Shown piece after piece: positions 1 through 64,000 of a stretch of 64,000 bases of DNA. The translations under genes and the position numbers were made by a program. Position 1 is the stretch's first letter. The number at the start of each line of letters is the position of its first letter. Location: assembly GCF_000746095.1 (NCBI RefSeq), contig NZ_JQKP01000002.1:186001-250000 (forward strand), read 5' to 3'. The notes under the pieces are model-generated. The model saw nothing but the letters and a program-made list of their open reading frames with translations, was not told where the DNA came from and ran no database searches. This DNA is from Ferriphaselus sp. R-1. GTDB taxonomy: Bacteria > Pseudomonadota > Gammaproteobacteria > Burkholderiales > Gallionellaceae.

Positions 1-1130
1 TCGCTACCGAACCGGCAGACCCGCGCCTCTGCTTGCTGGCGGGCAAGGCTGGCCGCCGCCACACGCTGCGGTGCACTCAATACGGGAAAACCTTGCATCG
101 CGTCAGCCAGCGCGAGTGCCGAATAGCGATCGAAATAGCTGGCATCCGCCCCCATCTGCTCGCGGTGCACGGCCAGATCCGACAGCAGCATCGGTGTACC
201 TATCGCGCGCGCCTCTTCCACCGTGGTGCTCCAGCCCTCGAACAAGGACGGATTGAGCAAGGCGGTACAGGACTGCATCAGTGCGGCGAGATGGGGGTAT
301 GGGATCAGCCCAAGGAAGCGCATCTCTCCCTGAACGCCCAGCCGCTCGACCTGTGCCTGCAAACAGGGAAAATGCTCCGGGTCGCGCGGGTCGCTCTGCA
401 TGCCGGAAGCGGCCACGACCACGCGCTCGCCACGCTCGCGCAAAATCGCCAAAGCTTCTACCACAAGCGCATGATTCTTATGCTTCCAGAACTGGTTAGG
501 CATGAAGAAAAAGCGCTCTGGCAAGGCATACTCATTGGCGATTCGGCGCGCCGCGTCCTGCTCCATCGCCGCTCCCGGAGGGACGGCAAAATGCACAACT
601 TGCGTCCGACTGCGCGTGGATGGATAGTAACGCTCACAGGCCACACGGGCATCCTCACTGCTCAGCATGACGAAGCGCCGCCCGATCACCTGGGCGATGA
701 AGCCGATCTCGCGCTTCCAGCGCCCCTGCCAGGTGAACATGTGAGGCAACTCGCGATGCTGGAAGTCGGGTATCCAGGCGATGGCTGGCAAGCCCAGCCG
801 CCAGCCGAAGAACTGAGCGTTCTCGAACACCGCGTCGATCCGATGATGCCGGAAAAGCTCGGCCACAGCCATGTCCTTGCCCCAAGCGATAGCTTGCAGC
901 AACGAGCGCCCACGGCGCGAAGCATCAAGCAGGGGGGTGCGGACGAACTCGACTCCCGGGATCGCGGCCAGCGCCTCGATGTCTGTCCCCGTCATGCTTG
1001 CGCCCACGAAAAGTACCGGGGTCAGGCGCCGGCCTTCGTGCTGTGCCAGTACTTGCAACAGGTTGCGCAGGTAATTGAATCCGCCAGTCCACGTCTTGCC
1101 ACCGATCAGGGTAAAGGCGACTCTCGTCAA
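1..1130 (-). CDS. GT4-family glycosyltransferase (partial, 3' end outside window)
   Basis: The frame is open from 1130 to the left edge, about 376 residues, with no stop, so only the extreme C-terminus is missing. The C-terminal half has the GT-B retaining signature of family GT4: a nucleotide-sugar region around PNQFWKHKNH and a conserved EGWSTTVEEA stretch (the E-x7-E motif), followed by GTPMLLSD. It should transfer a sugar from a nucleotide donor to the growing polysaccharide at the cytoplasmic membrane face. The start is a TTG at 1128-1130 that overlaps the TGA of the upstream epimerase gene (TTGA overlap), with GGAG 8 bases before it. The donor and acceptor cannot be told from the sequence. 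It is the last visible gene of the polysaccharide operon. Confidence 0.85.
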   Translation of the reverse strand, partial: MTRVAFTLIGGKTWTGGFNYLRNLLQVLAQHEGRRLTPVLFVGASMTGTDIEALAAIPGVEFVRTPLLDASRRGRSLLQAIAWGKDMAVAELFRHHRIDAVFENAQFFGWRLGLPAIAWIPDFQHRELPHMFTWQGRWKREIGFIAQVIGRRFVMLSSEDARVACERYYPSTRSRTQVVHFAVPPGAAMEQDAARRIANEYALPERFFFMPNQFWKHKNHALVVEALAILRERGERVVVAASGMQSDPRDPEHFPCLQAQVERLGVQGEMRFLGLIPYPHLAALMQSCTALLNPSLFEGWSTTVEEARAIGTPMLLSDLAVHREQMGADASYFDRYSALALADAMQGFPVLSAPQRVAAASLARQQAEARVCRFGS

Positions 1131-2071
1131 AACTCATCTCCACTCGAAGTCAGATACCAGCCGACATACTCGGCGATACCTTGTGCGACAGGCAGGATGT
1201 CGCCTATCGCCAGAGTTCGCATCCTGGCATTGTCGGCCACCAGGCTGAATGGGTCACCGGGTCGGGACCGGCCATTGAACGAGACCGTGCGAGACTCGCC
1301 CCGTGCGCGTTCCCAAGCGGTCAGGACGTGCCCGGCGATCTCGCTGACCGGCGTTACCGCACCGGATGCGACGTTGATGACGGGGGCGTCCGCTCCAGCC
1401 AACTCCGGCAGCCGTCCCAATACCCTGGCCACATCACGGACATCGACCCAGTCACGCAACTCCTTACCCGTCCCACCCAATTCGACCGCGCCACCCGCTG
1501 CCAGTTTGCAGCACAGATCCCACAGCAATTGTTTCTTCAACCCCGGCCCGTACACAGAGAACAAGCGTGGCAGCACGACGGACAGTCCGAAGTTAGCCGC
1601 ATAGGAGCGACACAACTCCTCCATCATGAACTTATGCGCCCCATACGGAGAATAGGGCATCGTCGCCGCGCGCTCGGTGATCGCGCCTTCGTGGCCGGCA
1701 CCGTACACCGCTGCGCTGGACACGGCGACCACCTTGGCCTGAGGGGCGTGCTGGCGCAGCCATTCCAGCAAGGTCGCCGTGGTCACCACGGTACGCGTGA
1801 AGTCTTCCAGCGGATTGGCGATCGCGGCGCCGACCGACGAGCCGCCCGCAAGGTGGAACACCACGTCCGGCGAACCGCCCGCCTGCTGCATCTGGTCCAG
1901 ATTACTTGCGCTGATCTCGCCGTTGATCCAGGACGCTATGCCCCAGTGTCTGGCCTCGATCGCCGGCCAGGCGCCGTGACCTATACCGGCAACCAGATTG
2001 CCGTGCGAAGCCAGATCCCTGGCCAGATAGCGACCGATGAAGCCACGCGCACCTGTTATCCAGATAATCAT
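1127..2071 (-). CDS. NAD-dependent epimerase/dehydratase (extended SDR)
   Basis: This is a 314-residue extended short-chain dehydrogenase/reductase. The N-terminal TGARGFIG (G7-x-x-G10-x-x-G13) is the Rossmann dinucleotide motif. The catalytic set is Ser118/Ser119 with Tyr143-x3-Lys147 (YGAHK). Such enzymes epimerise, dehydrate or reduce nucleotide-activated sugars, which suits its place in a polysaccharide operon. It is not close enough to GalE, RmlB or Fcl for a specific reaction to be named. The ATG overlaps the stop of the upstream methyltransferase gene (ATGA at 2068-2071), so the two are translationally coupled. Confidence 0.88.
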   Translation of the reverse strand: MIIWITGARGFIGRYLARDLASHGNLVAGIGHGAWPAIEARHWGIASWINGEISASNLDQMQQAGGSPDVVFHLAGGSSVGAAIANPLEDFTRTVVTTATLLEWLRQHAPQAKVVAVSSAAVYGAGHEGAITERAATMPYSPYGAHKFMMEELCRSYAANFGLSVVLPRLFSVYGPGLKKQLLWDLCCKLAAGGAVELGGTGKELRDWVDVRDVARVLGRLPELAGADAPVINVASGAVTPVSEIAGHVLTAWERARGESRTVSFNGRSRPGDPFSLVADNARMRTLAIGDILPVAQGIAEYVGWYLTSSGDEF

Positions 2072-2925
2072 CTTGGCTTATTTGCCACAAAGGAATAAAG
2101 GCGACCGGGGCGATGGTCGACATATTCCATGACTCGACTGACCATCGGCCAGACACCCGGCACAGCGAGCAGCCCTCGCAGCAATGCCCGCATTCCGGGA
2201 ATGCCCAAACTGATGCGCTTTGCCAACTCTCCCTGGAACTCGGACAGGCTGTAGGGCGCAAAATTGACCGGACTGCGCCAGGGCGTGAGCACCGTCGAGG
2301 CAGCAAAACCGGCGCGCTCCAGCGCCGCGACATACTGGCCCAGCTGGAACGCATTCTCTCCACCATAAAGGTGGTGCAGAGGATGGATCTCGAAGAACTT
2401 CGGCAAGTCCTCGGGACGCGAGATGACATGCTCGCGCACGGCGATCAAGCGTCCACCCGGCTTGAGCACACGCATAAATTCGCGGCACGCCCCCTCCAGG
2501 TCGCGCGTGTGATGCAACACCGCACGGGCGAACACTACATCGAATGTCCCGTCGGGGAAGGGCAAACGCTCGGAGAACTCCTCAACGACACGTATGTTCA
2601 GTCCGGCCTCTTGCGCCAGTCCGCGTATCGCCCCTCCGCCCACGATGTCGCTGGGATCGGGCTCCAGAGCGGTGACCGCAAATCCATCGCGTGCCATGGC
2701 ATAGCTGGCAATACCGCGCCCGGCACCAACATCCAGTGCGCTACCCGACGCTCCGGCAAGCAGACTGCGGATGGCACCCCACTCTTCGCTCTGCCAATAG
2801 CGTTGCGCAGCGACGATCAGCGGGTCGTCGTAGTAACAATCCCTCACCAATTGCAGTTTGTCCGGCTGTCGGCGCAGCGACTCTACCGCCTCTTCCCAGC
2901 TGGAATATTTCTTCTCATCGCTCAT
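2068..2925 (-). CDS. class I SAM-dependent methyltransferase
   Basis: The protein has about 285 residues and a Methyltransf_11/25-type Rossmann core. Motif I is [15 protein letters not shown], motif II is the acidic LEPDPSD, and [15 protein letters not shown] and [14 protein letters not shown] correspond to the later motifs. It probably methylates a sugar hydroxyl or carboxyl in the polysaccharide, though the substrate is not evident. The frame stays open to 3066, but the extra 47 residues lie inside the acetyltransferase gene, so I place the start at the ATG at 2925 (MSDEKK), an 11-bp overlap with that gene. Its stop forms an ATGA overlap with the downstream epimerase. Confidence 0.85.
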
Positions 2926-3484
2926 CGGCAGCAAGCTCTCTAATGATCCGTGCAGGATTCCCGGCAACGATGGTGTACGGAGGGACATCTTTGGTGACGA
3001 CCGCTCCCGCCCCCACGACCGCTCCCGCCCCGATATTGACTCCGCGCAATACGCTGGCATTCGCACCTATCCAGACATCGTCACCAATCGCGATAGGGCG
3101 CTCACCAAGATCGATCTCAGTTGGGTGGCCGGAACTCATGATTGCCCGGAACTGGGCATGTCTCTGACGAGCGGATAAGGGGTGCGTAAGCGAATCGAAG
3201 ATATTGACGTTGTGGGAAATCAACACCCGGTCTCCGATGTGGATCGCACCGGCTGACCAGATGCGAGCCCCCTCCCCGATATAACACCAGTCGCCAACAG
3301 TGATTTCACCCCCGTGTGCAAACGTCAAAAGCTCTCCGAGGACATATGTGTGCGAGCCTATTCGTATCCGATGTGAAATGCCCAAGATATTCCGAATTCT
3401 GGCTGAGCGGGCTAGCTTAGCCCCCAAGCCCAGCTCGCAGGTTGCCCTGCCAGACAACTTCCTAAACAGGTAGTCCAGATTCAC
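2915..3484 (-). CDS. hexapeptide-repeat (LbH) acyltransferase, WbbJ/CysE-like
   Basis: This is a left-handed beta-helix acyltransferase of about 189 residues. Imperfect hexapeptide repeats run through the middle and C-terminus ([41 protein letters not shown]), ending in the usual [15 protein letters not shown]. It would O- or N-acetylate a sugar of the polysaccharide with acetyl-CoA. I prefer the GTG at 3484, which overlaps the upstream TGA (GTGA) and has AAGG 8 bases before it. An ATG at 3502 would add six residues. The C-terminus overlaps the following methyltransferase by 11 bp. Confidence 0.85.
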
Positions 3485-4311
3485 GCAACCAGCCTTAGGC
3501 AAGCCACACCACGCGCGGCAGCTGCACTATCTGCGGCAAGCTCACTCCCCGCATGCGCATCGTAGAACTCCACATCTGAAATCTTTTCAGGAGAGGTCCG
3601 CTGCCAACCGTCAGCGGTGTATCCAAAATATTCGATTTCATATTCGGCTGGCTGAAAGGCATTGACAACTTCCATCACTAACGCCTGGTCAAATATCTGG
3701 TACCAGCCATGCACCCCTCGCTTTCCGAAGGGTACGCTGACAAGACAAAGTCCGCCCGGTTTCAAAATCCGCTTGAATTCAGCGATGGCGGGAACAAACC
3801 CTAGAGCGTTCGATTCTTTCTTCGTCGAATCTGCGGTATACAGGAGCGTATTATCAAGCCCGATATGCTCGATGGTCGAAATACTGGCAACAACATCGAA
3901 GCTAGCCTCAGCGAACATCGGCTTCCGAAGATCTCCATAAACGTACGAAATCGACTTGTCCCAGAAACAGCGCTTCTCTGGTGCCAAGGTCATCACCGTC
4001 AAGTCGGCTTCGCTCAACGGAGATCGCTCAATCAGAAAACGGTGGTTAAGTGCAGAACCTGCATCAAGCACCCTCCCTGGGGCTTTGGGTAGCTGTGCAA
4101 ACAGCCATGGATATTCGACCACTCGCTCATCGATACGCAGCCCGAGTCCTGTTGGCAAGGCCACTTTCTTTGAAAATACCCCGCTATCAATGGCCGAGCA
4201 TATGGCTTGTTTCTTGGCCGTGTAATAACCCGCGCTCCATGGGCGAGCACCTCGTAATTGATACACCGGCAGCGCCAAGCCATCGAGCACTTCTTTGATT
4301 CTGAATAACAT
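3481..4311 (-). CDS. SAM-dependent methyltransferase domain protein
   Basis: The protein has about 276 residues. A class I methyltransferase core is visible: [16 protein letters not shown] (motif I-like), a segment [17 protein letters not shown], and [21 protein letters not shown]. The N-terminal 80 residues precede this core and are not assignable. The start at the ATG at 4311 is well supported by GGGAG eight bases upstream and lies 4 bp after the preceding stop. A longer frame to 4368 runs into the upstream glycosyltransferase. The gene is AT-richer than gmd-fcl-ugd further up the operon, as is common for variable glycan genes. The substrate is unknown. Confidence 0.82.
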
Positions 4312-4315
4312 ACTA

Positions 4316-5230
4316 TTAACTCCCAAATTTACGACGCAAACGATCCAGAATGGTCGTGACCCATCCACCGTTCTGTCGCCACATTGTACTTGTCACTTTC
4401 CGGTATTGCTCTAAATCTAGCCGTGTAGCCAACGGAAGTGCGATGCTGCCCACCTTGGAGAAGTTCTTCTTAACGGAAAACCCCCGGAACCACCCTCTGC
4501 CATGAGAGCCGCTACCATCGAACCCCTTATTACTCACAAGCGTGACAGGGGGAAACAACACCAAGCCATTTTCCCTGAATACCGCCCAATACCAACGTAT
4601 GGCCCAGGAATCCCGCAGCCCCTCCATTTGCCGGATCAGCATGGTTGCGTAGTCATACACACCTTCCAGATTGAATCGCTTGCGCAAGACCGCATCTGTA
4701 CGCACGGCCTCCCAGCCGGTCGCATTGGAGTCGAAGTGATCCCAAGCCCTTTTCCATGTCCCCCAACCCCAAGATACAGTGAACGGCATGAACATCGCCT
4801 GTTGTACCTTTGAGAATTCAGGCACATCGAACATATAACCGGAAATCTGGAATACCTGCTCTTCGTCAGCATAGCGATCCAGGGCCTCATTCATGTAGCG
4901 CAGAAAGCCGGGATTTAATTCCAGGTCGTCCTCGACAACGACTGCTCTGCCAAACCTTTCCAGAGTTTCGCTCACGCCCGTAATCACCGATCTCGACAAC
5001 CCCCGATTCTCTTCACTGAAATGATATTCAGCACCGTCGCCGAGCAACTCTTTGGCCACCTTTCTGGTTGCTTCAACCAGGCTGACCTCAGCGGCATTGC
5101 GCGGACCATCACAATAAACGATCACCGGGCTATCGCTGAAACCTTCGCACTGCTTGAGCGATTCGAGCGTGTTGCGCAAATGGTCCGGGCGACGGTAGGC
5201 AAATACCACGATGGGGGCAAGCGTGCTCAA
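4316..5230 (-). CDS. glycosyltransferase, GT-A fold (GNT-I/GT2-like)
   Basis: The protein has about 304 residues and an inverting GT-A fold. The N-terminus PIVVFAYRRPDHLRNTLESL is the nucleotide-binding start, and VVVEDDLELNPGFLRYM carries the acidic metal/UDP-binding EDD (DxD-like) motif seen in GNT-I-like and GT2-type enzymes. It should add one sugar to the repeat unit; the donor is unknown. Two starts are possible. A TTG at 5230 forms a TTGA overlap with the upstream amidotransferase stop and is preceded closely by GGGGAGG. An ATG at 5254 has a poor ribosome-binding site. I prefer the TTG. Confidence 0.82.
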   Translation of the reverse strand: MSTLAPIVVFAYRRPDHLRNTLESLKQCEGFSDSPVIVYCDGPRNAAEVSLVEATRKVAKELLGDGAEYHFSEENRGLSRSVITGVSETLERFGRAVVVEDDLELNPGFLRYMNEALDRYADEEQVFQISGYMFDVPEFSKVQQAMFMPFTVSWGWGTWKRAWDHFDSNATGWEAVRTDAVLRKRFNLEGVYDYATMLIRQMEGLRDSWAIRWYWAVFRENGLVLFPPVTLVSNKGFDGSGSHGRGWFRGFSVKKNFSKVGSIALPLATRLDLEQYRKVTSTMWRQNGGWVTTILDRLRRKFGS

Positions 5231-7077
5231 GCGACCTCCCCGCCTGCTATGCATTCATCCAGCCAGATCTGTGTGGAGACCAACTTGTACAGATGATGCT
5301 CCGCGCCCATGACGCCCTGCTTGTTGCGCTCGATCAGGCGGCGGATCTTGGCCGGGTCGCACCACTGGTGCAAGCGGTTGCCGGGCTTGAGCAACAGCGC
5401 CTCGATCTCGCGCCCCTGATCCGAGGCCAGCCACTTACCTACAGGAGTGGGGTAGCCCTTCTTGTCGGGGCGGTTGCCGATGGCAATCTGCCCGTGCTTG
5501 CGCAAGTATTCGCGCAGCACCGATTTGGTCTCGCCCTGATCGAAACGCAAGCGCTTGGGCAGGCGGAACATCCACTCGACCAGGCGATAGTCCATGAACG
5601 GATGCCTGGCTTCGATGCCATGCGCCATGCTGATGGCATCGCCGTAATGCAGAAGTCCGGGCAGAATGTTCTGGGCGTGGTCGGCCAGCAGGCGCTGCCT
5701 GACGCGATCGGTCTTACCCTCCCAAGGCTGGGGGACGACCGGAGGAAGCGCCACTCCGTCACGCAGCAGGGACTCAAAGCCGGTGCGCTGTCGATGCCAG
5801 CGCAACAACGTCGGCGAAAGCTCCCGCGCCATCCAGGCCGCCGTCCAGCGCAAGGAAAAGGTGCGGCGCATGGCCGCGAAGCGCGTCATCAAATCTCCCG
5901 GCGCGGGGTGGTCGGACAACCGGTCCAACAGGTCGAGTACGGCATATTGCGGGTATCCGGCCAGCGCCTCGTCCGCACCCTGGCCTTCCAACAGCACCGG
6001 CACGCCCTCGCTGCGGGCGCGTTTCATCAGGTGCCAGAGCGGATAGACCGCCGGGGAGTAGCCCGGACCATCCATGTGCCAGGCCACTTTGCGCAAGGTG
6101 GCCAGCCAATCGTCCGCCGGAGCCGCGACTGGGATCAGCGGCGCATGGGCGGCATCGCTCGCACGTTGTGCCCAGGGCAGCTCGCCTACCTCACCATTGC
6201 CATAGACCGAGGTAAAACAGGTCAACGGGGCGGACGAATTCACGCCTGCCGCCGCGAGTATGCCGGTCGAATCGAGGCCGCCACTCAAAGTCAGGCCGAC
6301 GGGCACATCGCTGCGCAAGCGCAGACGGACCGCATCGGTCAGCAGTGCGTCGAACTGCGCGACCGCCTCCTGCCGGGTCAGTCCCTCGATCTCTTCCGTC
6401 GGATATTGCCAGTAGCTCACCCGGTCGAAACTGCCAGTGGTTAGGTCATAAACAGCATAGTGCGCGGGCGGCATGACGTGTATGCCCTGATAAAAAGACT
6501 CCCCGTGCGCATACAGCAGGTTGTTGCCAAGGAAGTCCAGCAGCACCGCCTCATTCACCGCCCGGTGTTGCGGGAACAAGGACAGCAGGGCCTTGGGCTC
6601 CGAGGCGAACGCCAAGCCATCGGCACCCTTGCGGTAATAGAGTGGCTTAACGCCAAAACGATCACGCGCCAGCAGCAACCGCTTGCGCTCCGGCTGCCAG
6701 TAAGCGAACGCCCACATGCCGTTCAGCCGAGGCAAGGCCGCCTCGCCCCATTCGATCAGCGCATGCAGCAACACCTCGGTGTCGGAATGGCCGACGAAAC
6801 GATGACCCAACCCTTCCAGCTGCTCGCGCAATTCGATGTGGTTGTAGATCTCGCCATTGAAAACGATCACCGCACCGCTGGCCGGTTCGACCATGGGTTG
6901 ATGGCCTGCCGGGGAAAGATCGAGGATGGACAGCCGGCGATGCCCCAACAACGCATCAGCGGAAACCCACACCCCGCTGTCATCGGGGCCGCGATGCGCC
7001 AGAGTATCGAGCGCTGCATGGAACCGAGGAGTGTCCGCTGGCGTGAGATCACCCAACCAGCCCAGAATGCCGCACAT
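5227..7077 (-). CDS. asnB: AsnB-type glutamine-dependent amidotransferase (asparagine synthase family)
   Basis: This is a 616-residue two-domain enzyme. The N-terminus starts MCGILG, so Cys2 is the Ntn glutaminase nucleophile after Met removal. RRLSILDLS and FNGEIYN are the class II amidotransferase motifs. The C-terminal synthetase domain has the PP-loop SGGLDST at 265-271. The family makes asparagine, but homologues inside O-antigen clusters (WbpS in Pseudomonas, WbtH in Francisella) are thought to convert a uronic acid carboxylate to an amide. The ugd gene in the same operon makes that reading plausible here. The ATG at 7077 overlaps the upstream stop (ATGA); a frame running to 7350 is an extension into the neighbouring gene. 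Confidence 0.9.
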   Translation of the reverse strand: MCGILGWLGDLTPADTPRFHAALDTLAHRGPDDSGVWVSADALLGHRRLSILDLSPAGHQPMVEPASGAVIVFNGEIYNHIELREQLEGLGHRFVGHSDTEVLLHALIEWGEAALPRLNGMWAFAYWQPERKRLLLARDRFGVKPLYYRKGADGLAFASEPKALLSLFPQHRAVNEAVLLDFLGNNLLYAHGESFYQGIHVMPPAHYAVYDLTTGSFDRVSYWQYPTEEIEGLTRQEAVAQFDALLTDAVRLRLRSDVPVGLTLSGGLDSTGILAAAGVNSSAPLTCFTSVYGNGEVGELPWAQRASDAAHAPLIPVAAPADDWLATLRKVAWHMDGPGYSPAVYPLWHLMKRARSEGVPVLLEGQGADEALAGYPQYAVLDLLDRLSDHPAPGDLMTRFAAMRRTFSLRWTAAWMARELSPTLLRWHRQRTGFESLLRDGVALPPVVPQPWEGKTDRVRQRLLADHAQNILPGLLHYGDAISMAHGIEARHPFMDYRLVEWMFRLPKRLRFDQGETKSVLREYLRKHGQIAIGNRPDKKGYPTPVGKWLASDQGREIEALLLKPGNRLHQWCDPAKIRRLIERNKQGVMGAEHHLYKLVSTQIWLDECIAGGEVA

Positions 7078-7898
7078 CAGTAGAGGTCTCCGCCTTTGCC
7101 CTGCGCATGGCGCGAGAGTCCGCGCAGCACATAGCCGATTTTTCCTTGTTTCAGCATACACACGAGTCGGCGCATCTTGTATAGCTTCTTCTTCCAGCCA
7201 GGCATTTCGCGCCCGGCCAATATTCGCTTGTTCTCTTCGACGAATTTCGCCGACTGTGTGCTGGTCTTGGTAGCTCCATGCAGGCGTAGTGCGCCCCAGA
7301 TGTGTCCGATATGCTCGCCCTCGGTATGCTCCGTCAAACGCAAGAACCACTCATAGTCAAAAGAGCAATGCAGGCTTTCGTCCAGATATCCGATTGCGGC
7401 ATGCTCGTCCCTGCGCCAAAAGGCCGACTGGTTGGTCAGAATCATTCCTTCTGCCAACATCGCTTGATAGCTTGGTTTGATGTAGTGCAGGTCGCGAAGG
7501 GGGCGGTCATGCTCATCAATAAGCATCATGTCGCCAATGATCAACCCTGCCCCCGGATTCTTCTTGGCAAGCATAGCCAACTCATTAAACGCACCTGGAT
7601 AATAGACATCATCAGAGTTCTGCCACCCTACCCACTCACCTGTCGCTCTTTTAAGCCCCTTGTTTATCGCCTCGGTCTGTCCGCCATCCCGCTCACTGAC
7701 CCAATAAGCCAGACGATCTTCATAGCGGCGAATGATATCCACGCTACCATCGGTCGAGCCGCCATCGATGATGATGTACTCCAAATTGGGGTAGTTCTGG
7801 TCAAGTACCGAAAGTATCGTTCGCTCCAAGAACTCTGCTTGGTTGAAGCTGGGCGTAACGACGGTTATTTTTGGAAAGTCGGACATTCGGTAGCTCAA
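7077..7898 (-). CDS. GT2-family glycosyltransferase
   Basis: This is a 273-residue GT-A inverting glycosyltransferase. The N-terminus ITVVTPSFNQAEFLERTILSVLDQNYPNLEYIIIDGGSTDGS is typical of GT2 (Pfam Glycos_transf_2), and WQNSDDVYYPGAF carries the DxD-like SDD. It is expected to act on the cytoplasmic face on a lipid-linked acceptor. The first possible start is a TTG at 7898 that overlaps the upstream TGA (TTGA); an in-frame ATG at 7886 is the alternative. Neither has a clear Shine-Dalgarno. Its stop overlaps the amidotransferase start (ATGA). Confidence 0.88.
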   Translation of the reverse strand: MSYRMSDFPKITVVTPSFNQAEFLERTILSVLDQNYPNLEYIIIDGGSTDGSVDIIRRYEDRLAYWVSERDGGQTEAINKGLKRATGEWVGWQNSDDVYYPGAFNELAMLAKKNPGAGLIIGDMMLIDEHDRPLRDLHYIKPSYQAMLAEGMILTNQSAFWRRDEHAAIGYLDESLHCSFDYEWFLRLTEHTEGEHIGHIWGALRLHGATKTSTQSAKFVEENKRILAGREMPGWKKKLYKMRRLVCMLKQGKIGYVLRGLSRHAQGKGGDLY

Positions 7899-9220
7899 GA
7901 CTGTCGGTTAACGTGCAAATTCGCAAACATCCCGATTAGCAGGTATGTTCCCGAGGACATAAAATAATTGCCATAAATCTGGTCCGCCAAGAAATAAGCC
8001 GCGAACAGGGCGATGACCAACTGACGGGCATTCAAGATTTCCGGGGCTCTGGGTTCGGACACGTCACGCAAGAACTCCCGGGCCATCAGGAAAGCGATCG
8101 CCAGCAAAAGTACACCTCCCAATAGACCTAATTCCGAAAATGCTTGCAGCACAGTACTGTGCGGAAATCCCATGATACCTGAGCAGGAGTACAGACCAAA
8201 GTTCCCGGCACCCACCCCCGCCAATGGATCGAGCCTGAATATCTCCCATGCTTCACGATAAAGCGTCCAGCGAATAGCAATGGAGTTGATTCCGTCGATG
8301 ATAGGACGACAACTCTCGTCCCCTAATATCGGCTCCCAATGATGGGTCACCCCCAGCACTCCTGTCGCCTCTTCCATCACGCCACCAGCCTCCCCCCCGC
8401 CCCCTTCAGCGACAGCAACCTGTGGTGGCGGGGTCAACAGGCCAGCGTAGAACTGACTGGATGGCCGTGGCAGGAAAGAAAGTGAAAGTATAACCGTGAC
8501 CAGCACCAGTACAAATTGCCGGGAGTACTCCACACAAAGCTTGCGGCTCTTGTAGGTGATAACCGCCATAACCAGCAGAGCCACCATTGACGACAGCAGC
8601 CATCCTCGTGCCGAAACCCATACCAACGCCGTGGCCAATAACACCATAAGCCCATACTCGAACAGCTGAGACTTCTTGTCAGAACCATGTGAGCCTGCCC
8701 GGCGCACACCCTGCGCAAGCAGGGCCGTAGCCAATAGCCCACCCACTAACAAGGGGCTGTGGTCCTGCCCGAAGAATGTCCATCTTTGACCAAGCTGGCG
8801 AGCCGAGAACAGCAGATCGAGCAGCAACAGCGGCAATAGTGCCAGTCCGGCATAGATGATGATCTTGGAAAGCCGATTGACATCCACAGGCCGCATCAAC
8901 TTGCCGCACAAGAAGGGCAATACAACCAGGAAAGGGAAGTAGCGCAAATAGCCGCTCAGCCATACGTGACGAGAGTGATGCAGCGTAAATGACAGCAATA
9001 TGAGCAGGGCGAATCCCGCCGTGAGCCACTCCAGACGGGTACGCGGCAGTAGCCGCTCAAGCCTGGATCGGGCGGCCATCAGCACCCAGCACAAGGACAC
9101 ACAATACAATGTGATGGTCATCCACGATTTCCATGGAACTTGGAGAAAGTAGGTGAAGGCAAAGCCGAATAGCAAGCCAAACAGCAACAAAGCTGCAGGG
9201 TACGCAAGGTTGTTCTTCAT
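7895..9220 (-). CDS. O-antigen ligase / polymerase family membrane protein (Wzy_C/WaaL type)
   Basis: The protein has 441 residues and about ten hydrophobic segments. It carries a large periplasmic loop around 265-335 before the Wzy_C signature region: WTLYREAWEIFRLDPLAGVGAGNFG followed by PHSTVLQAFSELGLLGG. A conserved Arg-Gly (RGWLLSS) lies near residue 210. Family members either polymerise repeat units (Wzy) or ligate them to lipid A-core (WaaL) in the periplasm, and the two cannot be separated by sequence. Because the flippase gene is close by in the operon, a Wzy polymerase role is slightly favoured. The large loop contains an unusual Pro/Gly/Glu-rich stretch (PPPQVAVAEGGGGEAGG). The ATG start at 9220 follows the upstream gene by 4 bp. 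Confidence 0.85.
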   Translation of the reverse strand: MKNNLAYPAALLLFGLLFGFAFTYFLQVPWKSWMTITLYCVSLCWVLMAARSRLERLLPRTRLEWLTAGFALLILLSFTLHHSRHVWLSGYLRYFPFLVVLPFLCGKLMRPVDVNRLSKIIIYAGLALLPLLLLDLLFSARQLGQRWTFFGQDHSPLLVGGLLATALLAQGVRRAGSHGSDKKSQLFEYGLMVLLATALVWVSARGWLLSSMVALLVMAVITYKSRKLCVEYSRQFVLVLVTVILSLSFLPRPSSQFYAGLLTPPPQVAVAEGGGGEAGGVMEEATGVLGVTHHWEPILGDESCRPIIDGINSIAIRWTLYREAWEIFRLDPLAGVGAGNFGLYSCSGIMGFPHSTVLQAFSELGLLGGVLLLAIAFLMAREFLRDVSEPRAPEILNARQLVIALFAAYFLADQIYGNYFMSSGTYLLIGMFANLHVNRQS

Positions 9221-9224
9221 CGAT

Positions 9225-10163
9225 TTATCGTTCTTTCCTGAAAACGAGCATCATGTGATCCTGTGAGCTCATCCAATAAGGAGGAGCCATCTCCAAGCCC
9301 GGATAGCGGGCCAAATCTATTTGCCCGAAGCCCCGCCTGCGCAAACGAGCAAATATACGGGGTGCAAATCTGAGCAGCAAATTGACGGACATTTCGTAAC
9401 CTGCCTGACGTATCCAGCTTTGGCACTTCACATGCGAAAATCTACGGGTCTCGATCAAGGCAAGGCCTAATGAAGGGGCAGCCAGCCTGGCCCAGGTTGG
9501 GCTGATAAAGGAGATATGCTCGGCAATATGACAATACCAATAGCGCGCGCCCATCAGTCTCCAACTAGGTGCCTCTGTATTGCCCGTGGTAACGATGATG
9601 AAGCCCCCGGGTCTAACCACCTCCAACAAAGACTTCAGGAATTTTCGCGGGTCGGGACTATGCTCGATGACATCGACGGCCAGAACCACGTCAGGTGCCG
9701 GGTCAAGCTTGGGCAAGGTGGCAAAATCCCCCCCCACGATCTCAACTCCCTTGGCTTGTGCTCTCCGCGCTGCCTCGGGGTGAATCTCGACTCCGGCACG
9801 CCGGTAGTCCCTCCCCAGGCTCTCCAACAAACGGCCATCAAAACATCCGACATCCAGCAGATAGTGGGCATCCTTCCTGGAAGACAACCACTCGCTGATA
9901 AGCTGCCAATCATTGCGCTCTGAGGAAGCATCCGGCCAGCTTTCTTCGTTCCCGGCACGATACAGCTCGTTCAGTTCTTCCTCGCTTAGCCGAGGCGCCC
10001 TGAAATACAACTCACACCGACAGCATCGGAACAGGCTTCCTCCGCTCAACTCACGTTCGAGCATTCTGCCGGCGAATGTGCTACTCGGCGGAATCTGACC
10101 CAGATTCCGTACCTCGGCAGAGGCACAGCTGGGGCAAACGATACTCACTGAATTACTTTGCAT
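9225..10163 (-). CDS. class I SAM-dependent methyltransferase with N-terminal zinc-ribbon
   Basis: The protein has 312 residues. The N-terminus has paired cysteines, CPSC at 10-13 and CCRC in the 40s, suggesting a small zinc ribbon such as those found in sugar C-methyltransferases and related two-domain enzymes. The core follows with YLLDVGCFDGRLLESLG (motif I), VVLAVDVIEHSPDP and VVRPGGFIIVTTGN. The substrate is probably a nucleotide sugar or glycan. Its ATG is 44 bp after the acetyltransferase stop, and its TAA sits 4 bp before the ligase/polymerase start. Confidence 0.85.
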   Translation of the reverse strand: MQSNSVSIVCPSCASAEVRNLGQIPPSSTFAGRMLERELSGGSLFRCCRCELYFRAPRLSEEELNELYRAGNEESWPDASSERNDWQLISEWLSSRKDAHYLLDVGCFDGRLLESLGRDYRRAGVEIHPEAARRAQAKGVEIVGGDFATLPKLDPAPDVVLAVDVIEHSPDPRKFLKSLLEVVRPGGFIIVTTGNTEAPSWRLMGARYWYCHIAEHISFISPTWARLAAPSLGLALIETRRFSHVKCQSWIRQAGYEMSVNLLLRFAPRIFARLRRRGFGQIDLARYPGLEMAPPYWMSSQDHMMLVFRKER

Positions 10164-10207
10164 TATTCAATATTCCAATTCCAGACGACCTGCGCCACGA
10201 TCACAAA

Positions 10208-10741
10208 TCACCCTTGCCCGGGGCCATCAAGGAGCTTGGATACTCTGGCCGGGGTGCCCTTGACCAGGGTATTACACGGGACATCGCGAGTAACCACACT
10301 ACCGGCGGCAATGACACTGTTCTCACCAACCGTTACGCCGGGAAGTATTATCGCGCCGCTTCCAATCCATACGTTATCGCCGATCACAACGGGCGCAAAG
10401 ACGTTTGTGCGCCTGGTCGCAGGGTCAACGAGGTGTGTTTGAGAGGTAATCGCCGTATGGGAAGCGATCATCACCGAATTGCCTATGGTTACCTCACCCC
10501 CACCCCATATATGGGCAAACTCGGCTATGCTAACATCATCCCCCAAGCTGACCTTTCCCGGGCAATGTATGACCACATTGGGGTATATCTGACAACCTCG
10601 CCCCATCTGCTGCAAATAGGAACGCCAATAGGCCCGCCGACTCAAGGACACGCATCGACCAATCAGCGGCAACCTGTAAGGGGCTCTAGCCAGCTTAAGC
10701 ATCAGGGCAAGAGTCCGCTCCATGCGATCTACCAAGCTCAT
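10208..10741 (-). CDS. hexapeptide-repeat (LbH) acetyltransferase
   Basis: This is a 177-residue left-handed beta-helix protein. Repeats such as VSLGDDVSIAEFAHIWGGGEVTIGN and VVIGDNVWIGSGAIILPGVTVGENSVIAAGSVV are followed by VPCNTLVKGTPARV, the C-terminal signature of the maltose/galactoside acetyltransferase group. It resembles the second acetyltransferase of this operon (2915-3484) in layout, so the repeat unit may carry more than one acetyl group. The start overlaps the flippase stop (ATGA at 10738-10741). Confidence 0.87.
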   Translation of the reverse strand: MSLVDRMERTLALMLKLARAPYRLPLIGRCVSLSRRAYWRSYLQQMGRGCQIYPNVVIHCPGKVSLGDDVSIAEFAHIWGGGEVTIGNSVMIASHTAITSQTHLVDPATRRTNVFAPVVIGDNVWIGSGAIILPGVTVGENSVIAAGSVVTRDVPCNTLVKGTPARVSKLLDGPGQG

Positions 10742-12222
10742 TTGCTCAATGCACCCTTTCTGGCACGCATCAGAATCTCCTTAACCAAGGGCTGATAAGC
10801 CATTCCCGCGATAGTTGCCAACAATACAAGTACCAAAACTACCGGACTCAGCACCTCGTGGCCTCCCGTAGCTATCATGACCAACAACAGCCCCAGATAC
10901 ATGAGCAATGAAACAGGCCTCATGCTCGACAGTATATCCGACACCGTCATCTGGACTCCCGAAAGGTATATGTGACGCCGGTATACCGCAATCACGTTGT
11001 ATATACAGGCAATCAGCAAGCCAAATGCCGCACCAACCAGACCGAACATGGGTATCAGCAACCCTGACATCAGGATGTTCGTCACCGACAGGGTGGCTTG
11101 GGCACGAAAGATGAATCGAAGATCTTCGCGACCGATCAAGCTAATATACAAAGGTGTCACCAGCAACATCCCAAGGTTGGACACCGTCGCGATGGCATAA
11201 AAGAACATGATCTGCTGAGGGTCGATTTTGACCCAGTTGTGAGCCACCCAGGCCAGAAATGCCGCCCCTACCACATGGACCGCCAGTATCGGTATCGTGG
11301 CCAAGGTAACTACTCTCAGATATGCACGGCCCAAAGCCGCACCACCCTCATTGGCCATATGCAGGAATACGCGCATCGCTGCGCCAAAGAGTCCCTGTAT
11401 CCCCCATATCACCTTCATTGCAAGATCGTATGTGGTCACAGCCACGGAACCAACAAAGTGTGCCAATAGCATTTTGTTGAGTGGCTCCAAGAAAAGATTC
11501 ATCAGGGTGGCCGCCTGCAACACGCCCCCCGCACGCAATATGTTACGTACCGCGACGATGGGCGATACACTCCCTGCGTTGTAGCCACAATGCAGCCCCA
11601 TCCGGAAGCGCCTAAGGACGAACAAAACGAGCAGATCCACGCTGGCCGACAAGCACAAAAGCCGCAAATACCCCATCCCACTCAAAGCCCCGTGGACAAA
11701 GTAAAGGTACGCTAACCCCATCAGCAGCACGAGGGGGCCGAACAGTTGTGCCTTCATGGCTCGATCCAGACGCCCGGAAGCCTCGATAAGTGCCGATTGC
11801 CATGCTGACAACATCTGGACACCAGTCAACAGTGCCATGAACATGATCGCGCCCTGAACCCCCTGCAGGCCAAGTTGCGCAGGCTCCAAATGCAAAAGCA
11901 CGGGGGATAACCAGAACACGCCGACCGCAAGGACAACCAATATCAACAATGCAAGCCCCGTCAGCAGTCCCGCCGAGGCCAGGATGTTCCCGCGCCCTTC
12001 AAGTCCCTGCTTATCGACCGCCATCAGCTGGGCCACCATAACGGTGTACACGCTGGTTCCCAGTGACAAGTAGAGCGCAAAAATCGACAACAAGGTTGCC
12101 AACAATCCATACTGCTCGATGCCGACCAGCCTGACCGCCAGCAAGGAGTTTGCAAGCCCGGAAGCCGCACGGAATGCGGTTATCGCTCCGCTCCAACCCG
12201 CATTTCTGAAATGACCACTCAC
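10738..12222 (-). CDS. polysaccharide flippase (Wzx/MATE-like, MVF superfamily)
   Basis: The protein has 494 residues and 12-14 hydrophobic segments along its whole length, with no soluble domain. The N-terminal amphipathic start (WSGAITAFRAASGLANSLLAVRLVGIEQYGLLA) is typical of the polysaccharide-biosynthesis/Wzx family. It would flip the undecaprenyl-linked repeat unit to the periplasmic side, where the Wzy/WaaL-type protein encoded downstream acts. The only reasonable start is a GTG at 12222. The stop overlaps the acetyltransferase start (ATGA). Confidence 0.87.
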   Translation of the reverse strand: MSGHFRNAGWSGAITAFRAASGLANSLLAVRLVGIEQYGLLATLLSIFALYLSLGTSVYTVMVAQLMAVDKQGLEGRGNILASAGLLTGLALLILVVLAVGVFWLSPVLLHLEPAQLGLQGVQGAIMFMALLTGVQMLSAWQSALIEASGRLDRAMKAQLFGPLVLLMGLAYLYFVHGALSGMGYLRLLCLSASVDLLVLFVLRRFRMGLHCGYNAGSVSPIVAVRNILRAGGVLQAATLMNLFLEPLNKMLLAHFVGSVAVTTYDLAMKVIWGIQGLFGAAMRVFLHMANEGGAALGRAYLRVVTLATIPILAVHVVGAAFLAWVAHNWVKIDPQQIMFFYAIATVSNLGMLLVTPLYISLIGREDLRFIFRAQATLSVTNILMSGLLIPMFGLVGAAFGLLIACIYNVIAVYRRHIYLSGVQMTVSDILSSMRPVSLLMYLGLLLVMIATGGHEVLSPVVLVLVLLATIAGMAYQPLVKEILMRARKGALSK

Positions 12223-12250
12223 GACCGATCTTCAGGCGAGCCGTCGCTCC

Positions 12251-13000
12251 CTAAACTCCCTTGCTTGCCACAGTTGCCGCAGGCACAAAAATCGCGTCAG
12301 CCCACATCAGCTCGTTCGACTCGCCATAGTGCAACCCGCACAGCGTATGCAATTTGAATCCACGCTCAAGCATCAAATTCAGAATGTCAGGGAAGCCATG
12401 GGCCCCTTGATACAGCTCCACGAACAACACCTCGACGAGGACCACCTTCGCCTTTTTCAGGGTATCAGATGCCCCCTTCAGGGCAAGGTAGTCATAGCCC
12501 TGCAAGTCCAACTTCAGCACATCGACGCGGTCTATCGCGCTCTTTCTGCAGAAGTCGTCTATCGTCACAACTTCGACATCCACTTGCTCGACGAGCTGGC
12601 AAAGTGTCTTCAGGTCCGCCTGCAGGCTGTCGGAGGCGGGCAGTAGAGAGTTGGTCGGCTTGGATGCGTTGAGATTGAATTTTGCCCAACCCGGCGTATC
12701 TCCCAGCGCCGCGCGTATGACCTTGACCTTGGCATTACCCTGAAACCGCTGCTCCAGAATCGCTCCAAGCTCGGGGTCCGGCTCAAAGCTGAAGAACCTG
12801 GCATCGGGCAGCAATGCCCCAAGCTGGTCGGGCACATCTCCAAGATGCGCCCCACCATCAAACACGACAGGATCCTTGCACCCCACCAGGCTAGCTACTA
12901 TTCGATACGACTCATCTTCCGGCAAATATACCCGGCTCGATTGCCTTACCGCGATGATGCCCATACGCTTGAGCAGAGCCTTTATCCAAATATTCAGCAT
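12251..13000 (-). CDS. FkbM-family methyltransferase
   Basis: This is a 249-residue FkbM-type SAM methyltransferase. VVFDGGAHLGDVPDQL (motif I), FFSFEPDPELGAIL and the strongly conserved TIDDFCRKSAIDRVDVLKLDLQGYD are all present, and VVLVEVLFVELYQG follows. FkbM enzymes O-methylate sugars or polyketides; in polysaccharide operons they usually methylate a sugar hydroxyl. The ATG start at 13000 is the natural one, and a 28-base spacer separates the stop from the flippase start. Confidence 0.88.
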   Translation of the reverse strand: MLNIWIKALLKRMGIIAVRQSSRVYLPEDESYRIVASLVGCKDPVVFDGGAHLGDVPDQLGALLPDARFFSFEPDPELGAILEQRFQGNAKVKVIRAALGDTPGWAKFNLNASKPTNSLLPASDSLQADLKTLCQLVEQVDVEVVTIDDFCRKSAIDRVDVLKLDLQGYDYLALKGASDTLKKAKVVLVEVLFVELYQGAHGFPDILNLMLERGFKLHTLCGLHYGESNELMWADAIFVPAATVASKGV

Positions 13001-13030
13001 AGTGTCCCAAACTTAGAATTAAGATGATTC

Positions 13031-13058
13031 GGCAGGAGCTGTCAGCGCAGCCCCTGCC
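13031..13058 (-). other. imperfect hairpin between hydrolase and FkbM genes
   Basis: In the 89-bp gap between the hydrolase stop and the FkbM start, an interrupted inverted repeat can form a hairpin: GGCAGG and GCTG on one side, CAGC and CCTGCC on the other. On the transcribed strand it is followed by an AT-rich stretch but no clean T-run, so it is at most a weak or leaky terminator or a processing site within the operon. Confidence 0.35.
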
Positions 13059-13089
13059 AAATGCAGACCAACGAACTTGATCAGAGCAG

Positions 13090-14202
13090 CTAAGCCAAGC
13101 TCTTCTGGAGCCAAGCTGTCGCCTCGATCCCTTCGACCTCGTGCCCCCCCTTGAAGGTGCCAAGAATCAAGGCAGCCGGAGAACCCTTTTCGCGATATTT
13201 AGCGCGGAACTTATTTATCAGGCCTTGCATATACATGGTTTCCAAAGGGTTCGGCAGCAAACCGTGATCTTCCACCCCCACCTCAAAATACAGCGGCGCA
13301 CGATACGTTAACGAAGCAATATTGGGAATCAGGAAAGGCCTGATTCCATTCATCATCCAAAGATAGCCCGGCATCAGTTTGCCATAGTTCAGGCTCATGT
13401 CCCTTGAAACTAGGTACTCCGTATCGTCCACAAAGTCACCACACAGCACCGTTGGCCAGCTTTCTCCGCGAGCCGCCAATAGGTGGAGCGTCAAGTAAAC
13501 CCCGCCCGAAACCCCGTACTGCCCGACCGCCTTCGGCTTGGCCCCAACCAAGGAAGTGAACACGTCGATGCCAGCATTGAGCGAGGAGATAATCACGTGA
13601 TGAAAGGCAATACCTTGTGAGGCGAACAACGCCATCATGTTGTAAACTGAGGGCTGATTACCCGCATGTGGGACGAAGGAACACCAAACTGCAAAACCTG
13701 CCTCGGTCAGCCTTGCGCCGATTGCATTCATGTAATCCGGCACTTCGCTATTGAAGCAATGCTCAGGCGTGGTGGAGCTCCCATGCCCAAGCAGGATCAG
13801 CCCCTTGGGCTTACCAACAGGCAGTGACAAACAGCCCCGGATCGGCACGCCGCATTCCAGCTCAACCGTAACGCGCTTGAGTTGCCACCCACCTCGCACC
13901 GGAAGATTCTCCGTCACCAGAGTGGACTTGTTGATCGCGTATAGCCGATCCTTGTTCCCAAACAGCAGGTGTGCCTCTGGCTGCAAAAGGCTACCTGTAG
14001 GGGCAACCTCACGGAAGCGCTTTTGCCGTGCATACACGAAGAGGCTATCGATATATGCGCGGTACCCGAGCACATTGAAATCGTTATCGAAACACTTCAT
14101 CGGAAAGCAACTCGATTCAGCTTTGGGCTGGGCCGCCCCAGCCGCCGTAGACCCCAAGCACAATTGGGCTGCCAAGAACTTCAGCACACTCCGCCGGTTC
14201 AT
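13090..14202 (-). CDS. Tat-exported alpha/beta hydrolase
   Basis: This is a 370-residue predicted periplasmic hydrolase. The N-terminus MNRRSVLKFLAAQLCLG followed by AGA matches a twin-arginine signal (RR-x-x-L-K). The mature part has an oxyanion-region LILLGHGSS near 135-143, a nucleophile elbow YGVSGG with Ser232, an acidic residue in VGVEDHG (Asp311 or Glu310) and His353 in GGHEVEG. This is a complete alpha/beta-hydrolase triad. An exported esterase inside a glycan operon could deacylate the mature polysaccharide or remodel its acetyl groups. The start overlaps the upstream methyltransferase stop (ATGA). The substrate is inferred only from context. Confidence 0.8.
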   Translation of the reverse strand: MNRRSVLKFLAAQLCLGSTAAGAAQPKAESSCFPMKCFDNDFNVLGYRAYIDSLFVYARQKRFREVAPTGSLLQPEAHLLFGNKDRLYAINKSTLVTENLPVRGGWQLKRVTVELECGVPIRGCLSLPVGKPKGLILLGHGSSTTPEHCFNSEVPDYMNAIGARLTEAGFAVWCSFVPHAGNQPSVYNMMALFASQGIAFHHVIISSLNAGIDVFTSLVGAKPKAVGQYGVSGGVYLTLHLLAARGESWPTVLCGDFVDDTEYLVSRDMSLNYGKLMPGYLWMMNGIRPFLIPNIASLTYRAPLYFEVGVEDHGLLPNPLETMYMQGLINKFRAKYREKGSPAALILGTFKGGHEVEGIEATAWLQKSLA

Positions 14203-14825
14203 GGTTTGCTCATCCGACCATGAATGGGCTTAACGAGCTCCGCATGTAAATATACTTCGTCACTTCGGGTGTTGATTCCATCCAGCTCTGGATATTTCGA
14301 TCTGTCGCCCTCGACAAAATGCGTATCAAAGCCGATGTGAGCGGCAACCGCACGCAATGTGCCCTTTGAAAAGAAATGGATATGACTAGAGCTGGAGTAA
14401 GCCTCCTCGCGTCCAACCTCAAAACCACTGAAATCCTGTTTACGATAATGCTTGGTAAGTACTTTATCCAAGTCCGGCGTGGTTATCCGCAGAACCCCGC
14501 CGGGAGCAAGCGTCCGATATGCCTCTACCAGGAACATCATGGCAGATGCTTGATCTACATGCTCGATGAAATCCTCGCTGAATGCGAATGTAAATGAGTT
14601 GTCAGGGAATGGATGACGCTCGACCAGATTGACGTACATATAGTTCTCTGGACCGTTCGCAATAATGTCGACATTCAACCAACCATCCAGATATACACGA
14701 CCACTTCCGTAATGGATCTTCGAGTACTTGGGGGCAACTTGCGCCACCGGCGGTATGGCTCTTGGGCTGCGGTGAATCTCATAACCAGCGGCCTTCAGTG
14801 TGTTTATGACGAGCTTTTTGAGCAT
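14199..14825 (-). CDS. SAM-dependent methyltransferase (predicted)
   Basis: The protein has about 208 residues. It follows the pattern of small glycan-cluster methyltransferases: IHYGSGRVYLDGWLNVDI at the motif I position, FPDNSFTFAFSEDFIEHVD, and AYRTLAPGGVLRITTPDLD. Motif I is degenerate (GSGRVYLDG rather than GxGxG), which is usual in this subgroup. I place the start at the ATG at 14825, with AAGGA nine bases upstream. A TTG at 14834 that overlaps the ugd stop is an alternative. The C-terminus ends in an ATGA overlap with the hydrolase gene. Confidence 0.8.
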   Translation of the reverse strand: MLKKLVINTLKAAGYEIHRSPRAIPPVAQVAPKYSKIHYGSGRVYLDGWLNVDIIANGPENYMYVNLVERHPFPDNSFTFAFSEDFIEHVDQASAMMFLVEAYRTLAPGGVLRITTPDLDKVLTKHYRKQDFSGFEVGREEAYSSSSHIHFFSKGTLRAVAAHIGFDTHFVEGDRSKYPELDGINTRSDEVYLHAELVKPIHGRMSKP

Positions 14826-14830
14826 GACTC

Positions 14831-15997
14831 TCAATCCTTGCCGAACAGATCACGGCTGTAAATCTTGCCTTCCACTTCCCGAATGTCATCTGTGATGCGG
14901 TTGGCGACGATGACATCGGCTTCCTGCTTGAACTGGGCGAGGTCGTTCACCACGCGCGAGTTGAAGAAGGTCGGTTCGTGCAGGGCGGGCTCGTACACGA
15001 TGACTTCGACACCCTTGGCCTTGATGCGCTTCATGATGCCCTGGATGCTGGAGGCGCGGAAGTTGTCCGAGCCGCTCTTCATCACCAATCTATGGATGCC
15101 GACGACCTTAGGCTTGCGCTTCAGGATGTCGAAGGCGATGAAGTCCTTGCGTGTGGAGTTGGCCTCGACAATCGCGTGGATCAGGTTCTGCGGAACATCG
15201 CTGTAGTTGGCCAGCAGTTGCTTGGTGTCCTTCGGCAGGCAGTAGCCGCCGTAGCCGAACGAGGGGTTGTTGTAGTGATCGCCGATGCGCGGGTCGAGGC
15301 ATACGCCTTCGATGATCTGCTTGGTATCCAGACCGTGGGTGGCAGCGTAGGTGTCGAGTTCGTTGAAGTAGGCCACGCGCATCGCCAGGAAGGTGTTGGC
15401 GAACAGTTTGATGGCTTCGGCTTCGGTGGAGTCGGTGAACAGCACCGGGATGTCTTGCTTGACCGCACCCTGCTGAAACAGGGCGGCAAACACTTGGGCA
15501 CGCTGGGAGCGCTCGCCGATCACGATGCGTGAGGGGTGCAGATTGTCGTACAAGGCTCGACCTTCGCGCAGGAATTCGGGCGAGAAGATCAGGTTGTCGC
15601 AACCGAACTGCGCGCGCGCTTTGACCGTGTAACCCACCGGGATGGTCGATTTGATGATCATCACCGCTTGCGGGTTGATCGCCAGCACGTCACCGATCAC
15701 AGCTTCTATGGAGCGGGTGTTGAAGTAGTTGGTCTCGGGGTCGTAGTCGGTGGGCGTGGCGATGATGACGTAATCCGCGCCAGTGTAGGCCTCGACCTTG
15801 TCCATCGTCGCCTTGAAGTTGAGCGCCTTGTGGCTCAGGTAGTCTTCGATCTCGACATCTTCGATGGGCGACTGCTTGCGGTTGAGCATCGCCACCTTCT
15901 CGGGGACGATGTCGAGCGCCACCACTTCGTGGTGTTGGGCCAGCAAAATGGCGTTGGAAAGCCCGACGTAGCCGGTACCTGCGATGGCGATTTTCAT
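14831..15997 (-). CDS. ugd: UDP-glucose 6-dehydrogenase
   Basis: This is a 388-residue enzyme, the length of the E. coli-type Ugd. It has the NAD-binding [14 protein letters not shown] at the N-terminus, the TPTDYD and SPEFLREG segments, and the catalytic Cys253 in [12 protein letters not shown]. It oxidises UDP-glucose twice to UDP-glucuronate in the cytoplasm. The uronic acid is a likely component of the polysaccharide and a possible substrate for the AsnB-type enzyme downstream. Its ATG overlaps the fcl stop (ATGA at 15994-15997). Confidence 0.95.
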
Positions 15998-16950
15998 AGT
16001 TTGCTCAGCATATCTTGGTAGGACCGCGCGATGCCGTCTCTCAGTTGCATCTGGCGCTTCCAGCCCAGCGCGTTGATGCGACCGACATCCATCAGTTTGC
16101 GCAGGGTGCCGTCGGGTTTGCTGGTGTCGAAGGTGAGTTTGCCGGTGAAGCCGACGACTTCGGCGACCAGTTCGGCCAGTTCGCGGATTGAGAGGTCTTC
16201 GCCGCAGCCGATGTTGACCAGCGGCGGAGAGGCCTCATTGAACAGGGAACTGAGTTGCGCTTCAGGTTGTTCGAGCAGGAACAGGCAGGCATCGGCCATG
16301 TCGTCGCTGTACAGGAACTCACGCTTCGGGGTGCCGGTGCCCCACACCACGACTTCTTTGGCTCCGCTCTGCTTGGCTTCGTGCATCTTGCGGATCAACG
16401 CAGGCAGGACGTGGGAGTTGTTGAGGTCGTAGTTGTCGTTGGGGCCGTACAGGTTGGTGGGCATGGCGGCCATGAATCTTGTACCGTATTGCCGGTTGTA
16501 GCTGTGGCACATCTCGATACCGGCGATCTTGGCCAAGGCGTACGGACGGTTGGTCGGCTCCAGCGGGCCGGTGAGCAGGCAGTCTTCCTTCATCGGCTGG
16601 GGAGCTGCCTTGGGATAGATGCAGGAGGAGCCCAGGAACAGCAGGCGCTGGACGTTGTTCTGCCAAGCGCTGTGGATGATGTTGCTTTGGATGACCAGGT
16701 TGTCGTGGATGAATTCCGCCGGGTAGGTGTTGTTGGCGTAGATGCCGCCCACCCGGGCGGCGGCCAGCAGGACGTAGTCGGGCTGTTCCTCGGCAAAGAA
16801 GCGGGCGACGGCGGCCTGGTCACGCAGCTCCAGGTCGGCATGAGTGCGTGTGACCAGGTTGGTGTAGCCCCGCGCTTGCAGGCGCCGCACCAAGGCTGAG
16901 CCCACGAGTCCGCGATGGCCGGCGATGTAGATCTTGCTGTCCGGTTGCAT
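15994..16950 (-). CDS. fcl: GDP-L-fucose synthase
   Basis: This is a 318-residue extended SDR with [14 protein letters not shown] at the N-terminus, [14 protein letters not shown], and the catalytic GSSCIYP with Tyr137-x3-Lys141 (YALAK). It converts GDP-4-keto-6-deoxymannose to GDP-L-fucose by epimerisation and NADPH reduction. It lies directly after gmd (9-bp gap), so the pair forms the complete GDP-fucose branch from GDP-mannose. Reductases of the same family can make GDP-colitose or other sugars, but the sequence fits the Fcl/WcaG group well. Confidence 0.92.
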
Positions 16951-16959
16951 CGTGACGGA

Positions 16960-18048
16960 TTACTCGTGGTAGTCCATGGCCTGGTAGCCGTGCTTCTTGA
17001 CCAGTTCGTCGCGTTCGGCGGCCTTGAGGTCTTCGCGTACCATTTCGGTCACCAGCTCCTTGAAGGTGGTGCCGGGGACCCAGCCGAGCTTTTCTTTGGC
17101 TTTGGTGGCATCGCCCAGCAGGGTTTCGACTTCAGCAGGGCGGAAGTAGCGGGGGTCAACGGCAACGATGGTCTTGCCGGTGGCGAGGTTGATGCCTTTT
17201 TCGTCTACACCGGTGCCTTCCCAGCGGATCTTGATGCCGAGCTCTTCGGCGGCAGCGTCAATGAATTCACGCACGCTGTATTGCACGCCGGTGGCAATGA
17301 CGAAGTCTTCCGGTTGCTCTTGTTGCAGCATCAGCCATTGCATTTCGACGTAGTCGCGGGCGTGGCCCCAGTCGCGCTTGGAATCGAGGTTGCCCATGAA
17401 CAGGCAGTCTTGCAGGCCGAGCTTGATGCGAGCAAGGGCGCGGGTGACTTTGCGGGTGACGAAGGTTTCGCCGCGCAGGGGGGATTCGTGATTGAACAAG
17501 ATGCCGTTGCAGGCGTAGATGCCGTAGGATTCGCGGTAGTTGACGGTGATCCAGTAGGCGTAGAGCTTGGCCACGGCATACGGGCTGCGCGGGTAGAACG
17601 GGGTGGTCTCTTTCTGCGGGATCTCTTGCACCAGCCCATACAACTCGGAGGTGGAGGCCTGGTAGAAGCGGGTCTTCTTTTCCAACCCGAGGATGCGGAT
17701 AGCTTCGAGGATGCGCAAAGCGCCCAAGGCATCGGAGTTGGCGGTGTATTCAGGTTCTTCGAACGAGACAGCAACGTGGCTCTGGGCGGCGAGGTTGTAG
17801 ATCTCGTCCGGCTGGACTTGCTGGATGATGCGAATCAGGCTGGTGGAGTCGGTCAAGTCGCCGTGATGCAAGACAAAACGGCGGTTCTTCTCGTGCGGGT
17901 CCTGGTACAAGTGGTCGATGCGGTCGGTGTTGAACAGCGACGAGCGGCGCTTGATGCCGTGCACGATGTAGCCCTTCTCCAACAACAATTCCGCCAAGTA
18001 GGCGCCGTCTTGGCCGGTCACGCCGGTGATTAGTGCGATCTTTTTCAA
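16960..18048 (-). CDS. gmd: GDP-mannose 4,6-dehydratase
   Basis: The protein is a 362-residue enzyme starting with [25 protein letters not shown], with STSELYG and Tyr157-x3-Lys161 (YAVAK) as the active site. It forms GDP-4-keto-6-deoxymannose. The start is a TTG at 18048 with AAGGA five bases before it; the frame continues upstream, but without homology to the family. It is the first gene of the polysaccharide operon seen here. The 55-bp gap to the upstream methyltransferase gene holds a perfect AATTTAAATT palindrome and may carry a promoter, although no good -35 is visible. Confidence 0.94.
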
Positions 18049-18103
18049 GTGAGTCCTTAAGTGTGAATTTAAATTTCCAGCCTGCCTGAACAGACAGCGC
18101 AGG

Positions 18104-18754
18104 TCAGAACGCGAACCGTTCCGGCTGTACCGCGTTCTGCAACGGGGCGACGCAGGTTTCGAACAGGGTGGCGCTTTCATATACGCCCGGGCCTACGCAG
18201 GTGATGAGCTTGGCTTGCATCAGCGGCGCGTCACCGACGATGGCGAACAAGCGGCCACCGATGTTGAGCGCGTTCTGGAAGGCTTCGGGCAACACGGGAA
18301 CCGAGCCTGTCAGCACGATGGCATCGTAGCTGCCGCTCCAGCCGTTGGCGGCATCGCCGACTTCCAGCTTCACGTTCTCGACATGGTGCGCCGCCAGCGT
18401 CCGCGCAGCATTCGCGCTCAGCTCGGCATCGATCTCGACACTGGTGACGTGATTGGCCAGACTTGCCAGCAAGGCTGTCAGGTAGCCGCTGCCGGTGCCG
18501 ATCTCCAGCACGCGATCCGAACTCCTCAGGCGCAGATCCTGCGCTGCACGCGCTTCCAGCTTGGGCTGCCACATGGTGACACCGTGCCCCAGAGGAATCT
18601 CCATATCCATGAAAGCCAATGCCTGTTTGTCGGCGGGAACGAAACGCTCACGGCGCAGTTTCTTCAACAGGTCGAGCACCCGACCATCCAGCACATCCCA
18701 CGGACGAATTTGTTGTTCCACCATGTTGAAACGAGCGAGTTCCATATTGTTCAT
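18104..18754 (-). CDS. protein-L-isoaspartate O-methyltransferase family protein
   Basis: The protein has about 216 residues. [17 protein letters not shown] near the N-terminus is characteristic of the PCMT-like proteins of proteobacteria, and [30 protein letters not shown] is the SAM-binding motif I region. It is shorter and more divergent than canonical Pcm, so its true methyl acceptor may not be isoaspartate. Starts at 18754 and 18745 are both preceded by purine-rich sequence (GGGACAGGGG); I prefer 18754. It is transcribed from its own promoter, divergent from thiC. Confidence 0.85.
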
Positions 18755-18792
18755 CCCCTGTCCCTGTAGCGTTGGTATGTATCGAGCGGCGC

Positions 18793-18821
18793 AGTATAGC
18801 AAGCGCGGCCAGCCCGCTCAA
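18793..18821 (-). promoter_or_regulatory. sigma-70-like promoter for the PCMT-family gene
   Basis: On the minus strand TTGAGC (18816-18821) and TATACT (18793-18798) are separated by exactly 17 bases, close to the -35/-10 consensus. Transcription would start near 18786, about 30 bases before the gene. An inverted repeat ATCGGG-tattg-CCCGAT (18821-18837) lies immediately upstream, between the two divergent promoters. Confidence 0.6.
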
Positions 18822-18841
18822 TCGGGTATTGCCCGATAGGC

Positions 18842-18870
18842 TTGCTTTTGCTGCGACTTTCCAGTAACTT
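18842..18870 (+). promoter_or_regulatory. possible promoter for thiC
   Basis: TTGCTT at 18842-18847 and TAACTT at 18865-18870 are 17 bases apart. Transcription would begin near 18877, just at the start of the TPP aptamer. The position is right, but the -10 match is poor. Confidence 0.4.
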
Positions 18871-18877
18871 GCGCCGC

Positions 18878-18960
18878 TCGCGTGGGGGTCTTCGCCGGGT
18901 TCGGCGAAGTGAGAAACACCCTTTGAACCTGTACGGATAATGCCGTCGTAGGGAAGCGCC
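18878..18960 (+). ncRNA. TPP (THI-box) riboswitch
   Basis: The leader of thiC contains the aptamer core: GGGGGTC with its pairing arm around 18884-18910, GTGAGAAACACCCTTTGAACCTG (the conserved pyrimidine-binding region, slightly variant from CUGAGA) and GGATAATGCCGTCGTAGGGAAGC. It binds thiamine pyrophosphate and should repress thiC when thiamine is plentiful. Downstream, a T6 run (18983-18988) lies directly before the GGAG ribosome-binding site (18989-18992). The switch may therefore act on translation, transcription termination, or both. Confidence 0.93.
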
Positions 18961-18972
18961 AGCCGCCGCTGA

Positions 18973-20871
<1,899 letters not shown>

Positions 20872-20898
20872 GGATTCGCCGGTGGCGATGCCTCCCCC

Positions 20899-21288
20899 TT
20901 ACCGCCAGAAGCACGTTTCGAAATTTGGGGACAACGAATAATCCCATTTGCTCACGGCTTGGAAAATCTTAAGCAGATGGGATAGCTCCCCAAATATTGG
21001 CATCGATTTTCTATCTTCGTCAGTTGCCGTTCGAATCGCAACAAATTCGTGTAATGCATGATCGTCGTCGGTGGGGCCTCCCGATAATTCCCACAATTCT
21101 TTGTATACAGGTGGGATGCCTACTTGCTCTGCAACGAAATACTCTCCGGACTCCAAACATTCTTTCAGTGCATTTGTGTCTTCATGTGTAGGCTCTCCCG
21201 ATAGGAGAAGTGAGCCCCACGCTTTGTAGTTCGAGCCATCGCGGTACATATACTCAAATACGCAACATGTGATATCGCTGGTCGGCAT
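20899..21288 (-). CDS. hypothetical protein, partner of the HNH gene
   Basis: This is a 129-residue acidic, soluble protein that I do not recognise. It has no signal peptide or membrane segment. It is rich in Glu/Asp (ECLESGEYFVAEQVG, GGPTDDDHALHEF) and ends in a Trp-containing tail (FETCFWR). It begins 5 bp after the stop of the frameshifted HNH gene, so the two form one transcription unit. The stretch is AT-richer than thiC and the genes on the other side, suggesting a transferred cassette. An immunity, antitoxin or specificity role next to a nuclease is possible but not supported by any motif. Confidence 0.6.
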   Translation of the reverse strand: MPTSDITCCVFEYMYRDGSNYKAWGSLLLSGEPTHEDTNALKECLESGEYFVAEQVGIPPVYKELWELSGGPTDDDHALHEFVAIRTATDEDRKSMPIFGELSHLLKIFQAVSKWDYSLSPNFETCFWR

Positions 21289-21293
21289 GCTAG

Positions 21294-22069
21294 TTATCTC
21301 CTGCTATCCACAAAAAGCTCGTTCCGATGCCACGCTATAAATTCCCTTTGTGGTGCAAAGCGTTCGGGCAACTCTATTGCTCTTCCCTCCAGCGGAAGGA
21401 GGACCTCGACTACAAATTTTTCTTTGTTCTGCTTTAATTCCTCCGAAACGACGACTCTCATGTCATCGGAAAGAGAAATAAGTCCCTTATCAAATGCACG
21501 ATCATGAATAGCCGATAAACAAAGGCCATTGCTTGGATTCAGGCGATTCGCCTTATCTTGCTCCAAGGCACGATATGGCTGGCAACCAGCAAGCGAGACT
21601 CTGACAAACCAGACATGCAACAGCGACCTCGATAGCTGCTCAATACAGCGCGACGGAAAAAACTCTGCTTGATGCGTTGCTCTGTAACGACCTTGCGAGT
21701 TTCCCCTGTGAAATCTTCTGGAACAAGCTGCTCGTCTGATTCGTCCGCTGGCTGCGCGTTAGCATCTAGCTTTATTCTGAGCATTTCGCTCTCAACTGCC
21801 AGCGCCTCCCAATCAGCATGAAATTCGCCCCATATCTCTCGGTCAAGATTCGACGCACCCTCAAGCCCTTTTCTACCCGTACTCGTGATAGCAGGATCAA
21901 GACTGGCGAAATTGCTCAGCTTCATCGCCACAGCTCCGGGTGTCCGCCCGATCAAGCCTGCAAGTTTGATAACTTCTGGAGTGCGCATATCCAGTTTGCC
22001 GAACGGCAGTTGGCAATACAGATGGAATGCGAGCTTGAGTTGTTCCTTCGTCCAGCGGTTTGTAGCCAT
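21294..22069 (-). pseudogene. HNH endonuclease (HNH_2 type), frameshifted
   Basis: Two overlapping frames together encode one protein of about 258 residues. The first part starts at the ATG at 22069 (GGAGG five bases upstream) and carries the N-terminal region plus RGRCCMSGL and the catalytic-type ASHIVPWS. The second frame continues with DKANRLNPSNGLCLSAIHDRAFDKGLI, which completes the ASHI-PW / NRLNP-NGLCL / HD-AFD signature of HNH_2 restriction-like nucleases. The break is at about 21555-21559: restoring one G (AAGAT to AAGGAT) would give an uninterrupted WSKDKANRLNP. The cause is a one-base deletion, a sequencing error or, less likely, programmed frameshifting. The N-terminal half is an untyped, possibly DNA-recognising domain. 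Confidence 0.8.
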
Positions 22070-22191
22070 GTTGTCCTCCGGCGATTCGACCGATATATGG
22101 CAGCGACTAAATACCAAGTGTTGACTGTTAGTTTATCCTGGTATCCATATCCAGATATTAAACTATCGCTCCGCTTATTCTCTTGCACACC

Positions 22192-22446
22192 ATGAACTGC
22201 CGCCCCTCCTGCGCCGCTTGCTGCATCGCCCCCTCCATCACCTCGCCCCTGCCCGGCATGCCGAATGGCAAACCCGCCGGGGTGCCGTGTGTGCAGTTGG
22301 ATGAGGCGCTGCGTTGCAAGGTGTTCGGCCAGCCGGAGCGACCGGCCTTTTGCGGTGGGTTGTTGCCTGCGGCGGAGATGTGCGGGGATACCCGGGAACA
22401 TGCGCTGGTTTGGCTGGCGCGGCTGGAGCAGGTGACTCGCCCCTAG
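22192..22446 (+). CDS. YkgJ-family cysteine-cluster protein
   Basis: This is a small 84-residue protein with eight cysteines (3, 7, 10, 11, 33, 42, 54, 64) in the arrangement of the UPF0153/YkgJ family: [15 protein letters not shown] at the start, GVPCVQLD, and FCGGL. The cysteines probably bind zinc or an Fe-S cluster; the cellular role is unknown. I start at 22192 because homologues begin MNCR; an ATG three codons upstream is also in frame. No clear ribosome-binding site is visible. Confidence 0.8.
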
Positions 22447-22532
22447 CGGCGAGGCCGTCCGATCACCGCAAGCGGTAGCACTTTCTTTGCAGCAGGAATG
22501 CGCGGCTTGATAACATGGGGGCAGGAGGATTC

Positions 22533-22769
22533 ATGCGCATTCCAGCGAAGTACGCCAATGTTCTGTTTGGCGGTATGTTGTCGGCCATCATGGTGACGGT
22601 GATCTCGGGTACGGTGTTGTTGAAGAATCAGGGCTATACGCCTGAGTTTTTCCGGCATTGGTTTCAGGGATTCATCACGGCATGGCCGATCGCTTTCCCC
22701 ACTGTGCTGGTGGTGGCACCGCGTGTGCGCAAGTGGGTGGCGCGCTTGACGGAACCCTCCGCCGGTTAG
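22533..22769 (+). CDS. DUF2798 family two-TM membrane protein
   Basis: This is a 78-residue protein with two hydrophobic segments (FGGMLSAIMVTVISGTVLL and AWPIAFPTVLVVAP) and a basic C-terminus (RVRKWVARL), matching the small DUF2798 membrane family. The ATG at 22533 has a strong AGGAGG just upstream and is preferred over an ATG at 22515. The function is unknown. Confidence 0.8.
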   Translation: MRIPAKYANVLFGGMLSAIMVTVISGTVLLKNQGYTPEFFRHWFQGFITAWPIAFPTVLVVAPRVRKWVARLTEPSAG

Positions 22770-22784
22770 TCGCCAAGAGTCGCC

Positions 22785-22991
22785 ATGCATAGATACCGCA
22801 CTCACACCCTCCCCGACGTTTCTGCCGATTGCCCCTGCGTGGGGCATTGCACCACGGCGCTGGGGGATGATGTCTGCCGCAGTTGCCTGCGCACGTTCGA
22901 GGAGATCACGCGCTGGCCGGAGTTGAGCGAGGATGAGCGGCGGGCGATCAATCGCCGCATCGCAGCCCGACCCAGTCGCCCCGACCATTAG
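22785..22991 (+). CDS. DUF1289 family protein
   Basis: This is a 68-residue protein with the DUF1289 signature: cysteines at 16, 18, 22, 31 and 34 (CPCVGHC and CRSCLRTFEEITRW) followed by SEDERRAINRRI. The cysteines probably bind a metal. It follows the DUF2798 gene by 15 bp and is likely cotranscribed with it. The function is unknown. Confidence 0.85.
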   Translation: MHRYRTHTLPDVSADCPCVGHCTTALGDDVCRSCLRTFEEITRWPELSEDERRAINRRIAARPSRPDH

Positions 22992-23106
22992 CTCTCTGCG
23001 CCCCGAGCGGGGCCAAGGAAGTGAAGTTGATGCGTCACCCGCCATGCGGGAGCGACCCAGCCCAGCGGATCTGCCCTCTCAAATCACCCGGAACGGGTGA
23101 CTCGAC

Positions 23107-23574
23107 TCAGTGATGATGGTGGTGCTCGTGCCCTTCGGTGGTCGCCGTCAGTGGTTTGATGTCGGCACTGGCCTCGACCTGTTCACGATGCTTGTCGGCG
23201 AACTCCACGGTCAGCGTGAAAGCCACGCTGTCGCCCGCCTTGAGCGGCTGCTTCAGGCCCATCAGCATCAGGTGATAGCCCTCGGTGGCAAGATCCAGCG
23301 GCTTGTTGGCGGGCAGCGGCAGCGCTTTGACGGCGTGCATCATCATCATGCCGTTCATCTGCATCATGCGATGCAGCTCGGAGCTGCCGGCCACCGGGCT
23401 GGACACGGCGACCACGCGCGCGTCTTTACCGCTGCTCAGCACGCACTGGATGGAGGCGCTGTCCTGACCCGGTGCCGTGGCCCGCGCCCACGCTCCCGTT
23501 ACCTTGACCTCTGCCGCAGCGGCAGAGAACGCCGCCAGCAAGCCGACCACACCCACCAGAATCAATCTTTTCAT
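23107..23574 (-). CDS. periplasmic copper chaperone PCuAC
   Basis: This is a 155-residue protein with a signal peptide ending near AFSAAAA. The copper(I) site of the PCuAC/DUF461 family is complete: His68, Met79, His101 and Met103 reproduce H-x10-M-x21-H-x-M. The C-terminus ends in a His-rich tail (GHEHHHHH), a second possible metal site. PCuAC proteins deliver copper to the CuA/CuB centres of cytochrome oxidases in the periplasm. The ATG at 23574 has GAGGAGAGG upstream. The gene is divergent from the RegB-like kinase and shares a 114-bp intergenic region with it. Confidence 0.93.
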   Translation of the reverse strand: MKRLILVGVVGLLAAFSAAAAEVKVTGAWARATAPGQDSASIQCVLSSGKDARVVAVSSPVAGSSELHRMMQMNGMMMMHAVKALPLPANKPLDLATEGYHLMLMGLKQPLKAGDSVAFTLTVEFADKHREQVEASADIKPLTATTEGHEHHHHH

Positions 23575-23636
23575 GTCACCTCTCCTCAAGCCAAAATCTC
23601 CCGCGCGCATTCTAAACGGAAAGGCCGCCCGCTTAC

Positions 23637-23653
23637 TGCGACAATTCGTCGCA
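23637..23653. promoter_or_regulatory. RegA/PrrA-type palindrome
   Basis: TGCGAC-aattc-GTCGCA is a perfect 6-bp inverted repeat with a 5-bp spacer. It fits the published RegA/PrrA consensus GCGNC-Nx-GNCGC exactly. It sits between the divergent PCuAC and regB-like genes. A TAGAAT -10-like hexamer (23676-23681) lies just before the kinase ATG, so the site would be at or upstream of the -35 region. Confidence 0.55.
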
Positions 23654-23688
23654 CCCTCCGCTCGGCCCGATTGCGTAGAATGCCTCCC

Positions 23689-25038
23689 ATGAATCTTTCC
23701 CTGCTCGCCGACTCCACCGGCCACAGCCACCTCAGACGACTGGTCGTCCTGCGCAGCATCGCAGTGCTGGCGCAGATTGCCACGCTGGCGCTAACCTACC
23801 GCTTCCTGGACATGGCGCTGCCCTGGCTGCCGATGATGGCCACCATCGCCGCGCTGGCCGGGCTGAATCTGCTGAGCTGGTGGCGTTTGCGGGCGACACG
23901 CCCGGTATCGAACCCGGAACTGTTCACCCAACTGTGCGCCGACGTACTGGCCCTTTCCGTACTGCTCTATTACGGCGGTGGCTCGACCAACCCCTTCGTT
24001 TCGCTATTCCTGTTGCCGCTGGTGATCGCGGCGGCAACCCTGCCCGGTCGTTTCACCTGGCTGATGGCCGGTGTGACCACCGCCTGTTACACCTTGCTGA
24101 TGAAGTTCTACGTACCGCTACCGATGCGGCACGATGCCATGGACCACAGCATGATGGGCCATGACATGGTGGGGATGGAAGATATGGCCGGCCACGACAT
24201 GGCCATGATGGACATGCCCACGACCCCCGACACTGCCTTCAACATGCACGTGTTCGGCATGTGGCTCGGCTTCGTCATCAGCGCGGCGGTGGTCGCCTAT
24301 TTCGTGGTACGCATGGCCCAGGCGGTACGCGAACGCGACGAAGCGCTGGCGCGTATCCGCGAGGAGACCTTGCGCAATGAGCGGGTGGTGGCGCTGGGCT
24401 TGCAGGCCGCCAGTGCCGCACACGAACTGGGCACGCCGCTCTCCACTCTGGCCGTGGTCATCGGCGAGCTGCAACACGAGGCCGCTGCCCTGCCCGAATG
24501 GCGCGCAGACCTCGCCCTGCTGGACGGCCAGGTGCGTAACTGCCGCCGCATCCTCGACAAGATGCTGGCCAGCGCTCAGGACACCGCCAGCGGCACCACG
24601 CGCACCGAGCCGATCGACCGCTTCCTGCTCGAAACGCTGGACGAATGGCAGCTGCTGCGGCCCACCGTGCAATGCAGTTACACGCCGACCACCACGGGCG
24701 GCACGCCGCAGCTCGATTTCGATCCCGCGCTACGCGCCGCCCTGCTCAACCTGCTCAACAACGCTGCCGACGCATCGCCGGAAAGGATCGCCGTCCAAGC
24801 GCGCTGGAACGCACAGCAACTGGTGCTGGAGATCCTCGATTATGGTTCCGGGCTGACCCCCGAGGCCGCCACGCGCGCCGGTTCCGCCTTTTTCACCACC
24901 AAGCAGGAAGGGCGCGGCCTCGGCCTGTTCCTGGCCAACACCAGCATCGAGCGCTTGGGCGGCAAAGTACGCCTGTTCAACCGCACCGAGGGCGGTGCCA
25001 CCACCGAAGTGACCTTGCCTCTGGGAGCCTCCGCATGA
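23689..25038 (+). CDS. regB: RegB/PrrB-like redox sensor histidine kinase with Met/His-rich loop
   Basis: This is a 449-residue membrane kinase with about six hydrophobic segments, including the ubiquinone-binding signature GGGSTNPF (96-103) of the RegB/PrrB/RoxS family. The phosphoacceptor is His245 (SAAHELGTPLSTL). Cys285 in QVRNCRRIL lies where RegB has its redox-active cysteine. A C-terminal HATPase domain follows (NLLNNAADASP, GRGLGLFL). Between predicted TM5 and TM6, on the periplasmic side, residues 146-176 hold 11 Met, 4 His and several Asp, resembling a copper-binding loop. The frame stays open further upstream, but only over antisense DNA; ATGs at 23680 and 23689 are both possible starts. 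The stop overlaps the regulator start. Confidence 0.9.
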   Translation: MNLSLLADSTGHSHLRRLVVLRSIAVLAQIATLALTYRFLDMALPWLPMMATIAALAGLNLLSWWRLRATRPVSNPELFTQLCADVLALSVLLYYGGGSTNPFVSLFLLPLVIAAATLPGRFTWLMAGVTTACYTLLMKFYVPLPMRHDAMDHSMMGHDMVGMEDMAGHDMAMMDMPTTPDTAFNMHVFGMWLGFVISAAVVAYFVVRMAQAVRERDEALARIREETLRNERVVALGLQAASAAHELGTPLSTLAVVIGELQHEAAALPEWRADLALLDGQVRNCRRILDKMLASAQDTASGTTRTEPIDRFLLETLDEWQLLRPTVQCSYTPTTTGGTPQLDFDPALRAALLNLLNNAADASPERIAVQARWNAQQLVLEILDYGSGLTPEAATRAGSAFFTTKQEGRGLGLFLANTSIERLGGKVRLFNRTEGGATTEVTLPLGASA

Positions 25039-25583
25039 GCACGACACCGTCCGAACAGCCCTCGCTGCTGCTGGTGGATGACGATGCCACGTTCTGTGCC
25101 GTCCTCGCCAAAGCCCTGCTGAAACGCGGCTTCGCCGTCACCAGCGCCAACAGCGTCGAGCAGGCTCTGCCGCTGGCTGCAGCCAATCCGCCCGAGTTCG
25201 CCGTGGTTGATCTCAAGATGGACGGAGCCTCCGGGCTGGTGCTGGTCAAGGCGCTGCACGAGCTCGACCCGGCCACCCGCATCGTCATGCTCACCGGCTA
25301 TGCCAGCATCGCTACGGCGGTGGAGGCGATCAAGCTGGGCGCGACCCAATATCTGACCAAACCCGCCAACGCCGATGAGATCATCGAGGCCTTCGGCCAT
25401 GCCGCCAGTGCCGACATCGAGCCCAACGTCCAGCCGACCTCGGTCGACCGTCTGGAATGGGAGCATATCCAGCGCGTGCTGCAGGACCACGACGGCAACG
25501 TCTCCGCCACTGCCCGCGCGCTCAACATGCACCGCCGCACCCTGCAGCGCAAACTAACCAAGCGCCCTATTCTCGATAACTGA
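25035..25583 (+). CDS. regA: RegA/PrrA-like response regulator
   Basis: This is a 182-residue regulator with a receiver domain (phosphoacceptor Asp59 in VVDLKMDG, conserved Lys109 in LTKPA) and a short Fis-type helix-turn-helix, GNVSATARALNMHRRTLQRKL, typical of the RegA/PrrA/ActR group. The partner is the kinase encoded immediately upstream (ATGA overlap at 25035-25038). In this family it controls respiration, carbon and nitrogen genes according to the redox state of the quinone pool. A RegA-type palindrome upstream of the kinase suggests autoregulation. Confidence 0.92.
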   Translation: MSTTPSEQPSLLLVDDDATFCAVLAKALLKRGFAVTSANSVEQALPLAAANPPEFAVVDLKMDGASGLVLVKALHELDPATRIVMLTGYASIATAVEAIKLGATQYLTKPANADEIIEAFGHAASADIEPNVQPTSVDRLEWEHIQRVLQDHDGNVSATARALNMHRRTLQRKLTKRPILDN

Positions 25584-25631
25584 GGCCGTGCGTCGGTACT
25601 CAGCAGAAATTCGCCGTCTCTGCCGCGATGC

Positions 25632-25637
25632 TATAAT
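25632..25637 (+). promoter_or_regulatory. -10 element of the argS promoter
   Basis: A perfect TATAAT lies 27 bases upstream of the argS ATG. No good -35 is seen at the expected spacing (around 25609-25614). Confidence 0.45.
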
Positions 25638-25663
25638 CCGCGCCTGTTTTTAAGGTAAGCGCC

Positions 25664-27343
25664 ATGTCCGTCCCCGTTCTCGACTTCAAATCCCATCTTT
25701 CCGAGCTGTTCGCGCAGGCACGAGCCGTCGTCGCACCCGAACTGGCCGATGCCCCCATCGTGATCGAGCGCCCCAAGCAGGCAGCCCACGGTGACTACGC
25801 CTGCAATCTGGCCATGCAACTGGCCAAACCGCTGCGCAAAGCGCCGCGCGACATCGCCAATGCGTTGATCGCCGCCTTGCCGCAGACCGATTTCATCGAC
25901 AAGGTGGAGATCGCCGGAGCCGGGTTCATCAACGTGTTCATCGCCCCCGCCGCCAAGCGCCGCGTGGTGGCGGGCGTGTTGCAAGCGGGCGCCGGCTACG
26001 GCCATGTTCATGTCGGCCAGGGCCGCAAGATCCAGGTCGAGTTCGTCTCCGCCAACCCGACCGGCCCGCTGCACATCGGCCACGGACGCGGCGCTGCCGT
26101 GGGGGATTCGCTGTGCCGTCTGCTGCACGCAGCGGGCTGGAACGTGACGCGCGAGTTCTATTACAACGATGCCGGACAGCAGATCGACAACCTGACCCGC
26201 TCGGTACAGCTACGCTGCCGTGGCCTCACGCCGGACAGCCCGGAGTGGCCGGAAGACGGCTATCGCGGCGACTACATCGTGGACGTGGCCAACGCCTTCA
26301 TGGCCAAGGAGTCCGTGGTCTCCGACGACCAGCAGTTCACCGGCACCGGCAACGCAGACGATGCCGAAGCCATCCGCCACTTCGCCGTGGCCTATCTGCG
26401 CCGCGAGCAGGACCTCGACCTGCGCGCCTTCGGTGTCGAGTTCGACGTGTTCTCGCTGGAGTCCGCGCTGTACACCGAGGGCAAGGTGGATGCCGCCGTG
26501 ACCCAGCTCATCGCCAGCGGCCATACCTACGAGCAGGACGGCGCGCTGTGGTTGCGCACCACTGATTTCGGCGACGACAAGGATCGCGTGATGCGCAAGC
26601 GCGAGGGCGGCTACACCTATTTCGTGCCGGACGTGGCTTACCATCTGGACAAGTGGGGGCGCGGCTTCGAGCGCGTCATCAACGAACAGGGCGCGGACCA
26701 CCATTCCACCATCACCCGCGTGCGCGCCGGCTTGCAGGCGCTCAACGTCGGCATCCCCAAAGGCTGGCCGGAATATGTGCTGCACCAGATGGTCACGGTG
26801 CTGAAGAATGGCGCGGAGGTGAAGATCTCCAAGCGCGCCGGCAGCTATGTCACCCTGCGCGACCTGATCGACGAGGTGGGTTGCGATGCCACGCGCTACT
26901 TCCTCGCCGCGCGCTCGCCGGATTCGCAGTTGGTGTTCGACATCGACCTGGCCAAGGCGCAGAGCAACGACAACCCGGTGTACTACATCCAGTACGCCCA
27001 CGCGCGCATCTTCAGCGTGTTGTCACAGTGGGGCGGCGAACACCGGACGCTGCTCGGTGCCGATCTGTCCAGCCTGGACAGCGACTACGAGACGGTGCTG
27101 CTGCAGAAGCTGATCGACTTTCCGCAGGCCGTGGAGAGCGCCGCACACGACCTCGCGCCGCACCAGATCGCCGTCTACCTCAAGGATTTGGCAGCCGATT
27201 TCCACAGCTACTATAATGCCTCGCGTTTTCTGGTCGAGGACGAGGCGGTCAAGCTGGCGCGGCTGGCACTGATCGCGGCCACGGCACAGGTGATGAAGAA
27301 CGGTCTGGCGCTATTGGGCGTCAGCGCACCGGAATCAATGTAA
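25664..27343 (+). CDS. argS: arginyl-tRNA synthetase
   Basis: This is a 559-residue class I aminoacyl-tRNA synthetase, within the normal ArgRS length. It has the N-terminal Add-1 domain, the HIGH motif in [13 protein letters not shown], the KMSKS-equivalent KISKRAGS, and the C-terminal DALR anticodon-binding domain ([12 protein letters not shown], then [14 protein letters not shown]). It charges tRNA-Arg. It heads a plus-strand group with the SPOR protein, dsbA and an SDR. Confidence 0.97.
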
Positions 27344-27355
27344 GGAAAGGGCGGC

Positions 27356-27982
27356 ATGAGCAAGAACATGGTTGGACGCGCACCCGCGCCAAAGAAACCT
27401 TCCGGCAAGGGCGGCGGGCTGTTCGTCGGCATCTTGCTGGGCATGGTGTTCGGCCTGGTGGTCGCTGGTGGTGTCGCCTGGTATCTGATGAAGCTGCCCA
27501 GCCCGTTCACCAAAGTCGAGCAACAGCCCGACTCCCCGGTGGTGGACAAGCCGCTGGTGCAGGAGCCGCCCCGCATCAACCCCGCTCCCGCCGCCCCGGC
27601 CTCCAGCCCGGAAGAGAGCAAGCCACGGTTCGAGTTCTACAAGGTGCTGACCGACAAGAAGGATGCGAGCGTGCCGATGCCGCAGGCTCCCGCCAAGATC
27701 GAAGACCGCTCCTTCAAGCCCGACACGGCGACTGAGGCCACGGACAACACCAGCTATTTCCTGCAGACCGGCTCCTACAGCTCCGAGGCCGATGCCGAGA
27801 ACGAAAAGGCAAGGCTGGCGATGCAAGGCATGCTGGCCAATGTACAAAGCGTGTTCGTGCCGGAGAAAGGGCAGCGTTACCGCGTACGTCTGGGGCCCTA
27901 CAAAGGTGCTGCCGAGATGAACAAAGTCCGCACCGCACTGAAACAAATCGGGGTGGAAGCCACTCCAATGCGCGCCAAGTAA
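27356..27982 (+). CDS. SPOR-domain membrane protein (FtsN-like)
   Basis: This is a 208-residue bitopic protein: a basic N-terminus, one transmembrane helix (GGLFVGILLGMVFGLVVAGG), a Pro-rich periplasmic linker and a C-terminal SPOR domain (SYFLQTGSYSSEADAENEKARL to YRVRLGPYKGAAEMNKVRTAL). SPOR domains bind denuded peptidoglycan at the septum. The layout is that of FtsN, and the gene sits after argS as FtsN-like genes do in many betaproteobacteria. Without the short essential FtsN motif being identifiable, I do not assign ftsN. Confidence 0.88.
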   Translation: MSKNMVGRAPAPKKPSGKGGGLFVGILLGMVFGLVVAGGVAWYLMKLPSPFTKVEQQPDSPVVDKPLVQEPPRINPAPAAPASSPEESKPRFEFYKVLTDKKDASVPMPQAPAKIEDRSFKPDTATEATDNTSYFLQTGSYSSEADAENEKARLAMQGMLANVQSVFVPEKGQRYRVRLGPYKGAAEMNKVRTALKQIGVEATPMRAK

Positions 27983-27997
27983 GCAATAGGAGAACAC

Positions 27998-28627
27998 ATG
28001 AAACTTGCATTCAGAAACCTGCTGGCCATCGCCCTGATTACCGTCGCGGGCTATGCCCAGGCCGCCGTTCTCGGCAAGGACTACACCCTCATCGAGCCTG
28101 CCCAGCCCACGGCAACCAATGGCAAGATCGAGGTGCTGGAGTTCTTCGCCTATCCCTGCCCGCATTGTCACCATCTGGTCCCCGAACTCAGCGCCTGGGC
28201 GAAGAACATGCCCAAGGATGTCGCGCTGACCTACGTACCGGTGGTGTTCCGTGACTCCTGGGAACCGATGGCTTACACCTTCTATGCACTGGATACGCTG
28301 GGCCAGCTGCCCAAGCTGCACGATGCCCTGTTCGATGCCTGGAACGTGTCGCATACCGAGTTGACCTCGATCGGGCAGATCTCCAACTTCGTTGCCCAGC
28401 GCGGCGTGGACAAGCAGAAATTCACCGATGCCTATCGCTCGTTCTCGGTTCAGTCCAAGGTCACCCGCAGCAAGCAGATGGTGCTGTCCTATCGCATCCA
28501 GGGCACGCCCACTCTGGTCGTGGATGGTCGCTATGCCATCACCGGCCTGCAACCTGCCGACATGATCCGCGTGCTGCGCGAACTGACCGACCAGGTGCGC
28601 AAGGAGCGCGCAAGCAAGAAGCGCTGA
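27998..28627 (+). CDS. dsbA: thiol:disulfide interchange protein DsbA
   Basis: This is a 209-residue periplasmic oxidoreductase. The signal peptide ends around YAQA at 19-22. The active site is Cys54-Pro-His-Cys57 (YPCPHCHHL), and the cis-Pro loop GTPTLVVDG is intact. It introduces disulfides into exported proteins and is reoxidised by DsbB, which is not in this window. Good spacing and AGGAG upstream support the ATG. Its TGA overlaps the next start by one base. Confidence 0.94.
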   Translation: MKLAFRNLLAIALITVAGYAQAAVLGKDYTLIEPAQPTATNGKIEVLEFFAYPCPHCHHLVPELSAWAKNMPKDVALTYVPVVFRDSWEPMAYTFYALDTLGQLPKLHDALFDAWNVSHTELTSIGQISNFVAQRGVDKQKFTDAYRSFSVQSKVTRSKQMVLSYRIQGTPTLVVDGRYAITGLQPADMIRVLRELTDQVRKERASKKR

Positions 28628-29394
28628 TGCAGCTACGCGTCATCGTTAGCGGTGCCTCCAGCGGCCTGGGTCTGGCGCTGGCGCGCCATTATCTGGAGCA
28701 GGGTGCGGTCGTCGGCGTTTACGCCCGCCGCGCCGAATTGCTGCAAACCCTCGCCCAGGCCTTTCCCGGACAGGTACACATCTACCCGCTGGACGTGCGT
28801 GATGCTGAAGCCCAGCAAGCCGCCGCCCGGGATTTCCTCACCCGCGTCGGCACGCCCGACATCGTCATCGCCAACGCCGGGGTCAGCACCGGCACACTGA
28901 CTCGCTACGCCGAAGACAACGATGTATTCCAGCATGTGCTGGACATCAACGTGATGGGCGCGGTGAAGACCTTCCAACCTTTCGTGGCGGCCATGCGCGA
29001 GGCTGGGCGCGGGCGGCTGGTCGGCATCGCCAGCGTGGCGGGCTTCCGTGGGCTGCCCGGCTCCGGTGCGTATTCGGCCTCCAAGGCAGCGTTCATCTCG
29101 TATCTGGAATCGCTGCGGCTGGAGATGCACGGCAGCGGGGTAAAGGTCGTCACCGTCTGCCCCGGTTACATCCGCACGCCGATGACCGACATCAACCCCT
29201 ATCCCATGCCCTTCATGCTGGAGCCGGACGAGGCGGCACGACGCATCGCCCGCGTCATCTCGCGCGGCAGCTCGTTCAAGGTGGTGCCTTGGCAGATGGC
29301 GCTGGTCGGACGCTTGCTGAGGCTACTGCCAGACTGGCTCTACGACCGGCTGTTCGCCAAGGCCAAACACAAGCCGCGCGCCTTCAAGGATTGA
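28627..29394 (+). CDS. SDR-family oxidoreductase
   Basis: This is a 255-residue classical short-chain dehydrogenase. The cofactor motif SGASSGLG (8-15), NAG at 83-85, and the catalytic Ser136 and Tyr149-x3-Lys153 (YSASK) are all present. The C-terminus is basic (KAKHKPRAFKD), as in the YbbO/DhrS group. The substrate is unknown. It starts within the dsbA stop (TGATG), so it is cotranscribed. Its 3' end overlaps the convergent DNA ligase gene by 11 bp. Confidence 0.88.
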   Translation: MQLRVIVSGASSGLGLALARHYLEQGAVVGVYARRAELLQTLAQAFPGQVHIYPLDVRDAEAQQAAARDFLTRVGTPDIVIANAGVSTGTLTRYAEDNDVFQHVLDINVMGAVKTFQPFVAAMREAGRGRLVGIASVAGFRGLPGSGAYSASKAAFISYLESLRLEMHGSGVKVVTVCPGYIRTPMTDINPYPMPFMLEPDEAARRIARVISRGSSFKVVPWQMALVGRLLRLLPDWLYDRLFAKAKHKPRAFKD

Positions 29395-30232
29395 AGTCCG
29401 GACGCACGCGCAGGAAGCGGGCGAAACGCGGAATGCCGGTCTTTTCGTTAACCCCGTTGTAGCGATAGGTGACCCAACTGCCCAGCGCGGGTGGATCGCG
29501 GCGTTCCGTGTCGCTCAGACCGGCACCCAGCCTGAAACGCAGTCCCTGCGGTGTTTCGACCTCCAGCGCGCCGGTCATCCCGGCATATTTCCCCTTGCCC
29601 GGCAGGTATCCAATCACACGCGCCTCGGCATCCTCGTACAGCTTGAGTTTGAGCAGGTCGTCGTTGCGCTCGGCGCGATAGCGCGAGCCGCTGCGATGCA
29701 ACACCAGCCCTTCGCCACCCTGCTGGACGACGCGTTGCAACCGGGCGCGCAGCGCGACGGGGTCGGCCACGCGGGATTGCTCGACATGCACGACCCAGGG
29801 CTGATGGAGGTCGTTGACGATCTGGGCAAGGGCGCGGTCGCGCTCGGCAAAGGTGCCGGGATGGGTAGGCAAGTCGAACACCATGAAACGCATGCGTCGC
29901 CAGCCCGTCTCGTCGGGTTGTTGCTGGCGCACGGTGGAAACGGCGGCGGCGAAGCGGCCACGACCGACCCACAGTTCGCCGTCCAGCGGCACCTTCGGCC
30001 AGCCCGCCGTGAACCAATCGGGTGCATGGACGGCCTCGCCGCCCCGAGTAAGCAGGCGCTCACCGTCCCAATAGCCCCGCACGCCGTCGTATTTCTCGCT
30101 GACCAGATACTCGGCAAGGTCGATGTCGGCGTGGTACACATTGGCCAGCATCAGCGGCGGCGGTTCGGCGGCGCACAGGAAGGGGGCCAGCAGGGCGAGC
30201 GCGAACAGAACAGGAGCAAGAAAACGGTTCAT
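29384..30232 (-). CDS. secreted ATP-dependent DNA ligase (LigE type)
   Basis: This is a 282-residue minimal ATP-dependent DNA ligase. Motif I is SEKYDGVRG with the adenylated Lys47. Other nucleotidyltransferase motifs are DGELW (84-88), RFMVFDLP (115-122), EGLVLH (174-179) and LKLKLYE (194-200), followed by a short OB-fold. A signal peptide (FLAPVLFALALLAPFLCAAE) directs it to the periplasm, as in the LigE ligases of Haemophilus and Neisseria, which have been linked to DNA uptake. It adds to, rather than replaces, the cytoplasmic NAD-dependent LigA. It lies downstream of gatB but beyond that operon's terminator. Confidence 0.9.
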   Translation of the reverse strand: MNRFLAPVLFALALLAPFLCAAEPPPLMLANVYHADIDLAEYLVSEKYDGVRGYWDGERLLTRGGEAVHAPDWFTAGWPKVPLDGELWVGRGRFAAAVSTVRQQQPDETGWRRMRFMVFDLPTHPGTFAERDRALAQIVNDLHQPWVVHVEQSRVADPVALRARLQRVVQQGGEGLVLHRSGSRYRAERNDDLLKLKLYEDAEARVIGYLPGKGKYAGMTGALEVETPQGLRFRLGAGLSDTERRDPPALGSWVTYRYNGVNEKTGIPRFARFLRVRPDFNP

Positions 30233-30250
30233 GCACCTCCCTGTGGTCGG

Positions 30251-30289
30251 AAAATCCGTTCGCCCCTCGACTGACTCAGGGCGAACGGA
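30251..30289 (-). terminator. gatCAB terminator formed by a REP-like palindrome
   Basis: A perfect 11-bp inverted repeat TCCGTTCGCCC / GGGCGAACGGA (30255-30265 and 30279-30289) with a 13-base loop is followed on the minus strand by TTTT. It lies directly after gatB and should act as a rho-independent terminator. The repeat resembles the short dispersed CCGTTCGCCCTGAG...GGGCGAACGG palindromes common in proteobacterial genomes. No second copy is seen here. Confidence 0.7.
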
Positions 30290-30300
30290 GGGGTGTCGAA

Positions 30301-31752
30301 TTAGCCCGCCAGCTTTTGCTTCAGTATCTCGTTCAACTGCGCGGGATTGGCCTTGCCCTTGCTGGCCTTCATGGCCAGCCCGACGAAGAAGCCGAACAGC
30401 TTGTCCTTGCCGGAACGGTATTCCGCCACCTTGTCGGCGTTGGCGGCGATGATCTCGTCCACCAGCGCCTCGATCGCGCCGGAATCCGAGACCTGCTTCA
30501 ACCCCTTAGCCTCGATGATGGCATCCGCCTCGCCGCCCTCCGCCCACAGCGTGCGGAACACTTCCTTCGCGCCGGAGTTGGAGATGGTACCGTCGGCGAT
30601 GCGCAGCAACATGCCGCCCAGTTGTTGCGCGGTGATCGGGCACTGCGCCATGTCCAGCCCGTCGCGGTTGAGCTGGGCACTGACCTCGCCGATGAGCCAG
30701 TTGGCGCATATCTTGGCTTGGGACGGCACGGCACTCAGCGCGGCCTCGAAGAAGTCGGCCATCTCGCGTGAGGAGGTGAGCAGGCTGGCATCGTAAGCCG
30801 ACAGCCCGAGTTCGTTGACGTAGCGGTGCTGCTTGGCTTGCGGCAGCTCGGGCATGGTGGCACGCACTTCTGCCTTCCACGCCTCGCTGATCTCCAGCGG
30901 CAACAGATCGGGATCAGGGAAGTAGCGGTAGTCGTGCGCATCTTCCTTGCTGCGCATGGAGCGCGTCTCGCCGGTGTCCGGGTTGAACAACACGGTGGCC
31001 TGCTGCACCTTGCCGCCATTCTCTATCGTGTCGATCTGCCACTGCACCTCGTAGTCGATGGCCTGCTGCATGAACTTGAACGAGTTCAGGTTCTTGATCT
31101 CGCGGCGGGTGCCGAACGGTTGCCCCGGCTTGCGCACCGATACGTTCACATCGCAACGGAACGAGCCTTCCTGCATGTTGCCATCACAGATGCCGATCCA
31201 CTTCACCAGCGTGTGCAGCGCCTTGGCATAAGCGATCGCTTCGGCGGCAGAGCGCATGTCCGGCTCGGACACGATCTCCAGCAGCGGCGTGCCCGCGCGG
31301 TTGAGGTCGATGCCGGTCACGCCCTGCGAGCTGCCGTGCACCGATTTTCCCGCATCCTCTTCGAGGTGGGCGCGGGTGATGCGCACCACTTTCTCATACG
31401 GCTTTGCGTTCCCCGACAGCGGCTCGACCTGAATGGTCAGCGCACCCTGTCCCACCACCGGCAAGTCCATCTGACTGATCTGGTAGCCCTTGGGCAGGTC
31501 GGGGTAAAAGTAATTCTTGCGCGCGAACACCGAACGCGGCGCGATGTGCGCGCCAGTGGCCAAGCCGAACTTGATCGCACGCTCGACCGCGCCACAGTTC
31601 AGCACTGGCAACACGCCCGGCAGCGCCAGACTCACTGCATCCGCCTGCGTGTTTGGCTCCGCGCCGAAGGCGGTGGACGCGCCGGAAAATATCTTTGTAT
31701 TGGTCGAGAGCTGGGTGTGTACTTCCAGCCCGATGACGATTTCCCAAGTCAT
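30301..31752 (-). CDS. gatB: Asp-tRNA(Asn)/Glu-tRNA(Gln) amidotransferase subunit B
   Basis: This is a 483-residue subunit. The N-terminal [15 protein letters not shown], the central SNETSH-independent kinase core ([14 protein letters not shown]-type segment, here [15 protein letters not shown]) and the C-terminal tRNA-binding YqeY-like tail are all present. With GatA and GatC it phosphorylates and amidates Glu-tRNA(Gln) or Asp-tRNA(Asn). It is the last gene of gatC-gatA-gatB, with 2 bp between gatA and gatB, and is followed by a strong hairpin terminator. Confidence 0.97.
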
Positions 31753-31754
31753 GT

Positions 31755-33209
<1,455 letters not shown>

Positions 33210-33215
33210 AACGGC

Positions 33216-33503
33216 TTACTCGATGACCTGTGGGACAAGGTACAGCCCCGCTTCGACTTGCGGCGCGATGGATTGGAATAACTCCCGCTGATCGGATTCG
33301 GTCACAACATCGGCACGCAGGCGCTGCACCACATCCTGCGCATGGGACATCGGGGTGATGCCGGTGGTGTCCACCGCCTGCATCTCGGCGATCAGGTCGA
33401 AAATGTTGTTGAGCTGGGCCTGGGCAGAGAGTATCTCCTGCTCGCTCATGGCCAGACGCGCCAGGCGCGCCACTTTTTTTACGTCATCCGTAGTCAGGGA
33501 CAT
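33216..33503 (-). CDS. gatC: Asp-tRNA(Asn)/Glu-tRNA(Gln) amidotransferase subunit C
   Basis: This is a 95-residue protein of normal GatC length. The conserved KKVARLARLAMSEQEI and the Pro-rich C-terminal half (DTTGITPMSHAQDV) match the family. It stabilises the GatA-GatB complex. It is the first gene of the operon and is divergent from mreB. The 99-bp gap holds AT-rich -10-like hexamers in both directions but no convincing complete promoter. Confidence 0.95.
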   Translation of the reverse strand: MSLTTDDVKKVARLARLAMSEQEILSAQAQLNNIFDLIAEMQAVDTTGITPMSHAQDVVQRLRADVVTESDQRELFQSIAPQVEAGLYLVPQVIE

Positions 33504-33548
33504 GATGGGGTAAGGCTTTATAGAAACGAGCGTAATAGGGTATCATAA

Positions 33549-34646
<1,098 letters not shown>

Positions 34647-34676
34647 TCGCGCTACACGCCGGGGCTGCCCAAGGTA

Positions 34677-34697
34677 AGTCCCGGCCACTCCGGGACT
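34677..34697 (+). other. hairpin in the mreB-mreC spacer
   Basis: AGTCCCGG-ccact-CCGGGACT is a perfect 8-bp inverted repeat that ends five bases before the mreC ATG. There is no T-run. It may be an mRNA stabiliser or processing point that lets mreB be expressed above mreC, or it may limit ribosome access to mreC, which has no visible Shine-Dalgarno. Confidence 0.5.
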
Positions 34698-34701
34698 CCG
34701 T

Positions 34702-35607
34702 ATGGACAATGCGCAACCAGTCAGATTCTTCAAGCGCGGCTACCCTCCTCCTGTCCGTTTCGCCTTCTTCGCCCTGCTCTCAATGTTCTTGCTGGTGGTC
34801 GATGTGCGTTTCCGCACTCTGGACACCATACGCTATGGCCTGTCGGTGCTGGTACAGCCGGTGCAGCGGGCGCTCTCGCTACCGTTCTCCAGCCTGCACG
34901 ATGCACGCGAGTACCTCTATACCCAATCCAGCTTGATCCGCCATAGCGAGGAATTGCAACGGCAACTGGACAGTGACAGCGCCCGATTATCGCAACTGCA
35001 GGCACTCACCGCCGAGAACCTGCAATTGCGCAAACTGCTGGAGCTGCGCGACCGAGCCGAGTTCCGCTCGCAACTGGCCGAGATCATCTACGCCGAGAAA
35101 GACGTGTTCCGTCGCCGGATCTTTCTCGACAAGGGCACTCAGGCAGACATCCGGGCAGGCCAGGTCGTCATGGACACCAACGGCATCGTTGGCCAGATAA
35201 CCCGCGTCTATCCGCTGATGAGCGAGGTGACGCTGGTGACCGACAAGGATCAGGCCGTACCGGTGGAGGTGCTGCGCAACGGCTTGCGCACCGTGGTGTT
35301 CGGCTCCGGTGACATCGATCATTTGACCATACGCTACACCCCGGTCAGCTCGGACATTCAGCAGGGTGACCTGCTGATGACCTCCGGCATCGACGGCATC
35401 TACCCACCCGGCTTGCCGGTGGCGCGGGTCATCCGGATCGAACGTGATGCGAGTTACCCCTTTGCCCGCATCCTCTGCGCGCCCATCGCTGAGGTCGACC
35501 AGTACCGGCACTTGCTGATACTGACCGGGCAAACCCCGCTACCTGCCGCCCCCGAACCGCTGCCGGATGAACCCGCCCTCGGCAAACGCAAGGTGAAGAA
35601 GCCATGA
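34702..35607 (+). CDS. mreC: rod shape-determining protein MreC
   Basis: This is a 301-residue protein with a short cytoplasmic N-terminus, one transmembrane helix (FAFFALLSMFLLVVDVRF), a coiled-coil (ARLSQLQALTAENLQLRKLLEL) and the paired beta-barrel periplasmic domain (GTQADIRAGQVVMDTNGIVGQI, DLLMTSGIDGIYPPGLPV). It links MreB filaments to PBP2. Its stop overlaps the mreD start (ATGA). Confidence 0.95.
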   Translation: MDNAQPVRFFKRGYPPPVRFAFFALLSMFLLVVDVRFRTLDTIRYGLSVLVQPVQRALSLPFSSLHDAREYLYTQSSLIRHSEELQRQLDSDSARLSQLQALTAENLQLRKLLELRDRAEFRSQLAEIIYAEKDVFRRRIFLDKGTQADIRAGQVVMDTNGIVGQITRVYPLMSEVTLVTDKDQAVPVEVLRNGLRTVVFGSGDIDHLTIRYTPVSSDIQQGDLLMTSGIDGIYPPGLPVARVIRIERDASYPFARILCAPIAEVDQYRHLLILTGQTPLPAAPEPLPDEPALGKRKVKKP

Positions 35608-36110
35608 GCGCCGTCCTCCCGCATTACCGTAACCCCGTCCCGCCCATCCTGTTCAGCATGGCTCTGGCCATGTTGCTGACCTGGCTACCCTGGCACGGTT
35701 GGGCGCTGGCACTACGCCCGGATTTCATTGCAGTGGTCTTGTTGTATTGGACCACCCATACGCCACACAAGGTCGGCATCAGCACCGCATGGTTCGTGGG
35801 TTTGCTCGCCGACGTGGCGGATGCCAGTCTGTTCGGCCAGCACGCACTGGCTTACAGCGCTCTGGCGCTGGGCAGCAGCATCTTCAAGCGTCGCATCCTG
35901 ATGCTGGATCTGTCGCAGCAGACGATGCAGGTATTTCCCTTGCTGCTGGTCAATTACCTCGTGTTCGCCGCCATCGACTGGGTGGCGCAGGGCCATTTCG
36001 CCTGGAGCTATCTGCCGGGATGTGTCACCTCGGCCTTGCTGTGGTTGCCGCTGACCCTGCTGCTGCAAGCGCTCAGCCGTCCGCGCGCGCCCAAGGCGGA
36101 TTCCCTGTAA
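35604..36110 (+). CDS. mreD: rod shape-determining protein MreD
   Basis: This is a 168-residue integral membrane protein with five to six hydrophobic segments and the conserved RPDFIAVVLLYW and GLLADVADASLFGQHAL pattern. It is part of the elongasome with MreC. It overlaps mreC by 4 bp and precedes mrdA by 6 bp. Confidence 0.93.
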   Translation: MSAVLPHYRNPVPPILFSMALAMLLTWLPWHGWALALRPDFIAVVLLYWTTHTPHKVGISTAWFVGLLADVADASLFGQHALAYSALALGSSIFKRRILMLDLSQQTMQVFPLLLVNYLVFAAIDWVAQGHFAWSYLPGCVTSALLWLPLTLLLQALSRPRAPKADSL

Positions 36111-36116
36111 GCACCC

Positions 36117-38063
36117 ATGCCGCACCGCATCGAACTCAAGAACCATCAGCAGGAGATCTTCAATTTCCGCCTGCGACTGGCGCTTAGCCTGGGCTTCGTG
36201 CTGCTGCTGATGTTCCTGTTGCTCGCGCGCTTCGTCTACCTGCAACTGGTGCGCTACGACTATTTCCACACCATGGCAGAGAAAAACCGTATCTCCATCG
36301 TGCCGACCGTGCCGAATCGCGGCCTGATCCTGGATCGCAATGGCGTGGTGCTGGCACATAACTACTCCGCCTACACGTTGGAGATCACGCCCAGCAAGGC
36401 AGGCGATCTGGAGACGACCATTAACGGACTGGCCCAGTTCATCGACATCCAGCCCAAGGACCGCAAACGCTTCAAAAAGCTGCTGGCGGAGAGCCGCGAT
36501 TTCGAGAGTCTGTCCATCCGTAATCGACTCACGGATGAGGAGATCGCCAAGTTCGCCGCCCAGCGCTACCGCTTCCCCGGCGTCGAGATCAAGGCGCGGC
36601 TGTTCCGCGAGTATCCCCTGCACGAAGGCACCTCGCACCTGATCGGCTACATTGGACGCATCAACCAGAAGGACAGTGAGCGGCTGGAAGAAGAAGACCT
36701 GCTGGCCAATTATCGCGGCTCGGATTACATCGGCAAGGCCGGTCTGGAGGAGAGCTACGAGCACGAATTGCACGGCCAGACCGGCATGGAGCAGGTCGAA
36801 GTCGATGCCGGAGGTCGCGGGGTGCGCGTGCTGTCGCATACGCCGCCGCGCTCCGGCAACAATCTGATGCTGAGTCTGGACGCCAAATTGCAGGAAATCG
36901 CCGAACAGTCATTTGGCGACTATCGCGGTGCCCTAGTCGCCATCGACCCCCGCAACGGCGAGGTACTCGCCTTCGTCAGCAAGCCGGGCTACGACCCCAA
37001 CCTGTTCATCGACGGCATCGACCAGCAGAGCTGGGACGAGCTCAACAACTCACCGGATACGCCGCTGAACAACCGCGTGCTGCGCGGGCAATACCCACCG
37101 GGCTCCACGCTCAAGCCCTTCATGGCGCTGGCCGGACTGCATTACAACAAACGCTCGCCCAGCTACACCATCAGCGATCCCGGCTACTTCACACTGCCGG
37201 GCAGCGGTCACCAGTACCGCGACTGGAAGAAAGACGGGCATGGCAGCGTCGATCTGTTCCGCTCCATCGTCATCTCCTGCGACACGTACTACTACGGTCT
37301 GGCCGTCGAGCTGGGCATAGACAACATCCACGACTTCCTGTCGCGCTTCGGCTTCGGCCAGAAGACCGGTGTCGATCTGGATGGCGAGCAGCCGGGGCTG
37401 CTGCCCTCGCAGGAGTGGAAGCTGAAGCGCTTCAAGCAAAAGTGGTACGCCGGCGACTCGGTTTCGGCGGGTATCGGCCAGGGTTACGATCTGGTCACGC
37501 CGATGCAACTGGCCGCCGCTACCGCCACGCTCGCCAATGGCGGTGTCGGCTATCGTCCGCACCTGGTCCGGGCGATCCAGAGTTCGGAGACCGGCGAGAA
37601 GCGCACCATCGCCCCCATCGTGGATGCCAACTTCCCGATCAACCCGGAGCACTTCGAGCTGGTACGACGCGCCATGATAGGCGTCACTCAACCCGGCGGT
37701 ACCGCCTTCCAGGCGGCGGCGGGTGCTCCATATGCCATCGCGGGCAAGACCGGGACCGCGCAGGTGGTCGGCATCAAGCAAGGGGCGAAATACGATGCCA
37801 GCAAGTTGGCTGAGCGGCATCGCGACCACGCCTGGTTCATCGCCTTCGCCCCGGCTGAGGCGCCGACCATCGCTCTGGCCGTGCTGGCCGAGAACGGCGG
37901 CCATGGCGGTTCCGCAGCAGCTCCAATCGCCCGCAAAGTGATGGATTACTATCTGTTGGGCAAGGTGCCGCCCCCGCCCGCGCCGAAACAGCCGTTGGGC
38001 AACGCAGCCTCCGGCGTACCGGAAGCCGCGCCTGCCACCGAGGAGGTAGAGGAGCATGACTAA
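36117..38063 (+). CDS. mrdA: penicillin-binding protein 2 (elongasome transpeptidase)
   Basis: This is a 648-residue class B PBP with one N-terminal transmembrane helix (LALSLGFVLLLMFLLLARFVYL), the dimerisation/pedestal domain, and a transpeptidase domain with the active-site serine in GSTLKPFMAL (about residue 330) and KTGT near 543 (AGKTGTAQV). It cross-links side-wall peptidoglycan together with RodA. A C-terminal Pro/Ala/Glu-rich tail follows the catalytic domain. It overlaps rodA by 8 bp. Confidence 0.96.
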   Translation: MPHRIELKNHQQEIFNFRLRLALSLGFVLLLMFLLLARFVYLQLVRYDYFHTMAEKNRISIVPTVPNRGLILDRNGVVLAHNYSAYTLEITPSKAGDLETTINGLAQFIDIQPKDRKRFKKLLAESRDFESLSIRNRLTDEEIAKFAAQRYRFPGVEIKARLFREYPLHEGTSHLIGYIGRINQKDSERLEEEDLLANYRGSDYIGKAGLEESYEHELHGQTGMEQVEVDAGGRGVRVLSHTPPRSGNNLMLSLDAKLQEIAEQSFGDYRGALVAIDPRNGEVLAFVSKPGYDPNLFIDGIDQQSWDELNNSPDTPLNNRVLRGQYPPGSTLKPFMALAGLHYNKRSPSYTISDPGYFTLPGSGHQYRDWKKDGHGSVDLFRSIVISCDTYYYGLAVELGIDNIHDFLSRFGFGQKTGVDLDGEQPGLLPSQEWKLKRFKQKWYAGDSVSAGIGQGYDLVTPMQLAAATATLANGGVGYRPHLVRAIQSSETGEKRTIAPIVDANFPINPEHFELVRRAMIGVTQPGGTAFQAAAGAPYAIAGKTGTAQVVGIKQGAKYDASKLAERHRDHAWFIAFAPAEAPTIALAVLAENGGHGGSAAAPIARKVMDYYLLGKVPPPPAPKQPLGNAASGVPEAAPATEEVEEHD

Positions 38064-39153
38064 GCGCGAATTCTGGCATCGCTTCACCGCCCACCTGGAC
38101 CCCGTGCTGCTGCTCGCCATCAGCCTGCTGATGCTGACCAGCCTGGTGGTGCTGTACAGCGCGGGCGATGCCAGCTGGCATCGCGTGTTCGCCCAACTGG
38201 GTAACATCGTGGTGGCGTTCGCGCTGATGTGGGCGGTCGCCAACATGCCGCTGCATTACCTGATGCGCTCCGCCGTTCCCCTGTATCTGGTGGGCATACT
38301 GCTGTTGCTGGGCGTGGCCCTGTTCGGCGAGATCAGTCACGGTGCCCGCCGCTGGCTGAATCTGGGGGTGGCGACCATCCAGCCGTCGGAGCTGATGAAG
38401 ATCGGCGTGCCGCTGATGATGGCGTGGTACTTCGACAAATACGAAGCCACGCTGACCATGAAGACCTACGCCATCGCCGCCCTGCTGCTGCTGCTGCCGG
38501 TCGGCCTGATCGCCAAACAGCCAGACCTCGGCACCGCCATCCTGATTGGTGCCAGCGGCTTCTACGTACTGTTTCTGGCCGGACTTTCCTGGCGCGTCAT
38601 GGCCGGCATGGTCATCGCCGCCGCCGCCAGCGCACCCTTCCTGTGGGGCATGCTGCACGACTACCAGAAGCACCGCATCATGATGCTGCTCGATCCGACC
38701 AAGGATGCGCTGGGCAAGGGCTATCACACCATCCAGGGCATGATCGCGGTAGGCTCCGGCGGGGTGTTCGGCAAGGGCTATCTGAACGGCACTCAGACTC
38801 ACCTCAACTTCCTGCCGGAGAGCCACACCGACTTCATCTTCGCCGTCTATTCGGAAGAGTTCGGCCTGTTCGGCAACCTGCTGCTGCTCGCCATGTACCT
38901 GTTCGTCATCCTGCGCGGCTTCGTCATCACCGCCAATGCCTCGACCTACTTCACCCGCTTGATGGCGGGCAGCGTCACACTGACGTTCTTCACCTATGCC
39001 TTCGTCAATATGGGCATGGTCAGCGGCATCCTGCCGGTGGTAGGCGTGCCGCTGCCGCTGGTCAGCTATGGCGGGACCTCCATGCTTACATTGCTATTGG
39101 GTTTTGGTATCCTGATGAGCGTGCATACCCATCAAAAACTGGTAAAAACTTGA
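38056..39153 (+). CDS. rodA: SEDS-family peptidoglycan polymerase RodA
   Basis: This is a 365-residue, ten-TM SEDS glycosyltransferase. GARRWLNLGVATIQPSELMKI, QPDLGTAILI and the C-terminal LPLVSYGGTSML are the family hallmarks, and the periplasmic loop after IAVGSGGVFGKGYLNGTQT carries conserved residues for lipid II polymerisation. It works with the PBP2 encoded just upstream. Confidence 0.96.
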   Translation: MTKREFWHRFTAHLDPVLLLAISLLMLTSLVVLYSAGDASWHRVFAQLGNIVVAFALMWAVANMPLHYLMRSAVPLYLVGILLLLGVALFGEISHGARRWLNLGVATIQPSELMKIGVPLMMAWYFDKYEATLTMKTYAIAALLLLLPVGLIAKQPDLGTAILIGASGFYVLFLAGLSWRVMAGMVIAAAASAPFLWGMLHDYQKHRIMMLLDPTKDALGKGYHTIQGMIAVGSGGVFGKGYLNGTQTHLNFLPESHTDFIFAVYSEEFGLFGNLLLLAMYLFVILRGFVITANASTYFTRLMAGSVTLTFFTYAFVNMGMVSGILPVVGVPLPLVSYGGTSMLTLLLGFGILMSVHTHQKLVKT

Positions 39154-39163
39154 GGTGAACCCC

Positions 39164-40150
39164 ATGAAGCAATACGGATCGTTGCTCTGCGCGATGCTAC
39201 TACTCAGCGCCTGTGGCACCACGCCCACGCAACCGGCAGGCGTACGCGATGCGACTGTACCTGTCGTCCCGACACACGCTCCCATCACGGAGCCATCGTC
39301 GCCAACCAGCCTTCCCGGTCGTGGCGGTTACTTGGCGGGGGACGGCCCAGGCAACGATATTCCACCCAACCTGGAAAACACTCCGGATGCCGTACCCGTC
39401 AACGAGCCGCTGCACCGTTATGCCAACCGCCCTTACGTCGCTCTGGGCAACAACTACACGCCGCTGACTGAGGCCGGGAAGTACAAGACACGCGGCATCG
39501 CCTCCTGGTACGGCAAGAAGTTCCACGGCCAGAACACCTCCAGCGGCGAGCCATACGACATGTACAAGATGACTGCGGCCCATCCCACCCTGCCGGTGCC
39601 GAGCTATGCGCGCGTCACCAATGTCGGCAATGGTCGCTCGGTAGTGGTGCGCATCAACGATCGCGGCCCGTTCCTGCATGATCGCCTCATCGACCTTTCC
39701 TATGCGGCAGCGACCAAGCTGGCCATCATCGGCAACGGTAGCGCGCAGGTGGAGGTGGAGAGTCTGACTGCCGACAGTGATCCCACGCCTGCAGTTCATG
39801 CCAGCGGACGTACCTATGCCCTGCAAAACGAAGGGGTGCTCAGTAGCACCCCTCTCCCCGCCCCAGAACCAAGTGCAGCGATCGCCGAAACCTTGCCTGT
39901 CGTTTCTGGGGAGGGCGGCGATCATTTTTTGCAACTGGGCGCTTTCCGCAGTCAGGAGAGCGCCGAGAGCTTCCGCGCAAAGATGCAGTCCGAGTTAAGC
40001 GCGGGCACCAAAAAGCTGATGCTGTACCCAAAAAACGACGGGCTGGTAAGAGTGCACCTCGGCCCGTATCCAAACGACGCTGCCGCACGTGCCGCCGCTG
40101 AAAAGCTGGCGGCTCAGTTAGGCTTCAAGCCCCTGGTGAGCAAGCACTGA
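39164..40150 (+). CDS. rlpA: septal ring lytic transglycosylase RlpA (lipoprotein)
   Basis: This is a 328-residue lipoprotein. The lipobox LLSAC places the modified Cys at 17. The DPBB domain (GIASWYGKKFHGQNTSSGEPYDMYKMTAAHPTLP to VRINDRGPF with the catalytic-type Asp) is followed by a C-terminal SPOR domain (HFLQLGAFRSQESAESF). RlpA cleaves denuded glycan strands at the septum. The start at 39164 has GAGGTG upstream; a GTG at 39155 is also in frame. The last 33 bp overlap the convergent xth gene. Confidence 0.93.
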   Translation: MKQYGSLLCAMLLLSACGTTPTQPAGVRDATVPVVPTHAPITEPSSPTSLPGRGGYLAGDGPGNDIPPNLENTPDAVPVNEPLHRYANRPYVALGNNYTPLTEAGKYKTRGIASWYGKKFHGQNTSSGEPYDMYKMTAAHPTLPVPSYARVTNVGNGRSVVVRINDRGPFLHDRLIDLSYAAATKLAIIGNGSAQVEVESLTADSDPTPAVHASGRTYALQNEGVLSSTPLPAPEPSAAIAETLPVVSGEGGDHFLQLGAFRSQESAESFRAKMQSELSAGTKKLMLYPKNDGLVRVHLGPYPNDAAARAAAEKLAAQLGFKPLVSKH

Positions 40151-40912
40151 TGAGTAATCCACGGTCAGCGGGGCGTGGTCGCTGAAGCGCTCAGCCTTGT
40201 AGATCGAGGTTGAGCGGGCGGTCTGGGCGATGCCGGGCGTAGCGATCTGGTAATCGATGCGCCAACCCACGTCCTTGGCCCAGGCCTGTCCGCGATTCGA
40301 CCACCAGGTGTAGGCTTCCAGCTCGGGATGCAACTGGCGGAACACATCGACAAAACCCACCGAGCCCAGCAGCTCGCTCATCCAGGCGCGCTCTTCCGGC
40401 AAGAAGCCGGAATTCTTCTTGTTGCCCTTCCAGTTCTTCAGGTCTTTCTCGGTGTGGGCGATGTTCCAGTCACCGCAGACGATGACCTCACGCCCGCTGT
40501 TTTTTAGCCGCACCATGTGTGGCATGAAGGCATCGAGAAACTTGAACTTCACCGCTTGTCGCTCTTCGCCACTGGAGCCGGACGGCAGATACAGCGACAC
40601 CACGCTGAGGTTGCCGAACTGCACTTCCAGATAGCGCCCCTCACAGTCGAACTCCGGGATGCCCAGACCCTCGATCACCGCATCCGGCACTTGCCGGGTG
40701 TAGATGCCGACACCGCTGTAGCCCTTCTTTTCGGCGTAGTGGTGAAAGCCGTGATAGCCCGCCGGGGCGAGCATGTCCGGAGTCATGTCAGCCGCTTGCG
40801 CCTTGAGCTCCTGCAAACAAACGAGGTCGGCATTCTGTTGCTCCAGCCAGGGCAGGAAGCCCTTGTTGAACGCGGAGCGGATGCCGTTGAGATTGGCGGT
40901 AATGATGCGCAT
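40118..40912 (-). CDS. xth: exodeoxyribonuclease III
   Basis: This is a 264-residue EEP-fold nuclease starting [14 protein letters not shown]. It has LQELKAQ with the metal-binding Glu, the [13 protein letters not shown] active site and the C-terminal [10 protein letters not shown] His. It acts as AP endonuclease and 3' exonuclease in base-excision repair. The start at 40912 has GGAG six bases upstream; the frame continues into the divergent pyrE region. Its transcript begins next to pyrE's, sharing a symmetric -10 region. Confidence 0.94.
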
Positions 40913-40935
40913 GAGGTACTCCAAATGGAAGGCTG

Positions 40936-40949
40936 CCATTATAATGGCC
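40936..40949. promoter_or_regulatory. symmetric bidirectional -10 region, xth / pyrE
   Basis: GCCATTATAATGGC is a perfect 14-bp palindrome in the 61-bp gap between the divergent xth and pyrE genes. It contains TATAAT on both strands: plus 40940-40945 and minus 40938-40943. Each is placed for a transcript with a leader of about 20 bases. Neither side has a good -35. Confidence 0.5.
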
Positions 40950-40973
40950 TCCCCATCGTTCGCCGAGCCAACC

Positions 40974-41621
40974 ATGTCCCAGTTTCGCCAGGATTTCATC
41001 CGCTTCGCCATCAGCCAGAACGTGTTGCGTTTCGGTGAGTTCCAGACCAAGGCAGGGCGACTTTCACCCTACTTCTTCAATTCCGGTCTGTTTCAGGACG
41101 GTAGCGCCTTGCGCGAGCTCTCGCAGTTCTACGCGCAGGCCATTCTGGCCTCCGGTGTCGAGTTCGACATGCTGTTCGGCCCGGCCTACAAGGGCATCCC
41201 GCTGGCGGCAGGCACGGCCATCGCGCTGGCGGAACAAGGCCGCAACGTGCCTTACTGCTTCAATCGCAAGGAGGCCAAGGATCACGGCGAAGGTGGCACC
41301 ACGGTAGGCGCCAAGTTGCAGGGCCGGGTGCTCATCATTGACGACGTGATCTCTGCCGGCACTTCGGTGCGAGAATCCATCGACCTGATCCGTGCCGCCG
41401 GGGCGACCCCTTGCGCCGTGGTCATCGCACTGGACCGCATGGAGCGTGGCCAGGGCGAATTGTCCGCCGTACAGGAAGTTCAGCGCAGCTACGGCATCCC
41501 GGTGATCTCGATCGCTGCACTCGGCGATTTGCTCGGCTACTTGCAGGGTCAACCCGAGCTGCAGCAGAACCTGCATGCGGTACAAGCCTACCGCGACCGC
41601 TACGGAGTAGAAAATGACTAG
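40974..41621 (+). CDS. pyrE: orotate phosphoribosyltransferase
   Basis: This is a 215-residue type I phosphoribosyltransferase. [15 protein letters not shown] is the orotate region, and [17 protein letters not shown] is the PRPP-binding motif. It forms orotidine monophosphate in pyrimidine synthesis. The start at 40974 gives the normal family length; a longer frame reaches back into xth antisense. It overlaps the following DUF4124 gene by 8 bp. Confidence 0.96.
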
Positions 41622-42204
41622 CATCCGCCTGATCCCGGCTCTTGTTCTTGGCCTGCTCTTTACCTCGGCGATCGAGGCAAGGACTTTCAAATGGAAGGAT
41701 GAGAAAGGACGCACCCATTATGGCGAAACCATCCCGCCCGAATACGCGAACCGCAGCAGCGTAGAGCTGGACGAGAAGGGGCGCGTGATCAAGTCGCAGG
41801 AGGTGTTGACGGCGGAGGAGCGGCAGGCGCGTGAGGCCGAAAGCGCCAGGAAACGCAGCGCAGATGCCGCTGCACTGGATCAGCGCCGCCATGACCGCAT
41901 GCTGATCCAGAGCTATAGCAGCGAAGCCGAGATCGATGCCGCCCGCGAACGCAGCCTGAAGCAGGCCGAACTGTCACTCAAGGACACGCAGGATCGCCTC
42001 AAGGAGGCCCGCCAGAAACTGGACACCCGGTCCGCTCACGTAGCCCCTGGCCGATCACCTGCCCCGGAGCGTGTGGCCGATGAGACGCTGGTCGCCCAAC
42101 TGGAACAGGAGCTTGCGCATCGCCAAGCCGAGATCGCCGCCATCAAGGAGCGCGCCGAGTCAGACAAATTGCGTTACCGCGAGTTGACCGGGAAAAAACC
42201 ATGA
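41614..42204 (+). CDS. DUF4124-domain exported protein with coiled coil
   Basis: This is a 196-residue protein with a signal peptide ([17 protein letters not shown]) followed by the DUF4124 signature [20 protein letters not shown], then a long charged helical stretch ([23 protein letters not shown], to [21 protein letters not shown]) likely to be coiled coil. The role is unknown; related periplasmic proteins are widespread in Beta- and Gammaproteobacteria. It is coupled to pyrE upstream (8-bp overlap) and to the next gene (ATGA). Confidence 0.82.
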
Positions 42205-42638
42205 GCCTGCTAGTGAACATCGTTATCGCCGACGAGGAAGACATCGAACTCATCGGCGAATCGCAGCATCCGGTGGAGGAGTGGAGCGGCATTCAGGCGC
42301 GCGACATCGACACCGGCAAGATCGCCACCCTGCATTGCCTGCTCACCGGCGACAGTTTCGAGGAGGCGCTTGCTTCCTATGAGCCCGACTATGTGGCGGG
42401 CGAGGACGGTGCCATCGTCATCCGCATCCCCGATGAGCTGGTCGAGAGACTGGCGTATCTGGACGAGGATGCGCTGGACAGCGTGGGGGTCGAGCTGGCC
42501 GCCACGGAAGAGTTCGAGCTGGCCGGTTGGCCGGCAGCGGAGGTGGCGACGCTGGTCGAAGAGCTTGCCGCGCTGGCCCAACAAGCCGATAGCAACGGCG
42601 AGGCGATGTTCGTCTGGATGCACCGGCTATTGACGTAA
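42201..42638 (+). CDS. hypothetical acidic protein
   Basis: This is a 145-residue, strongly acidic cytoplasmic protein (for example ADEEDIELIGESQHPVEEW and LAYLDEDALDSVGVELAATEEFE) that I do not recognise. It has no signal or membrane segment. It overlaps the DUF4124 gene by 4 bp and so belongs to the pyrE transcription unit. It ends 19 bp before the convergent ntrC stop. Confidence 0.75.
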   Translation: MSLLVNIVIADEEDIELIGESQHPVEEWSGIQARDIDTGKIATLHCLLTGDSFEEALASYEPDYVAGEDGAIVIRIPDELVERLAYLDEDALDSVGVELAATEEFELAGWPAAEVATLVEELAALAQQADSNGEAMFVWMHRLLT

Positions 42639-42657
42639 GCAAGCAGGTGCGTCGCCG

Positions 42658-44067
42658 CTAATCTTCCGCGCCATCCAGCTCCAGGCCCAACTCCTGCACT
42701 TTCCGGGTCAAGGTGTTCCTGCCCATGCCGAGCAGAACGGCGGCTTCGATCCGTCGACCGCCGGTATGGTGCAATGCGCCGGTGATCAGGATGCTCTCGA
42801 ACCTGCGCCCCAAAGTATCCAGCAGGTTCTGGTCACCACGCACCAGCGCCCGGGCCACCTCTTGAGCCAATGAGGCTCCCCAATCGGCATCGGCGACCAG
42901 CTCAGGGTCCCTGACGCTCTCTCGCCACTCGGGCGGCAGATCGGCGACCTCGACCTGCTGTGACGGGGTCATCACCGTGATCCAATGACACAGGTTCTCA
43001 AGCTGGCGGACGTTACCCGGGATCTCTTGCGCCATGAGATGCTGAAGCGCAGCATCACTCAGGTGCTTCTGTTCCACGCCCAGTTCACGCGCGCTCTTTT
43101 GCAGGAAATACTTGGCCAGCAGCGGGATATCCTCCCGACGCTCACGCAACGGCGGCAGACGCAAACGAATGACGTTGAGGCGGTGGAACAGGTCTTCGCG
43201 GAACAAGCCCTGCTTCACCCGCTCATCCAGATTTTGGTGCGTGGCCGCGATGATGCGCACATTGGCCTTGATCGGCTGATGACCACCGACGCGGTAATAG
43301 TTGCCGTCGGACAGCACGCGCAACAAGCGGGTCTGCAGCTCGGCGGGCATGTCGCCGATCTCATCCAGGAACAACGTGCCGCCAGCCGCTTCTTCAAAGC
43401 GCCCATGACGAGTCGCGGTCGCGCCGGTGAATGCGCCTCGCTCATGGCCGAACAGTTCGGACTCCAGCAGATCCTTGGGTATCGCCGCCGTGTTGAGCGC
43501 GATAAATGGCTTGTTGGCACGCGGGCTGTGCCGATGCAAGGCGCGCGCGACCAGCTCTTTGCCGGTACCTGACTCTCCATTGATAAGAACCGTCGCATGG
43601 GTTTGCGACAGCCGACCTATGGCGCGGAAAACCTCCTGCATGGCGGGGGCTTGTCCCAACATGTCCGGAGCGACCGGCGTTTCATCGATGGCCGCCTCGC
43701 CGCGCTGACTTTGCTCCATCGCCCGGCGGATCAGCTCGACGGCATGATTGATATCGAACGGTTTGGGTAGATATTCGAACGCCCCACCCTGAAATGCGGA
43801 GACGGCACTTTCCAGATCGGAGTAGGCCGTCATGATGATGACTGGCAACTGGGGAAACTGATCACGCAAGACTTGCAGCAACTCCAGACCCGAGCGTCCC
43901 GGCATCCGGATGTCGCTGACCACGACCTGGGGAACCCCGCCCGACAGGGCTTGCAGCGCCTCGTTCGCCGAGACGAAACTGCGAAATTCGATACCTTCAC
44001 GGGCCAGGGCTTTCTCCAACACCCAGCGGATGGAACGATCATCATCAATGATCCAAACGGGTTTCAT
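42658..44067 (-). CDS. ntrC: nitrogen regulation response regulator NtrC
   Basis: This is a 469-residue three-domain activator. The receiver has Asp52 (VVSDIRMPG). The AAA+ sigma-54 interaction domain has Walker [10 protein letters not shown] and the GAFTGA loop ([14 protein letters not shown]). The C-terminal Fis-type helix-turn-helix is [14 protein letters not shown]. It activates sigma-54 promoters under nitrogen limitation; glnA nearby carries a matching promoter and sites. It is cotranscribed after ntrB with a 9-bp gap. Confidence 0.96.
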
Positions 44068-44076
44068 GCGCTTTCC

Positions 44077-45126
44077 TCAATCATGTTGCAGGGGCAAAAG
44101 TACGGTAAAACAGGTGCGTCCAGGCTCACTTTCCACCTCGATACAGCCTTGATGCTGGCTGACGAAATCCTGCGCCAAAGTAAGGCCCAAGCCGTGGCCA
44201 TCGGCGCGACCGGATACTAGCGGATAAAATATCTTGTCACGCAACTCCATCGGAATACCCGGACCATCATCAACGATCTGCACCAGCACGGCCAGACGAT
44301 GACGTTTGCGCATCAAAGTCACTTGGCGCGCGATGCGGGTACGCAACACGATACTGCCCTGCCCTTGCATGGCCTGGGCCGCATTACGCACTATGTTGAG
44401 CACAACCTGGATGAGCTGCTCCTTGTCGCCCCGCAGTTCCGGCAAGCTGGTATCGTAGTCCCTCCGTATCGCCAGTCCCTCGGGGAATTCGGCAAGAACC
44501 ACGCTGCGCACCCGCTCCAATACCTCATGGATGTTCAGTGCACTGAAATGGGGTACGGCCTGCGGTGTCAGCAACTTCTCCAGCAAAGAGCGCAGACGGT
44601 CCGCCTCCTGAATGATGACCTGGGTGTATTCCCGCAAACCCGGCTTATCCAGCTCCTGCTCCAGCAACTGGGCTGCGCCCCGGATACCTCCGAGCGGGTT
44701 CTTGATCTCGTGAGCCAGATTGCGCAGCAACAGGCGATTGGCCTGGGTCTGATCCAGCATCTGCTCTTCGCGAGCCAAGCGCAGCGGACGATCTATGGGA
44801 TGAAACTCCAGCAGGAGCTTGTAGTCCGGCTCATGCAACAAGGGTGTCACCACCGCCCGCAATTGCATCTTCGCGTGATTGGGCGCTCCGAGCGTCAGTT
44901 CGTGCTCGATGAAGCTGGCATTGCTGCTTACGGCATGCTGTATGGCAACGGCAAGTTGCTCAGTCTGAGTGAACGCGGCCTGAATCGGAGATCCCAGCAA
45001 CTGCTTGCGGCTGACATCGAAGAGATTCTCGGCTGCCGGATTGAGATAAGCGACGCGGGCCTGCCCATCCAGCAGCAAGATGGCGGTTGCGAGTTGCTCA
45101 AATGTGGGTATATGGCGATTCGACAT
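44077..45126 (-). CDS. ntrB: nitrogen regulation histidine kinase NtrB
   Basis: This is a 349-residue soluble kinase with an N-terminal PAS domain (LLLDGQARVAYLNPAAENLF), phosphoacceptor His139 (NLAHEIKNPLGG) and a C-terminal ATPase domain (VLNIVRNAAQAM, DDGPGIPMELRDKIF, GRADGHGLGLTLAQDFV). It phosphorylates NtrC when PII (not in this window) signals low nitrogen. Confidence 0.95.
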   Translation of the reverse strand: MSNRHIPTFEQLATAILLLDGQARVAYLNPAAENLFDVSRKQLLGSPIQAAFTQTEQLAVAIQHAVSSNASFIEHELTLGAPNHAKMQLRAVVTPLLHEPDYKLLLEFHPIDRPLRLAREEQMLDQTQANRLLLRNLAHEIKNPLGGIRGAAQLLEQELDKPGLREYTQVIIQEADRLRSLLEKLLTPQAVPHFSALNIHEVLERVRSVVLAEFPEGLAIRRDYDTSLPELRGDKEQLIQVVLNIVRNAAQAMQGQGSIVLRTRIARQVTLMRKRHRLAVLVQIVDDGPGIPMELRDKIFYPLVSGRADGHGLGLTLAQDFVSQHQGCIEVESEPGRTCFTVLLPLQHD

Positions 45127-45161
45127 GTCTTAATACCAAGCAGGAAGCATGCCACTCATGG

Positions 45162-45548
45162 TCATCTAAGATGGGCCAACTCTTTGTCGAGCGCTTCGAT
45201 GTTCTTTTCATGCAAAGTGACATCGGCCCGTCCGCCCGGCGAGGCAGGGAGCTTGGCTCGGGCTTCGTTCAATAGCCCCAACTCCGCGAGTCTTTCCTGT
45301 TCCAATATCTTGCGCCGGGTGTCATCGCGCCCTCGCTGGGTCTGGCCATCGATTTTGGGAAAGTCACTCGGGGCAGCAGGCCGGGCTGAGCCCGTGGTTC
45401 GTTGCACTCCCCCCAGATTGAGGCGCTTGGCTCCCTTCACAGGCGCGCTGGAGTATGTGACACGACCTTCAGCATCCACCGACTTGTAGATATCAGCCAT
45501 AGCCGGCAGACTCAACAGCAACCCCAGGCTCAAGCAGATTAATTTCAT
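45162..45548 (-). CDS. DUF4124-domain exported protein
   Basis: This is a 128-residue protein with a signal peptide (KLICLSLGLLLSLPAMA) and a DUF4124 core (DIYKSVDAEGRVTYSSAPV) followed by a Lys/Glu-rich helix. It is the second DUF4124 protein of the window, sharing the exported core plus charged helix layout of 41614-42204. It lies between the glnA terminator and ntrB, so it may be cotranscribed with ntrBC. The ATG at 45548 begins the signal peptide. The role is unknown. Confidence 0.8.
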   Translation of the reverse strand: MKLICLSLGLLLSLPAMADIYKSVDAEGRVTYSSAPVKGAKRLNLGGVQRTTGSARPAAPSDFPKIDGQTQRGRDDTRRKILEQERLAELGLLNEARAKLPASPGGRADVTLHEKNIEALDKELAHLR

Positions 45549-45594
45549 CGCGCTATCCGAAATCCGAAAATGGCTGTTGAAAGTATAACAGGCC

Positions 45595-45626
45595 AAAAAA
45601 CAGAAACGGGGCCGAAGCCCCGTTCC
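45595..45626 (-). terminator. glnA rho-independent terminator
   Basis: On the minus strand AACGGGGC-ttcg-GCCCCGTT (8-bp stem, stable UUCG tetraloop) is followed shortly by TTTTTT (45595-45600). It lies 20 bp after the glnA stop and is a textbook intrinsic terminator. Confidence 0.9.
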
Positions 45627-45645
45627 AACTGTGCCTGAGTATAGC

Positions 45646-47061
45646 TTACAGGCTGTAGTACATATCGAATTCCACCGGGTGGGTGGTCATGCGCATGCGG
45701 GTCACTTCGCCCATCTTCAGCTCGATGTAGGCATCGATGAAGTCGTTCGAGAACACGCCGCCACGGGTCAGGAATTCGCGATCCTTGTCCAGGGAAGCCA
45801 GCGCTTCGTCCAGCGAAGTACACACGGTCGGGATCAGTGCGTCTTCTTCCGGCGGCAGGTCGTACAGGTTCTTGTCTGCCGGGTCACCAGGATGGATCTT
45901 GTTCTGGATACCGTCCAGACCCGCCATCATCAGCGCGGCGAAGCACAGGTAGGGGTTGGCCGACGGATCTGGGAAGCGGGTCTCAATGCGGCGCGCCTTG
46001 TCGCTGGCAACGTGCGGAATGCGGATGGAAGCGGAACGGTTCTTTGCAGAGTAAGCCAGCTTGGTCGGCGCTTCGTAGTGCGGAACCAGACGCTTGTAAG
46101 AGTTGGTGCCGGGGTTGCAGATCGCGTTCAGCGCCTTGGCGTGCTTGATGATACCGCCGATGTAGTACAGCGCAGTCTCGGACAGACCGGCGTAACCATT
46201 GCCCGCGAAGGTGTTCTTGCCGTCTTTCCAGATCGACTGGTGCACGTGCATGCCGGAACCGTTGTCGCCAACGATGGGCTTGGGCATGAAAGTGGCCGTC
46301 TTGCCGTACTGGTGAGCGACGTTGAAAATCACGTACTTCTGAGCCTGGGTCTGGTCAGCGCGACGCACCAGAGTGTTGAACTTGGTGCCCAGTTCGCACT
46401 GGCCAGCAGTCGCCACTTCGTGGTGATGCACTTCCACTTCAATGCCGATATCTTCCAGCGCCAGACACATGGCGGCACGGATGTCGTTCAGGCTGTCAAC
46501 GGGAGGAACCGGGAAATAGCCGCCCTTAACAGCAGGACGGTGACCGGTGTTGCCGTGCTCGTACTTCTCGCCGGTGGACCAAGCGGCCTCTTCGGAGTCG
46601 ATCTTGCAGAAACAGCCGGACATGTCCGCACCCCAGCGCACGGAGTCGAAAATGAAGAACTCGGGTTCCGGACCGAAGTAGGCGGTATCGCCAATGCCGG
46701 TCGACTTCAGGTAGGCTTCAGCGCGCTTGGCGATGGAGCGTGGATCGCGGTCGTAGCCCTTGCCGTCGGACGGCTCGATCACGTCGCAGGTCAGCACCAG
46801 AGTGGTCTCGTCCATGAACGGATCGATGTAAGCAGAGTTCGGGTCCGGCAGCAGCAGCATGTCGGAAGCCTGGATGCCCTTCCAGCCAGCGATGGAGGAG
46901 CCATCAAAGGCATGGCCATCTTCGAACTTGTCGGCACCGAAATACTTGGCGGGCACGCCCACGTGCTGCTCCTTGCCACGGGTGTCGGTAAAACGCAGGT
47001 CAACGAACTTGACCTCATTATCTTTGAGTAACTGCATCACATCTGCTGCGGACTTGGACAT
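45646..47061 (-). CDS. glnA: glutamine synthetase, type I
   Basis: This is a 471-residue GSI-beta enzyme. [15 protein letters not shown] at the N-terminus, [11 protein letters not shown], the ATP/Glu region [14 protein letters not shown], and NLYDLPPEE, the segment around the adenylylation tyrosine, are present. It makes glutamine from glutamate and ammonia. The ATG at 47061 has GGGAGGAAG upstream; a longer frame to 47106 would start inside the leader. It has its own sigma-54 promoter and terminator, so it is not part of the ntrBC transcript. Confidence 0.97.
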
Positions 47062-47112
47062 CACTTCCTCCCAAATAAAAACATCGAACAAAAATAACTG
47101 CGCCACATCTAG

Positions 47113-47128
47113 CAGGAAGCGTGCCTAC
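47113..47128 (-). promoter_or_regulatory. sigma-54 promoter of glnA
   Basis: The minus strand reads AGGCACG-CTTC-CTGCT: GG and GC are separated by exactly ten bases, and the match to TGGCACG-N4-TTGCW has two mismatches. Transcription would start near 47102, leaving a 40-base leader before the ATG at 47061. Confidence 0.7.
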
Positions 47129-47191
47129 GCTCGCCGCCCGGAATGGCGCATTCTGCCATATTCAACAAGGCAAAGGGCAATAATTGCACGC

Positions 47192-47236
47192 ACCATTCGC
47201 GAGCGCCGACACCGCCCATGCACCATTACGGGGCGG
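47192..47236 (-). promoter_or_regulatory. pair of NtrC-like enhancer sites upstream of glnA
   Basis: GCACC-N5-GGGGC (47222-47236) and GCACC-N5-CGAGC (47192-47206) resemble the NtrC consensus GCACC-N5-GGTGC, with one and two mismatches respectively. They are exactly 30 bp apart, about three helical turns, and centred about 97 and 127 bp upstream of the predicted start. The distal one overlaps the 3' end of the CDF gene. Confidence 0.5.
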
Positions 47237-48395
47237 CGCGATGGCGAATATCGATGGAGCGCAACCATGGGTCATCTGACGTGATTCTGGCGCACTTGTG
47301 CACCAGGTCGGCAAGCTCGTCGGAAGACATTCCGCTCTCGACCAGCATCTCCACATCCACCCGGCCGTCGAGATAGTGCAACACGACCGGGCTTTGCAAG
47401 GGTGCCGCACTACCCAAACGCTGGGCCAAGCGCTCCAGCAGCCGGTCACGACTGGGCAAATGGATATTGGGCTTGGCTTTCGAGTCATCCTCCGGATCGA
47501 TGTGCACCATGACATCCATCACATGATGGTTGCGCAGCACCCGCTGGCGAGCCGTTTCAGCGATATAGTGCCCCTCCGATACGCTGATCCTCGGGCCGAC
47601 GATGACATGCGCATCCACCAGCGCATGATCAGCCATCTTGCGAGTGCGCAACTCATGCAGACTGAGTACGCCCGGGGTGTCCAGCAAGGTTTGGCGAATG
47701 GCAGCGACCTCCTCCTCGTCCAATCCGGTATCAATCAACTCGGCCAGGGCCTCGCGCGCCAACTTTCCACCCATGTGGGCGATCATCACCCCCACCACCG
47801 CTGCGGCAAGCAGATCGAGAAAGGCGAATCCGAGCAAGTTGCCACCGATACCTGCGACTACGACCAACGACGAAGCCGCATCCGAGCGGGCATGCCAGGC
47901 ATTGGCCACCAACATCTGTGAGCGCACCCGCTTAGCCACCGCCAGCATGTAACGGAACATGCCCTCCTTGGCCGCCAGGGCCACCAGGGCCACCCAGAAA
48001 GTCAATGGATGCACTACCTGAACCTGCGCGGGGTGTTGCAGTCGCATCGCAGCCGCCACCAGCAAGGCAACGCCTAGAGCGGCAAGTAATGCCCCCAGAA
48101 TAAGGGTGGCTGCGGTTTCGATGCGGGCATGGCCGTACGGATGATTAGCATCTGCATGACGATTTCCCTGACGGTTGGCATAGAGCACCAACACATCCGA
48201 AAGTAGGTCAGACAAAGAGTGCAGCCCATCCGCCATCAGAGACTGGGATCGGCCAAAATACCCGGCGACGATCTGGAGTATCGTAAGCAACAGATTGATG
48301 ATGATGCTCACCCAAGTACTTTTCCGGGCGGCGGCAAAACGCTCCGGATGTTTGGGTTCAAACTCTTGGGCGGCTCCCTGGGTGTGATTTTTCAT
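47226..48395 (-). CDS. cation diffusion facilitator (CDF) transporter
   Basis: This is a 389-residue protein with six predicted TM helices and a cytoplasmic C-terminal domain. The metal-binding residues of TM2 (ADGLHSLSDLLSD) and TM5 (WHARSDAASS) follow the CDF H-x3-D and D-x3-D patterns. A His-containing C-terminal domain (HHVMDVMVHIDPEDD) is normal for the family. It exports Zn, Fe, Mn or Co; the metal is not evident. The ATG at 48395 is preferred over upstream codons. It is divergent from the rhodanese gene, with a 10-bp inverted repeat between them. Confidence 0.9.
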   Translation of the reverse strand: MKNHTQGAAQEFEPKHPERFAAARKSTWVSIIINLLLTILQIVAGYFGRSQSLMADGLHSLSDLLSDVLVLYANRQGNRHADANHPYGHARIETAATLILGALLAALGVALLVAAAMRLQHPAQVQVVHPLTFWVALVALAAKEGMFRYMLAVAKRVRSQMLVANAWHARSDAASSLVVVAGIGGNLLGFAFLDLLAAAVVGVMIAHMGGKLAREALAELIDTGLDEEEVAAIRQTLLDTPGVLSLHELRTRKMADHALVDAHVIVGPRISVSEGHYIAETARQRVLRNHHVMDVMVHIDPEDDSKAKPNIHLPSRDRLLERLAQRLGSAAPLQSPVVLHYLDGRVDVEMLVESGMSSDELADLVHKCARITSDDPWLRSIDIRHRAAP

Positions 48396-48408
48396 TCGGG
48401 ATGGGGTA

Positions 48409-48433
48409 GTATTCTGCGTCGGGCGCAGAATAC
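48409..48433. promoter_or_regulatory. 10-bp inverted repeat, candidate operator
   Basis: GTATTCTGCG-tcggg-CGCAGAATAC is a perfect 10-bp inverted repeat with a 5-bp spacer in the 76-bp gap between the divergent CDF and rhodanese genes. There is no T-run, so it is not a standard terminator. It would cover or adjoin both promoters. I do not recognise it as a known regulator's site. Confidence 0.55.
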
Positions 48434-48471
48434 CACTTGTATCACCATCATTGAATACGGATCGCACTCCC

Positions 48472-48924
48472 ATGGGAAATATCACCGAGATTTTGCAAAC
48501 TGCGCAGCAGCGCGCTCAGGAAATGGGGCTACCGTATCAAGGTGCACTAACCCCCGTCGAGACTTACGAGCTAATGAACTCCGCCCCCGAAGCCAAACTC
48601 GTCGATGTCCGCACCAGCGCGGAAAGGATCTGGGTCGGTCAAGTGCCCGGTGCAGTGGAGATGGAGTGGATGAGCTACCCCTCCATGAAGCTGAACCCGC
48701 ACTTTCTCTCCCAATTAGAACAGGAAGTTTCCAAGGAAGCTCTGGTCCTGTTCATTTGTCGTAGCGGACAGCGCTCCCATCATGCCGCCATCGCGGCCAC
48801 CAAGGCAGGCTACAGCAACTGCTTCAATGTCCTGGAAGGCTTCGAGGGCGACCTGAGTGACGAAGGCCATCGAAGTGTACTGAATGGTTGGAGAGCCCAC
48901 GGTTTGCCGTGGGAACAAACCTAG
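48472..48924 (+). CDS. rhodanese-domain protein
   Basis: This is a 150-residue single-domain rhodanese. The active-site loop is C96-RSGQRS ([14 protein letters not shown]), preceded by [20 protein letters not shown]. Such proteins carry sulfane sulfur as a Cys persulfide. An upstream TTG (48451) would add seven residues; I prefer the ATG at 48472. It is divergent from the CDF transporter. Confidence 0.87.
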
Positions 48925-49036
48925 TCGTTGCCGATCAGGGCGATGGCTATTCTCCTGTCGGAACATATCTAATGTTTTTGGCATATTTTCAATCATAATC
49001 TGGACAACTCACCCTCATTTGCGGCAAACTTCGCAC

Positions 49037-49471
49037 ATGAAGAATGTTCTCGTCCTGCATGGCCCAAACCTGAACCTGCTTGGCAGCCGCGAGCCCGGAG
49101 TGTACGGACGCGTCACGTTGAGCGAAATTGACCAAAATTTGGCTCAACTGGCCCAAAAGGCTGGTGCGCGCATCACCTCCTTCCAGAGTAACGCCGAAGC
49201 TGCTCTGATTGATCGCATCCACACTGCCAGACTGGACGGCACCGACTTCATCGTCATCAACCCTGCGGCATTCACGCACACTAGCGTCGCCTTGCGCGAC
49301 GCACTGGCTGCGGTGGCCATCCCCTTCATCGAGGTTCATCTGTCTAATGTGTTTGCTCGCGAAGCTTTCCGCCACGAATCCTATTTCTCGGACATCGCGG
49401 TTGGAGTCATCAGCGGCTTGGGCGCAATGGGCTATGAACTGGCCGTGCAATACGCACTGCAACAACCCTAG
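49037..49471 (+). CDS. aroQ: 3-dehydroquinate dehydratase, type II
   Basis: This is a 144-residue type II enzyme: [21 protein letters not shown] holds the catalytic Tyr loop, with [17 protein letters not shown] and [17 protein letters not shown] (catalytic His). It makes 3-dehydroshikimate in the shikimate pathway. It heads the aroQ-accB-accC-prmA group. The 112-bp gap upstream is AT-rich, with a CATAAT -10-like hexamer (48994-48999) but no clear -35. Confidence 0.95.
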
Positions 49472-49480
49472 GAGTCAATT

Positions 49481-49927
49481 ATGGATTTACGCAAACTGAA
49501 AGCATTGGTCGATCTGGTCGAAGGTTCCGGCATCGCCGAACTGGAGATCTCGGAAGGCGAAGAGCGTGTGCGCATCACCCGCACGGTCGCGACCAGCCAC
49601 CAGATGTACTCCGCTCCGCAACCTGTGGTCGCCGCTCCGGTACAAGTCACTGCTACTGTTGCGGCAGAGCCCCCCCAGGCAGCCACACCGGAAGGTCATA
49701 TAGTCAAGTCACCCATGGTCGGTACCTTCTACCGCTCTCCGTCCCCTGGTGCGAAGTCTTTTGTCGACATCGGGCAAAGTGTCAATGCTGGAGACACCTT
49801 GTGCATCATCGAAGCGATGAAGCTGCTCAACGAAATCGACTCTGACAAGGGCGGCGTGGTCAAGGCCATCCTGGTCGAGAACGGCCAGCCAGTGGAGTAT
49901 GGTCAACCCTTGTTCGTCATTGGTTAA
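49481..49927 (+). CDS. accB: acetyl-CoA carboxylase biotin carboxyl carrier protein
   Basis: This is a 148-residue BCCP. It has an N-terminal dimerisation part ([23 protein letters not shown]), an Ala/Pro/Val-rich linker and the biotinyl domain with Lys114 in EAMKLLNEI. It carries CO2 for the first step of fatty acid synthesis. It follows aroQ by 9 bp. Confidence 0.96.
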
Positions 49928-50035
49928 ATCATGTTCGAGAAAACTCCCGCCCTTCAGGCTGCCGATGATGGCTCGCAAGGGAGCGTGCTGAAACGCACGA
50001 TCCTGCGAGCCACGACCAAGACCGAGCCCATCCAG

Positions 50036-51391
50036 ATGTTCGACAAGATCCTGATCGCCAACCGGGGTGAGATCGCACTGCGCATTCAGCGCGCCTGCCG
50101 CGAGATGGGAATCAAGACCGTTGCCGTCCACTCCGAGGCGGATGCCGATGCCAAGTACGTCAAGCTGGCCGATGAGTCGGTATGTATCGGCCCGGCACCT
50201 TCCGGACAAAGCTATCTCAGCGTTCCGGCCATTATCAGTGCGGCTGAGGTTACTGACGCACAGGCGATTCATCCCGGTTACGGCTTTCTTTCCGAGAATG
50301 CCGACTTCGCAGAGCGTGTCGAAAAGAGTGGCTTTGTGTTCATCGGCCCGCGCGCTGAGACTATCCGCCTGATGGGAGACAAGGTTTCCGCCAAGAACGC
50401 GATGAAGAAAGCCGGCGTTCCTTGCGTCCCCGGTGTCGATGGGGCCCTGCCGGACGATCCGGCAGAGATCATCAAGATCGCCCGCAGCATCGGCTACCCG
50501 GTCATCATCAAGGCCGCTGGCGGCGGCGGTGGGCGAGGTATGCGCGTGGTACATACCGAGGCGGCATTGCTGAACGCGGTGACCATGACTCGTACCGAAG
50601 CCCAGTCCGCGTTCAACAACCCCATGGTCTACATGGAAAAGTTTCTGGAGAACCCGCGCCACATCGAGATCCAGATTCTGGCCGACCAGCACGGTAACGC
50701 CGTCTATCTGGGAGAGCGCGACTGCTCCATGCAACGCCGCCACCAGAAGATCATCGAGGAGGCTCCGGCACCTTTGCTCAACCCCAGGCTGAGGAACAAG
50801 ATCGGTGAGCGCTGCGCCGAGGCCTGCCGCAAGATCGGGTATCGGGGGGCCGGAACGTTCGAGTTCCTGTACGAGAACGGTGAGTTTTACTTCATTGAAA
50901 TGAACACTCGCGTCCAGGTGGAACATCCGGTCAGCGAAATGATCACCGGGGTCGATATCGTCCAGCAGCAGATCCGCATCGCCGCTGGTGAGAAACTCAG
51001 CTTTCGCCAAAAAGACATCGAGTTCCGTGGCCATGCCATCGAGTGCCGTATCAACGCCGAGCATCCCTACAAGTTCATCCCGTCGCCGGGCCGGATCACT
51101 ACTTGGCACGTTCCCGGCGGCCCGGGTATCCGCGTCGATTCCCATGTATATGCGAACTATTTCGTTCCGCCACACTACGATTCGATGATTGGCAAGCTGA
51201 TCGCTTACGGCGACACCCGCGAGCAGGCCTTGGCGAGGATGCGCACGGCATTGTCCGAAATGGCTGTTGAGGGCATCGACACCAACATCGCCCTGCACCA
51301 AGAGCTGATGCGCGATGCGGCATTTATTCGCGGCGGCACCAACATCCATTATCTGGAGCACAAGCTGGCCGAGAAGTCGAAGAGCAAATAA
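50036..51391 (+). CDS. accC: acetyl-CoA carboxylase biotin carboxylase subunit
   Basis: This is a 451-residue ATP-grasp enzyme starting [17 protein letters not shown], with the glycine-rich loop [27 protein letters not shown] and the catalytic [14 protein letters not shown]. It carboxylates biotin on AccB. The frame is open back to an ATG at 49931 (MFEKTPALQ...), which resembles the family start but adds 35 residues without homology. Neither start has a clear ribosome-binding site; 50036 matches the family length. Confidence 0.95.
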
Positions 51392-52284
51392 TGGCCTGGC
51401 AGACACTGACGGTCCATGCCGATGCCAGCTATGCTGAGTCACTCAGTGAGGCGTTGCTCGACCATGGCGCCATGTCGGTGGAGTTGCTCGATGCCGATGC
51501 AGATACGCCAGACGAGCAGGCCATCTTCGGCGAGCCGGGTGAGCCGTCCGCTTCGATTTGGCAGCACAATCTGGTCTCCGCATTATTCGACAGCACCGAT
51601 GCGGCAGAGTCAGCCCTGCTAGGTGCTTGCTCAGCCATCGGCTTGAGCACTCGACCCAGCTTCACACTTACCGCCTTGCCAGACAACGACTGGGTCCGCC
51701 TGACTCAATCGCAGTTCGACCCGATCCGCATCTCCGAGCGCTTGTGGATCGTGCCGACGTGGCATGCGCCCACGGATGGCACCGCAATCAACATCGCCTT
51801 GGATCCAGGCCTGGCCTTCGGCACGGGCAGTCATCCGACCACCCGTTTATGTCTGAGGTGGCTGGATGACCGAATCCGGGGAGGCGAGAGCGTTCTGGAT
51901 TACGGTTGCGGCTCCGGCATCTTGGCCATCGCCGCACTCAAACTCGGCGCGGCGGATGCCCTCGGTGTGGACGTGGACGCACAAGCGGTCCAGGCCAGTC
52001 ATGACAATGCCATCGCCAACCATGTGACAGCGACGTTCTCTTTGCCCGATGTCTCGAAACCTTTGGGCCAGTTCGACATCGTCATAGCCAACATCCTGAC
52101 CAATCCGCTCCGTATTCTGGCCCCACTTCTGGCCGCAGCGGTCAAACCTGAAGGCTACATCGTGCTTTCGGGGATTCTGGAGGCGCAAGCCGCTGAAGTC
52201 ATTGGAATATATGGCACTTGGTTCGACTTTGAGCCGCCCGAATTCGAAGATGGCTGGTCACGGCTATCCGGTCGCAGGCGTTGA
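51391..52284 (+). CDS. prmA: ribosomal protein L11 methyltransferase
   Basis: This is a 297-residue enzyme with an N-terminal substrate-recognition domain ([27 protein letters not shown]) and a SAM core (PGLAFGTGSHPTTRLCLRWL and VLDYGCGSGILAIAALKLGA, DIVIANILTNPL). It trimethylates L11. The ATG overlaps the accC stop by one base (TAATG). Confidence 0.94.
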   Translation: MAWQTLTVHADASYAESLSEALLDHGAMSVELLDADADTPDEQAIFGEPGEPSASIWQHNLVSALFDSTDAAESALLGACSAIGLSTRPSFTLTALPDNDWVRLTQSQFDPIRISERLWIVPTWHAPTDGTAINIALDPGLAFGTGSHPTTRLCLRWLDDRIRGGESVLDYGCGSGILAIAALKLGAADALGVDVDAQAVQASHDNAIANHVTATFSLPDVSKPLGQFDIVIANILTNPLRILAPLLAAAVKPEGYIVLSGILEAQAAEVIGIYGTWFDFEPPEFEDGWSRLSGRRR

Positions 52285-52290
52285 ACCACG

Positions 52291-53109
52291 ATGAGCTGGA
52301 TCACGCAATGCCCACATTGCCACACCCGATTCCGCATACACCAAGCACAACTTGACGCTCGCCATGGCCTGGTATGTTGTGGCCGGTGTCAGCATGCGTT
52401 CAACGCACGTGCTCAGTTGCATCCAGCCCCAACGGAACACCCGGCCACGCAGGCAGAAAATAACGCACTGCCACCCGCCCCCACGCTGCCAGATCTGGAG
52501 CCGTCACCCGATCTGGCTGGAAACACCACCGCACCAGCGCAGGAAAAATCCGTCACTCAACCCTTGTTTGGCGAGCCCCCACCCTCCTTCCAAATACCGC
52601 TCACTGCCCCGGCCGGGGCAAGTCATCGCTTAGGTTGGGGTCTTGGCATAGTCGTCCTGTCCCTGGCTCTGTTGCTCCAACTTGGCCACAGCTCACGAGC
52701 CCAGCTCGCAGCCACGATACCCGGACTCGAACCCGCCCTCGTCGGCTATTGTCGCTTGGTGGGTTGCACCATGGAGCTCCCCAGACGCGCAGATCTGTTG
52801 CAGCTCGAAGTGTCTAGCCTGGAGGCTTCGGAGGAAAGCGGGATGGAGCTGTCCGCCACGATACGCAACCGTGCGACATTTGCACAGGCGCTGCCGGACT
52901 TGCAGCTGGAACTGACCGATCAATCCGACACGGTCATCGCACGGAAAGCCCTGCACCCCGCAGATTATCTGCCTGCGAAGGACAGCGCACAGAAAGGACT
53001 GGCGGCGGGAACAACGCTGGAAGTCCGCCTGCCGATCACGATCGAGGGACCTCCTCCAACAGGCTACAAGTTACTGTTGTTCTTTCCGCCTGCATCAGCC
53101 AAAGGCTGA
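52291..53109 (+). CDS. zinc-ribbon and DUF3426 membrane protein
   Basis: This is a 272-residue protein. The N-terminal MJ0042-type zinc ribbon has Cys7, Cys10, Cys30 and Cys33 (TQCPHCHTRFRI, LVCCGRC). A Pro-rich linker, a single TM helix (WGLGIVVLSLALLLQLG) and a periplasmic DUF3426 domain (LQLEVSSLEASEESGMELSATIRNRATFAQ) follow. The role is unknown; it regularly follows prmA in betaproteobacteria. The last 15 bp overlap the convergent HDOD gene. Confidence 0.87.
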   Translation: MSWITQCPHCHTRFRIHQAQLDARHGLVCCGRCQHAFNARAQLHPAPTEHPATQAENNALPPAPTLPDLEPSPDLAGNTTAPAQEKSVTQPLFGEPPPSFQIPLTAPAGASHRLGWGLGIVVLSLALLLQLGHSSRAQLAATIPGLEPALVGYCRLVGCTMELPRRADLLQLEVSSLEASEESGMELSATIRNRATFAQALPDLQLELTDQSDTVIARKALHPADYLPAKDSAQKGLAAGTTLEVRLPITIEGPPPTGYKLLLFFPPASAKG

Positions 53110-53967
53110 TGCCATCTTCTTGGCTTGCTCGGCCTGCTCCAGCACCGAGGCGGCGATGCCCTCGGCACGGGCCGGATCTATACCGAATGCGAGCCACTCC
53201 TCATCAGATATCGCCGGAGGGACGAATTCCGAAATGCCGAATGCCGGCAGCAGTCTCTCGGCGAGGCTGAGCAGACCGACCAGGGGGTGGCCCGCCGCAG
53301 CAGCCACATCTTGTGGCTTGTGGTGGAAACGCAGAACGGCAATCACGCTTTCCGGCAAATCCCAGTGCGTCGCCAACTGCGCCCCTATTTCAGCATGCCC
53401 ATACTCCAACAAGCCCGCCTCGATCTCCTGCACCGGGGTCTCCGGGGCTGACTTCAGACGATCTTGCAGCTCATCGCTCAATGACGGATTGATATAGTTC
53501 AACACTAGGTATCCGATGTCATGCAGCAGGCCGGTCAGAAACACCTCGTCGTCCAGCGGGCGCATGCGGACCGGCATGGCGCGGGTCAGTACCCGCATCG
53601 CCAGCGCGACACCCATGCTGTGCAGCCACAAGTCCTGAGTCTTCAACTTACCTGCCGGAGTCTGGGACAGCGTCGACATGACCGCGATGCCGACCGCGAC
53701 AGACTTGACCCGAGTGATGCCGAGCAACATGGCCGCATCCGAGACCGATGTCACCTTGCGGGATGAGCCGAACATCGGCGTATTGGAGAGCCCGATGATT
53801 CTAGCCGACATCTGCGGGTCGGTACCGATAAGTGCGAGCAGACTGCGCTCTCCCTCTTCGGTATCCAAAGGCAGCGCCAATATCCTCTGCACCACACCAG
53901 GCATCGCTGGCAACGCCTCTACACCCTTGATCGCAAACTTCAGATCCACCTTATTGCCCTCGCTCAT
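53095..53967 (-). CDS. HDOD-domain signalling protein
   Basis: This is a 290-residue protein consisting mainly of one HDOD domain: LPAMPGVVQRILALP, IGTDPQMSARIIGLSNTPMFG, SVSDAAMLLGITRVKSVAV, FLTGLLHDIGYLVLN. HDOD proteins are HD-like domains without the full metal site, used in regulation of motility, chemotaxis or stress. The ATG at 53967 has GGGAG upstream; a GTG at 53997 is an alternative. The target is unknown. Confidence 0.88.
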   Translation of the reverse strand: MSEGNKVDLKFAIKGVEALPAMPGVVQRILALPLDTEEGERSLLALIGTDPQMSARIIGLSNTPMFGSSRKVTSVSDAAMLLGITRVKSVAVGIAVMSTLSQTPAGKLKTQDLWLHSMGVALAMRVLTRAMPVRMRPLDDEVFLTGLLHDIGYLVLNYINPSLSDELQDRLKSAPETPVQEIEAGLLEYGHAEIGAQLATHWDLPESVIAVLRFHHKPQDVAAAAGHPLVGLLSLAERLLPAFGISEFVPPAISDEEWLAFGIDPARAEGIAASVLEQAEQAKKMASAFG

Positions 53968-54043
53968 CCCCTGCTCCCAATTCTGAATGTACGCCACACT
54001 TCTACGGCTATTGTAATCAAATAACCCGTTTCGTTGGTATGCC

Positions 54044-54934
54044 CTAATTACCCGATGCCGCTACCAGATAGTCAAAATAGATGCCGGCAAAGACCGCCGC
54101 GCCAAACCAGGTGTTGTGGCGGAATGCCCGGAAGCAACCTTCCCGCTGCCTCGACCGGATCAGCGCGTAGTGATAAGACGCAATCCCCGCCGCACCGATC
54201 AACCCGATGTGATACGGCACTCCCATGTGGAGCACCTTTCCCACCCACAGCAAGCTCAGGAGCACGCCGGCATAGCACAGCATCACTGCAACCACATCGA
54301 ACCGCCCAAAGTATAGCGCCGAGGAGTGTATGCCCAAGTGTACATCATCGTCCCTGTCGACCATGGCATATTCCGTGTCGTATGCAATGCACCAGAGCAG
54401 GTTCGCGAGCATCAACAGCCACGCGACCATGGGAACGTGGTTCAACTGCGCAGCGAACGACATCGGGATGCCGAAGCCGAATGCAATCCCCAGATATGCC
54501 TGCGGCAGAGCGATGAAGCGTTTGGTGAAGGGATAGCTTCCCGCCAGGAACAACGCCGGAACGGTCAGCCACAGGGTCAATGCATTCAGCGGCAGCACCA
54601 GGCAAAAAGCGAGAACGGACAAGCCGGTAGCCACCCACAGCGCCTCCCTTGGACTAAGCCTCTGACTGGTGATCGGCCTGTCTTTCGTGCGTTCGACATG
54701 CTTGTCGATATGTCGGTCTGCAAAGTCGTTGATGGCACATCCGGCAGACCGCATCAATATCGTTCCGGCAACGAAGATCGCCACTATCGGCCAATCGGGC
54801 CGCCCGGCACTGGCGATCCAGAGCGCCCACAACGTGGGCCACAACAACAGGAAGATGCCTATCGGTCGATCCAGCCTACATAGCTGGATATACAGACGCA
54901 ACTTGGTTTCAGCAACTTCACTCATACCAGGCAA
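54044..54934 (-). CDS. ubiA: 4-hydroxybenzoate octaprenyltransferase
   Basis: This is a 296-residue membrane prenyltransferase with eight to nine hydrophobic segments. The two Asp motifs are AINDFADRHIDKHVERTKDRP and YDTEYAMVDRDDDVHLGI. It attaches the isoprenoid tail to 4-hydroxybenzoate in ubiquinone synthesis. The best start is a TTG at 54934, five bases after a perfect GAGGAGG; ATGs at 54925 and 54958 are also in frame. It lies 53 bp after recG; no ubiC is visible. Confidence 0.93.
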   Translation of the reverse strand: MPGMSEVAETKLRLYIQLCRLDRPIGIFLLLWPTLWALWIASAGRPDWPIVAIFVAGTILMRSAGCAINDFADRHIDKHVERTKDRPITSQRLSPREALWVATGLSVLAFCLVLPLNALTLWLTVPALFLAGSYPFTKRFIALPQAYLGIAFGFGIPMSFAAQLNHVPMVAWLLMLANLLWCIAYDTEYAMVDRDDDVHLGIHSSALYFGRFDVVAVMLCYAGVLLSLLWVGKVLHMGVPYHIGLIGAAGIASYHYALIRSRQREGCFRAFRHNTWFGAAVFAGIYFDYLVAASGN

Positions 54935-54987
54935 ACCCGCCTCCTCAGTAACTTTCATCCCATCCCGCTCCGGTGGTGCACCATGCC

Positions 54988-57015
54988 TCAAACATGGAGG
55001 TAGTTGGCGCGAGCCCCCAACCAACGTGACATGTGTTTCTGTGCCGCATCCGGAGCGTGCTCCAGCATCCGCTCCGCGCATGCCTTGGCAGCCTCCAACA
55101 GATCCTGATCCTGCTCGATATCCGCGAAGCGGAGCATGGGAGCGCCACTCTGCGCTATCCCCAGCAACTCCCCTGTGCCACGCAACAGCATGTCCTGCCG
55201 CGCCACCTCGAATCCGTCGCTGTTCTCATAGATGATACGCAACCGCTGCCTGGCATCCTCCGACAACGGCTCCTGATACAGCAGTATGCACGTGCCAGAC
55301 TCCCCACCCCGCCCGACCCTTCCGCGCAACTGATGCAGTTGTGCCAAGCCCATCCTTTCTGCATTCTCTATCACCATCAGGCTGGCATTGGGCACATCGA
55401 CCCCGACCTCGATCACCGTAGTTGCGACCAGCAACGCGGCCTCTCCCGTCATGAACCTGGTCATGGCCTCGGTCTTCTCGGCACTCTTCATCCGCCCGTG
55501 GACCAGTTCGACCCGCAGCCCGGGCAGCTCTTCGACCAAGGTCTGGAACACCTCCGTCACCGCCTGCAATTGCAGGGTGGCCGAACCCTCGATCAGTGGG
55601 CAGACCCAGTAAGCTTGCCGACCATTGGCACAGATCTCCCGGACATGATCGACCACTTGATCACGCCGCGCTGCGCGCACCAGCCTGGTGGCCACCGGCT
55701 TACGTCCGGGAGGCAGCTCATCGATCGTCGTGACATCGAGGTTCGCAAAATAGCTCATGGAAAGCGTTCTGGGAATGGGCGTAGCACTCAACATCAATTG
55801 GTGCGGCATCGTCCCCTTCTGCTGCAGTGCCAGACGCTGATGGACCCCGAACTTCTGTTGCTCGTCGATGATCACCAGCCCCAGACGCTTGAATGCGACC
55901 CGCTGCTGGAACAGGGCGTGGGTGCCGATGGCGATCTGGGCTGCGCCCTGATGAATGGATCGCGCGGCCTGCTCCTGCTCTTGTTTAGGCATGGCCCCGG
56001 CCAGCCAGGCCAGCTCGATACCCAAAGGCCGTAACCACGCCGAGAGCTTTTGGTAATGCTGCTCGGCCAGCGTCTCGGTAGGTGACATGAATGCCACCTG
56101 AAAGCCACTTTCTACCGCCTGCAGCGCCGCCAGCACTGCAATGATGGTCTTGCCGCATCCGACATCCCCCTGCAGCAGTCTCTGCATCGGTACCTCGCGC
56201 GCCAAATCTGCCCTGATCGCTGCTATCGCCATCGATTGCGCCGAGGTCAGCGGGAACGGCAGCGCCCCCTCAAGCTGCCGCCCCAAGCTATCCGAATCCA
56301 TCCGGGGGGCCTTGTGCTGCAGCCTGCTCAGGTAATGCGTGCGCATGGAGAGTTGCTGCGCAAGCAACTCGTCGAACTTCACCCTGCGCCACGCCGGGCA
56401 TCGCGTGCGTACAACATCCCCCTGTAACTCAGCCGTCTGCGGTCGATGCAGCGCATACAAACTTTCCCGCAAACCTGGCAGGCCCAGCGCATCCAGTGCG
56501 GCATCGGGCACCAAGTCAGCGAACGGGAAATCAGCGAGCAGCGCCTGGATCCGCTTGGCGAGGGTACTTGAGCGTATCCCGGCCTTGACCGGATAGATCG
56601 GTGTGAGCCCCGCCGCCATCGGCTCTCCCGGTGCCACCTGTCGGCATTTGGGCTGGATCATCTCGCGCCCGGAGTATCCCTGGCGAACGGTACCGAACAC
56701 CCGCAAACGATTGCCGACGCTCAGCAGTTGCTTATGTCCCGGATAGAAATGCAAAAACCTTAACTGCAAGACTCCCGACCCGCAATCCAGGGTTGCCTTG
56801 AGGCTCCTGCGGGGACGCTCCTGCACCCCGGCGGCAAGTACGACACCTTCAACGAGAACGGCGTCTCCCTCGATCACGTCGGAAACGTCCCATAGCCTGG
56901 AATGATCTTCATAGCGTATGGGGAAGTGCAACAGCAGATCGAAGTCCGTCTCTATGCCCAGCGTCTTGAGCTTGGCGATGAGCGCCTTGGTGCCTGTCGG
57001 GGTCGCCGGACTCAA
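54988..57015 (-). CDS. recG: ATP-dependent DNA helicase RecG
   Basis: This is a 675-residue helicase with an N-terminal wedge/OB domain, Walker [15 protein letters not shown], the DExx-type [13 protein letters not shown], and motif [14 protein letters not shown]. It remodels stalled forks and recombination intermediates. The start is a TTG at 57015 overlapping the ridA stop (TTGA). The first residues STRT-like [20 protein letters not shown] match RecG N-termini, so the TTG is likely correct. Confidence 0.95.
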
Positions 57016-57398
57016 TCTTGGATGTGGATGATGCCGTCAGCCTCGACCAGTGCCCCTCTCGGCAGTTGGGAGACTCCAACCGCAGCCCTGGCAGGATAGG
57101 GCTGCGAAAAATATTCGGCCATGATCTCGTTGACCACGGGAAAGTCAGCCAGGTCCGTCAGGTAGACATTGAGCTTCACCACGTCCGCCAACGAGCCGCC
57201 TGCCGCTTCCGCCACCGCCCGCAGATTGGAGAACACCTGATGTATCTGTTGCCTCACGCCATCGACAAGCGTCATGGTGTCCGGGTGCAACCCTATCTGC
57301 CCCGACAGATAAACCGCATTCCCTACCTTTACCGCCTGCGAATAAGTCCCTATGGCCGCTGGGGCTGCTGCGGTCTGAACGAACACTTTTTCCACCAT
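57012..57398 (-). CDS. ridA: RidA-family enamine/imine deaminase
   Basis: This is a 128-residue YjgF/YER057c/UK114 protein: [29 protein letters not shown] at the N-terminus and the C-terminal [22 protein letters not shown] with the catalytic Arg. It hydrolyses reactive 2-aminoacrylate and related imines. The ATG at 57398 has a strong GGGAGGAG. It overlaps recG by 4 bp, so the two are cotranscribed. Confidence 0.95.
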
Positions 57399-57438
57399 CT
57401 CTCCTCCCGAACAAGTATGACTTTTGATATCGGGCGAC

Positions 57439-57444
57439 ATTATA
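57439..57444 (-). promoter_or_regulatory. -10 element of the ridA-recG promoter
   Basis: A perfect TATAAT lies on the minus strand 40 bases upstream of the ridA ATG. No convincing -35 is seen at 16-18 bases. Confidence 0.45.
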
Positions 57445-57460
57445 CTGAATCGAACCCGAT

Positions 57461-57505
57461 CCACACCGGCGGCTATAGCGGTCGGCTGCAGGGCCCGCCG
57501 TGTGG
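57461..57505 (-). other. long interrupted inverted repeat between apaH and ridA
   Basis: CCACAC(C)GGCGG and CCGCC-GTGTGG form an 11-bp stem with one bulge around a 20-base loop. It lies just upstream of the ridA -10. No T-run follows on either strand. It may be an apaH mRNA end structure or a regulatory element. Confidence 0.4.
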
Positions 57506-57523
57506 CCGGATGTCACCGCCGGA

Positions 57524-58345
57524 TTACCAATCCTGAGCCACCGGAGTGAGGCAACCCACCTGGAACAACGCCCCATCCTCCAGCCGGACAGCGGACAACG
57601 GCCCGCCCCAAAGGCAGCCCGTGTCCAGCGCGATTAGCCCCGGCATCACTCTCAGACCCAGCGCAGACCAATGGCCGACCACAATGGTCGCATCCCGACT
57701 GGCTCGGCCAGGCACCTCGAACCACGGCAGATAGCCCGCCGGTATCTGGTGAGTCTCGCCCTTGAACTTGAACTCCATCTCGCCCTGCGGCGTACAGACA
57801 CGCATCCGCGTAAAGGCATTGGTGATGACGCGCAGCCGCTTGCAGCCGGTCAGTTCATCCGACCAGCCCATCGGCTTGTTGCCGTACATGCAGGACAGGA
57901 AGCTGGCGTAGTCGTCGCCGCGCAAGGCTTGCTCCACCTCGTGAGCCAACGCCACTGCCTGCCCGACGGTCCAACTGGGCAACAGTCCGGCATGCACCAG
58001 AACGTGCCCTCCTTCTGCATGGAGCAGGCGTTGCCGACGCAACCAGTGCAGCAGCTCGTCACGGTCGGGGGCCCGCAACAGCTCATCCAGCGTATCGCCG
58101 CGACTCAGATCCGCCACCCCGGCACCCACCGCCAACAGGTGCAGGTCATGATTGCCCAGCACGGTGATGGCGGCATCACCCAGCGCACGGACGAAGCGCA
58201 ACACCTCCAGCGACCCCGGCCCGCGATTGACCAGATCGCCCACCAACCAAAGCCGGTCTCTGGCCGGATCGAAATCGATCCGCTCCAGCAGATGCCGGAA
58301 CTCGTTGTAGCACCCCTGAAGGTCTCCTATCGCGTAAGTTGCCAT
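57524..58345 (-). CDS. apaH: symmetrical bis(5'-nucleosyl)-tetraphosphatase
   Basis: This is a 273-residue calcineurin-like phosphoesterase with the metal motifs [15 protein letters not shown] and GNHD, and His in VHAGLLPSW. It hydrolyses Ap4A to two ADP and also decaps Np4-RNA. Length and motifs are standard for ApaH. It lies alone between the ArnT-like gene (40-bp gap) and ridA. Confidence 0.95.
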
Positions 58346-58385
58346 GGGTTTCCGGTATCAATCCCTGCGCTTGAGTTTCTTGTGG

Positions 58386-59786
58386 TCATTGTCGGCCTGC
58401 CTGACACGCTGCGCCACGGCAAAGGACGAACAACTCATCCGCTGCCAACTGGTAGCGAAACGCCAACTCGCCGGTGGATGCGTCGTTGACCGGCGAGATC
58501 ACGAAGCCGGAGTCCCATTCTTGAGGCGGCATGACGAGCGGTGCCCGAGGAAAGCGCTGGGCATCGATGTAACTCACTACACTCAGCCCCGCCGACCGGC
58601 TGTTGTTGGTGTACAACGGGAAACCGTGGGTCTTTTGCAGAATCTCTTGCCCGACGCGGGCATAGTTCTCGCCGCGATAATGCGTTTGGTAGTACGGGAA
58701 CAACAGCAATGCGAACAGGAACTTGACGGCGATGAGCGCCGCATACCAGCGCAACGCGAGTGCTTGGCCACGCGCGCCAGTGCGCCAGACGATGCGCGCT
58801 GCGGCCAGCGCGATCAAGGGATAGACCGGCAGCAGATAGCGTATGCCACCCTGCGGGGAAAGCCAGTAGGGTGCGATGCACAGCACAGCGATCAGAACGC
58901 CTTCCCGGTAGCGCTCCGGGTAGGTCTCCGGGATCGACACGCGCCTGCGCCACAGCAGATATGCGGCGAGCAACACGACCGGAGAGAGCCAGAATGCCGT
59001 TTCCAGCGGGTAAGTCAGGAGTCTGAGCAGGTAGTCCAGGCCGCTTTGCGCGGAAAGTTTCCTTGCGATCTCGTCCACCATGGTGGAGCTGTGCCCGCCC
59101 ACCTGTGGCAAGAGTCTGAACCAGACCATTGGCACGAGGAGTGCCAACGCCATTACGCCCGCGCTTGGCCCACACAGCAAAAAGGTACGCGCTGGTCTGC
59201 GAAGCGCGATGACCAGTAGCGCACTGCCGTAAAAGATATACGCGGTGAACGCCTTGGTCAGCATGGCACAGCTGATCAACAGGACCGAAGTGAGCAGCCA
59301 GCGCCAGCTGGAATTGATGGTCGCCACCCACAGGGTAGCGATCGCCCCGAAGGTGAAGAAAGCGAAGGTCGGGTCCGTATAAGACAGCCAGCCACGATAG
59401 AGCAGCAAATCGGCCATGGAAAGCGCGGAAAGCGCGGCAAACAGGGCAAAGCTCCGGTCTGCAAAGAGTTTTTCGCTCAACCAGTACAGCCAGGCGACAC
59501 ACCCCAGCGTGGCGGCAACGCTTACCAGCCGCGAGGCCACGACGACATGGCTCCAGCCGATCAGCTGCGCGACCGGCATGACCAGCCAGTTCATCAGCGG
59601 CGGTCGGTGGTTGTCGGCTCCGTACATCAGCTGCTGTATCCAGTTCTGCTGGTACCACATCTCCATCGAGGTGATGGTATAGATGCCTTCCTCACCAACC
59701 AGGTAGAAGAACAGCGTGGGCACGAAGCTGAGCGCACCCAACCATAACAGCCACCCGGTCTGAGTCTTGGGAGCGCGGATCAGCAT
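58386..59786 (-). CDS. ArnT-like membrane glycosyltransferase (GT83 family)
   Basis: This is a 466-residue polytopic protein with about 12 TM segments and a periplasmic catalytic loop near the N-terminus (VGEEGIYTITSMEMWYQQNW, NHRPPLMNWLVM), as in ArnT/PMT-type C-family transferases. They use undecaprenyl-phosphate sugars as donors on the periplasmic side. Here the donor would be made by the GtrB/ArnC-like enzyme encoded nearby (61109-62095). The acceptor may be lipid A or another glycan. The start overlaps the GtrA gene by 7 bp. Confidence 0.85.
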   Translation of the reverse strand: MLIRAPKTQTGWLLWLGALSFVPTLFFYLVGEEGIYTITSMEMWYQQNWIQQLMYGADNHRPPLMNWLVMPVAQLIGWSHVVVASRLVSVAATLGCVAWLYWLSEKLFADRSFALFAALSALSMADLLLYRGWLSYTDPTFAFFTFGAIATLWVATINSSWRWLLTSVLLISCAMLTKAFTAYIFYGSALLVIALRRPARTFLLCGPSAGVMALALLVPMVWFRLLPQVGGHSSTMVDEIARKLSAQSGLDYLLRLLTYPLETAFWLSPVVLLAAYLLWRRRVSIPETYPERYREGVLIAVLCIAPYWLSPQGGIRYLLPVYPLIALAAARIVWRTGARGQALALRWYAALIAVKFLFALLLFPYYQTHYRGENYARVGQEILQKTHGFPLYTNNSRSAGLSVVSYIDAQRFPRAPLVMPPQEWDSGFVISPVNDASTGELAFRYQLAADELFVLCRGAACQAGRQ

Positions 59787-60178
59787 GTCTGCTGCTTTCT
59801 GCCCAGAACGAGGCGGCTGGCCAGGAAAGTGACCGGAATGGTTATCAGGATCACTCCGACCATCGCCAACTCCGGTGACAATCCGATCCGCCCGACCAAA
59901 GCCCAGAGCGCCAGAGCGCCCAGGCCGTATTGCAACAGATACACCAGAGGGAACGCCAGGAAGCTGGCCAGGCTGACATCCCGTTTGAACACGAAGCGTA
60001 CATTGAGGAAGTAGGAGATCACGATACCGATGCAGTACGCCAAGGTGTAGGCAAGCAGATACGGACAGACCGTCAGCAGCAAGCAGTAGATCAGATAGCT
60101 CGACAAGGTGTTGACCGCGCCAACCAACAGGAAGCGCAGGAACTCACCATGGATCTGTTTCATCGCGGGCAATGCCAT
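59780..60178 (-). CDS. GtrA-family membrane protein
   Basis: This is a 132-residue protein with four TM segments, matching the GtrA/DPMS family (GEFLRFLLVGAVNTLSSYLIYCLLL at the start and LNVRFVFKR between TM2 and TM3). GtrA proteins are proposed to flip undecaprenyl-phosphate-bound sugars. The neighbours, a GtrB-like synthase and an ArnT-like transferase, fit that role. It starts 1 bp after the WxcM-like gene stop. Confidence 0.88.
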   Translation of the reverse strand: MALPAMKQIHGEFLRFLLVGAVNTLSSYLIYCLLLTVCPYLLAYTLAYCIGIVISYFLNVRFVFKRDVSLASFLAFPLVYLLQYGLGALALWALVGRIGLSPELAMVGVILITIPVTFLASRLVLGRKQQTC

Positions 60179-60179
60179 A

Positions 60180-61112
60180 TCAGCGGCGGATCAGAGACTC
60201 AAACTCGTTGTAATCCCGGATGTAGTCATCGGCATCATAGTAGTCGGAAGCGAACACCAGAAGCACGGCATCGCTGGAATAGTCATACTGCGTGCCCCAC
60301 ACCATGGGCGGCAGATAGATACCCAGACTAGGCCGATCCAGCAGATATTCCGCACGTTGCTCACCGTCATACACTACGGCCTTGCAGCTGCCTCGAACGC
60401 AAACCAGGAACTGCTCGCATCGACGATGCGCGTGCTCTCCACGGATCTCCCGGCTCGGCACATCGAACACCAGAAAGTATCGCTTGGGCTGGAACGGAAC
60501 CGAGCGCTCGAACTCGCCCACACTCAAAGATCCCCGCATGTCGCCGATCAACGGCAACTCATGCAGCGTCACCCCGTTGACGCTCGAAGCGGTGACGGGA
60601 TCGGGGCGCGCCTCCGGCTCCGTCCTGTCGCCCGCTCCGTCCTTGGCACCGACGTAGCCGATGATGCGCGCCGGATTGCCCACAGCGATGGCGTTCGGCG
60701 GCACCGAGCGAGTGATCACGGCCCCGGCACCCACCATGGCCCCGGCACCGATCTCGGTATTGGCCAGAATGGTCGCATTGGCGCCGATGGAAGCCCCCTG
60801 CCGGATCACCGTCCTGGCAAATTGTTTCGGGTAGACCTTGCTTCTGGGGAACAGATCATTGGTGAACGTGGCGTTCGGGCCGATGAATACGTCGTCTTCG
60901 ACCACGATACCATCCCACAACTGGACGCCGCATTTGACGGTGACCCGGTCACCTATGGTCACATCGTTCTCGATGAACACGTTATCGCAGATGTTGCACG
61001 ACGTGCCGACCACCGCCCCCGGCAGGATGTGGGCAAACGCCCAGACCCGGGTACCCTCTCCGATATTGGTGGATTCGCAGATCGCCCGTTCATGCACGAA
61101 ATAGTCCGTCAT
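60180..61112 (-). CDS. WxcM-like fusion: LbH acetyltransferase + FdtA-type ketoisomerase
   Basis: This is a 310-residue two-domain protein. Residues 1-155 form a left-handed beta-helix acetyltransferase ([33 protein letters not shown], ending [15 protein letters not shown]). A Pro/Ala linker follows, and residues about 180-310 form a WxcM/FdtA/QdtA cupin with HAH at 227-229 (IREHAH-type [14 protein letters not shown]). In Xanthomonas WxcM such fusions are bifunctional: the cupin makes the 3-keto sugar from dTDP-4-keto-6-deoxyglucose and the LbH part acetylates the 3-amino sugar. With the aminotransferase encoded at 62089-63189 this gives a dTDP-3-acetamido-3,6-dideoxyhexose. Confidence 0.88.
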
Positions 61113-62095
61113 GGCCTTACTCCATCACTGTTATCGCCGCCACTCAGGCCGCCGTACTTCTGTTCAAGCATGACCACGGCCAAAGGTCGGGCTTTGGTGT
61201 TCTCATAAGCCCGCCAGGCGTAGGCACCGATGATGCCTATGCCCAATGAGTTCAGCGCGCCGAAGAAGATCACGGTCAGCACCGTGGCGGCATAGCCGGG
61301 TACCGCGATCCCGCCGAACAGCTTGGCCAGCAAAATGACCGAACCCAGGGCCACCGATGCCACGATCCCCAGCACACCGAAAAGGCTCAGGAGGCGGATG
61401 GGCAGATCGGTAAACGAGAAGATGCTGTCCAGCAGATAGTTGACCTTCTTCTTTAGCGTCCAGGCGCTTTTCCCGTGCTGCCGCAGCCGCCGCTCGTACG
61501 ACACCTCGGCTCGCCGGAACCCCAGCCAGAAGATCAAGCCTACCAGCGAGCTGTTGGCCTCGCCGAGCAACAGCAGGCGATCCCGGAACGCGCGATTGCA
61601 GCCGAAGACATCCACGCCTTTTTCTGGAATGTCACGGATGACGAACTTCTTGTACAGCCGCCAAAAGACATCGGAGGCGAGTCGCGTCAACAGCGGGTCC
61701 TGGCGATTCTCGCGGCACCCGACGACGATGTCGCACTCCCCGGGGAGCAGTTTCTCCAAAAACTGGAGCACCAGCTCCGGAGGCTCTTGCAGGTCAGCCG
61801 AGATGACACCGAAATACGTCCCCGTCGCGGCTTGCAGCCCGGTACGGATGGCAGCAAAGGAACCGAAGTTACGCGAGTGCAGCAGTAACTGTGATGCGAA
61901 GGGTGCCGTCGGAAGGAGCCGGGCAAGGGTGGCATAACTTTCGTCCGGGCTGCCGTCGACAACGAAAACAACCTCCATGGCGCAAGCAAGATCGCGTTGC
62001 GCCGCGCGGGCCACGTCCGCGAGCGCGGCAACCAGTGGTGGCAGCGACTCTTCGTTCCGATAGACCGGGATGACGACGGAGAGCAACTTCACCAT
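61109..62095 (-). CDS. GtrB/ArnC-like polyprenyl-phosphate glycosyltransferase
   Basis: This is a 328-residue GT2 enzyme. The GT-A domain has [18 protein letters not shown] and the DxD-type [11 protein letters not shown]. Two C-terminal TM helices ([20 protein letters not shown] and [21 protein letters not shown]) are typical of GtrB/ArnC/DPMS enzymes that load a sugar onto undecaprenyl phosphate. The ATG at 62095 overlaps the aminotransferase stop by 7 bp; a frame open to 62224 has no homology. It pairs with the GtrA and ArnT-like genes. Confidence 0.9.
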
Positions 62096-63189
62096 GCGTT
62101 TATACGACCGATGATCAGGTCGACCTCCGCGTCCGTCAGCTCGGGAAAACAAGGCAAGGTCAACACTTCGCCACACGCCCGGGCTGTCACCGGCAACTCG
62201 ACATCTGCCGACACGTGACGGCAAGCCACTTGTGCAAAGTCGGGTATGGGGTAGTGGACATCGCTGGGAATGCCCACTTCGGCGAGATGCTGCTTGAGCC
62301 GGTCCCGTTCCGATGTTCGGATCACGTACAGGTGCGCGACATTGCTCGCGTCATGGATGCTGGGCACGATTATCTTCGGATGAGCGATGCCATTGGAGTA
62401 ACGCGCAGCGATCTCCCGGCGGCGCGAGTTCCACTGATCGAGCTGGGGCAGCATGACGCGCAGCACGGCGGCCTGCATCTCATCAAGGCGGCTATTCCGC
62501 CCACCGGGAAGTTCGGCATGGTACTTGCCGCTCCATCCGTATTGACGGAACTGCCGCACTTTATCCGCCAACGGCGACTGTGCAGTGACCACCGCCCCGC
62601 CATCGCCCAGCGCGCCAAGGTTCTTGGTGGGATAGAAGCTGAAACAGGCGATGTCGCCCCAGGAGCCAGCGCGTCGCCCGTCTTGCGCGGCCCCGTGCGC
62701 CTGGGCACAGTCTTCGATGACGGGAACCGCATACTTGCGCGCCACCTCCACCAGCCGCTGCGTATCCGCCATCAGCCCGTAAAGGTGGGTGACGATAAGG
62801 GCATCCACGCGCCGACTGGCCAGTATGCGCTCGACCTCGGCAGCATCGATGAGCAGGGTGTCGGGGCGCACTTCTGCATATAACGGGGTAGCTCCGACGG
62901 CAAGGATCGCAATCGTGCTGTACATGCCCGCGTTGGCAACGGTCAGCACAGTCTTCCCTGGGCCGATGTCGAGTGCACGCAAGGCCAGCTCAAGCGCATC
63001 CGTTCCGTTGGCGACCGACACGCAGTGCGGTACGCCACAGTAATCGGCAAACTCTCGCTCGAACGCCCCCACCTCGGGCCCCAGCACGAACCAGCCACTA
63101 CTCAGGACGCGCTGGATCGCCATGCTCAACTGCTCCTGAATAGGGTGCACATGCCTGCCCAGGTCATTTATTGATTTCAAATCGAGCAT
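62089..63189 (-). CDS. DegT/DnrJ/EryC1/StrS aminotransferase (FdtB/QdtB-like)
   Basis: This is a 366-residue PLP-dependent sugar aminotransferase. PLP-binding features include VANGTDALELAL, EDCAQAHGA and Lys189 in FYPTKNLGALGDGG. It would transaminate the 3-keto product of the WxcM-like cupin encoded in the same unit. The ATG at 63189 (MLDLKSIN) matches homologues; in-frame TTG or GTG codons lie just upstream. It is the first gene of the 3-aminosugar cassette. Confidence 0.9.
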   Translation of the reverse strand: MLDLKSINDLGRHVHPIQEQLSMAIQRVLSSGWFVLGPEVGAFEREFADYCGVPHCVSVANGTDALELALRALDIGPGKTVLTVANAGMYSTIAILAVGATPLYAEVRPDTLLIDAAEVERILASRRVDALIVTHLYGLMADTQRLVEVARKYAVPVIEDCAQAHGAAQDGRRAGSWGDIACFSFYPTKNLGALGDGGAVVTAQSPLADKVRQFRQYGWSGKYHAELPGGRNSRLDEMQAAVLRVMLPQLDQWNSRRREIAARYSNGIAHPKIIVPSIHDASNVAHLYVIRTSERDRLKQHLAEVGIPSDVHYPIPDFAQVACRHVSADVELPVTARACGEVLTLPCFPELTDAEVDLIIGRINAW

Positions 63190-63378
63190 CTTCACCAAAG
63201 CCAACCGCCAGCGTTATAAGTTCAGGGTGGTCTTATTTTGCCAGAAAACCGAGGCATCTCGCTGAAAGAGTTCCCGAACTCGTTTTGCTCCTTGAGTATT
63301 GCGCCTGCCTGCCCGCGACCGCGCTTCCCCAAACCCTAGCCCGGGGACGGAGGTATGGGTTTCGGGTAAAATGCCGCC

Positions 63379-64000
63379 ATGCTGTTCAACACCTATGCCT
63401 TCATCTTCCTGTTTCTGCCTCTGTCCCTGGTAGGTTTCTTCCAACTTGCCAAGTTGAGTCATGCCTGGGCAGCGGGATGGCTGGCAGCCGCCTCCCTGCT
63501 TTTCTATGGTTGGTGGAATCCCGTGTATGTCGGGCTGCTGATGGCATCTATTCTGGGCAATTACAGCTTCGGATGGTGGATTGCCAAAGCTCAGGATCAG
63601 CGGCGCAGGCATCGCCTGCTGACCCTGGCCATCGTTCTCGACCTGCTGCTATTGGCTTACTTCAAATATGCCAACTTCTTTCTACAAAGCCTGGGCGAGG
63701 TAGCAGGCACTCACCTTGGGCTGCAAGAGATCGTCTTGCCGCTGGGCATCTCGTTCTTTACCTTCACCCAGATAGCGTTTCTGGTGGACACGTATCAGGG
63801 CAAGGTGAAGGAATTCAACTTCGTACACTACACGCTGTTCGTCACTTACTTCCCACACTTGATCGCCGGCCCGGTCTTGCATCACAAGGAGATGATGCCG
63901 CAGTTCTCCCATGCCGCAACCTATCGCTTCAGCTACAAGAACCTTGCGGTCGGTCTTTCCATATTCACCATCGGCCTGTTCAAGAAGGTCCTGCTGGCAG
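63379..64000 (+). CDS. MBOAT-family O-acyltransferase, AlgI-like (partial, 3' end outside window)
   Basis: The first 207 residues are visible: MLFNTYAFIFLFLPLSL, LLFYGWWNP, YFKYANFF, LPLGISFFTFTQIAFLVDTYQGK and YFPHLIAGPVLHHKEM, all typical of the AlgI/MBOAT polysaccharide O-acetyltransferases. The protein is expected to have about 470-500 residues and to transfer acetyl groups across the membrane to a polysaccharide, usually with an AlgJ/SGNH partner. It is divergent from the 3-aminosugar cassette. A TAAAAT -10-like hexamer (63367-63372) ends only six bases before the ATG. Confidence 0.9.
   Translation, partial: MLFNTYAFIFLFLPLSLVGFFQLAKLSHAWAAGWLAAASLLFYGWWNPVYVGLLMASILGNYSFGWWIAKAQDQRRRHRLLTLAIVLDLLLLAYFKYANFFLQSLGEVAGTHLGLQEIVLPLGISFFTFTQIAFLVDTYQGKVKEFNFVHYTLFVTYFPHLIAGPVLHHKEMMPQFSHAATYRFSYKNLAVGLSIFTIGLFKKVLLA

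Follow-up and report, generated by a model that had tools for sequence, protein, structure and literature searches.

The regBA locus of Ferriphaselus sp. R-1 encodes a redox sensor kinase with a loop crowded with methionine and histidine, and next to it stands a gene for a copper chaperone. Does this kinase respond to copper, or is copper supply something that the RegBA pair controls? We analysed a window of 64,000 nucleotides, the whole stretch of DNA under study, compared the locus with its relatives and set the outcome against a first-pass annotation made from the sequence alone. The features discussed below are collected in Table 1.

Table 1. Features of the pcuAC-regBA locus, with positions in the window
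Feature	Position	Strand	Description	Basis
pcuAC	23107..23574	-	PCu(A)C-type periplasmic copper chaperone, 155 aa	PF04314, 4.2e-33
RegA-type palindrome GCGACAATTCGTCGC	23638..23652	.	candidate site inside the 114-bp pcuAC/regB gap	
regB	23689..25038	+	group 2-like redox sensor histidine kinase, 449 aa; six predicted membrane helices	NF033792, 2.8e-77
GGGSTNPF	23974..23997	+	quinone-site heptad region, residues 96-103 of RegB	sequence read
Met/His-rich loop	24124..24216	+	predicted periplasmic loop, RegB residues 146-176	
His245 of RegB	24421..24423	+	phospho-acceptor in HELGTP	invariant in 32 sequences
Cys285 of RegB	24541..24543	+	redox-cysteine position	invariant in 32 sequences
regA	25035..25583	+	response regulator with Fis-type HTH, 182 aa	PF00072 and PF02954; NF033791

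The RegB kinase and its RegA partner

The first-pass annotation had named the kinase as RegB-type on the strength of GGGSTNPF, His245 and Cys285. These numbers fit a start at 23689, which is used here (an alternative in-frame ATG lies at 23680), and G97, G98, N101, P102 and F103 of the quinone-site region are as invariant in the 32 sequences as the two other hallmarks. Cys285 is presumably the equivalent of Cys265 of Rhodobacter capsulatus, an assignment taken over from that annotation. An AlphaFold2 model based on the 32 sequences (mean pLDDT 72.8, pTM 0.45) predicts helices at residues 12-40, 46-68, 75-96, 102-117, 120-139 and 180-264, placing six membrane helices ahead of the kinase part. 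The structure comparison covered this kinase part (residues 231-448), and a PDB sequence search with RegB found 13 sequences, all matching the same part.

RegB scores 260.4 bits with NF033792, the model for ActS/PrrB/RegB, below the curated cut-off of 350, which no match in the 275 genomes sampled from the class passes either; RegB is therefore filed as group 2-like, which we take to be RoxS-like, and not as the alphaproteobacterial equivalog. RegA also remains below the curated cut-off of its model (NF033791, 2.3e-61, 206.8 bits against 250). The pair resembles the group 1 RegB/RegA systems of Alphaproteobacteria (PrrB/PrrA, ActS/ActR) in its six membrane helices, the GGxxNPF motif, the phospho-His, the Cys and the adjacent regA, whose start overlaps the stop codon of regB. 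Unlike group 1, both proteins fall under the cut-offs of their family models, RegB has a 31-residue Met/His-rich loop and RegA has no Cys156. With the RoxS/RoxR-like (group 2) RegB proteins of Gamma- and Betaproteobacteria, the kinase shares a helix 5-6 loop bearing His, an H-x-x-GMW start of helix 6 and a RegA-type box upstream. It differs from other group 2 RegB proteins in that the loop is expanded and Met-rich, and in that copper genes adjoin regBA in the family.

In R. capsulatus copper is bound by RegA, whose Cys156, a residue common to group 1 RegA proteins, forms a disulphide (PMC9147068). The sole cysteine of the present RegA is Cys21, and with Cys156 missing a copper switch of the R. 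capsulatus type is ruled out. Any copper input would thus need another entry, for which the RegB loop is the obvious candidate.

The genome encodes a further, orphan RegA paralogue (L098, 359-868, minus strand; contig C1 near 297328), which has a nearly identical HTH (TARALKMHRRTLQRKL) and an Asn where RegA has the aligned phospho-acceptor Asp. Two adjoining RegA-type palindromes lie ~630 bp upstream of it, before an intervening ORF. Such a protein is possibly a phosphorylation-independent competitor of RegA. Downstream of regA itself, positions 25664-28627 of the window carry genes that were assigned by eye to arginyl-tRNA synthetase, a membrane-anchored protein and a DsbA-like protein with CPHC.

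The Met/His-rich loop of RegB

Residues 146-176 of RegB, MRHDAMDHSMMGHDMVGMEDMAGHDMAMMDM, were described in the first pass as a periplasmic loop between the fifth and sixth membrane helices with 11 Met, 4 His and several Asp; counting gives 11 Met, 4 His and 6 Asp. At 15 of 31 residues this is the top 31-residue Met+His stretch among the window's stop-to-stop frames of at least 100 residues, and the one other stretch in the window with at least 11 Met+His is the antisense frame of the loop itself. Met and His stand at a spacing of one or two 14 times, against a shuffle mean of 10.05 (0.0056 of 5000 shuffles were as high), while MxxM, HxxM and MxxH taken singly show no excess over shuffles of the loop residues. 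In the AlphaFold2 model, residues 146-179 are disordered (pLDDT <50); they connect helices 5 and 6 on the far side of the membrane from the kinase. Since the kinase is cytoplasmic and follows helix 6, the loop should be periplasmic; the predicted topology agrees with the earlier placement and rules out a cytoplasmic one.

The closest relative, a genome of the same genus (G470) whose kinase is 90% identical to RegB, retains all 15 Met and His residues of the loop, and the five changes all fall among the other 16 residues. Meanwhile 11 of 12.5 synonymous sites in the loop differ, which is nearly saturated, and three of the four His codons are silently changed. With a dN of 0.079 the loop is near the kinase part (0.068). 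By these counts, selection acts on the loop within the genus, and in its close orthologue it is neither absent nor random. A chance composition is ruled out by this selection together with the window-wide Met/His maximum.

Outside the genus, the helix 5-6 loop is hypervariable, from PLPHNHQHDGDSAF up to >100 residues. Under a slightly wider definition, loops of at least 25 residues occur in 34/50 and 18/38 sequences of two family sets, in 2/15 elsewhere in the phylum and in 0/61 in the rest of the class. They occur in 0/29 sequences over the NF033792 cut-off, where the loop by the wider definition has at most 21 residues and few Met; from the cut-off and a Caulobacter control, these sequences are probably alphaproteobacterial. 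Scoring took in 50 of 51 and 38 of 40 sequences of the family sets, 61 of 80 for the class, 15 of 20 for the phylum and 29 of 30 over the cut-off. The share of His in the loop is 10-13% in the family and class sets, compared with ~2% in the remainder of the same proteins. Met makes up 7-11% in the family sets versus ~3% in the class set, and its enrichment goes with expanded loops. A family member with 0 Met in its loop (L035) shows that Met content is not conserved family-wide. Mapped by lineage, the composition to which the first pass had drawn attention is fully kept, as to Met and His, in the same-genus relative, and its Met content is not kept across the family. On these alignments, a short His-bearing loop is general in group 2-like RegBs, and the host family is marked by Met-rich expansion, which is strong in the window's genus.

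Among the long helix 5-6 loops, those of L036, L041, L054, L058 and L392 contain a recurring YCRTEP/FCRTEP-like ([FY]C-x-T-x-P-like) stretch, as judged by eye. The periplasmic Cys of such loops could be a metal ligand or a redox switch.

In its residues the RegB loop looks like a copper ligand set, and copper sensing through it is plausible, with some results speaking against it. CusS has a folded sensor domain between two helices. RegB, unlike CusS/CopS, is predicted to cross the membrane with six helices and to have a disordered internal loop, and the matches listed in a profile search of RegB included none to CusS/CopS families. What it would share with these copper-responsive kinases (PMC7763554) is a proposed periplasmic copper input. 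In Met/His-rich composition and predicted disorder, the loop is like SilE, which is described as disordered (PMC5008109), and like PcoE and CopM; unlike these free periplasmic proteins it is an internal kinase loop and a putative metal binder.

Copper genes and a RegA-type palindrome beside regBA

The divergent neighbour of regB is, as the first pass had it, a PCuAC with a complete copper site (H68-x10-M79-x21-H101-x-M103) and a His tail (HEHHHHH). In the family, copper-type genes stand on the opposite strand, upstream of regBA, in four arrangements: PCuAC alone; a copper receptor of the TonB-dependent type that passes the TIGR01778 cut-off, usually accompanied by one or two PCuAC; a second kind of TonB receptor, which passes no NCBIfam (copper-family) cut-off, mostly with PCuAC; and MbnP with MbnH. 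At L024, L037 and L392, it is MbnP/MbnH-type copper protein genes that replace PCuAC beside regBA. With the low-complexity filter on and a cut of 45 bits, 52 loci of relatives had PCuAC near regBA in 39 cases, a TonB copper receptor in 10, another TonB receptor in 11 and MbnP in 3; the corresponding numbers for 100 control RegB loci elsewhere were 2, 2, 8 and 2. Without the filter, PCuAC was found near RegB in 5/80 class loci (L152, L169, L183, L196 and L213). Nothing closely homologous to the L008 copper receptor is present in the Ferriphaselus genome itself (best match 3.4e-5).

Outside one 12-genome clade, a copper-type gene is near regBA in 63/68 family rows, the exceptions being L013, L050, L372, L380 and L389; 40 of 60 family genomes were taken up. 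On a tree of 80 kinase cores, five neighbour states need 22 changes (minimum 4, shuffled mean 42.1). This tree merges 86 rows by identical kinase cores, leaves out L016, L051, L052, L054, L056 and L376 as cut or partial, and draws on two family sets that overlap in species. Chance adjacency of pcuAC and regB is ruled out by the 39/52 against 2/100 in controls and by the repeated switching of genes at the same place. The copper link at which the first-pass annotation had hinted thus extends across the family and, as far as gene neighbourhoods tell, is stronger than was claimed there.

The separate clade consists of 12 genomes of one genus with a short loop, no CcoN match at 1e-100 and no copper-type gene in any of the 12; this combination may be a single evolutionary event. 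Seven other family genomes have no CcoN match, and five of these still have a copper-type gene, so the tie of the copper link to cbb3 is not strict. Relatives with a minimal or short His loop have the same copper neighbours near regBA, which means that loop expansion is not needed for the copper link. Short His-bearing loops are also common in class members without copper neighbours. A FapA-like gene sits between the copper genes and regB in L012, L014, L017, L018, L053, L380 and L381.

The region shared by pcuAC and regB contains a candidate RegA site (Table 1). The pattern GYGRC-N5-GYCRC is present in 38/46 family regB upstreams, with 0.48 expected from dinucleotide shuffles, and 37 of the 38 sites begin 38-62 bp ahead of the regB start; in the rest of the class it is present in 42/66 (shuffles 1.38). 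The scan comprised 46/52 family loci, 300 bp and a full N-terminus being required, and 66/80 class loci. The half site is similar to RegR boxes such as TGCGACATCGGCGGC in the tabulated part of PMC4064962, and we infer that the palindrome is a RegA binding site. RegA-type sites also precede ccoN in 7/30 family loci (shuffles 0.19). Before SCO1, a site occurs in the genome's own copy alone of 22 scored (22 of 30 loci, 8 being dropped when the anchor motif was not found), too weak a basis for SCO1 as a conserved RegA target. Over the whole of the same genome the box is not enriched relative to a reversed control (loose 67 vs 158, strict 12 vs 13); being no commoner than that control, the box alone is too weak to define a genome-wide RegA regulon.

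In L009 and L026 a separate RegA-type site lies ahead of PCuAC. The four loci L014, L017, L018 and L381 have the site at the copper-gene end of the FapA-like insert, and L012 and L053 have none before the copper gene, their site being the one before regB. Elsewhere in the Ferriphaselus genome, a perfect RegA-type palindrome, GCGACAAAATGTCGC, is found just upstream of a gene (L088, 475-1443, minus strand; contig C1 near 200624) whose product weakly matches the outer-membrane beta-barrel domain PF13505, below cut-off. The PCuAC neighbour can, on this pattern of sites, be a RegA target rather than a clue to the signal of RegB.

Copper as a possible output or input of RegBA

We think it probable that regBA of Gallionellaceae is coupled to the supply of copper to heme-copper oxidases, with RegA acting at the shared region, and hold copper binding by the loop with less confidence. 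A reduced quinone pool would be the signal of too little working oxidase. RegB would then phosphorylate RegA, which would act at the shared pcuAC/regB region, presumably in the direction of more copper to the oxidases, and would also set the level of regBA itself. Less confidently, the Met/His loop, as an expanded form of the His-bearing loop found in this RegB group, may be a periplasmic binding site for Cu(I)/Cu(II), close to the quinone site, that tunes the kinase. A bolder version, which we put forward tentatively and lean against, lets the Gallionellaceae RegB sense two things, the quinone redox state within the membrane and copper through a fast-evolving periplasmic loop of Met/His and, in some lineages, Cys, so that RegBA would match copper import, copper chaperones and heme-copper oxidases.

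The strongest competitor, somewhat unlikely in our judgement, confines copper to the output: the copper genes would be RegA targets because oxidases need copper, RegB would sense quinone and oxygen only, as in Rhodobacter, and the loop would be a tolerated spacer without a sensory role. This reading is favoured by a loop whose length and Met content vary widely beside a constant kinase with constant hallmarks, and by the unchanged copper neighbours of short-loop relatives, and the RegA-type box would account for the adjacency of pcuAC and regB. Against a mere spacer stand the 15/15 Met/His retained in the same-genus relative, where five changes hit the other 16 residues and synonymous sites are nearly saturated, the enrichment of loop His in the family and class sets, that of Met in expanded loops and the non-random Met/His spacing.

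That the loop's metal is iron, zinc or nickel instead of copper, or that the loop serves as a periplasmic redox or pH element, is improbable. Such a role would suit the short His-bearing loops of group 2 RegBs that have no copper neighbours, the Cys in the [FY]C-x-T-x-P-like stretch of long loops such as L036, L041 and L058 (by eye) and a host family known for iron oxidation (PMC10734462), but the prevailing residue in the window's genus is Met, a soft Cu(I) ligand, and it is copper genes that lie next to regBA. It is most improbable that PCuAC is beside regB by inheritance or chance without a functional tie, since the gene type, for all the gene order common to related genomes and the clustering of labels on the tree (22 changes, where shuffled labels average 42.1), switches many times yet stays copper-type in 63/68 rows, and controls have PCuAC, the TonB copper receptor and MbnP in 2/100 each.

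The tie of regBA to copper supply has a counterpart in R. capsulatus, where cbb3 genes are RegA-controlled and senC goes with regBA (PMC9147068); the parallel with senC drawn in the first pass is supported by that paper. Both loci include a copper chaperone gene, but it is PCuAC here and senC there, and senC was not among the genes read around the present locus. The text of PMC12914433 ties a family of TonB-dependent copper importers to oxidase function, with a few operons containing PCuAC genes, and the word RegB is absent from that text. In titles and abstract starts of the open-licence literature, where subscription journals are mostly missing, we found no report of RegB arranged with copper genes.

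RegBA is a widespread redox switch, and in the literature consulted its copper link comes from Rhodobacter, namely senC in the operon and copper binding by RegA (PMC9147068). A parallel link in another lineage, built by repeated recruitment of different copper genes to one position, speaks for copper supply as a central task of RegBA, and with it copper sensing by RegB becomes directly testable.
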